Positions 1 to 33,689 of a stretch of 33,689 nt of DNA are shown one piece after another. The translations under genes were made by a program, and so were the position numbers. The notes beneath the pieces were generated by a model. It saw only the letters and a program-made list of their open reading frames with translations. It searched no databases and had not been told where the DNA came from. The DNA comes from Candidatus Gastranaerophilales bacterium (GTDB lineage Bacteria; Cyanobacteriota; Vampirovibrionia; Gastranaerophilales; Gastranaerophilaceae): contig CALUTH010000004.1 in assembly GCA_944323635.1 (NCBI GenBank), positions 1-33,689 of the forward strand, written 5' to 3'. Each line of letters begins with the position of its first letter. The stretch's first letter is position 1.

Positions 1-3000
1 TCGTCAAGTGTTAAGTTCCCGCCGCTTATCGTCAATGTCCCGTCCCAGGTGTCTGTTAAGCCATCCAAGGTGACATTGCCGCCTGTAATATTGAGTGTAG
101 AATCCGCTTCAATATTTACATCGACATCAGAACTTATTTGAGATGTTCCTGTAAGGTTTAATGTCGAATTATCAAGAGTCAGGCTGCCATCCTGCGCAAT
201 AAGGTTAGAGGCATCATCAGTTACCATATCTGTAAGGGTAAGATTTGAATTTTCATTATTCATTACAATCGTACCGCCCCAAGTATCCGCTGAATCTAAA
301 TTCAAATCAGCACCGGAGAGATAAAGCGTTGCCTCCTCTCCTATATTAAGTGCAACCGCCCCTGCAATAGAACCGTCGGTTAAAGACAATGATGTATTAC
401 CGGAAAGGATTAAATTTCCCTGCTCCGCAATCAATTCACCGACAGGAGAATTAAAATCAACAAGTTCAAGAGTACTGTTTGCAGTAGTCATCTCTATTCT
501 GCCCTGCCAGTTATCCGCGGTATCACCGCTGTCATTCAAAGTCACGCTTGCATCTTCAAGCGTTAGTATTGAACCGTCCGTGATATTAAGAATCGCCTCT
601 TCAACTATAGTTCCGCTCTCAATTACAACAGTTGAATTATCAGTAATTCCAAGTCTGTTATTTGAATTGTCGGTTGTAATCGCTATAGTATTCTGAGCGC
701 CGTTAGAGATATTTAATTCAGAATTATTATTCAAAGTAATACTGCCGCCGTTAACAGTTCCGGTCTGTGCATTAAACTTTGAATTATCCATTACAAGTTC
801 TGCATTGTTGTGAGAGTACGAATTTCCAAGTGTAATATCTTTAACGGTCAAACTTCCCGAGTTATCAATAGAGCCGTTAACCGTATCCTCAGAAGAAAGA
901 TAAACAGAACTTCCGGATGTAATTGTTAACTGCCCGTCAGCATCAAGTGTGACATCAATATTATCCGCAATGGATAAATCATCCAGGGTTAAGTTAGCAC
1001 CGTCAACATTCAAACCGCCTGCCGTAATTGAATCATTAGCGCCTAGCGTCATATCCTCAAGAATGCTGAGAAGGGCATCATCATCATTTTGAGTATACCC
1101 GCCGGTTTTATTTACTCCGTCAAATACAACGGTAGCACCTGTATTTACAAGACCACCGGCAAGAATATCTCCTGTATCAAGCACCAGATTTCCGCCCGAG
1201 ATTGATACGTTACCGGAGAAATCAACGGACGCCGCCGAATTTATATTGGTTCCTTCACCTAAATCAAGAGAGGTGCCGTCTGTTACACCTACATTATTCG
1301 CAGTCATATCAAGCGTATCAATTACAGCACTGTTGGATGCAGCGTTGTTAAAAACAATTCCTGACGAGTCCGAAAGATTAACTTCACCATTACCGGTTAT
1401 TGTACTGCCTTCATTTAATGTAAGTGTTGATGAATCAGATATATTCAATACTCCGCCTGTTTGGTTGTAAACAGAATCGGCAGATGTTGTTTTATCAAGC
1501 GCGAGGTTTACCGTCCCGCCATTATTAATACTGCCGAGCCAGTTATCATTGGAGTTAATATTTAAAACAGAAGTTTCATCAACATTAACTGCTGTATTTC
1601 TTGAAATAGACAAAGCAACATCCGATGCAATCTCCGCACCGTCTTCCATATTAAGCAGACTATAAAGATTGATTACCCCTGCAAGAAGTTCATCCGCGCC
1701 ACTTACGGAAAATTGAGAATAAATATTTGCGGTTCCGCCATTAACCGTAAAACTGCCAGTTCTGTCTATAGGAGCCATAATGTTAACGGTTCCGGCTCTT
1801 GTACCAATATCACCCGCCCAAATATCAGCGTCGTCAAGAGTCAAAGTTCCGCCAGCAACCTCTATAGACGACCCGTCTATAAGATTTATATTTGCATTTT
1901 CCCCCACAGAACCAGCAGATATAGTCAGAGATGCATTGTTTGAACTTGAACCTACATTTAAACTTCCCTCCGAAATTTCATCGCCTACAGAATTTAAATC
2001 AAAATTACCAGTTATCGTTGTTTCAGCTGACGCATTATTTTGAATATAAGAGCCTGTTTTAGAAACATTATCAATATTTAATATTGAATTATTTGTAATT
2101 GTACCTTCCCAAATATCATTATTATTAAGTTTCACAGTACCTGATGAAACATTTAAGCCGGCGCCGTTCGCGAGTTCAACAGCGGTTTCTCCATTTATCA
2201 ACGAAGAACCGTTAAGAGTTATGTTACCCGAATTAATATCTATACGGTTTGCGGTTTCATCTGTTTGTATTTCAAGGGTATTATCCGTTCCGGAGCTAAA
2301 CTCAATCAAAGATTCATCATTAAGATGTACCGCGCCGCTGACGGAAGAACCTGCATCCGTAATATGTAATTCTGAACCATACATATCCAGACGCCCGCCT
2401 GTTTGAATATATCCTGCGTTCAATATCCAGTCTTTAAGCGTTAATTGACCATCCCTTAATTCCAGAGTGCCGTCTACATTATCAGCTCCGGACATCGTTA
2501 ATTCGCCGCCGTCAATTATGAGTGAAGCATTTTCAAATACATTAACCGTAACAGCATCAGCAATTGTACCGTTAGAAAGTGTAAAATCTGATAATGTTCC
2601 ACCCTCATCACCAACATTTAAAGCACCTTCCGAAATACTATCCGATGCTCCGGAAAGTGTAAAACCTTCACCTGTTACATTAAGTTCTGAATTTACACCG
2701 GTTTGAACATAAGAAGAACCATCTTCTTTATTAACACTGTCCGCATTAACAACCCCGCCGGTATTATGTATAGAGCCCAGCCAATTATCATTAGCATCAA
2801 GTGAAAAATTGACCCCGTCTTCCACATTTATTAGAGAATTTTCTCCTATTGATACATTTGTACCGGAAGACACAGTTGATGAACCATCAAGTGTTAAAAT
2901 TGCATTGCCGATAAGATTCAAATTACCGCCGGTTGAATTTAACCCACCATTAGATGAAAGCCCGTCATAAATCAAGGTGCCGCCTGTCTGTTCAATAAGC

Positions 3001-6000
3001 CCCGCCCAGGTATCACCGGAATTCATAGTTACGGATCCGCCTGTAATATCTAACTCTGAACCTGATATAAGATTAACATTAGCACCTGCAGCAATTGTAC
3101 CGTTAGATACGCCAACCGTAGCAACGTTACTTCCGCTGCCAATATTAAACGTTCCGCCGGAAATATTATCAGATGCATTATTCAGATTAAAATCAGCACC
3201 GGTTACTGTCGTAACAGCTCCTGACGCAGTTTGTATTAAAGCGCCGGTTTCCGATTTTGAAATATTATCAATATAAAGTCTGCCATAATTAGTCCCGAGA
3301 TTAATATTTCCCGACCACGTATCCCCCTGATTCATATAAAGATTTGAGAGATTAGAAGATGAAGACCCGCCAAGGTTAATTGTTGAACCGGCGTCAATTC
3401 GGACAGTATCACCCGCGGCTATCGTTCCGCGTGTATGTGTAAATCCGGAATTATTTTTAACAGCAAAACTGTCACCGCGCCCTGATGTGCTCATGACAGC
3501 AGCATTATCGGACTGCCCGTTTGCTATAGTTAAAGACGAAATATCATCAGCATTACCAAAAGTAACAGTTCCGCCGGTAATAGCAGAACCTTCATTCACA
3601 GTCAAGTCTGCACCATTTCTCAAATTTAGGGTTCCCGCTGATTGTGTATAAGTAGATGTTGCCGTTGTAGATTTTTCCATACCGGAAATATTAAGAGTTC
3701 CTCCGGCAAGCTCTACATCGCCATTCCAAACATCGTTTGTACCCTCTGCACCATTAGCGTTAAATGTAACACCACCTTCGTCAGCATCATTATTAGATAT
3801 ATATATCTTCCCGCCTTCATCCAATGTTAACTCAACATCTTCTGCTATAAATGACGAGGCATTAGTAAAATTTAATATACCGGAATGAACATTAACATTA
3901 CCTGATGATGCCTGCAATCTTCCGCCGGATGTCAAATCACTGTAATCAAATAAGCCGTCGCCATTTAGCGTTACTACCGTATTATCAGCCCAGGTATCAC
4001 CTTCATTAAAATAGACATCACCGTCAGTAATTGATAAGGTTGCACTGCCGGTCAGATTAAACTCGGTTGCGGCATTAATATAAGAATCACCATCTACATT
4101 TAATGTACCGCGGCTGCTTGTCCTATATACATTAAGAGTTCCGCCATCTGCATAAATATTGCCGTTTGTAGTCAAATATGTATAACTAAGGGTACCGTCT
4201 GTAAGATAAATATCACCTCTCCAGGAATCACCATTATTTATAGCCGCAGTTCCGCCTGTTATATGAAGTTCAGAAGTATCTTCTATAGTAGTTCTCAAGT
4301 TAGCTTCAATAATTGATCCGGCAGCTAAATTAAGCTTAGCATTTTGCGCCAATGTTAAATCTCCGCGGCTTCCTCTTAATATTCCATTATCAAGATTTGT
4401 ATTTGAAACAGTAAGATTACCGTTATTTAAAGATATTTGACCATCCCAGCTATCTCCGGACGCACCGTCAATATTAACCACGCCATCCCGAATATCTAAT
4501 ACCGAGCCTTCTTCAATATTGACCAGAGCAGCAGTATCAATACTCCCCGCAGCCATAGTTAATGTAGAATTGTCCAGTATATTCAGAGAACTATCACTGC
4601 CGTCGTTTGCATAGAGAGTCATGTTGTTTGTACTTAATCCGTTAGCAATCGTTAAGTTTCCGCCATTTTGCAAATATCCTATCCCGCCGGTAATATAGGA
4701 TTCTGCCGTATCAAGAACAAGTGAAGAATTATCAACGTACAAACTTCCGCCGGTTTGAATATAGGTCTTGTCAGCAGTAGTAGTCGCATTTAAACCATCC
4801 GTTAAAGTAAGCGAACCGCTTGCTAAATTAATCGCACCTGACCACGTATCAGTATTATTAAGAGATACATTTGCCCCTCTGATGTTTAAATCTGCATCAT
4901 AATCAACAGTAACAGATGCTTCTTTGTTAATAGTACCGCCAACGAGCGAAAGGGTCGCACCCTCATAAACAATTAAATTATTCAAAGAAGTATCAGTTGT
5001 TGTAATATTAGCAGTGTTTGCAGTTCCATTATCAAATGTAAGCATTGAATTATTGCTTAAATTAATATTTCCCTGCTCAACATAAGAATCTGCAGTATTT
5101 AATTGAAGAGAAGAACCATTAAGATTAAGAGTTCCGCCGGTTTGAACAAAGGTTTTATCAACGTTTGATTCATGGTAGCCGTCCTTTAGATTTAAAGTAC
5201 CATTTGTAAGTGTTACATGCCCGTTCCAGTTGTCTTCACCGCTAATCGTTATATTAGAATTGGAGCCGTTTACATTTAATGTTGAACCTGTTTCAATATT
5301 TACATTTGCAGCCTCATTAATAATCCCGCCAATAGAAGTTAACGTAGAATTTCCGGTTATTTGCACTCTGTTAGCAGTAGTGTCATTGGCATTAATTGTT
5401 GCAGTATTTTCAACACCATTGTTAAAGTCGAGGTTGGATGAATTTGTTAAATTAACCGTACCGCTTGTTACAGCAGAACCGGAATTAAGTGTAATATCAG
5501 AAGAGTCAATATTTAGAGTGCCGCCGGATTGATTAAAGGTTTTATTTGCATCAGTAGAAACAGCATTTGAGCCGTTAAAATCGTTTATATTAATACTGCC
5601 TGAATTAAGGCTAAGCCCGCCGTTCCAATTATCGGTTGCACTATCCAGAATTACATCCGCACCGGAGACCGAAAGGGTTGAACCGCTATCTATTGAAATA
5701 TTTGTATTTTCAGCAATAGAACCACCTAAAACATCGTATTGTGAAGAATTTTGTATTCTAATGTTATTTACTGTATCATCCGTAGAGATAACATCTGTTG
5801 TATTTGCCATACCATTAGAAATCGTCAAATCAGAGGTATTTGTAAGATTAAGATTACCACCATCCAGTATATCAGTATCGCTGCTAAGAGTAAGCTCTGT
5901 ATCATTAAGCTCTAAATACCCGCCGGTCTGCGCAAATCCGGAATTTTTCTGAATCTCTTTTAATATAAGATTTCCGCTTAAAAGATTTAAACTACCGGTT

Positions 6001-8192
6001 AATGTATCAGTCGCAGAATCTATAGTAACATTCGCATCTCCGCCATTAATATCAAGGTTTCCGTTTATGGTTAAGTCAGCATTTTCCGTAACCGTTCCGC
6101 CATTTAAGGTTAATGTACTGCCGCTTTCAACCGTTAAACTAGAAGCGGATTCTGCATCCGTATTAACACTGGCATAATTATTTTGGTTATTTTGAAAGAC
6201 CAGATTACTGTCATTAGACAGGTTAATTTCGCCACCTTGAGTAAAGGAACCTTCATTTAAAGTCAAAGAAGTGTTTTCAAGGTTTAAAACAGCATTACCA
6301 TCATTAGCAGCCTGTTGATAAGTCTTATTAGTATCTGTTACAGAAGTTATGTCTTTCAATGTTAGATAGCCGTCAGATATAAGATTTCCTTCCCAGACAT
6401 CAGTATCTTCAAGTGTTACATAAGCCCCGTCATATATCTGAAAGGTTGAGCCGCTCTCTACAGAAACCGTAGTTTGCTCATTTATCAATCCGCCGACAAT
6501 AGAAAATGCGGAAGAATTGGAAATATTAATAGCATTACTGCTAAGATCCGTATTGAGTATTGAACCGTTTGAAAGCCCGTTTTCAAAATTCAAGGTACTT
6601 CCGTTATTAAGATTCACATTACCGCCGGTAATAAATGCATCAGCAGTATCAAAAGTAATTTTAGAAGCATCAATATTTGATGTACCTAAATATTGAGCAT
6701 ACACCTTACCGTCAGATGCAACTGCTGTCTGATTTTTTAAACTCAGTGTCCCGTTTGACATGCTTACAGTCCCGCTCCAGGCATCATTGTCATCAATTGA
6801 CGCAGTTGCAGAATTAGAATTTAAAGAAAATGTAGAACCGCTATCTATAGTAAGTTCGGCTGTCTCGTTAATATCTCCGCCGGACATTTCAAATGTAGAA
6901 TTGCCGGTAATATCAATTGTATTATTAGTAGTATCAGTTGTGATAGAAGCAACATTTGCCTGTCCGTTATTAAAAGTTACCCCAGAGGCATTCGTCAAAT
7001 TCACAATTCCGTCAGAAAATACAGAATTTTCATTATTTAAAGATACATTTGAAGCATCCAGATTAATTGTACCGCCTGCTAAATTAACACTAACCGTATC
7101 ATTTGTATTAAAATTTTTATTTAAAATATTTGCAGTTCCGCCGGTAACATTTAAAGACCCCAGATAACTATCGTTATCATTTATATTTAACACAGAACCT
7201 GAACCGGAAACATTTACACCTGCCCCCTCCTCCACATTCAGAACAGCATCAGCAGCAATATTTCCGCCGGACAAACCGAGGGTAGAAGAGGAACCTACAT
7301 TAACTGTATCACCAGTACCTGCATTAACACCGGTAGTACTAAGTTTACCGCTTTCAATATTTAGAGTAGAATTACCGTCAAGATTAATATTGCCGCCTGT
7401 AAGTTCTGAATTAGTATTAACAGTAAATTCCGAAGAAGATAAATTTAAATTACCTGAGCTTTGTGTATAGCTGATAGGATTATAATCTACATTTTCAAGG
7501 TTAATATTCCCGCCGCTGAGTGATAGTCCGCCCTGAATATTATCCTGCGCATCCACATACAGGGTACCTGCCGAAACATTAATAGTAGAACCGGCTGCAG
7601 AATTAATAAGAACTTCTGAGGCAACACCGGAGGACGCTGCAAGCTGGAGAGTACCGCCGGTTACTTCAATAGTTCCGCCGGTCGCATTAAGGACAAAAGC
7701 ATTTTCACCCTCTGCACGATTAACGTACAGTATCCCGGATTCCAAATTTATAGTATTGTTTAACGGTGCAATAAAAGAATCTGCAGTATCAAGATAAAGT
7801 TCTCCGCCGGTAATATTAATAACAGAATTATTCCTTAAAGTAAGATTAACCGCCTCTGCAATACTTGAACCGGACATAAGTGTCAGAGTAGTAGGTCTTG
7901 AACCGGCTCCTACCGAAAAACTGATATTTCCGCCTGTCGCCTGCAGTATACCATTTCCAACACCTGTACCCTGCGCCCTAATATTAATGGTACCGCCCTG
8001 CAATATCAACACATCATTATTATTAATATTCCAGTCATGAGAACTTCCGTCATAAGTAACATTACCTGAAGTTGTATTTACAGTCGCGGTACCGCTTGTC
8101 ACGGTCGTCGTTTCCGCAGCACAGGAAGCAAATGGCAGCCCCAACGCCGCCACAGCAGCCGCTAATATTAACAATTGCTTTGGCTTATTCAT
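1..8192 (-). CDS. Giant secreted repeat protein, probably beta-helical passenger (partial, C-terminus outside window)
   Basis: The frame is open from the ATG at 8192-8190 to the window edge, at least 2,730 codons; I read every codon in this frame and found no stop. An in-frame TAG lies directly before the ATG. The N-terminus starts MNKPKQLLILAAAVAALG, a short basic segment and a hydrophobic core, then FASCAAE, so it is exported; signal peptidase I is likelier than lipidation because Phe sits at -3 of the Cys. The rest is rich in Asn, Thr, Ser and Gly, with short strand-turn units such as GGxLxLxxSxxxV and GSTxNI. A D-x-W-x-G motif recurs at irregular steps of about 75-135 residues (Trp codons at 45, 279, 507, 1539, 1818, 2109, 2781, 3006, 3315 and further), often followed by a KTFxQTGG-like phrase. 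This is typical of beta-solenoid adhesins or autotransporter passengers. The anchor or translocator domain would lie beyond position 1. Function is inferred from architecture only. Confidence 0.85.
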   Translation of the reverse strand, partial: MNKPKQLLILAAAVAALGLPFASCAAETTTVTSGTATVNTTSGNVTYDGSSHDWNINNNDVLILQGGTINIRAQGTGVGNGILQATGGNISFSVGAGSRPTTLTLMSGSSIAEAVNLTLRNNSVINITGGELYLDTADSFIAPLNNTINLESGILYVNRAEGENAFVLNATGGTIEVTGGTLQLAASSGVASEVLINSAAGSTINVSAGTLYVDAQDNIQGGLSLSGGNINLENVDYNPISYTQSSGNLNLSSSEFTVNTNSELTGGNINLDGNSTLNIESGKLSTTGVNAGTGDTVNVGSSSTLGLSGGNIAADAVLNVEEGAGVNVSGSGSVLNINDNDSYLGSLNVTGGTANILNKNFNTNDTVSVNLAGGTINLDASNVSLNNENSVFSDGIVNLTNASGVTFNNGQANVASITTDTTNNTIDITGNSTFEMSGGDINETAELTIDSGSTFSLNSNSATASIDDNDAWSGTVSMSNGTLSLKNQTAVASDGKVYAQYLGTSNIDASKITFDTADAFITGGNVNLNNGSTLNFENGLSNGSILNTDLSSNAINISNSSAFSIVGGLINEQTTVSVESGSTFQIYDGAYVTLEDTDVWEGNLISDGYLTLKDITSVTDTNKTYQQAANDGNAVLNLENTSLTLNEGSFTQGGEINLSNDSNLVFQNNQNNYASVNTDAESASSLTVESGSTLTLNGGTVTENADLTINGNLDINGGDANVTIDSATDTLTGSLNLLSGNLILKEIQKNSGFAQTGGYLELNDTELTLSSDTDILDGGNLNLTNTSDLTISNGMANTTDVISTDDTVNNIRIQNSSQYDVLGGSIAENTNISIDSGSTLSVSGADVILDSATDNWNGGLSLNSGSININDFNGSNAVSTDANKTFNQSGGTLNIDSSDITLNSGSAVTSGTVNLTNSSNLDFNNGVENTATINANDTTANRVQITGNSTLTSIGGIINEAANVNIETGSTLNVNGSNSNITISGEDNWNGHVTLTNGTLNLKDGYHESNVDKTFVQTGGTLNLNGSSLQLNTADSYVEQGNINLSNNSMLTFDNGTANTANITTTDTSLNNLIVYEGATLSLVGGTINKEASVTVDYDADLNIRGANVSLNNTDTWSGAINLASGSLTLTDGLNATTTADKTYIQTGGSLYVDNSSLVLDTAESYITGGIGYLQNGGNLTIANGLSTNNMTLYANDGSDSSLNILDNSTLTMAAGSIDTAALVNIEEGSVLDIRDGVVNIDGASGDSWDGQISLNNGNLTVSNTNLDNGILRGSRGDLTLAQNAKLNLAAGSIIEANLRTTIEDTSELHITGGTAAINNGDSWRGDIYLTDGTLSYTYLTTNGNIYADGGTLNVYRTSSRGTLNVDGDSYINAATEFNLTGSATLSITDGDVYFNEGDTWADNTVVTLNGDGLFDYSDLTSGGRLQASSGNVNVHSGILNFTNASSFIAEDVELTLDEGGKIYISNNDADEGGVTFNANGAEGTNDVWNGDVELAGGTLNISGMEKSTTATSTYTQSAGTLNLRNGADLTVNEGSAITGGTVTFGNADDISSLTIANGQSDNAAVMSTSGRGDSFAVKNNSGFTHTRGTIAAGDTVRIDAGSTINLGGSSSSNLSNLYMNQGDTWSGNINLGTNYGRLYIDNISKSETGALIQTASGAVTTVTGADFNLNNASDNISGGTFNIGSGSNVATVGVSNGTIAAGANVNLISGSELDITGGSVTMNSGDTWAGLIEQTGGTLIYDGLSSNGGLNSTGGNLNLIGNAILTLDGSSTVSSGTNVSIGENSLINVEDGVNFSLDANDNWLGSIHNTGGVVNADSVNKEDGSSYVQTGVNSELNVTGEGFTLSGASDSISEGALNVGDEGGTLSDFTLSNGTIADAVTVNVFENASLIIDGGELTMSGADNVDGTLELRDGQLTLKDWILNAGYIQTGGRLDMYGSELHITDAGSSVSGAVHLNDESLIEFSSGTDNTLEIQTDETANRIDINSGNITLNGSSLINGETAVELANGAGLNVSSGTVKLNNNDIWEGTITNNSILNIDNVSKTGSYIQNNASAETTITGNFDLNSVGDEISEGSLNVGSSSNNASLTISAGSVGENANINLIDGSSIEVAGGTLTLDDADIWAGDIGTRAGTVNIMAPIDRTGSFTVNGGTANIYSQFSVSGADELLAGVINLYSLLNMEDGAEIASDVALSISRNTAVNVDETSVLNINSNDNWLGSINNGGTVNLALDKTTSADSVYNQTGGVLNISDSSTLTLNEGSTITGNGEVNLSDSSGIVFNNAASNSAVIDTLDMTANNVGVTDGTSLDLGEGTNINSAASVDFSGNVSISGGNLVLDTGDILAGGLVNTGATVVFDGVNKTGGYTQNDDDALLSILEDMTLGANDSITAGGLNVDGANLTLDDLSIADNIDVTLDADGQLTITSGSSVYLSSEDTVNGSIDNSGSLTVKDITLGNSYSHNNAELVMDNSKFNAQTGTVNGGSITLNNNSELNISNGAQNTIAITTDNSNNRLGITDNSTVVIESGTIVEEAILNITDGSILTLEDASVTLNDSGDTADNWQGRIEMTTANSTLELVDFNSPVGELIAEQGNLILSGNTSLSLTDGSIAGAVALNIGEEATLYLSGADLNLDSADTWGGTIVMNNENSNLTLTDMVTDDASNLIAQDGSLTLDNSTLNLTGTSQISSDVDVNIEADSTLNITGGNVTLDGLTDTWDGTLTISGGNLTLD

Positions 8193-8234
8193 CTAAAAAG
8201 TTCTACTACTTCCGTCTACTAATACACACATTCT

Positions 8235-8264
8235 ATTCTAACCCGATAAAAGTTTTTTTGTAAA
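8235..8264 (-). promoter_or_regulatory. Putative sigma-70 promoter of the giant repeat gene
   Basis: On the minus strand a TTTACA hexamer (8264-8259) is followed after 18 bp by TAGAAT (8240-8235), each one base from consensus. This leaves a leader of roughly 35 nt before the ATG at 8192. No strong Shine-Dalgarno is visible; the best match is the GGAAG of GACGGAAG, rather far upstream. Confidence 0.45.
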
Positions 8265-8445
8265 TCATTTATAAAGATTAGTTATATTTATTCACATTTG
8301 AATTTAAAAGCTGCATTTCATTTACAATTCATTACAATTAAGACATCTACTACAATAAAGCAATATTAATAACATACAGAAGTAATCTTTTATATCATCA
8401 CTGCAGAATTTTACTTTAAGAATTAACAAAAAATCCTGTAAACAG

Positions 8446-8474
8446 TTGATGCATCTTACCCCAATAAATAATAT
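8446..8474 (+). promoter_or_regulatory. Putative promoter of the flagellar cluster
   Basis: TTGATG (8446-8451) and TAATAT (8469-8474) are 17 bp apart, a good sigma-70 arrangement, about 28 bp before the ATG at 8502. The 309-bp gap 8193-8501 otherwise holds only the divergent promoter of the giant gene and AT-rich sequence. Confidence 0.45.
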
Positions 8475-8501
8475 TATATTTACGGGATATTAAGGGATAA
8501 T

Positions 8502-9605
8502 ATGAGTACATCTATACTAAGCAGTGTATTTAACGACCTATATGAAGAATACGGCTGGATTGAAACTACATTTGCGCCGTCAGTTCAGGCTGCTTCCGAT
8601 GAGTTTTTCTTTGAAGGACTAAAGTTTAAGCTCATATCTGTCAGTCAGAATATGAATATCCTGTCACAAAACGAAACATTTTTTGTTACAAAAATTAAAA
8701 TAAATAAAAAAAGCGATATTTTTATAAGAATCTCCCAGGAAACAATAAATGTAATTCTTGATAAAGTTCTCGGGAATGCAAACAAAAACTTTGAACTTAC
8801 AGAAGTTACTGAACTTGAAGCGCGAATAATAACTGCATTCAATGATTTTTTATATGAAAAACTTACCCCGAATTTTAGCATTGATAAAGAGAAAAAATAC
8901 ACGGAAATTCTGCATTTAACATTTTTAGTAAAGAATGAGCTTTCGGAAGACGCTGCGAAATTTATCATATCCCTGCCGCGTGACATCCTTAATCCTCCCA
9001 AAAGAGAAGAAAAGCCCGCAAGAATTAATGAGAACTTTTTAGCAAATGCCCTTGTGGAAGTAAATTTTATTCTTGGAAGTACACGCTTCCCGCTTGCAGA
9101 TATAAAACGGCTGGATATAGGAGATATTGTCGTTTGTGATCACAGCAAAGCAAACAATATGCACCTTATTGTAGGAAACAAAATTATTAGAGATGTAAAA
9201 ATTAAACCGGATATGAAACTCGTAATATCACTTGATAATAGTGGAGGAAATGAAATGAGCGAAGAGAATACAAACCTTTGGGACAGTATTCAGGTTGATA
9301 TGACCGCGGTATTTGAAAAAGTTAAAATACCCCTCGGAGAACTGAAAAATATAGAAGAAGGAATTGTTGTTGATATAAGTTCCGTCTACGATAATAAAGT
9401 TTACCTGCAGGTAGGCGGCAAAACCGTGGCTTACGGAGATCTTGTTATAATAAACGACAGATACGGAGTAAAAATTAACGGAATTAATCCGCAGGCAGAA
9501 GGCAACGCAGAAACAGGAGAATCAGAATATCCTGATATTCCTGCGGATGGAGAAGAAGGTGCAAAAGAAGAGTTTGATTACAGCGACTTTGACCCTGACA
9601 GTTAA
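8502..9605 (+). CDS. fliN: FliM/FliN-type flagellar switch protein with two SpoA domains (SctQ-like architecture)
   Basis: This 367-residue protein should form part of the cytoplasmic C-ring, which sets motor direction and docks export substrates. Residues about 40-160 look like the FliM/SctQ middle domain (FIRISQETINVILDKVLG, then a LTEVTELEARI helix). Two SpoA (FliMN C-terminal) domains follow: about 182-245 (VEVNFILGSTRFPLADIKRL) and about 261-330 (QVDMTAVFEKVKIPLGELKN). An acidic tail ends the protein. Canonical FliM and FliN carry one SpoA each, so this is a FliM-FliN fusion in effect, the same layout as injectisome SctQ. No EIDALL-type CheY-binding N-terminus is visible. It heads the fliO-P-Q-R cluster, and flagellin lies beside the cluster, so a flagellar role is favoured. 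An internal start at codon 252 probably also yields the second SpoA domain alone. Confidence 0.8.
   Translation: MSTSILSSVFNDLYEEYGWIETTFAPSVQAASDEFFFEGLKFKLISVSQNMNILSQNETFFVTKIKINKKSDIFIRISQETINVILDKVLGNANKNFELTEVTELEARIITAFNDFLYEKLTPNFSIDKEKKYTEILHLTFLVKNELSEDAAKFIISLPRDILNPPKREEKPARINENFLANALVEVNFILGSTRFPLADIKRLDIGDIVVCDHSKANNMHLIVGNKIIRDVKIKPDMKLVISLDNSGGNEMSEENTNLWDSIQVDMTAVFEKVKIPLGELKNIEEGIVVDISSVYDNKVYLQVGGKTVAYGDLVIINDRYGVKINGINPQAEGNAETGESEYPDIPADGEEGAKEEFDYSDFDPDS
9255..9605 (+). CDS. Predicted internally initiated FliN-like protein (second SpoA domain alone)
   Basis: Inside the switch gene a GGAGG (9243-9247) lies exactly 7 nt before an in-frame ATG at 9255, codon 252, which falls in the linker between the two SpoA domains. 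Starting here gives 116 residues beginning MSEENTNLWDS, containing the complete second SpoA domain and the acidic tail, which is a normal FliN length. In injectisomes SctQ-type genes (SpaO, YscQ) are known to make a C-terminal SpoA protein from an internal start, and the short form joins the full-length one in the sorting platform. The SD strength, spacing and domain boundary all agree here. That it is actually translated is inference. Confidence 0.55.
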   Translation: MSEENTNLWDSIQVDMTAVFEKVKIPLGELKNIEEGIVVDISSVYDNKVYLQVGGKTVAYGDLVIINDRYGVKINGINPQAEGNAETGESEYPDIPADGEEGAKEEFDYSDFDPDS

Positions 9606-9639
9606 TGACTTTTAAAAATTGAGAGTTAAATAATAAATT

Positions 9640-10035
9640 ATGAATATAGGCTACCTTACAAATTTTATAGTATATGCTTTTGCAATGTCCGGAGTGATGC
9701 TTATTGCGGTAAGCATTTACAAGAAAGTATGCGGTCTGCCAAACAACAAGCAGACAGGGAAACTGCTCAGCGTTCAGGACAAGTTAGCAATCGCACCGCG
9801 GAAAACTTTATACGTAGTAAAAGCGGGAGAAGAGTATTTTCTGGTTGCAGGAGATACCGAGCGTACAACAATGCTCTCAAAATTAGAATTAAACAAATCT
9901 TTATCGAGCGGAGAAGCTGTAAAGCATTTAAGCAATTTAAAAAATGAGGATATTCATATAACAAACAAGCGGATACTTCAAAAAATTAATGAACGTCTGG
10001 AGCAAAAGGAAGAAGAACAATGGAAAATGTACTAA
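9640..10035 (+). CDS. fliO: Flagellar biosynthesis protein FliO
   Basis: A 131-residue protein with one transmembrane helix near the N-terminus (about 6-28), then a small soluble domain with the FliO pattern of short strands (DKLAIAPRKTLYVVKAGEEY FLVAG). FliO helps assemble the FliP ring of the export gate. Identification rests on this topology and on its place directly before fliP, the order seen in many flagellar operons. Its end overlaps the fliP start by 16 nt, suggesting translational coupling. No strong Shine-Dalgarno precedes its ATG. The charged tail (EQKEEEQWK) doubles as the upstream region of fliP. Confidence 0.75.
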   Translation: MNIGYLTNFIVYAFAMSGVMLIAVSIYKKVCGLPNNKQTGKLLSVQDKLAIAPRKTLYVVKAGEEYFLVAGDTERTTMLSKLELNKSLSSGEAVKHLSNLKNEDIHITNKRILQKINERLEQKEEEQWKMY

Positions 10036-10658
10036 AAGACTTAAGTCCTGTTATACAACTATTAATTGTAATGGCATCATTCTCGCTGCTGCCGTTCATT
10101 TTTTGCTGTATGACCTCTTTTTTAAGATTTATTATTGTTTTTTCACTCCTCAAATCTGCAATGGGAGTTCAGGTTCCACCCGCGCTTGCAACTGTCGGAT
10201 TGTGTTTGATCCTGACGTTTTACACAATGGGCGGAGTTTTTCAAAAAATGTATGAAATGGGCTCAGTACCATACCAGAAAAACCAGAATATTGTTATGGC
10301 TATAAATGAAGGTTCAAAACCGCTTAAAGAATTTATGATGAAACAGACAAGGGAAAGCGATTTAGCCTTCTTTGTAGAATTGAAACGTAAAGAGCCGCCC
10401 AAAACACCGGAAGAAATCACCATCTGGGAAGTTGCTCCGGCTTATATTTTAAGCGAATTAAAAACCGCATTTGAAATCGGTTTTATAATTTACGTTCCGT
10501 TTATTGTTCTTGACCTTGTTGTTGCAAACATACTTCTTGCACTTGGTATGATGATGCTGTCACCGACAATTATTTCCCTTCCGTTTAAACTCCTTATATT
10601 TATCGCAGTAGACGGCTGGGCGTTAATTGTTCAAGGCTTGGTACAAAGTTATAATTAA
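10020..10658 (+). CDS. fliP: Flagellar export gate protein FliP
   Basis: FliP (SctR in injectisomes) forms the core of the export gate in the inner membrane as FliP5-FliQ4-FliR1. Diagnostic stretches are TSFLRFIIVFSLLKSAMG near residues 37-54 and, in the C-terminal half, YILSELKTAFEIGF, PFIVLDLVVANILLALGMMM and SPTIISLPFKLLIF. Four hydrophobic segments are visible. At 212 residues it lacks the cleavable signal peptide of enterobacterial FliP and starts directly before the first helix, which is closer to the length of SctR. It overlaps fliO and is followed after 9 nt by the tandem fliQ. AAGGAAG lies just before its start. Confidence 0.93.
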   Translation: MENVLKDLSPVIQLLIVMASFSLLPFIFCCMTSFLRFIIVFSLLKSAMGVQVPPALATVGLCLILTFYTMGGVFQKMYEMGSVPYQKNQNIVMAINEGSKPLKEFMMKQTRESDLAFFVELKRKEPPKTPEEITIWEVAPAYILSELKTAFEIGFIIYVPFIVLDLVVANILLALGMMMLSPTIISLPFKLLIFIAVDGWALIVQGLVQSYN

Positions 10659-10667
10659 GGGGGCGCT

Positions 10668-11513
10668 ATGGAAATACTTGCAAATTTTTTGGCTAAAGGT
10701 TTTATGGTAATGCTCTCTATATCTATGCCTGTTGTACTTACAGCCGCTGCCGTAGGTCTTATAATCGGGGTTCTTCAAGCAGTAACACAGATACAGGAGC
10801 AAACAATTGTTGCGGCGCCTAAAATACTACTTGTATTTATGGTTATATTAATCGGCGGATACACCTTCACCAATAGTTTAACAAACAATTTTCAAGAAGG
10901 AGCGAACCTTGCGTTCAATGTTCTGCCAAAAAATGAAACTTATGTTCTGCCTGCAGATTATCATAAATATTCCCCGCCTCTAACTCTTGTAAATGATGTA
11001 TCAAAGCGAACATTACCGGATGTAAGACACTTGATGGAATATATGGGAAGAGCAATATTATCAATGCTCGCAATTTCTATGCCTGCTGTTATAACCGCCG
11101 CAGCAGTAGGGCTAGTCATCGGGATTGTACAAGCAGTAACACAGGTTCAGGAACAAACAATCGTTGCGGCACCTAAAATATTTATGGTGTTTCTTGTTAT
11201 AATTTTACTTGGATTTGGTTTTATTAAAATCCTTGAAAACACTTTCAGGCAAGGATATGTACTGGCGTTTGAAGTTGCACCTGCAGAGGGAAGTTTTGCG
11301 CTGCCGGCAGACTATTACCGGTATACAACTCCTTTTGAAGGAGAAATGACAGATTCATTCAAAAATAAGCCGACATTAAATGAGATAATGAAAAACCCGG
11401 GCAAAGTTCCTTTTATCGACAGGCAGCAAAAAATCAAATATGATGCAAACAGAATGCCGCCGATGCCTAAACCAAATTTTGTAGAAACAAATAAAATTAT
11501 GGGGTGGGAATAG
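10668..11513 (+). CDS. fliQ: Tandem double FliQ flagellar export gate protein
   Basis: FliQ is normally about 89 residues with two transmembrane helices. This 281-residue protein holds two FliQ copies in one frame. Copy 1 (about 1-105) and copy 2 (about 119-223) align without gaps at an exact offset of 118: SMPVVLTAAAVGLIIG matches SMPAVITAAAVGLVIG, LQAVTQIQEQTIVAAPKI matches VQAVTQVQEQTIVAAPKI, and LPADYHKY matches LPADYYRY. The conserved QAVTQ-x-QEQT hairpin is that of FliQ/SctS. A hydrophilic Pro- and Met-containing tail of about 58 residues follows copy 2. Both copies look intact, with four helices in all. The gene has a strong SD (AAGGGGG) and its stop codon directly abuts the next ATG. 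Assignment to FliQ is firm; the effect of the fusion on gate stoichiometry is unknown. Confidence 0.92.
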   Translation: MEILANFLAKGFMVMLSISMPVVLTAAAVGLIIGVLQAVTQIQEQTIVAAPKILLVFMVILIGGYTFTNSLTNNFQEGANLAFNVLPKNETYVLPADYHKYSPPLTLVNDVSKRTLPDVRHLMEYMGRAILSMLAISMPAVITAAAVGLVIGIVQAVTQVQEQTIVAAPKIFMVFLVIILLGFGFIKILENTFRQGYVLAFEVAPAEGSFALPADYYRYTTPFEGEMTDSFKNKPTLNEIMKNPGKVPFIDRQQKIKYDANRMPPMPKPNFVETNKIMGWE

Positions 11514-11933
11514 ATGAAAAAATTAATTTTAATATGCACTTTGCTTACAGCACCAGCAGCTTTCGGACTTGAAAATTATGTAATAACCTCTAATAATACT
11601 ATTACGAATATAGAAAACAACACTCCAGACATAATAGAAGTTCATGAAATGACAACCATAATGAATGAAAAAAATACTGTAATAGTTGAATGCAAAAAAG
11701 AGGGAAAAGGAAAATTTTATTTAACATCAGACGGCAAAAAAAGTGAATTTGATATGAATATATCAAAGAATAAAACAGAGCTGAAAACAAGCGGTAATTA
11801 TACTTGTTATATACTTGATACTGCACCTGGAGTGTTTGAACTTGATCCGCCGCCTGCGGCAGCAACTAAAAAAAGAATATCGCCCAAAGGTCTGACATCT
11901 ATTGAAATTAAAATAGGGGATGAAGACAAATAA
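11514..11933 (+). CDS. Small secreted or periplasmic protein of unknown function in the fli cluster
   Basis: 139 residues with a clear signal peptide (MKKLILICTLLTAPAAFG, cleavage likely near residue 18), followed by a hydrophilic, beta-rich region (IIEVHEMTTIMNEKNTVIVE) and a short Pro/Ala stretch (DPPPAAATKKR). I do not recognise a family. The middle vaguely recalls the short beta-domains at the N-terminus of secretin or pilus proteins, but not enough to name one. Its ATG follows the stop of the double fliQ with no gap, and its stop codon overlaps the fliR start (TAATG), so it is locked into the export-gate operon. That suggests a job at the periplasmic side of the export apparatus or rod; this is inference. 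Confidence 0.75.
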   Translation: MKKLILICTLLTAPAAFGLENYVITSNNTITNIENNTPDIIEVHEMTTIMNEKNTVIVECKKEGKGKFYLTSDGKKSEFDMNISKNKTELKTSGNYTCYILDTAPGVFELDPPPAAATKKRISPKGLTSIEIKIGDEDK

Positions 11934-12712
11934 TGGAACAAATCATAAGCGGTATATCAACCTTATTTCCACAATTTAACGCTTATTTTTTTGCAGGCGT
12001 TGTAGTTTTTGCAAGGCTTATCGGATTTGTGCGTTTTGCACCTGTTTTCCACAGAACAGATGTAATATCTTACGTAAAAATAGGGTTTGTATTCCTGTTT
12101 ACAATTATGCTTACCCCCCTTCTTAACCCGCCGCCTGTGCCAAGCGGCACATCGCTTATGCTGCTTGTAATCCTTAACATAACCTGCGGGGCGATAATCG
12201 GGTACACGGCAAGACTTCTTATTCTTGCAGTTGAATCCGCAGGGGACATGATTAATACCCAGATGGGTTTGTCATCCGCCATGGTTATGGACCCGTCAAC
12301 AAACAGCCAAACCGCATTATTAAGCAATATCCTTACTCTGTTTGGTACTATACTGTTCATTCATATCGGCGGATTATACTGGATGTTTAAGGCTTTAATA
12401 AGAAGTTTTGAAATATTCCCGATATATGCAAGCAGCATCCCGCTCAATCAGATAATAAACATGGATTACCTTATTACAATGACATCTAATGTTCTCTATA
12501 TTGGTCTACAACTGGCAGCGCCTATTCTTCTTGCCACTCTCGGGCAAGATATTATACTCGGTATAATATCAAGAACAGCACCGCAGGTAAACGTATTCCA
12601 ATTAAGCTTCCTTTTTAAGCCCGTATTCGGGGCTGCTATAATGATCTGGATTTTACCCATGCTTGTAAACATAATCACTGACTTCTTTACTTCACATGCC
12701 GCAATTTTTTAA
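11933..12712 (+). CDS. fliR: Flagellar export gate protein FliR
   Basis: 259 residues with about six hydrophobic segments. The family signatures include FFAGVVVFARLIGFVRFAPVF at the N-terminus (helix 1 with the conserved FxRxxGFxxxxPxF pattern), the cytoplasmic-loop region ESAGDMINTQMGLSSAMVMD (conserved G-x-x-I-x-x-Q-x-G-x-x-x-x-x-x-D) and the QLAAPILLATLGQDIILGII region. FliR is the single-copy component that caps the FliP-FliQ assembly. It overlaps the preceding small secreted gene by one base and ends 24 nt before a bidirectional terminator shared with the convergent flagellin gene. No FlhB fusion or flhB gene follows here. Confidence 0.92.
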   Translation: MEQIISGISTLFPQFNAYFFAGVVVFARLIGFVRFAPVFHRTDVISYVKIGFVFLFTIMLTPLLNPPPVPSGTSLMLLVILNITCGAIIGYTARLLILAVESAGDMINTQMGLSSAMVMDPSTNSQTALLSNILTLFGTILFIHIGGLYWMFKALIRSFEIFPIYASSIPLNQIINMDYLITMTSNVLYIGLQLAAPILLATLGQDIILGIISRTAPQVNVFQLSFLFKPVFGAAIMIWILPMLVNIITDFFTSHAAIF

Positions 12713-12731
12713 AATAGAAGATACACAAAAT

Positions 12732-12759
12732 AAAAAGCCGGTATACACCGGCTCTTATT
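12732..12759. terminator. Bidirectional terminator between fliR and flagellin
   Basis: A perfect 7-bp stem, AGCCGGT (12736-12742) and ACCGGCT (12747-12753), with loop ATAC. On the minus strand it is followed by TTTTTAT, a good U-tract for flagellin; on the plus strand by CTTATTA, weaker, for fliR. Confidence 0.8.
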
Positions 12760-12790
12760 AATATATGAAAACGGTTTCTCAACCTAATTG

Positions 12791-13666
12791 TTAAATTAAA
12801 TCGAGTGCAATTGACGGAGTTTGGTTTGCTGTCGCCAGTAAAGTTGATGCAGCACTCTGAATAATTTGTTGTTGTATATAATTTGTTGATTCTTCTGCAA
12901 CATCGGCATCTCTGATTGTTGAGAGTGAAGATGTTTGGTTAATAGTTGCTACTTCAATTGATGATGCAGCTGATTCAATTTTATTTTGTGCAGCACCAAG
13001 GATAGTTACCCTGCTTGAAACATTTGCCATTGCTTCATCAAGAACTGAAAGCATTTCATGTGCTAATTCTGTGTCATCTAAACCTGCACATTTTTCAGCG
13101 ACTTCATCAATTGTATAACCGCCGCCAATTGCTCCAAATAATGCAGTACTTGTACAATCAGCAAATATATCCTGCGAAAGATTAATACGACTCGTTTCAT
13201 CCCCGTCAATACCAACTTGAATATTATAGCCTTCCGGTCTTACAGTGCCATCCATCAGCTTTAAGCCGTTATAATTACAAGACTTCGCAATACGGGTGAC
13301 CTCTTCAAGTCTTGCAGTAATTTCAGCCTGTATAGCTTCTCTTGAATCTTCACCGTAAGTATCGTTTGCAGCTTGTTCTGTTAATTCTCTGATACGTTGA
13401 AGGTGATCGTTAATTAAGTCATAGTTTCCTTCTAACGTTGTAAGCATGTCTGACCCGATTTGTGTATTATCAGAAGCTACATTGTAAGAACCTAAGTCTG
13501 CTTCCATCTGTACTGCAATAGAATAACCTGCTGCATCATCCATTGATGAGTTAATTCTGTACCCCGTGGTCATTCTTTCAATGGCAGTATTCAAACCATC
13601 AGTCGCAGATTGAAGGTTTGTTCTTACCTTCATCGAAATGATGTTCGTGTTAAGTGTGAGTGCCAT
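12791..13666 (-). CDS. fliC: Flagellin
   Basis: A 291-residue flagellin. The N-terminal D0/D1 region (about 1-145) has NLQSATDGLNTAIERMTTGY and INSSMDDAAGYSIAVQME, and the C-terminal D1/D0 (about 205-291) ends with paired helices (QQQIIQSAASTLLATANQ). The central variable region is short (about 145-200), so the filament probably has a small outer domain. The QRIRELTE segment at 90-97 matches the D1 stretch that TLR5 binds in enteric flagellins, so immune recognition is plausible. Three cysteines (C130, C171, C193) are unusual for a flagellin. AGGAGA lies 8 nt before the start. It is transcribed toward the fli cluster with its own promoter and shares a terminator with fliR. Confidence 0.96.
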   Translation of the reverse strand: MALTLNTNIISMKVRTNLQSATDGLNTAIERMTTGYRINSSMDDAAGYSIAVQMEADLGSYNVASDNTQIGSDMLTTLEGNYDLINDHLQRIRELTEQAANDTYGEDSREAIQAEITARLEEVTRIAKSCNYNGLKLMDGTVRPEGYNIQVGIDGDETSRINLSQDIFADCTSTALFGAIGGGYTIDEVAEKCAGLDDTELAHEMLSVLDEAMANVSSRVTILGAAQNKIESAASSIEVATINQTSSLSTIRDADVAEESTNYIQQQIIQSAASTLLATANQTPSIALDLI

Positions 13667-13690
13667 TTCTTTAAATCTCCTGTGCTATTT

Positions 13691-13735
13691 TCATATATTA
13701 ATACTGTGAGAGACTTTCTCCCTCACACTGTTATG
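13691..13735 (-). promoter_or_regulatory. Hairpin in the flagellin leader
   Basis: The presumed flagellin 5' leader contains a GTGAG/CTCAC stem with inner AGA/TCT pairing, lying between the putative transcription start near 13738 and the SD at about 13676-13681. It could stabilise the message or affect translation; function is not shown by sequence. Confidence 0.35.
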
Positions 13736-13744
13736 TTAAATGTT

Positions 13745-13775
13745 TTTTCGGCAAAGTTGTATTGTAACTAAGTTA
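13745..13775 (-). promoter_or_regulatory. Putative sigma-28 (FliA) promoter of flagellin
   Basis: On the minus strand GCCGAAAA (13752-13745) is close to the FliA -10 consensus GCCGATAA, with a TTAG element 15 bp upstream as a degenerate -35. The position, about 75-80 bp before the flagellin start, fits a late flagellar promoter. The -35 match is poor. Confidence 0.45.
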
Positions 13776-13796
13776 GAAGTTTCTCTAACTTTAGTT
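13766..13796. repeat. Inverted repeat overlapping the flagellin promoter region (candidate operator)
   Basis: AACTAAGTTAG (13766-13776) and CTAACTTTAGTT (13785-13796) form a near-perfect inverted repeat, 11 of 12 positions with one inserted base, around an 8-bp centre. It overlaps or directly precedes the flagellin -35 and lies about 107 bp before the divergent response-regulator gene. Size and symmetry fit a dimeric HTH regulator site. Confidence 0.5.
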
Positions 13797-13817
13797 GTAA
13801 AAATTTTCAGAAAAAAT

Positions 13818-13875
13818 CCCAACGTACATGAAAATCCCCCCAGTTGGGTAATATACTCCGTAACATGGATATAAT
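13818..13875 (+). promoter_or_regulatory. Possible promoter of the response regulator with a second inverted repeat
   Basis: A TATAAT (13870-13875) lies 27 bp before the start at 13903. A TTGGGT at 13844-13849 could be a -35, but the 20-bp spacing is long. CCCAAC (13818-13823) and GTTGGG (13843-13848) form an inverted repeat over that -35. A GGGAG SD lies at 13891-13895. Confidence 0.3.
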
Positions 13876-13902
13876 TTAATAATACCAGAAGGGAGTAAAA
13901 CA

Positions 13903-14577
13903 ATGACAGTAAAATCAAAAGTAATCAGAGTTGTAATCATAGAAGATTTCAAACTCACAAGAGTCGGTTTACGGTGCGCACTCAATGCAAACGAAGACAT
14001 TGAAGTCGTAGCGGAAAGCGATAATGCAACCGACGGATTAAACTTTATTAAAAGGCTTAATCCTGATGTAGTACTTATGGATTTAGGTCTTGCAGGCATG
14101 AATGGTATCGAAGCTACTATTCAGGTCAAAGCATTTAATCCTGAAATTAAAGTAATTGCTCTTACTTCGCATGACAGAGAAGAAGAAGTAATTGCAACAC
14201 TCAGTTCAGGGGCAATTGCTTACTGCTTAAAAGACATTGATCCTATTAAACTTGCGGATGTAATCAGGGATGTGGCACAGGGGGTATGCTGGCTTGACCC
14301 TGAAATTGCAACAAAAGTACTTAATGCTTTCCCTAAACAAGATACTGCAGGGATTCTTCAAGACAAAAATAACGACAAGAACCGTGTTCCGCTAACAGAA
14401 AGAGAATACGAAGTTTTAAAACATCTTGTTGCGGGAAAAAGCAATACGGAAATTGCAAAAGAGTTAATAGTAAGTGTTCATACCGCAAAAGCTCACGTTT
14501 GTTCAATTCTTCAAAAGATGTGCGTAAACGACAGAGTTCAGGCAGCGGTTAAAGCTGTAAAAGAGGGTCTGGTATAA
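13903..14577 (+). CDS. NarL/FixJ-family response regulator
   Basis: 224 residues. The receiver domain (about 8-125) has the acidic pair E14-D15, the phospho-acceptor D60 in VVLMDLGLAGMNG, the conserved Thr/Ser in IALTSH and the Lys in YCLKDID. The C-terminal LuxR-type HTH (about 160-220) starts LTEREYEVLKHLVAGKSNTE and continues with IAKELIVSVHTAKAHV. It therefore most likely binds DNA as a phosphorylated dimer. No histidine kinase is encoded nearby. Its position divergent to flagellin, with inverted repeats between the two, suggests it may control flagellin or itself; that link is inference. A weak GGTCT/AGACC hairpin with a T-run overlaps its stop codon. Confidence 0.93.
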   Translation: MTVKSKVIRVVIIEDFKLTRVGLRCALNANEDIEVVAESDNATDGLNFIKRLNPDVVLMDLGLAGMNGIEATIQVKAFNPEIKVIALTSHDREEEVIATLSSGAIAYCLKDIDPIKLADVIRDVAQGVCWLDPEIATKVLNAFPKQDTAGILQDKNNDKNRVPLTEREYEVLKHLVAGKSNTEIAKELIVSVHTAKAHVCSILQKMCVNDRVQAAVKAVKEGLV

Positions 14578-14592
14578 AAGACCGCAAATTTT

Positions 14593-14622
14593 TGTTTTCA
14601 ATCTATAACTTTGTTTAGAATA
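14593..14622 (+). promoter_or_regulatory. Possible promoter of a long leader RNA before ribH
   Basis: TTGTTT, 18 bp and TAGAAT form a moderate sigma-70 match shortly after the response-regulator gene. If used, the transcript would carry a leader of about 350 nt before ribH, including the folded element at 14801-14923. Confidence 0.3.
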
Positions 14623-14800
14623 CAATTTCAACAGACAAAATAAATCTTCGGGGTATATATAATTCAGATTTATCGAGACTGCAGGGTTTAAAGAAATAAA
14701 GATTAGTTTTACCGGTTATAAAGACAGAAAATAAGAGCATAACATTTTACAAAATAAAACAAAAGCTTAAAGACAATGGGGTTCTGTTTTTCAAACACAG

Positions 14801-14923
14801 GCAATTAATACATAGAGAGAACGAGAATAAAACAACGTACAATTAGTACGTTCTAGTGCTTTAGAGGACAATGACTCAGGGAGCCCGGAATACTTAATAT
14901 AAGTGACCGGGCTTCTTAATTGC
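14801..14923 (+). ncRNA. Candidate structured RNA (leader element or small RNA) upstream of ribH
   Basis: A long-range 8-bp helix GCAATTAA (14801-14808) with TTAATTGC (14916-14923) closes a domain with two internal hairpins. The first is a perfect 7-bp stem, AACGTAC/GTACGTT (14834-14840 and 14846-14852). The second is an 11-bp stem with two G-U pairs (14878-14888 and 14907-14917), whose core is AGCCCGG/CCGGGCT, topped by ACTT/AAGT. The closing helix and the base of the second hairpin compete for 14916-14917, and AGAACG (14818-14823) can pair with CGTTCT (14849-14854) as an alternative to the first hairpin. Such alternatives are typical of switches. The FMN riboswitch core is not present. I do not recognise the family. 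Confidence 0.45.
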
Positions 14924-14930
14924 ATAAAGC

Positions 14931-14957
14931 TTGTAAAAAGTTTGTTTGTGTTATAAA
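14931..14957 (+). promoter_or_regulatory. Possible ribH-proximal promoter
   Basis: TTGTAA (14931-14936) and TATAAA (14952-14957) are 15 bp apart, a short spacing, just before the ribH SD AAGGAG (14966-14971). It could drive the ribH operon independently of the leader RNA. Confidence 0.3.
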
Positions 14958-14980
14958 ATCTATATAAGGAGTAATGCATT

Positions 14981-15442
14981 ATGAAAACTATCGAGGGATT
15001 TTTAACACCAAATGGCAGCAGGTTTTGTATAATTGCCGCAAGATTTAACGAATTTATTACATCAAAACTTCTTTCTGGCGCGCTTGACGAATTGAGACGC
15101 CACGGAGTAAAAGAAGACGAAATTGATGTGGTATGGGTTCCGGGTTCGTTTGAAATTCCTCTTGTAGCACAAAAATGCGCACAAACAAAGAAATATGATG
15201 CAATAATTGCCCTTGGCGCGGTTATAAGAGGAGCAACCGCCCATTTTGATTACGTAAGTGCGGAAATATCAAAAGGTATTGCCAAAGTCGCACTTGATGA
15301 AGGGTTGCCTGTAATATTCGGAGTACTCACAACAGAAAATATCGAACAAGCAATAGAACGCGCCGGTACAAAAGCCGGAAATAAAGGTTCGGAAGCCGCA
15401 CGCACGGCTATTGAAACCGCTAACCTTATTAAATCGATATAG
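14981..15442 (+). CDS. ribH: 6,7-dimethyl-8-ribityllumazine synthase
   Basis: Condenses 5-amino-6-ribitylaminouracil with 3,4-dihydroxy-2-butanone 4-phosphate to the lumazine precursor of riboflavin, in the cytosol as an oligomeric shell. The 153-residue protein has the full family pattern: RFNE (21-24, F22 stacks on the substrate), WVPGSFEIP (52-60), [14 protein letters not shown] (79-92) with catalytic H88, and a C-terminal AGNKGSEAA segment. The start has a consensus SD AAGGAG with 9-nt spacing. It stands first in a five-gene run and no other rib genes are in the window, so the pathway is encoded elsewhere. Confidence 0.97.
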
Positions 15443-15462
15443 TCTGTATAGGAGGATTGCCG

Positions 15463-16347
15463 TTGACCGAAGTTATTACCGAATTTGTAAACAAAAACAC
15501 CATTGATATTGATTTAGTGTCAACAATTGATATGGTAAAGAAAATGAACGACGAGGATAAAATCGTCGCAAAAGCCGTTGAATACGAAGCCGAAAATATT
15601 GCAAAAGCAATTGATATGATTGCCAAACAATTTTTAGCGGGAGGACGCTTATTTTATTACGGAGCAGGGACTTCAGGAAGACTGGGTGTTCTTGATGCCT
15701 CAGAATGCACACCGACATTTAATGTTCCGCCGGATATGGTTCAGGGAATTATCGCAGGCGGATATGACGCACTCCGTTCCGCAGTTGAAGGCGCTGAAGA
15801 CGATTTTGCGGCGGGTGTTGCCGATGCTAATGTTTTAACGGATAAAGATGTCGCAGTGATGATTTCTGCGAGCGGCAACCCGAATTATCTTATGGGGGTG
15901 CTTGCACGCGCCAATGAAATAGGATGTAAAACTATCGCCCTTACCTGCAACTCAAAGGGCAGAATTGTTGAAGAAGCGGCACATGTAATTTGCGTGGAGG
16001 TAGGACCGGAGGTTATTGCAGGCTCAAGCAGACTTAAAGCAGGAACCGCACAAAAGATGGTTTTGAATATGCTTTCAACCGGTTCAATGATTAAAATCGG
16101 GAAAACTTACAAAAACTTTATGATTGACCTGCAAGCAAACAATGAAAAATTGAAAGACCGCGCAATAAGGATTGTATCACAGCTTGCGGATGTGCAGCAC
16201 TCCGTAGCATTCACGACGCTCTTAAAGTGCGGATGGAATATAAAAACTGCTATTGTATCTTTAAAACTCAATATTGATAAAGAAGATGCAGAAAAAGAAC
16301 TTGCAAAACACAGAGGCGTACTAAGAAAAGTATTGGGAGATTTTTAG
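15463..16347 (+). CDS. murQ: N-acetylmuramic acid 6-phosphate etherase
   Basis: Cleaves the lactyl ether of MurNAc-6-phosphate to GlcNAc-6-phosphate and D-lactate during peptidoglycan recycling. The SIS-fold signatures are YYGAGTSGRLGVLDASECTP (with the catalytic Glu of the ASE motif), AVEGAEDDF, and MISASGNPNYLMGVL; GSSRLKAGTAQKMVLNM is near the C-terminal half. I chose TTG 15463 as start because the GGAGGA SD (15451-15456) sits 6 nt before it; the in-frame TTG at 15457 would leave no spacing. This gives 294 residues, the usual length. The next gene begins 1 nt after its stop, so the two are co-transcribed. Confidence 0.95.
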   Translation: MTEVITEFVNKNTIDIDLVSTIDMVKKMNDEDKIVAKAVEYEAENIAKAIDMIAKQFLAGGRLFYYGAGTSGRLGVLDASECTPTFNVPPDMVQGIIAGGYDALRSAVEGAEDDFAAGVADANVLTDKDVAVMISASGNPNYLMGVLARANEIGCKTIALTCNSKGRIVEEAAHVICVEVGPEVIAGSSRLKAGTAQKMVLNMLSTGSMIKIGKTYKNFMIDLQANNEKLKDRAIRIVSQLADVQHSVAFTTLLKCGWNIKTAIVSLKLNIDKEDAEKELAKHRGVLRKVLGDF

Positions 16348-16348
16348 G

Positions 16349-17362
16349 ATGAAATTAACTGTTCTCGGACCCGGATGTTGGGGGCTTACGTTAGCCTGGC
16401 TTTTAACAAATAATTTTGAAGAAATAACCGTTTGGGGCAGGGAATCCGACTTATACGAGGATTTGATAAAGAATAAGCATTGCTCAAAGCCGCTGGAAGT
16501 CCAACTGGACAGCAAAGTCAAAATTTCATCAAACCTTAAAGAATCTATCGAGGGGGCAAACATTATACTTGCAGTCGTTGCAACCGCAGGGATGAGGGAT
16601 GTTTGCGAAAAACTTAAAGACGCAGGTATAAAACCGTCTCAAATTCTTGTAAACGCCTCAAAAGGTATTGAATTAAATACTCTTATGCGGATGTCGGAGG
16701 TTATAAAAGACGTACTGCCGGAGCAAAAACTTGCAATACTTTCAGGTCCTACGCTTGCAAAAGAAGTCCTGCAGGGGAAACCGACCGCAGCATCAGTCGC
16801 ATCAGAGGATATGGAAACAGCGGAATTTGTACAAAGGGCGCTCAATGTGGGCGGCAAATTCAGATTATATACCAACTCCGATGTAATAGGCGTGGAACTT
16901 GGCGGAAGTTTGAAAAACGTTATCGCTATTGCATCAGGTTTTGCGCACAGTATGGAGCTCGGCGACAACTGTCTCGGTACACTCTTAACCCGCGGGATGG
17001 CGGAAATTATCCGTGTGAGCATAAAACTCGGCGCACAGCCTTCAACATTGTACGGTTTATCGGGTATGGGCGACCTTATAGCAACCTGTTCAAGCCCGAT
17101 GTCCAGAAACTTTACGGTAGGCTCACTCCTTGGCAAAGGTAAAAAAATTGATGATATTTTAAGAGAATTAGGCTCTGTCGCAGAAGGGGTTAAGACCTCC
17201 AAAGCAATGTGCGATTTAGGTAAAAAACTAGGTGTTGATGTTCCGCTCTCAAACGCTATTTATGAGGCGCTCTATACGGACATTACCCCGCAGCAGATTT
17301 TGGACAAACTTATGAACAGAAAACTCAAGGAAGAAGAACGTTATGATAAAGTGGGCAGTTAA
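16349..17362 (+). CDS. gpsA: Glycerol-3-phosphate dehydrogenase [NAD(P)+]
   Basis: Reduces dihydroxyacetone phosphate to sn-glycerol 3-phosphate for phospholipid synthesis. The 337-residue protein has the N-terminal Rossmann motif (VLGPGCWGLTLAWLL, residues about 5-19), the SKGIE segment with a catalytic-site Lys, AILSGPTLAKEV, and the C-terminal substrate domain with GGSLKNVIAIASGF, GMGDLIATCSSPMSRN and GKG. The Rossmann Gly-rich loop reads GPGCWG, where the usual GxGxxG has Ala or Ser at the Cys. It starts 1 nt after murQ and its 3' end overlaps the next gene by 20 nt. Confidence 0.96.
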   Translation: MKLTVLGPGCWGLTLAWLLTNNFEEITVWGRESDLYEDLIKNKHCSKPLEVQLDSKVKISSNLKESIEGANIILAVVATAGMRDVCEKLKDAGIKPSQILVNASKGIELNTLMRMSEVIKDVLPEQKLAILSGPTLAKEVLQGKPTAASVASEDMETAEFVQRALNVGGKFRLYTNSDVIGVELGGSLKNVIAIASGFAHSMELGDNCLGTLLTRGMAEIIRVSIKLGAQPSTLYGLSGMGDLIATCSSPMSRNFTVGSLLGKGKKIDDILRELGSVAEGVKTSKAMCDLGKKLGVDVPLSNAIYEALYTDITPQQILDKLMNRKLKEEERYDKVGS

Positions 17363-18281
17363 TTACCTCAAAAATACATTTCACCCGCTTGACGTGCCCG
17401 AAAACGTTGAGTTGGAAGAAAACCAGTTAGTTATTGCTAGAACAGAGAAGGGCGAAGAAGTCTTAAAAGTTTTCAGAGTAAATTCTGAAATCTCAAAAAG
17501 GTTTGAAGAATCAGGCAAAAACCTTGAGCCGTTTAAGTTTGTCAGAACAATGTCGCATGAAGATATGATGATTTATGACGACATAAAACGCGAAGAAGTG
17601 ACATCATTTTTTAAGTGCAAAGAGCTGGTTCAGCAGCACAACCTCTCAATGAACCTTGTGCAATGCAGGCTAACCTTTGACAGAAAGAAAATAACGTTCT
17701 ATTACACCGCGCCTGAGCGTGTCGACTTTAGAGCGCTGTTAAAGGATTTGACACAGGTATTCCGCCACATGAGAATTGACCTGCGCCATATCGGAGTACG
17801 GGACGAAACCTCTATAATGGAGGGGACAGGGATGTGCGGCAAACCATTCTGCTGCTGCTCGTTCTTAAGGAAGTTTGCATCAATCAACGTAAAACTTGCA
17901 AAAGATCAGGGAATGCCAATAACACCGTCCAAAATATCAGGGAGCTGCGGGCGTTTGTTGTGCTGTCTGACTTATGAGTATTCAAACTACATTGAGGCAG
18001 CAAAAGGTATTCCGCCTGTAGGGTCAACGGTTATGACACCCGCGGGTCTTGGCAAAATTTGTTATATCAAATTCCTTAACAGTATTGTTGCCGTTAAGTT
18101 TGAAGACGGCAAAATTAAAGAGTTTACCAAAGACGATATAGAAATGGTAGATGCAGAGGTTAACGTTGATATTAACGCCTCTATCCAAACAATTGCCGCG
18201 TATGATACTGATGAAAAAGTGGATATGCGCCAGTTGAAACAACTGGAAGACGACAGGAACAGTTCTACCGGTAATGTGTAA
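17343..18281 (+). CDS. ricT: PSP1-domain protein RicT (YaaT family)
   Basis: 312 residues. The PSP1 C-terminal domain (about 80-170) is followed by the cysteine-rich signature GMCGKPFCCCSF (C165, C170-172) and SGSCGRLLCCLTYE (C202, C207-208). In Bacillus RicT these Cys bind [4Fe-4S] clusters in the RicA-RicF-RicT complex, which affects RNase Y-dependent mRNA processing; some homologues outside Firmicutes have other or unknown roles. After the Cys region, a small beta-domain (about 225-270, PVGSTVMTPAGLGKICYIKF) resembles an SH3-like fold. It overlaps gpsA by 20 nt and its stop overlaps the next start in TAATG. No ricA or ricF lies nearby. Confidence 0.88.
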   Translation: MIKWAVNYLKNTFHPLDVPENVELEENQLVIARTEKGEEVLKVFRVNSEISKRFEESGKNLEPFKFVRTMSHEDMMIYDDIKREEVTSFFKCKELVQQHNLSMNLVQCRLTFDRKKITFYYTAPERVDFRALLKDLTQVFRHMRIDLRHIGVRDETSIMEGTGMCGKPFCCCSFLRKFASINVKLAKDQGMPITPSKISGSCGRLLCCLTYEYSNYIEAAKGIPPVGSTVMTPAGLGKICYIKFLNSIVAVKFEDGKIKEFTKDDIEMVDAEVNVDINASIQTIAAYDTDEKVDMRQLKQLEDDRNSSTGNV

Positions 18282-18964
18282 TGGATAAATATGATATTTT
18301 AAACTTATTAAACAAAGAGAGCACTAAAACCTATACCTTGTCTAACGTTATAAAAGATGATTACTTTGACAAGTATAGTATAGAAGTTAGCGGTTACGGT
18401 ATATACGAAGATAATATAAATTTAACAAAACCGTTCAATTGCAGATATTGTTTAATCATTGAATTACTGCAGAATAAAAGCGGTAATATTTTAACGACTT
18501 TACTTATGAACCCATCTAAAACATACCCGTCAAATGGTGATAATAAATCCAGATTTGACCAGACAATAAGGAATTTAATAATTTTAGGATATAAAATGGG
18601 GTACTCACAAATTGTTGTACTGAATTCTTTTGTTACAATTCTGGGGAACGGTAATAAAGCGGTCGAATATTATAAAAACTCTTATCAAAATTCTCAGCCA
18701 GACAGATTAAATAAAAAGTTCATATCTGCCGTCCTAAAAAACAAAGAATGTCAGGATTTATTAGCAGCATGCGGCGATAAGGTTCATAAAAATCTCTATA
18801 ATTATTATATAGATTTAATAAAGGGAAATAATATATCACCATGGTGCTATGCTTATACAAAAAATCAACGTCCAAGACATTTAAGCCTGCAATCGGCAGA
18901 AAACAGAAAGGCTTTTAACAGTTTTTTATCCCATTTCAAAAAAATACCGTTGAAAATCAGTTAA
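18281..18964 (+). CDS. DUF1643 family protein
   Basis: 227 residues of unknown function. The DUF1643 hallmarks are visible: LLMNPSKTYP, then RFDQTIRNLIILGYKMGYSQ and IVVLNSFVTI, matching the family's LNPS-x(n)-D-x-T-x-R-x(n)-N-x-F pattern. These proteins occur on phages, in mobile regions and as housekeeping orphans; none has a firm biochemical role that I know of. The N-terminal 60 residues, rich in Asp, Lys and Tyr, form a strand-rich extension. The start overlaps the ricT stop (TAATG), so it is the last gene of the ribH run. Its A/T content is slightly higher and its Lys/Asn content greater than its neighbours', which could mean later acquisition. Confidence 0.7.
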   Translation: MDKYDILNLLNKESTKTYTLSNVIKDDYFDKYSIEVSGYGIYEDNINLTKPFNCRYCLIIELLQNKSGNILTTLLMNPSKTYPSNGDNKSRFDQTIRNLIILGYKMGYSQIVVLNSFVTILGNGNKAVEYYKNSYQNSQPDRLNKKFISAVLKNKECQDLLAACGDKVHKNLYNYYIDLIKGNNISPWCYAYTKNQRPRHLSLQSAENRKAFNSFLSHFKKIPLKIS

Positions 18965-19000
18965 GTAATACAAACAAATGAAGAACCTTTTTGCCCGATA

Positions 19001-19032
19001 TGGTATAATAACCCGGTATTATAAGGAAAGGG
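19001..19032 (+). promoter_or_regulatory. Extended -10 promoter and SD of lemA
   Basis: TGGTATAAT, an extended -10 with TATAAT at 19004-19009, stands 33 bp before the lemA ATG, with no convincing -35. A purine-rich SD (AAAGGG, about 19027-19032) lies close to the start. Confidence 0.5.
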
Positions 19033-19042
19033 AAAAAGAAAA

Positions 19043-19618
19043 ATGAAGCTATCAGTTATTGTTTTACTTGCTATTGCGGCATTAATTATTTTTGCGTTCT
19101 ACGGGATGTATGTTTCGCTTATTCAAAAGAAAAACAAAGTAATGGAAGCTTTTTCGAGTATCAGCGTACAGCTTAAAAAGAGATATGATTTGATTCCTAA
19201 TATTCTTACCCTTGCCGGCAAGTTTATGGAACACGAAAAATCCTTAATGGAAGAGGTTACAAAATTAAGAACGCAGGCAATATCACTGCCTGAGGATATT
19301 AATAACGTCGGTAAAAAACTGGAACTTGACTCTCAAATCAGAAGCAAGATGGGGCAAATAATGGTTGCGGTTGAGAACTACCCGCAATTAAAGTCCGACC
19401 AGACAATGGTTCATGCAATGCAAACTTATAACGAAGTTGAAGAACACATTGCTGCTGCAAGAAGATTCTATAACTCTGCCGTGCTTGAACTTAACAATGC
19501 GGTAGAAATCTTCCCGTCCTCGATTGTTGCGGGCATGGTAGGCGTTCACCGTCAGGAATTTTTCAAGGTGGATGAGGCTGAAACCAAACCCGTAAATGCG
19601 GCAAATTACTTAAAATAA
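19043..19618 (+). CDS. lemA: LemA family protein
   Basis: 191 residues with an N-terminal membrane helix (about 4-24) and a long helical domain. Family signatures are YDLIPNILTLAGKFMEHEK (the conserved R-x-D-L-I-P-N-L segment; the Arg-Tyr-Asp precedes it) and, near the end, EEHIAAARRFYNSAVLELNN and FPSSIVA. LemA is a membrane protein of unknown biochemical role, with the helical part probably outside the cytoplasm. The two DUF3137 genes follow directly, an association seen in other bacteria, and probably form one transcription unit with it. Confidence 0.93.
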   Translation: MKLSVIVLLAIAALIIFAFYGMYVSLIQKKNKVMEAFSSISVQLKKRYDLIPNILTLAGKFMEHEKSLMEEVTKLRTQAISLPEDINNVGKKLELDSQIRSKMGQIMVAVENYPQLKSDQTMVHAMQTYNEVEEHIAAARRFYNSAVLELNNAVEIFPSSIVAGMVGVHRQEFFKVDEAETKPVNAANYLK

Positions 19619-19633
19619 TATTGAGGGGAATAA

Positions 19634-20590
19634 ATGGACAAAAAAGGTACTACCCAAAAAGAATTTTACGGTTTATTCCGTAAAAACTGCCTGCCGCTCC
19701 TTGGTAAATATGAAACAGAAAGAAAGAATAAGTTTTTAATCTTTGCAATAACGGGCGGTATCAGCGGGGCTGCTTTTATAATCAGTTTACTGCTTTATTT
19801 TGTAATTAGTCCTATTGAGTTTTATCAGCAGATTTTTATTATTTCGGGCGCCTGTACTGCAGTTATACTTACTATTGCCCAAATAACCGGAAAAGCTTTT
19901 GAACGAAAAATTAAGGCGGAAGTAATGCCGGTATTTTGCAAATGCCTGGGCGATTTCCAGTGGAACCCGTTGTTTGGTATTAACTCTCCACTATTTGCAC
20001 AAGCAGGTGTTATTCCCCGAAAATATGACAAGGAAGAACATGATGATATTTTTAAGGGAACTTACAAAGATGTAAGTATTGAAATTAATGAAGTCTGCTA
20101 CAAAGACATAAGAATAACATACGATAGTAAAGGGCGGCGGAGCAGGAAAGAATACACACTGTTTGACGGCGTTGTTGCAGAACTCGGAATGAATAAGGAT
20201 TTTAAGGCTCATACGGTTGTCGCGGCTGACACTTTACTGCACGGTGCACCGGTAAGCGGTTTAAGACATACAACACTGGAAGATGTAACGTTTGAAAAAA
20301 TGTTTGATGTCTTTACAAACGATGAAGTTGAAGCGCGGTATTTGCTTACGCCTACGTTCATGGAACGGCTTGTCAAGGTGAGAAAAGCATTTAAATGTGA
20401 CAAACTCTCATGCGCGTTTTATAGGGATAAACTGTTTATCTCTATAGATACCAGAAAAGATATGTTTGTCCTGGGCTCTCTTACAAAGCCTGCGGATGAC
20501 GAAAAACAGTTCTTCCAAATGTTTGAAGAAATTACTTCCATCATTGAACTTATTGACCAGCTTAAACTAGATCAGAAAATAGGGTTGTAA
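19634..20590 (+). CDS. DUF3137 membrane protein, copy 1
   Basis: 318 residues. Two transmembrane helices (about 30-55 and 63-85) separated by a short loop, then a large cytosolic domain. Typical of DUF3137 are the segment IMPVFCK/MPVFCKCLGDFQW after the helices, DDIFKGTYKDVSIEINEV, and the C-terminal FTNDEVEARYLLTPTFMERL, where FxTNDEVEAR is strongly conserved. Function is unknown. It has a GAGGGG SD, follows lemA by 15 nt and is followed after 1 nt by a paralogue. Compared with copy 2 it carries an extra strand pair around residues 155-178 (SKGRRSRKEY). Confidence 0.85.
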   Translation: MDKKGTTQKEFYGLFRKNCLPLLGKYETERKNKFLIFAITGGISGAAFIISLLLYFVISPIEFYQQIFIISGACTAVILTIAQITGKAFERKIKAEVMPVFCKCLGDFQWNPLFGINSPLFAQAGVIPRKYDKEEHDDIFKGTYKDVSIEINEVCYKDIRITYDSKGRRSRKEYTLFDGVVAELGMNKDFKAHTVVAADTLLHGAPVSGLRHTTLEDVTFEKMFDVFTNDEVEARYLLTPTFMERLVKVRKAFKCDKLSCAFYRDKLFISIDTRKDMFVLGSLTKPADDEKQFFQMFEEITSIIELIDQLKLDQKIGL

Positions 20591-20591
20591 T

Positions 20592-21509
20592 ATGAGTAGT
20601 AGAAAAGAATTTAACGAAATGTTTTATAAAACTTGTAAACCTTTGCTTACAGAATTTGAGGAGCAGCGGATGAAAATATTTTTTGCTTATAAAATAAGAG
20701 CAACCATTTTAGGGATAATTCTTTTTTGTTTGCTATGCCTATTTCTTTATGAGATTGCAATACAACAGCCACGAGGTTCTATCTTTTTAGTTATAATTAT
20801 AGCTGCAATTATGTTGGGTGACTATTACAAACAAAAAAAGAATTTTGAAACTAAGATAAAACATAAAATCATGCCTGTATTCTGCAATGCGCTCGGTGAT
20901 TTCCAATGGTCGTCGGGAAATATCGTAAACTACGATTTATTTGTCAATACAGGTATTGTTCCAAAGAACTGGTACAGAGCACAAAGTGATGATATTTTTA
21001 CAGGAAAGCACAACGATGTTTCAATAGAGATTGCAGAAGTAACCTACTGGGAAAAGGGTGACAAAAACAACTATGTCACTTTTCAGGGAGCAGTTGTTCT
21101 CCTTGATATGAACAAAATCTTTCACGGGCACACACTCGTAACTTCTGACACGGCTCTTCACCTTTCTCCGATAAACGGATTAAAACATACAATCCTTGAG
21201 GACAGCAGATTTGAAAAAATATTTGACGTTTTTACAAATGATGAAGTTGAAGCAAGGTATTTGCTTACACCTACTTTTATGGAGCGCCTAACTAAAATTA
21301 AAAAAACTTTTATGGCAGCCCAAATATCCTGCGCATTCTATATGAATAAACTGTTTATTTCAATTAACACCCGAAAAGATATGTTTTCCCTTGGAGCAAT
21401 AAATAAACCGGTAGATGATTACAGGCAATTTCTCCAGATATATACGGAAATCACTTCCATTATTGAACTTATTGACCAGCTTAAACTGGATCAGAAAATA
21501 GGGTTGTAA
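20592..21509 (+). CDS. DUF3137 membrane protein, copy 2
   Basis: 305 residues with the same architecture as the upstream gene: a two-helix membrane anchor (about 30-85), then the DUF3137 domain with MPVFCNALGDFQW, DDIFTGKHNDVSIEIAEV and FTNDEVEARYLLTPTFMERL. The two proteins differ in the helices and middle but are almost identical at the C-terminus (IIELIDQLKLDQKIGL in both), where the DNA of the last 41 bases differs by one base. This suggests recent duplication or gene conversion of the 3' end. A heteromeric pair working with LemA is plausible but not shown. Confidence 0.85.
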   Translation: MSSRKEFNEMFYKTCKPLLTEFEEQRMKIFFAYKIRATILGIILFCLLCLFLYEIAIQQPRGSIFLVIIIAAIMLGDYYKQKKNFETKIKHKIMPVFCNALGDFQWSSGNIVNYDLFVNTGIVPKNWYRAQSDDIFTGKHNDVSIEIAEVTYWEKGDKNNYVTFQGAVVLLDMNKIFHGHTLVTSDTALHLSPINGLKHTILEDSRFEKIFDVFTNDEVEARYLLTPTFMERLTKIKKTFMAAQISCAFYMNKLFISINTRKDMFSLGAINKPVDDYRQFLQIYTEITSIIELIDQLKLDQKIGL

Positions 21510-21514
21510 AAGTA

Positions 21515-21538
21515 ACGGATGCTTTTTAAAGCACCCGT
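21515..21538. terminator. Hairpin terminator between DUF3137 and the convergent integrase gene
   Basis: A stem ACGG-A-TGCT with AGCA-C-CCGT, one A-C mismatch, closing on a small T/A loop. There is no long U-tract on either side, so efficiency is uncertain; its place between two convergent genes supports a terminator role. Confidence 0.5.
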
Positions 21539-21547
21539 ATATATTCC

Positions 21548-22099
21548 CTACAGGTGGAAATTCATATACGATGTATCTATTTCATCCTGCGAAATCCCGA
21601 TATACCGCAGAGTAATAGACGGAGAAGAATGGTTAAGAATTTTTTGCAAAAGAGCCACATCATTATACTGTTTATAGAAAAAATACCCGAAACTTTTACG
21701 CATAGTATGGGTACCTATATTAACATCTTTAATCCCGACCGCCCGGCAAGCCTCGTTCAAAAATCTGTAAACCTGAGAGCGATCCAACCGCCCGAGTTTT
21801 TTACCGGTAAACAGAGGTTTGTCAGAACAAATCATTCCATCCGTATATTCTCTGATTAATCTGCAAAGTTTTTTATTTAACGGAAAACGTTTATATTTGC
21901 CGGTCTTCTTCTCCCGTATTTCAATAAAAGACTTACCCATTACATCACAAACATTTAACCCGAGAATATCAGAAACCCTTAGCCCTGAATTAATCCCCAT
22001 CGCAAAAATCAGCCGGTTTCTTTCACTCGTTTTTGCAAGATAATTTTCCACCGCCGCAATATCTTTTCTGCTTTTAATTGATTCCACCAAATTTTTCAT
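21548..22099 (-). CDS. Minimal tyrosine recombinase (catalytic domain only)
   Basis: 183 residues. All six catalytic positions of the family are present: R41 (SGLRVSDIL), K65 in the beta-hairpin (EKKTGK), H131 and R134 (THTMRKS), H157 (NHSS) and nucleophile Y166 (LRYIG). The N-terminal SAM-like core-binding domain of Xer and phage integrases is absent; the size is like the FimB/FimE invertases. I set the start at ATG 22099 because AGAGG lies 5 nt before it; the in-frame GTG at 22105 would overlap the SD. No phage gene, excisionase or clear attachment repeat is visible nearby. It may flip a DNA element or be the remnant of a mobile element. Confidence 0.88.
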   Translation of the reverse strand: MKNLVESIKSRKDIAAVENYLAKTSERNRLIFAMGINSGLRVSDILGLNVCDVMGKSFIEIREKKTGKYKRFPLNKKLCRLIREYTDGMICSDKPLFTGKKLGRLDRSQVYRFLNEACRAVGIKDVNIGTHTMRKSFGYFFYKQYNDVALLQKILNHSSPSITLRYIGISQDEIDTSYMNFHL

Positions 22100-22173
22100 A
22101 CTCACCTCTTTCTACGACAAAAATATGTGCCGTAAGAAAAATGTAAGAAGTAAATAGTCCGGTTTCAAATACA

Positions 22174-22202
22174 CAAAGAGTGCGTAAACAACGCACTCTT
22201 TG
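22174..22202 (-). terminator. Terminator of pckA
   Basis: A perfect 12-bp stem, CAAAGAGTGCGT (22174-22185) and ACGCACTCTTTG (22191-22202), with a 5-nt loop, 23 nt past the pckA stop codon. On the minus strand it ends CTCTTTGTGTATTTG, a moderate U-rich tail. Confidence 0.8.
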
Positions 22203-22225
22203 ATATTTATAAATTATTTATCCGC

Positions 22226-23830
22226 CTAAATTTTTGCGGTATTTTTAGGTTTCGGACCTGCTGCAACAATTTCTGCAGGCATATTAGGATATTTTGCGGC
22301 AAAATTATCCGCAAACATTTGTGCAAGTTTATTAGCCTGTTCATCATAAGCAGCTTTATCTGCCCATAAACCGCGGGCATCAAGCTGTTCATCCGGAACA
22401 TTCGGACAGGATACAGGATAATCAACATTGAATATATCGTGGTGCTTGAATTCAATGTTATCAAATGCACCGTTTAATGCGGCAGTAACCATTGCCCTTG
22501 TGTAAGCAAGTTTCATACGTTTAGCGCCTGATGCTGCACTTCCGCCAGCCCATCCGGTATTAACAAGGTAAACTTTTGTACCGTATTTATCAAGTTTTTC
22601 ACCGAGCATTTGTGCGTATACAGAAGCGTCCATCGGCATAAAAGGCTCGCCAAACAATGTTGAGAATGTCGGCTGCGGTTCTGTAACGCCGCGTTCAGTA
22701 CCTGCAAGTTTTGAAGTAAATCCGGTTACAAAATGGTACATTGCAGCATTTTTACTTAATCTGCTAATCGGGGGAAGTACCCCGAAAGCATCAGCCGTAA
22801 GGAATACAACAACCTTAGGAATACCGCCGACACTCGGAATTTGTGCGTTATTAATATAATCAATCGGATAACCTACACGGGTATTTTCGGTAAGACTTCC
22901 GTCCGCAAAATCAAACTCACGGGTTTCAGGGTCCATAACAACGTTTTCTACAAGCGAACCGAATTTAATTGCGTTGTAAATATCAGGTTCATGTTCCGCA
23001 GAAAGATTAATACATTTTGCATAACATCCGCCTTCAAAGTTAAAAATACCATCCGGAGACCAGCCGTGTTCGTCATCACCAATTAATTTACGCGCAGGAT
23101 CTGCTGATAATGTTGTTTTTCCTGTTCCGGAAAGCCCAAAGAATACCGCTGTTTCACCGGTTTGCGGATCCATATTGGCAGAACAGTGCATCGGAAGAAC
23201 ATTTTTCTTTGTCATTATATAGTTCATTGTAGAGAATACAGATTTTTTGATTTCACCTGCATATTGTGAACCGCAAATAATGATTTCGTGTGCTTCATAA
23301 TCTATAATTATTGCTGCCTCAGAATTTACACCGTCGACCTCGGGATCACATTTAAATCCCGGAGCACAAAGAATTGTATAATCAGGCGCGCCGTAGTTTG
23401 CAAGCTCTTCCGCAGTCGGGCGAATCAATAATTGGTGGATAAACATATTCTGGCTGGCAAGTTCGTTTATAACACGGAATTTTTGAGTATATTTTTTATC
23501 CGCGCCAGCAAAACCATCAAAAATAAAAATTTCACGGTTTTGTAAATACGCCGCTATTTTACCTCGTATAGAGTTGTATTTTTCACGGCTAATCGGGCGG
23601 TTAACTTTTCCCCAAGCAATTTCATTATGAACACCGTCAGTGTCAACAATAAACTTATCCTTAGGTGAACGTCCGGTATATTTTCCGGTTGTAACTACCA
23701 GTGCACCGGTATTACTTAATGTTCCTTCTCCACGGCGTAATGCTGCCTCTGTCAGCTGTGCAGGGGTAAGATTACGATATACCGCCTTTGGTGCGATAAT
23801 CCCCAGTTTTTCAATTCCATAAGTTTCCAT
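22226..23830 (-). CDS. pckA: Phosphoenolpyruvate carboxykinase (ATP)
   Basis: Interconverts oxaloacetate plus ATP and phosphoenolpyruvate plus CO2 plus ADP. It serves gluconeogenesis or, in fermenting gut bacteria, ATP-yielding CO2 fixation toward succinate. The P-loop (GLSGTGKTTLSADP) and the following LIGDDEHGW metal/ATP site identify the ATP-dependent class. Also visible are TGRSPKDKFIVD, FSTMNYIMTKKNVLPMHCSA, ENTRVGYPIDYINNA and the C-terminal FKHHDIFNVDYPVSCP. I set the start at 23830 because a consensus AAGGAGA SD stands 8 nt before it; the extended frame from 23866 has no such site. Length is then 534, the family norm. It is a single-gene unit with its own promoter and terminator. Confidence 0.97.
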   Translation of the reverse strand: METYGIEKLGIIAPKAVYRNLTPAQLTEAALRRGEGTLSNTGALVVTTGKYTGRSPKDKFIVDTDGVHNEIAWGKVNRPISREKYNSIRGKIAAYLQNREIFIFDGFAGADKKYTQKFRVINELASQNMFIHQLLIRPTAEELANYGAPDYTILCAPGFKCDPEVDGVNSEAAIIIDYEAHEIIICGSQYAGEIKKSVFSTMNYIMTKKNVLPMHCSANMDPQTGETAVFFGLSGTGKTTLSADPARKLIGDDEHGWSPDGIFNFEGGCYAKCINLSAEHEPDIYNAIKFGSLVENVVMDPETREFDFADGSLTENTRVGYPIDYINNAQIPSVGGIPKVVVFLTADAFGVLPPISRLSKNAAMYHFVTGFTSKLAGTERGVTEPQPTFSTLFGEPFMPMDASVYAQMLGEKLDKYGTKVYLVNTGWAGGSAASGAKRMKLAYTRAMVTAALNGAFDNIEFKHHDIFNVDYPVSCPNVPDEQLDARGLWADKAAYDEQANKLAQMFADNFAAKYPNMPAEIVAAGPKPKNTAKI

Positions 23831-23883
23831 AATTATTTCTCCTTCGCATTTTATTTTATCATTCAATTATTTTTGTTCAAATT

Positions 23884-23912
23884 ATTATATAACAAATAAT
23901 AACAAATGAAAA
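23884..23912 (-). promoter_or_regulatory. Promoter of pckA
   Basis: On the minus strand TTTTCA (23912-23907), 17 bp and a perfect TATAAT (23889-23884), leaving a leader of about 45 nt. The spacer contains two direct copies of TTTGTTAT, which could be a regulator site or chance. Confidence 0.6.
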
Positions 23913-23913
23913 C

Positions 23914-24252
23914 TTAAGTTTTTTTTGTATTTTTAATTACATCATTAGTGCTATTTTTAGCATCACTCTTATCAAATTCATGTCCGATAATTGCTCCGCT
24001 TGCTGCAGAAACCACCGTATAGAGCGCAACCAGAGGAATTGAAAGCCCGCCGAGAAGGACAGAACCTATGCCTGCACCAAGAGCGCCTGCTGTACCAAAT
24101 AAACCTCCAAGAGCCTTTGCATACTTATACTTTCCTTCAAAAGCCGGCTGTGAATAACTAAAATTATTACTTTGCCTTGACAAAAATTTTTGCGTCTCCA
24201 TTGGTCTTATTGTACAACGACCTGTGGTATTGTTAATTTTTTGTATCCTCAT
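23914..24252 (-). CDS. Small membrane protein with F-x-G-K motif, copy 1
   Basis: 112 residues, no named family recognised. The N-terminus MRIQKINN is followed by a polar stretch, then PAFEGKYKYAK (about 37-47), then a Gly-rich hydrophobic segment of about 45 residues (GGLFGTAGALGAGIGSVLLG and further), probably a membrane hairpin, and a polar tail. I chose the second ATG (24252), since the AAAGGAG SD lies 7 nt before it but only 1 nt before the first. The layout matches the neighbouring gene, so the two are likely distant paralogues. The gene lies just behind the pckA promoter and has no visible terminator. Confidence 0.7.
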   Translation of the reverse strand: MRIQKINNTTGRCTIRPMETQKFLSRQSNNFSYSQPAFEGKYKYAKALGGLFGTAGALGAGIGSVLLGGLSIPLVALYTVVSAASGAIIGHEFDKSDAKNSTNDVIKNTKKT

Positions 24253-24298
24253 ACCCATACTCCTTTAAAAAAATTCTAACAAAAAAAAATTAAAGTTA

Positions 24299-24613
24299 TT
24301 ATTTTTTATTTCTAATATTCAGGTTATCTACTAGAAATCCTATAAAAGCACCGCACAATCCTGCAAGAAAACCGTCAAGGAAAATATCACCAATCTTACT
24401 ATCATTGTTCACAAGCGTATTAAAAACAGAAAGTCCCGCACCATAAAGAGCAAATACTCCGGCGAATAATTTAGTATTCTTAAATTTTCCTGTAAAAGAG
24501 TGTACCGCAATACTTTTTTGGGGTACCGGTAAAAAATTCAGACCGTCTTTGAGAGGACTAAACTGCTGCTGTTTATAATCGGGGTAAAAAGAATTTATTT
24601 GATTAACTCTCAT
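24299..24613 (-). CDS. Small membrane protein with F-x-G-K motif, copy 2
   Basis: 104 residues from ATG 24613. It begins MRVNQINSFY, has a polar N-terminal third, the motif HSFTGKFKNTK (about 38-48) and then two hydrophobic segments (LFAGVFALYGAGLSVF and FLAGLCGAFIGFLVDNL) separated by a polar turn. The same order as in the downstream neighbour supports a shared family. A longer form from TTG 24631 is possible, but it lacks a better SD. The sequence shows no signal peptide in the usual place, which makes the conserved N-terminal tag more notable. Function unknown. Confidence 0.65.
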   Translation of the reverse strand: MRVNQINSFYPDYKQQQFSPLKDGLNFLPVPQKSIAVHSFTGKFKNTKLFAGVFALYGAGLSVFNTLVNNDSKIGDIFLDGFLAGLCGAFIGFLVDNLNIRNKK

Positions 24614-24683
24614 TGCACTGTTCTCTAGCAAAAAATTCTAACAAGAAAAGATTTGACAGTCAATAAACAATTTAAATATCAAA

Positions 24684-25034
24684 CTATTCGCAAATATGCT
24701 CAAGCGCCTTTTCAAATACGGTTTTCACATGGTGATCACTGAGCGCATAATAAACATTTTTACCGACCTTGTTTGCCCTGACCAGTTTTGCCGCGCGCAA
24801 AACCTTCAACTGGTGCGATACCGCGGATTTTGTCATATTAAGCAGAACCGCTAAATCTCCGACGCACATTTCACTTTCTTCCAACGCCCACAAAAGCTGT
24901 ATTCTTGTGCTGTCACCCATTACTTTAAAAAAGTCCGATAACTCGTAAAGTAAATTCATATCAGGCATATTCGGTCTGATTTTATTAACAAGTTCAATAT
25001 TTATTGCTTCACAGTCAGATTTTTTATTTTCCAT
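24684..25034 (-). CDS. SmtB/ZiaR-type ArsR-family metal-sensing repressor
   Basis: A 116-residue winged-helix repressor. The recognition helix region is LNMTKSAVSHQLKVLRAAKL (66-85), with the wing GKNVYYAL. The alpha-5 zinc site of SmtB, D-x-H-x10-H-x2-E, is preserved at exact spacing as D100, H102, H113 and E116. C57 in EMCVGDLA and C8 near the N-terminus add possible alpha-3N ligands, as in ZiaR/CadC types. It should leave its operators when Zn(II) (or Cd/Co) binds, releasing the divergent ATPase gene. I chose ATG 25034 (GGTGG SD); the upstream extension to 25061 lacks family similarity. One operator half lies in its own promoter region, so autoregulation is likely. Confidence 0.93.
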   Translation of the reverse strand: MENKKSDCEAINIELVNKIRPNMPDMNLLYELSDFFKVMGDSTRIQLLWALEESEMCVGDLAVLLNMTKSAVSHQLKVLRAAKLVRANKVGKNVYYALSDHHVKTVFEKALEHICE

Positions 25035-25062
25035 AAACCACCACTTAATATCATACAACAAA

Positions 25063-25076
25063 TGAATAACCGTTCA
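25063..25076. promoter_or_regulatory. Candidate metal-regulator operator O1
   Basis: TGAATAACCGTTCA has TGAA-N6-TTCA symmetry, the core of ArsR/SmtB-type operators, 29 bp upstream of the repressor start codon at 25034. It would serve autoregulation. Confidence 0.5.
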
Positions 25077-25180
25077 ACTATATGAAGAATTGTAAAAAAG
25101 AGGTAAATGTTGAAACACTTGTTACTGCCGCTTTATAAGTGGTGCAATAATTTTTAAATATAAAAAACGAACCATACCAC

Positions 25181-25210
25181 TTGACAATTGAACAACTATT
25201 CAATTATAAT
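25181..25210 (+). promoter_or_regulatory. Promoter of the zinc ATPase with operator O2 in the spacer
   Basis: A consensus TTGACA (25181-25186) and TATAAT (25205-25210) are 18 bp apart. The whole spacer is filled by the inverted repeat TTGAACAACTATTCAA (25188-25203), so repressor binding would block RNA polymerase directly. Confidence 0.8.
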
Positions 25211-25223
25211 GTTAGTATATCAT

Positions 25224-25239
25224 TTGAATAATTATTCAA
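25224..25239 (+). promoter_or_regulatory. Candidate operator O3, perfect palindrome
   Basis: TTGAATAATTATTCAA is a perfect 16-bp palindrome with the same TGAA-N6-TTCA core as O1 and O2. It lies just downstream of the expected transcription start (near 25217) and before the AAAGGA SD. Confidence 0.75.
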
Positions 25240-25258
25240 TTATAAAAGGAAAGTCAGT

Positions 25259-27121
25259 ATGTGCGACCACGAACATCACCACCACAATTCACAAAAAGAT
25301 AAAACAAGAATTTTCAGGATTATTGTCTCTCTGACTATTTTTGCCGCAGCGTTCCAATTTGGCGGTACTGCGGCGCTTATAATGTTTGCAGCGGCGTATT
25401 TCATAGCAGGTGCTGATGTTTTGTATAAAGCCCTGTTACATATTAAAACGGGCAAACTCTTTGACGAAAATTTCCTTATGGGAATTGCAACACTCGGGGC
25501 GTTTGCAATCAAAGAATACCCAGAAGCCGTTATGGTTATGGTTTTATACCAGATTGGCGAGTACTTTCAGGATTTGGCGGTTGAAAAATCCCGCCGCTCA
25601 ATTACTGAATTAATGGATATACGACCGGATTACGCGAATGTTGAGACAGAAGGTAAACTTGTAAAAAAATCTCCGTCAGAGATTGCTGTCGGGGATGAAA
25701 TTGTTGTAACAAGCGGAGAAAAAATTCCCTTGGACGGAATTGTCGTTTCAGGGAGCGCGGTTGTCGACACCTCTGCCCTGACGGGTGAATCTGCTCCGAG
25801 AGAATTAAAAACAGGAGATGAGGCAATAAGCGGATGTATAAACACAAACGGGTACTTAAAAATAAAAGTACAAAAAGAATTTGGTGAATCAACGGTTTCT
25901 AAAATTCTGGAACTTGTAGAACACGCTGCCGGCAAGAAAGCAAAAGCAGAAAATTTTATAACAAAATTTGCGCGGTATTATACGCCGATAGTAGTTTTAG
26001 GCGCCGTTATCCTTGCAGTTGTTCCTCCGCTTGTTACGGGTGACACATTCAATATCTGGATATTCCGAGCATTAACGTTCCTTGTTATTTCATGCCCGTG
26101 TGCGCTTGTAATATCCGTTCCGTTAGGATTTTTTGCGGGGCTTGGCGGTGCGTCCAGACAGGGAATTTTAATTAAAGGCAGCAATTATATGGAACTTCTC
26201 TCCAGACCGGATACCGTTATTTTTGATAAAACGGGAACGCTTACGAAAGGCAGGTTTGAGGTTGTAAAAACCATTCCGGCAAACGGATATACAAAAGAAC
26301 AAGTTATTGAATACGCTGCTTATGCGGAAAATTATTCAAACCACCCGATAGCACTTTCTCTTAAAAAAGCTTACGGTAAAGAAATCGACAGTTCAAAAAT
26401 TTCTAATGTTGAAGAATTTGCGGGGAAGGGCGTAAAAATTAAACTTGACAGTGAATATATTGCCGCAGGCAACGCCGCATTGATGGATAAACTGGATATT
26501 AAATATACTCCGGTTGATGAGACGGGAACGGTTGTTTATATTGCAAAAGGCGGAGTTTACACGGGGTATGTTGTTATTGCTGACGAAGTAAAAGAAGATT
26601 CTTTACAAACAATATCAGAACTTAAAAAGGCAGGTGTGAAAACTGTTATTCTTACGGGTGATTCCGAGTCTGCGGCACTTGCTGCGGCAGAAAAACTCGG
26701 TGTAGACAAAGTTTACTCAAAACTCCTCCCCGCAGATAAAGTTGAAAAAACAGAAGAAATACTAAATGCAAAAACAAACGATAAATCCGTAATCTTTGCG
26801 GGGGACGGAATAAATGATGCGCCGGTCTTAACAAGAGCCGATATTGGTATTGCAATGGGCGCGCTGGGTTCTGATGCTGCAATTGAGGCTGCAGACGTTG
26901 TAATTATGGATGATAAGCCGTCCAAAATTCCCGCCGCAGTTAAAATTGCAAAACGCACAATGAATATTGTTAAACAAAACATTATATTTGCAATCGGTGT
27001 CAAAGTTGTATTTCTAGCCCTCGGTGCTGTCGGGCTTATGACAATGTGGGGCGCCGTTTTTGCAGACGCAGGGGTTGCGCTCCTCGCAGTATTAAACTCG
27101 CTCCGCGCGCTTAAAGTTTAA
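25259..27121 (+). CDS. Zn/Cd/Pb-exporting P1B-type ATPase
   Basis: A 620-residue inner-membrane pump for soft divalent metals. The N-terminus is His-rich (MCDHEHHHHN) and has no CxxC heavy-metal domain, so it is shorter than ZntA. In order: membrane helices (about 18-100), the actuator TGES at about 174, the membrane metal motif CPC (279-281) in ISCPCALVISVPLG, the phosphorylation site D323 in DKTGTLTKG, the hinge GDGIND near 515 and the last helices with Lys in IGVKVVFLAL and Asp in FADAGVALLAVLNS. CPC with those late Lys and Asp residues is the P1B-2 (Zn, Cd, Pb) pattern. The SmtB-like regulator opposite and operators in its promoter support zinc-induced export. No obvious terminator follows; 27122-27216 shows nothing recognisable. 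Confidence 0.95.
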   Translation: MCDHEHHHHNSQKDKTRIFRIIVSLTIFAAAFQFGGTAALIMFAAAYFIAGADVLYKALLHIKTGKLFDENFLMGIATLGAFAIKEYPEAVMVMVLYQIGEYFQDLAVEKSRRSITELMDIRPDYANVETEGKLVKKSPSEIAVGDEIVVTSGEKIPLDGIVVSGSAVVDTSALTGESAPRELKTGDEAISGCINTNGYLKIKVQKEFGESTVSKILELVEHAAGKKAKAENFITKFARYYTPIVVLGAVILAVVPPLVTGDTFNIWIFRALTFLVISCPCALVISVPLGFFAGLGGASRQGILIKGSNYMELLSRPDTVIFDKTGTLTKGRFEVVKTIPANGYTKEQVIEYAAYAENYSNHPIALSLKKAYGKEIDSSKISNVEEFAGKGVKIKLDSEYIAAGNAALMDKLDIKYTPVDETGTVVYIAKGGVYTGYVVIADEVKEDSLQTISELKKAGVKTVILTGDSESAALAAAEKLGVDKVYSKLLPADKVEKTEEILNAKTNDKSVIFAGDGINDAPVLTRADIGIAMGALGSDAAIEAADVVIMDDKPSKIPAAVKIAKRTMNIVKQNIIFAIGVKVVFLALGAVGLMTMWGAVFADAGVALLAVLNSLRALKV

Positions 27122-27216
27122 ACAAGCACCACAGATTTGCTGACGATTTTATCCCAACGATACTCCTAAATCGCAGCGCACAATATTAACAATTAATAAT
27201 TTTTAAAAGCAGGGGC

Positions 27217-27257
27217 TTGATTGATAGTAACTCTCAAATGTACAATAGTACTATCAA
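27217..27257 (+). promoter_or_regulatory. Promoter and inverted-repeat operator of the flavin reductase gene
   Basis: TTGATT (27217-27222), 18 bp, TACAAT (27241-27246). A perfect 9-bp inverted repeat, TTGATAGTA (27221-27229) and TACTATCAA (27249-27257), spans the promoter with a 19-nt spacer. The arrangement suits a dimeric HxlR/MarR-type repressor, which often controls such oxidoreductases; the regulator gene is not in the window. SD GGAGG precedes the ATG. Confidence 0.6.
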
Positions 27258-27269
27258 GAAGGAGGCAAT

Positions 27270-27812
27270 ATGAGTAAAAAAGTTTTGGTTATCTCCGCAA
27301 GCCCCAGAAAAGGCGGAAATTCGGATATACTTTGCGATGAATTTATCAGAGGCGCAAAAGATGCCGGCAATGAGACCGAAAAAATATTTTTGAAAGATAA
27401 GAAAATTAATTATTGTACGGGTTGCGGTTTTTGTAATACTAACGATTATACAGAATGCTCCCAGAAGGATGATATGGCTGAAATTCTCGATAAAATGGTA
27501 GAAGCCAATGTAATTGTTATGGCAACCCCTGTTTATTTTTATACGATGAACGGACAGATGAAAACTTTTATTGACCGCTGCTGCTCAAGATATACCCATA
27601 TCACTGATAAAGATTTTTATTTTATAGCAACTGCTGCCGATGATAGACAAGCAGCGCTTGAAAAAACGTTTGACGGATTTAGAGGGCTTACCGACTGTCT
27701 TGATAACGTCAGAGAAGCCGGCTTAATCTACGGTGCAGGTGTTTGGCAAAAGGGCGAAATAAACAATACTGACGCTCTTAAAGACGCCTATGAAAAAGGC
27801 AGAAGTGTATAA
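27270..27812 (+). CDS. NADPH-dependent FMN reductase / iron-sulfur flavoprotein-like
   Basis: 180 residues with a flavodoxin-like fold. VLVISASPRKGGNSDIL (5-21) is the FMN-phosphate loop (SxRxxxNT type) and ATPVYFYTMNGQMKTFIDR the second flavin-contact segment. A Cys-rich insert, C49-x2-C52-x2-C55-x7-C63, resembles the compact cluster motif of iron-sulfur flavoproteins, so it may bind a [4Fe-4S] cluster. Substrate unknown; candidates are quinones or electrophiles. It has a strong SD and its own regulated promoter. The next gene begins about 80 bp later over A-rich DNA without a clear terminator, so read-through is possible. Confidence 0.87.
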   Translation: MSKKVLVISASPRKGGNSDILCDEFIRGAKDAGNETEKIFLKDKKINYCTGCGFCNTNDYTECSQKDDMAEILDKMVEANVIVMATPVYFYTMNGQMKTFIDRCCSRYTHITDKDFYFIATAADDRQAALEKTFDGFRGLTDCLDNVREAGLIYGAGVWQKGEINNTDALKDAYEKGRSV

Positions 27813-27892
27813 AAATTAACAAATAACTAACACGCACAATTTAAAAAGAAATAAAACGCACAAACAAATAGTAAAGAAGAATGGAGAAAACT

Positions 27893-29662
27893 ATGATTTT
27901 AGACAAAGTTAATACCCCCGAAGATTTAAAAAATCTTTCAATTGATGAGATGAATACTCTTGCGGATGAAATGCGGGAGTTAATTATAAAAAAGGTTAAT
28001 ACAACCGGCGGACACATGGGACCGAATCTCGGGATTATTGAAGCAACAATTGCAATGCATTACGTATTCAATGCTCCTGTTGATAAAATAGTTTTTGACG
28101 TATCTCACCAGTGCTACCCGCATAAAATTCTGACCGGCAGAAAAGAAGGATTTACAGATCCCGATAAGTATTATAAATATACCGGTTACACGGCTCCTGA
28201 GGAAAGTGAATATGACCTATTCAAAGTAGGTCACACATCAACCTCCGTAAGCCTTGCAGCAGGTGTGGCAAAAGCAAGAGATTTAAAAGGCGAAAAAGGC
28301 AACGTTATTGCGCTGATTGGCGACGGATCACTCAGCGGCGGCGAAGCGTTTGAAGGATTTGATAATGCGGCGGTACTCGGAAGCAATATAATTATTATCG
28401 TTAACGATAACGACATGTCTATTGCTGAGAACCACGGCGGACTGTATTCAAACCTTAAAGAATTAAGAGAAACCAACGGCAAATCAGAAAACAATTTCTT
28501 TAAAACCCTTGGTTTTGAGTATCATTACGTTGCAGACGGCAACAACATCAGCGAACTTATTGAAACATTAAAACAGGTCAAAGATGTTAACCATCCGGTT
28601 GTAGTGCATATTCATACATTAAAGGGACACGGGTTAAAAGTTGCGGAAGAAAACAAAGAAATGTTCCACTGGATTATGCCGGGGACACTCGATGAAAATA
28701 AACCCGCAGCACCATCAACCCCTGTTGAGGATTACAACTCTATCACCAAAGAATTTATCCTTAACAAAGCGGCTCAAAATCCGGCAACCGTTGCCATTGT
28801 AGCAGGAACTCCGGGGGTTTTCGGATTTGATTCAACCTTTAGAAATAAATTAGGGAAACAATATACTGATGTAGGTATTGCTGAAGAACACGCAGTTGCA
28901 TACGCGTCAGCACTTGCGAAATCCGGAGCTAAACCGATACTCTCATTGATGTCATCTTTTATACAAAGAACTTATGACCAGTTATCGCAGGATTTGTGTT
29001 TAAATAATTCACCTGTAACACTGCTTGTACACTGGGGCGGGATTTCCGGCGCGGATGCAACACACCTTTGTATATTTGATATTCCGCTAATTTCCAATAT
29101 TCCAAACATGGTTTATCTTGCACCAACATGTAAAGAAGAATACCTTGCAATGCTTGAATATTCTTACAACCAGAACGAGCACCCCGTTGCAATAAGAGTA
29201 CCCTCTATCCCGCTTAAGTCAACAGGGATTAAAGATGATACAGACTACTCAATACTTAACAAATTCAAAGTTACCCGCAGCGGGGAAAAAGTTGCAATTA
29301 TAGGATTGGGCAGTTTTTACGGTCTCGGTGAAAGAGTCAGAGAAGAACTCAATAAAAAACTCGGTATTGATGCAACGCTTATTAATCCGCGCTTTATCAC
29401 CGGATGCGATGAAGAATTGCTTAATGAACTTAAAAAAGACCATGAAATCGTTATTACGCTTGAAGACGGGCTTTTAAACGGCGGGTTCGGTGAAAAAATC
29501 GCAAGATTTTACGGAAATTCAAGTATGAAAGTTCTCAACTTCGGGGCTAATAAAGAATTTCCCGACAGAGTCCCGCTCAATGAATTATACCAACACTATC
29601 ATTTGACGCCGGAACTTATAGTCAGCGATATAGAAAAATGTTTGGAGGTAACTTATGTATAA
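27893..29662 (+). CDS. 1-deoxy-D-xylulose-5-phosphate synthase-like protein (divergent paralogue)
   Basis: A 589-residue thiamine-diphosphate enzyme of the DXS/transketolase family. It keeps the N-terminal TGGHMGPNLGIIEATIA, VSHQCYPHKILTGR, GHTSTS, the ThDP site IALIGDGSLSGGEAFEG with NDNDMSI, and the catalytic Glu in VGIAEEHAVAYA followed by IQRTYDQL. The phosphate-binding DRAG motif of true DXS is replaced by HWGGISGAD, so the Arg is lost. Substrate may thus not be the standard pyruvate plus glyceraldehyde 3-phosphate. Start chosen at ATG 27893 (GGAG SD 6 nt before), matching the usual MILDKINSPEDL-like beginning, rather than ATG 27881. Its end overlaps the cupin start by 8 nt. Confidence 0.85.
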   Translation: MILDKVNTPEDLKNLSIDEMNTLADEMRELIIKKVNTTGGHMGPNLGIIEATIAMHYVFNAPVDKIVFDVSHQCYPHKILTGRKEGFTDPDKYYKYTGYTAPEESEYDLFKVGHTSTSVSLAAGVAKARDLKGEKGNVIALIGDGSLSGGEAFEGFDNAAVLGSNIIIIVNDNDMSIAENHGGLYSNLKELRETNGKSENNFFKTLGFEYHYVADGNNISELIETLKQVKDVNHPVVVHIHTLKGHGLKVAEENKEMFHWIMPGTLDENKPAAPSTPVEDYNSITKEFILNKAAQNPATVAIVAGTPGVFGFDSTFRNKLGKQYTDVGIAEEHAVAYASALAKSGAKPILSLMSSFIQRTYDQLSQDLCLNNSPVTLLVHWGGISGADATHLCIFDIPLISNIPNMVYLAPTCKEEYLAMLEYSYNQNEHPVAIRVPSIPLKSTGIKDDTDYSILNKFKVTRSGEKVAIIGLGSFYGLGERVREELNKKLGIDATLINPRFITGCDEELLNELKKDHEIVITLEDGLLNGGFGEKIARFYGNSSMKVLNFGANKEFPDRVPLNELYQHYHLTPELIVSDIEKCLEVTYV

Positions 29663-30113
29663 AAAGTTGGCAATATTAACGGCAGTATTTACAATAATAG
29701 GAGGCAACACTGTTATGGCAGAAGATTTTAAACAACCGTTTGCACAGGGGGAAATTAACCCGTACAACAAATATTTTACGGGAACAACTTATTTGAATAT
29801 GTTAAACCCTAAGGATGAAATCTGGAATGCCCCAATCGGGAATGTTACGTTTGAGCCAAAAGCAAGAACAAACTGGCACAAACACTCAGGTGGGCAAATC
29901 CTCCTTGTAACAGCAGGAGAAGGCAGGTATCAGGAGAAGGCAAAAGAAATTCAAATCCTTAAGCCCGGCGACATAGTAAAGATTCCGCCAAATGTTGAAC
30001 ACTGGCACGGTGCAGGGCCGGACGGAATGTTCGCTCACATATCACTTGAAACGAACGCACAAAATAATCAGACAACCTGGCTTGATCCGGTTACGGATGA
30101 ACAGTATAAATAA
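29655..30113 (+). CDS. Secreted cupin-domain protein
   Basis: 152 residues. A signal peptide (MYKKLAILTAVFTIIGG, probable cleavage after NTVMA near residue 22) directs it across the inner membrane. The single cupin barrel shows motif 1 as H75-x-H77-x3-Q81 with G88/G90, where Gln replaces the common Glu, and motif 2 in KPGDIVKIPPNVEHWHGA (H116, H118). Three His plus Gln could bind Fe or Mn. Small cupins of this type accompany many redox enzymes, and their function varies. Its ATG lies inside the last codons of the DXS-like gene, so translation is coupled although the two products lie in different compartments. Confidence 0.88.
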   Translation: MYKKLAILTAVFTIIGGNTVMAEDFKQPFAQGEINPYNKYFTGTTYLNMLNPKDEIWNAPIGNVTFEPKARTNWHKHSGGQILLVTAGEGRYQEKAKEIQILKPGDIVKIPPNVEHWHGAGPDGMFAHISLETNAQNNQTTWLDPVTDEQYK

Positions 30114-30206
30114 GATATTGAGCCAGATTTGAACATCCAAAACCGTTTAAACCGTGTTTTACAATCTCCATCCATGCCCTGCGGTACGGAATATGGGGAT
30201 AAACAA

Positions 30207-30234
30207 TTGAAAAAATTAAAAAGTAAGTTATAAT
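30207..30234 (+). promoter_or_regulatory. Promoter of the antisense RNA
   Basis: TTGAAA (30207-30212), 16 bp and a perfect TATAAT (30229-30234), with expected start near 30241. The -10 overlaps the U-tract of the minus-strand toxin terminator. 30114-30206, behind the cupin gene, shows nothing I recognise. Confidence 0.65.
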
Positions 30235-30281
30235 AAAAGTAGAGCGAGGGTAGTTGCTTCTACTCTCTTTACAGGCTCTAC
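30227..30281 (-). terminator. Terminator of the small toxin-like gene
   Basis: On the minus strand GTAGAGC (30281-30275) pairs with GCTCTAC (30245-30239), and inside it an 8-position stem, GAGAGTAG/CTACCCTC, with one mismatch; TTTTATTAT follows. The stop codon of the small ORF sits in the first arm. In the plus-strand RNA the same DNA forms its 5' hairpin. Confidence 0.75.
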
Positions 30282-30335
30282 AGCAAAGTAGCAATAACTA
30301 TTAGCAGGTGCCCTATGACCAGTAGGGCACTTTTA
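30241..30335 (+). ncRNA. Candidate antisense RNA (type I antitoxin)
   Basis: A predicted RNA of about 95 nt from the promoter at 30207-30234 to the terminator hairpin GTGCCCTA/TAGGGCAC (30308-30315 and 30323-30330), which is followed by TTTTAATT. It is complementary to the 3' half of the small minus-strand ORF and to that gene's whole terminator. Two stem-loops, at 30239-30281 and 30308-30330, flank a single-stranded stretch. This is the layout of antitoxin RNAs such as RatA or SR4. Confidence 0.55.
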
Positions 30336-30364
30336 ATTGCTTTTAGTAGTCCTTGCATTTTCAC
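30278..30364 (-). CDS. 28-residue hydrophobic peptide, candidate type I toxin
   Basis: The ORF starts at GTG 30364, 9 nt after a full-consensus SD AAGGAGG (30380-30374), and ends at TAG 30278. It begins MKMQGLLKAIK, amphipathic and basic, and residues 13-28 are nearly all hydrophobic (LLVIGHLLIVIATLL). That is the profile of small membrane toxins (TisB, TxpA, Ldr, Ibs types), although I recognise no specific family. It has its own promoter and terminator, and a convergent antisense RNA covers its 3' half. The leader holds a CCTCCTT element that can mask the SD. An alternative start ATG at 30358 is in frame but badly spaced. Expression and toxicity are not shown. Confidence 0.6.
   Translation of the reverse strand: MKMQGLLKAIKSALLVIGHLLIVIATLL
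30308..30334 (+). terminator. Terminator of the antisense RNA
   Basis: A perfect 8-bp GC-rich stem, GTGCCCTA (30308-30315) and TAGGGCAC (30323-30330), 7-nt loop, then TTTTAATT. It lies inside the coding region of the opposite-strand peptide. Confidence 0.85.
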
Positions 30365-30373
30365 TGTCGCTCA

Positions 30374-30428
30374 CCTCCTTTCTACACCCTTTTTACAGAA
30401 AAGTTTGTCGTGCGTTTAAGGAGGCACG
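30374..30428 (-). promoter_or_regulatory. Anti-Shine-Dalgarno element in the toxin leader
   Basis: In the minus-strand leader CCTCCTT (30424-30418) is exactly complementary to the SD AAGGAGG (30380-30374). Most of it, CTCCTT, is shown in the 10-nt loop of a CGTGC/GCACG hairpin (30428-30424 and 30413-30409). Long-range or pseudoknot pairing would hide the ribosome site, a common feature of type I toxin mRNAs. Confidence 0.5.
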
Positions 30429-30449
30429 CCTGCTCTACCGGCCAGAAGA

Positions 30450-30478
30450 ATTATAGTATAAATAAGGTAAAACTTCTA
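30450..30478 (-). promoter_or_regulatory. Putative promoter of the toxin-like gene
   Basis: On the minus strand a perfect TATAAT (30455-30450) sits in TATACTATAAT; the -35 region about 17 bp upstream (TAGAAG) is poor. A start near 30443 would give a leader of about 79 nt. Confidence 0.4.
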
Positions 30479-30598
30479 CCTTTATATACTTTTTAACACT
30501 GCCGTTTTTTGTGTCGGTTTTCTACCGAATATTAAACACAGCTCTGCGAGAGTAAAAAAGCCGGGATTCACAACTTTAGAATTATAAGCATAAAAAAC

Positions 30599-30671
30599 AG
30601 CCGATAAAGGGACTCGAACCCTTGACCTACTCATTACGAATGAGTTGCTCTACCAACTGAGCTACATCGGC
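30599..30671 (-). tRNA. tRNA-Thr(CGU)
   Basis: A complete cloverleaf on the minus strand: acceptor GCCGATG (30671-30665) pairs with the 3' arm TATCGGC, D-arm AGCTCAGTTGGTAGAGC, anticodon stem ACTCA/TGAGT with loop TTCGTAA, anticodon CGT, and T-arm AGGGTTCGAGTCCCT. It reads ACG (Thr). The CCA end is not encoded; the discriminator is U (30599). A T-run follows directly and may end transcription. Confidence 0.96.
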
Positions 30672-30688
30672 TTTTTAATTACTATTTA

Positions 30689-30720
30689 ATTATAACATAA
30701 CAAACAGATATTTTTTTCAA
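30689..30720 (-). promoter_or_regulatory. Promoter of tRNA-Thr
   Basis: On the minus strand an extended -10, TGTTATAAT (TATAAT at 30694-30689), with a TTGAAA (30720-30715) 20 bp upstream that is likely too far to be a full -35. The start would be close to the mature 5' end at 30671. Confidence 0.5.
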
Positions 30721-30825
30721 GGTTCTTTTTTATTTAAAGAATTTTTATAATAAATTAATTATTCCGGTAATTTCAATAAATTATATTCATGTTATCATAT
30801 TAAATATGAAATAAGGAGTTGGAAA

Positions 30826-32652
30826 TTGTCCGTGATAAACGTATGTCTTGCGTGCGACAATAATTACGCAAAGTATGCAGGTGTTGTTATTGCATCAGTT
30901 TTAGTAAACGCGAACCATGATGATGAACTTGTTTTTTACGTTCTTGACGGCGGAATTGAACAGGATAACAAAGAAAAAATTTTATCGCTTAAAAGTATAA
31001 AAGACTGTCAGATTAATTTTGTTGAAATAGACAATAATCTTTTTAGAGACTATATGTCCGTAAAAACTCATGAATATATTTCACTTGCAACATATTACCG
31101 GCTAAAACTTCCGTCAATGCTCTCAGACATCAAACGCGTAATATATTTTGACTGTGATGTTGTTGTTAACTCTTCTCTTAAAGCTTTATTTAATAAGGAA
31201 TTAGGAGATGCACCAGTTGCAGGCGTAAAAGATATTAATAAAAGAATGCTAAAACGAAACCCGGGTTATGTTAATGCCGGCATGCTTGTCATGGATTTGG
31301 AAAATATGCGGAAGCAAAATGCCGAACAGGCTTTTCTTGATTACACACTCAAAAACTTTGAAACAATTAAAATGGGTGATCAGGAAATTATAAACGAGGC
31401 ACTTAAGGGCAGAATAAAAATCATAGAAGATGAATGGAATGTCCAATCCAGCAACTTTATAAACCGTTCCAGCTATACAACCGTACCGCGCTGTATACAT
31501 TATGTTTCAAGACAAAAGCCGTGGAAATTCGGCGCCTTTTGCTGGTTTAAAGAATATTACTTCAAGTATCTTCAACATACGCCGTGGGCATTATCAGAAG
31601 AAGAAAAAAAAGACTGGTATACTCAGAATAAAATTGCGTCCTTCTTGGGTTATATAAAATACAGACCTTTATTCTGGCTTAGACCCAGATATTATCAGGC
31701 ACTTTTCTGCAGTTATATAAAACCCCTCTTTATAAAAGAAAAAAGCGATGTGTTCGTTGTATTTAACACTGCGGGTTTAGGTGATGTTCTTTTGTGTAAC
31801 GGACTTTGCCGGAATATAAAAAAATATTATCCGTCTTCCAAACTTGTATTTGTAACGGATAAACCATTTAAAGACGCAGCCGCCTATCAGGAAGGCGTTG
31901 ACAGTATTCTTACAATAGATAAGCACAAAGGAATAAGCAGTATATCGGATTTTATCAGAGATTTTCCGCATTTACCGCCTGATGCATGTTTTTTAACCTA
32001 TAGAAATGAAAGGAATTTTTTTATTTCCAAATGTATCGGCGCAAAAAAGGTTTTATTCTACTGGAAAGCAAGAAAAGGAAAAATACAACACAGACACACG
32101 ATGCTGTTATCACTGTATACAAAAAATAAAGTGAAAGATTTTCCCATAAAATACAATCCGCCGGAACTGCCGGATAATTTAAAAGCACTGCTGCCGGAAG
32201 AGAAAAACTATGTAGTTTTTTGTCCTGAGAGTAAAAATCCGCCCAAAGACCTGCCGCTTGATTATGCAATAAATTTATTAAAGAAAATCAGCCAGTCTTA
32301 TAAAGTAGTATGTACAGGACACGGAGAAAAGTGCCGGAAATATCTGGATCAGCTTAAAACTGCAGGATGTGATTTTATAGATTTGTCAGACAAAACATCC
32401 ATCCCCGAATTGGCTGCGGTTTTAAAAAACGCTAAATGTACGGTAAGCGTCGACTCCGGACCTGCACACTTAAGTTATGCGGTTGATACGCCTACAATTA
32501 TTTTATTTAGAGAGGTCGGACCGTCAAAAGATTGGGCGCCCGATAAAAAACTCTATCCGCATACTTTTGTTTTTGAAAATGATGTAACCACCGAGCAGGT
32601 ATATAATACAGTTTTATCGTTGGAAAAGGAATTAAGTAATGCGTGCAAATAA
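30826..32652 (+). CDS. Bifunctional glycosyltransferase, GT8 fused to GT9
   Basis: 608 residues with two catalytic modules. The N-terminal GT8 (LgtC-like, about 1-270) has VCLACDNNYAKYAGVVIASV, the metal-binding D109-x-D111 (YFDCDVVV), NAGMLVMDL, GDQEIIN and the HYVSRQKPW ending motif. The C-terminal GT9 heptosyltransferase-type module (about 305-605) shows VVFNTAGLGDVLLCNGLCRN and the nucleotide-site VDSGPAHLSYAVDTPTI. Both fold families build LPS core or outer oligosaccharide, so one chain probably adds two successive sugars at the cytosolic membrane face. Start TTG 30826 is chosen because AAGGAG (30813-30818) lies 7 nt before it; GTG 30832 is the alternative. A second glycosyltransferase overlaps its end. 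Confidence 0.9.
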   Translation: MSVINVCLACDNNYAKYAGVVIASVLVNANHDDELVFYVLDGGIEQDNKEKILSLKSIKDCQINFVEIDNNLFRDYMSVKTHEYISLATYYRLKLPSMLSDIKRVIYFDCDVVVNSSLKALFNKELGDAPVAGVKDINKRMLKRNPGYVNAGMLVMDLENMRKQNAEQAFLDYTLKNFETIKMGDQEIINEALKGRIKIIEDEWNVQSSNFINRSSYTTVPRCIHYVSRQKPWKFGAFCWFKEYYFKYLQHTPWALSEEEKKDWYTQNKIASFLGYIKYRPLFWLRPRYYQALFCSYIKPLFIKEKSDVFVVFNTAGLGDVLLCNGLCRNIKKYYPSSKLVFVTDKPFKDAAAYQEGVDSILTIDKHKGISSISDFIRDFPHLPPDACFLTYRNERNFFISKCIGAKKVLFYWKARKGKIQHRHTMLLSLYTKNKVKDFPIKYNPPELPDNLKALLPEEKNYVVFCPESKNPPKDLPLDYAINLLKKISQSYKVVCTGHGEKCRKYLDQLKTAGCDFIDLSDKTSIPELAAVLKNAKCTVSVDSGPAHLSYAVDTPTIILFREVGPSKDWAPDKKLYPHTFVFENDVTTEQVYNTVLSLEKELSNACK

Positions 32653-33559
32653 AGTATTTTTTATCAAAGACATAGATTCACATTATGTAATTTATTTTCT
32701 GGGTATCAGAATACAAATAAAACATAAATCAAGGTTTAAGTACAAAGAGGCGACGGAATACGGACTTAACAGAGAAGAAAGAACACCGCGGCTGATTGTT
32801 TCTTTAACAACTCACCCCGGCAGAATAAATTGCGTGCACATTACGATTAATACTCTGCTTACACAATCATTGAAACCTGATAAAATCATTCTCTGGCTTG
32901 CGGATTCACAGTTTCCGAACAGAGAACAAGATTTGCCGGCGGAATTGCTGAAATTGCGAGATTTAGGGCTCACAATAGATTGGTGCGAAGATTTAAGGTC
33001 ATACAAAAAACTTCTGCCGACACTTAGAAAATACTCCGATGATATTATCGTCACGGTTGACGATGATGCGTACTACGACAGCGAATTACTTTCAAGTTTA
33101 TATGACGCTTATTTAAAAAACGGTAATAATGTTTACGCAAGACGGGTTGTGAAACTGGCACTTGATACAAATAACGAACTTCAACCGGTTTCCGCGCGTA
33201 AATTTTTGTATGAAGAAAGTTTTGAACCGACTTTTTTACACCAGCAAATTGGTGCGTTCGGGGTAATGTATCCTCCTGGTGTTCTGCATAAAGATATTTA
33301 TGATATAGAAAAAATAAAACGACTGCTGCCGACACACGATGATGTCTATTTCTGGGCTATGGCTGTTTTAAATAATACAAAAATTCAAACAGTCCTCGGA
33401 TTTAATGCTGATATTAATTACATAGACGGCTCGCAAGAGTGCGGTTTGATAAATATTAATCACAAAAACGGTACGGGAATATCACTTGAGGATGCTTATA
33501 AACTGATGATAAAAGAGTATCCGGAAATATTAGACAACATCAAAAAAGATTTATATTAA
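32639..33559 (+). CDS. Glycosyltransferase (GT-A-like) of LPS/surface glycan synthesis
   Basis: 306 residues. An N-terminal lead-in (FFIKDIDSHYVIYFLGIRIQ IKHK) carries the F-L-G-I-R-I phrase often seen in surface-glycan transferases. RLIVSLTTHPGRI (51-63) starts the catalytic fold, and IIVTVDDDAYYD (136-147) holds the acidic D141-D142-D143 cluster expected for UDP-sugar and metal binding. The second half contains LPTHDDVYFWAMAV, a possible catalytic Asp pair. I cannot name acceptor or donor. It overlaps the GT8-GT9 gene by 14 nt and is surely co-translated with it. An isolated REP-like hairpin follows. Confidence 0.8.
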   Translation: MRANKVFFIKDIDSHYVIYFLGIRIQIKHKSRFKYKEATEYGLNREERTPRLIVSLTTHPGRINCVHITINTLLTQSLKPDKIILWLADSQFPNREQDLPAELLKLRDLGLTIDWCEDLRSYKKLLPTLRKYSDDIIVTVDDDAYYDSELLSSLYDAYLKNGNNVYARRVVKLALDTNNELQPVSARKFLYEESFEPTFLHQQIGAFGVMYPPGVLHKDIYDIEKIKRLLPTHDDVYFWAMAVLNNTKIQTVLGFNADINYIDGSQECGLININHKNGTGISLEDAYKLMIKEYPEILDNIKKDLY

Positions 33560-33591
33560 TCATTTATAATATATTATCAAAAATAATTATA

Positions 33592-33612
33592 TCGGGGGCT
33601 ATGCACCCCCGA
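33592..33612. repeat. GC-rich hairpin, possible start of a dispersed intergenic repeat
   Basis: TCGGGGG (33592-33598) and CCCCCGA (33606-33612) form a perfect 7-bp stem with loop CTATGCA in otherwise AT-rich DNA. It is followed by GAGCCCCGCACC and sequence to the window end (33613-33689) unlike the neighbouring coding DNA. The hairpin lacks a U-tract, so a terminator role is doubtful. No gene is visible in 33560-33689. Confidence 0.45.
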
Positions 33613-33689
33613 GCCCCGCACCAAATTTCTTTCTTGTCTTGGATTGCTCGCATTAAACGGGTACGCTTACGCTTTCACCCTCTGCTCGC

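Follow-up and report, generated by a model that had tools for sequence, protein, structure and literature searches.

A bacterium of the order Gastranaerophilales encodes two FliQ domains fused in frame into a single chain of 281 residues, here called FliQQ. The distribution of the export genes across the order places this protein in a second, order-wide export system derived from the flagellum (system A), and on balance we favor a role for FliQQ as a natural covalent FliQ dimer in the inner-membrane gate of that system, not in the flagellar gate. The window, the whole stretch of 33,689 nucleotides that was analyzed, holds the double gene within an operon for an export gate (Table 1).

Two FliQ Domains in One Reading Frame

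The reading frame is open throughout, and its ATG start has a good ribosome-binding site (aagggggc) upstream. The Pfam family Bac_export_3 (PF01313) matches the 281-residue protein twice (4.4e-35 for the whole protein), and the halves, searched separately, each exceed the curated cut-off of 25 bits for this family (1.5e-18 and 5.0e-18; 67.7 and 66.0 bits). Comparison of FliQQ with itself peaks at an offset of 118, where 55 of 106 residues are identical without a gap (runner-up offset: 15), and the same offset is the top self-match in all six of the fused genus members. LPADY is present in each half, and 58 residues remain after the second repeat; the coordinates, period, repeated phrase and tail reported in an earlier note made from the sequence alone are all correct by reading frame, Pfam match and self-comparison.

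Each half resembles FliQ/SctS (PF01313, TIGR01402) in having two hydrophobic helices, the turn QAVTQxQEQTI...PKI and the glutamate and lysine of the salt bridge, and the gene order fliP-fliQ-fliR is likewise shared. Known FliQ proteins, however, consist of a single domain of about 89 residues, whereas FliQQ carries two copies per chain and a conserved C-terminal tail. An AlphaFold monomer model reached a pLDDT of 44.6, too weak for a structure search; helices in this low-confidence model lie at 2-40/50-83 and 119-159/164-200. Between species, the FliQ cores show dS values of ~1 to >2 (often saturated) and dN values of 0.005-0.13, and both halves are under strong purifying selection. The dN of the linker exceeds that of the cores, making it the least conserved part of the protein.

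Table 1. The fliQQ gene, its parts and the neighboring genes of the operon (positions in the window).
Feature	Position	Strand	Basis
SctQ/FliM-FliN-like C-ring protein, two SpoA-type stretches	8502..9605	+	
fliO	9640..10035	+	PF04347, 3.9e-8
fliP of second export gate	10020..10658	+	
fliQQ, fused double FliQ, 281 aa	10668..11513	+	Pfam, self-comparison
FliQ copy 1 core, residues 1-85, hairpin turn QAVTQIQEQTIVAAPKI, E44/K52	10668..10922	+	Pfam, alignment
Linker, residues 86-118, LPADYHKY repeat and variable hydrophilic stretch	10923..11021	+	
FliQ copy 2 core, residues 119-203, hairpin turn QAVTQVQEQTIVAAPKI, E162/K170	11022..11276	+	Pfam, alignment
C-terminal tail, residues 204-281; conserved in order-wide single-FliQ relatives	11277..11510	+	
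Small secreted protein, signal peptide and beta domain, between fliQ and fliR	11514..11933	+	
fliR of same (second) export gate	11933..12712	+	

The operon combines features of two kinds of machine: a C-ring protein of the two-SpoA, SctQ type, as in injectisomes, and a FliO encoded with fliP, as in the flagellar export apparatus. The C-ring protein contains two FliMN_C stretches and a SpaO_YscQ match (161-326) under the curated cut-off. The small secreted protein is conserved in much of the order, and its relatives give a weak match to the Pilus-formation N-domain (PF13629); a PDB search with the predicted beta domain of this 139-residue protein gave no significant match. Elsewhere in the window, positions 1-8192 of the reverse strand hold a repetitive open reading frame of >2730 residues that contains numerous NLTGGxL-type repeats, is truncated where the contig stops and probably encodes a surface adhesin or autotransporter, and positions 19043-21509 encode a LemA-like protein followed by two tandem membrane-protein paralogs.

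Probable Packing of the Fused Chain in the Gate

Solved gates have the composition FliP5-FliQ4-FliR1, and a fifth FliQ, in P. savastanoi, sits in the FlhB site (PMC7064499); the proposal that fused dimers could furnish the known four-FliQ gate is compatible with these structures. The earlier note also raised the alternative that the fusion could fix the order of subunits at the ends of the spiral. Salmonella FliQ residues E46 and K54 form a salt bridge between neighboring FliQ subunits, and alanine changes there nearly abolish motility (PMC8239009). The pairs E44/K52 and E162/K170 of FliQQ align with these residues and are kept in all six species, and the turn motif QAVTQxQEQTI-AAPKI is invariant and intact in both halves; the retention of these features in each half suggests that both probably pack in the gate. 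The two hairpins would lie side by side in neighboring FliQ sites of the P5Q4R1 spiral, and since a two-helix hairpin has its N- and C-termini at the same end, the 33-residue linker could join them without crossing the membrane. Two FliQQ chains per gate would give four hairpins and would reduce the C-terminal tails from four to two; such pairing would favor an even FliQ count and disfavor an unpaired fifth FliQ at the position required by FlhB.

The chain might instead be cleaved within the linker, or translation of copy 2 might also begin at Met123, in which case the gate would use separate FliQ subunits and the fusion would have no structural role. The variability of the linker is in keeping with cleavage, and Met123, conserved without exception in the six species, would yield a product of 159 residues, like the single FliQ of relatives; however, no ribosome-binding site precedes Met123 in any of the six, whereas the true start has one in every case, and synonymous sites are unconstrained at 113-140, unlike codons 1-14. 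The start at Met123 was rejected on these two grounds, and we regard separate subunits, by whichever route, as unlikely.

Less probable again is that one half only occupies a FliQ site, the other having acquired a new role (on the FlhB side, for example, or in FlhA binding), with four FliQQ chains present. An unusual share of near-invariant positions is changed in both halves (9/63 and 12/63, against 20/339 for FliP, FliR, and SctQ, which the same operon encodes), as might be expected if one of them had been reassigned; yet the turn motif and the salt-bridge residues are intact in both, and with the two copies also having stems of similar length in the FliQ tree (0.83 and 0.93), neither half looks released from its ancestral job. 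The additional drift of the halves could reflect either positional specialization or relaxed constraint after fusion. As an extension of the covalent-dimer reading, which we prefer, we tentatively raise the possibility that the gate of this non-rotating machine contains two covalent FliQ pairs, each with its halves specialized for alternating positions of the spiral, the count being fixed at four and the tails halved; we hold this with less than even confidence.

A Second Export System Beside the Flagellum

The same genome carries a canonical cluster, FliP-FliQ(92 residues)-FliR-FlhB-FlhA, on contig C72. Apart from FliQQ, the genome encodes no FliQ but the one in that cluster, and FliQQ must therefore supply system A alone unless the two sets mix. 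Among the matches listed for 286 genomes of the order, for which counts are approximate, FliG_C accompanies 115 of 116 occurrences of the C72-type FliQ and is found without it in three genomes, and 54 of the 57 flagellin genomes have this FliQ. The window-type FliQ is present in nearly all 286 genomes, ~167 of them without FliG_C, and does not show the co-occurrence with the rotor domain FliG_C and with flagellin that characterizes a flagellar component; being kept without FliG_C, the gate encoded in the window serves a system independent of the flagellar rotor. The reading of FliQQ as the FliQ of the flagellum is not supported: of the two sets, the one whose distribution follows FliG_C and flagellin is the canonical C72 cluster.

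Two FlhB genes are found where both sets occur and usually one where only the window type does. Putative further components of system A are encoded away from the window: contig C15 has FliE, FliF, a FliG-like protein in which the torque domain is not detectable, FliH and a full FlhA, and contig C2 has an FlhB gene adjoining a sigma factor gene. These pieces were assigned to system A by conserved presence and 2:1 gene counts, not by lying in one locus (loci of the system: window 8502-12712, L117, L158). In several genera a sigma-70 region 4 gene (L158:13053-13730; L137, L138, L141) adjoins the system-A flhB, and may control the system. A third FlhA homolog of 489 residues (L118:11044-12513; genome G000, contig C37), comprising the cytoplasmic domain only (FHIPEP 321-656), is common to the seven genomes of the genus.

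Partial gene sets of non-motile Gastranaerophilales have earlier been read as partial or lost flagella (PMC4040986, PMC3787301). By extension, system A would be the decayed remnant of a flagellum, and FliQQ a neutral curiosity of an operon on its way to loss; this is highly improbable in view of the near-universal retention of the window-type FliQ, including in the many genomes that lack FliG_C, and of the strong purifying selection on FliQQ.

Distribution and Origin of the Double Gene

Of the seven genomes of the genus, six contain this fusion, at 84-98% protein identity; their MAG assemblies are separate and come mostly from differently named projects. The idea that a single fliQ was doubled in silico by assembly or binning might draw on the window genome being a MAG in 154 contigs and on one genus genome (G004) being without the fliQQ locus, but it has practically no chance of being correct and was rejected, as the 118-residue tandem is shared by six independent loci from several assembly projects, its halves share just 59-64% DNA identity, and most synonymous sites vary between the species. 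In genome G004 the FlhA of system A and two genes for FlhB are retained, so the absence of fliQ there is likely an assembly gap. The earlier reading of a genuine double FliQ, and not an assembly duplication, is thus upheld by the six shared fusions and the near-saturation of synonymous sites.

The search of Gastranaerophilales for long FliQ proteins that the earlier note had proposed yielded six doubles, all in this one genus, and no double FliQ was found outside the genus among the sequences examined, which covered the order and sampled the phylum. Elsewhere in the order the direct ortholog, encoded in the same operon, always has one FliQ domain, in contrast to the two of FliQQ, within ~162 residues (>90 examined). 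The tail, YTTPFExEMxDKFKNxPTxNEIMKNPGKVPFID..., is complete in these single-FliQ relatives, and the LPADY region is present in them as well; both therefore predate the fusion, so that the tandem repeats an already extended FliQ, and the linker phrase and the tail are accordingly not novelties of the fusion. The linker probably represents a shortened form of the tail of copy 1.

Several candidates were discarded. Open frames of 200-287 residues elsewhere in the class proved to be single FliQ with Pro-rich tails or frame read-through, and a match in genome G065 over query residues 10-279 was made up of overlapping matches to one 163-residue gene. An adjacent fliQ pair that could have been the source of the fusion was not found among the relatives searched. 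The fliP-fliQ gaps of genus g15 were considered for remnants of a lost first fliQ, and contain ORF6N/KilA-N-like genes or short repeats instead; in this genus, insertions of ORF6N/KilA-N-like genes or repeat arrays split the operon at the fliP-fliQ junction (L020:968-1473, L043:1984-2552, L033:1046-1494). Members of sister family f8, at class level (L149-L155, L157), encode one FliQ per chain, extended at the C-terminus by some 120-170 residues rich in proline.

In a FliQ tree of 110 columns, each copy forms a solid clade and the deep order is unresolved; the two copies do not group in the free tree, and a single clade for both is not rejected (AU p 0.45). Four departures from the order consensus at near-invariant positions (C22, I29, V33, A48) are common to both halves, with a probability of 0.058 for chance overlap. 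These shared departures and the unrejected single clade suggest a single duplication along the branch leading to the genus. With the fusion confined to the genus and the orthologs in the rest of the order single, one origin on that branch, by in-frame tandem duplication, is most likely: codon 118 of copy 1 would have been joined in frame to codon 1 of copy 2, with removal of the distal tail of copy 1.

Comparison with Known Fusions and Implications

We found no report of a double FliQ in the open-access papers searched, in agreement with the earlier statement that none is known to have been described. The same gate nevertheless offers a precedent in FliR, a natural FliP-FliQ-like fusion in which a FliQ-like hairpin is joined to another subunit, and FliR models match copy 2 of FliQQ weakly in profile searches; FliR is an ancient and universal hetero-fusion, whereas FliQQ is a recent homo-fusion of one genus. 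Two gate subunits are also fused in the Clostridium FliR-FlhB protein (NCBIfam PRK12772; PMC7064499), which, unlike FliQQ, joins different subunits that are each present once per gate.

FliQQ is relevant to a question of stoichiometry that reaches beyond this genus. FliQ detaches in detergent, and for this reason the number of FliQ subunits in a functional gate, four or five, is debated. A natural covalent FliQ pair is a ready-made test of this number and supports an even one, and, as a construct unable to lose single FliQ subunits, FliQQ could help to settle the copy number. For the Gastranaerophilales of the gut, the partial flagellar genes previously ascribed to loss of the flagellum include those of a second export machine, which genomes without the rotor gene keep intact.
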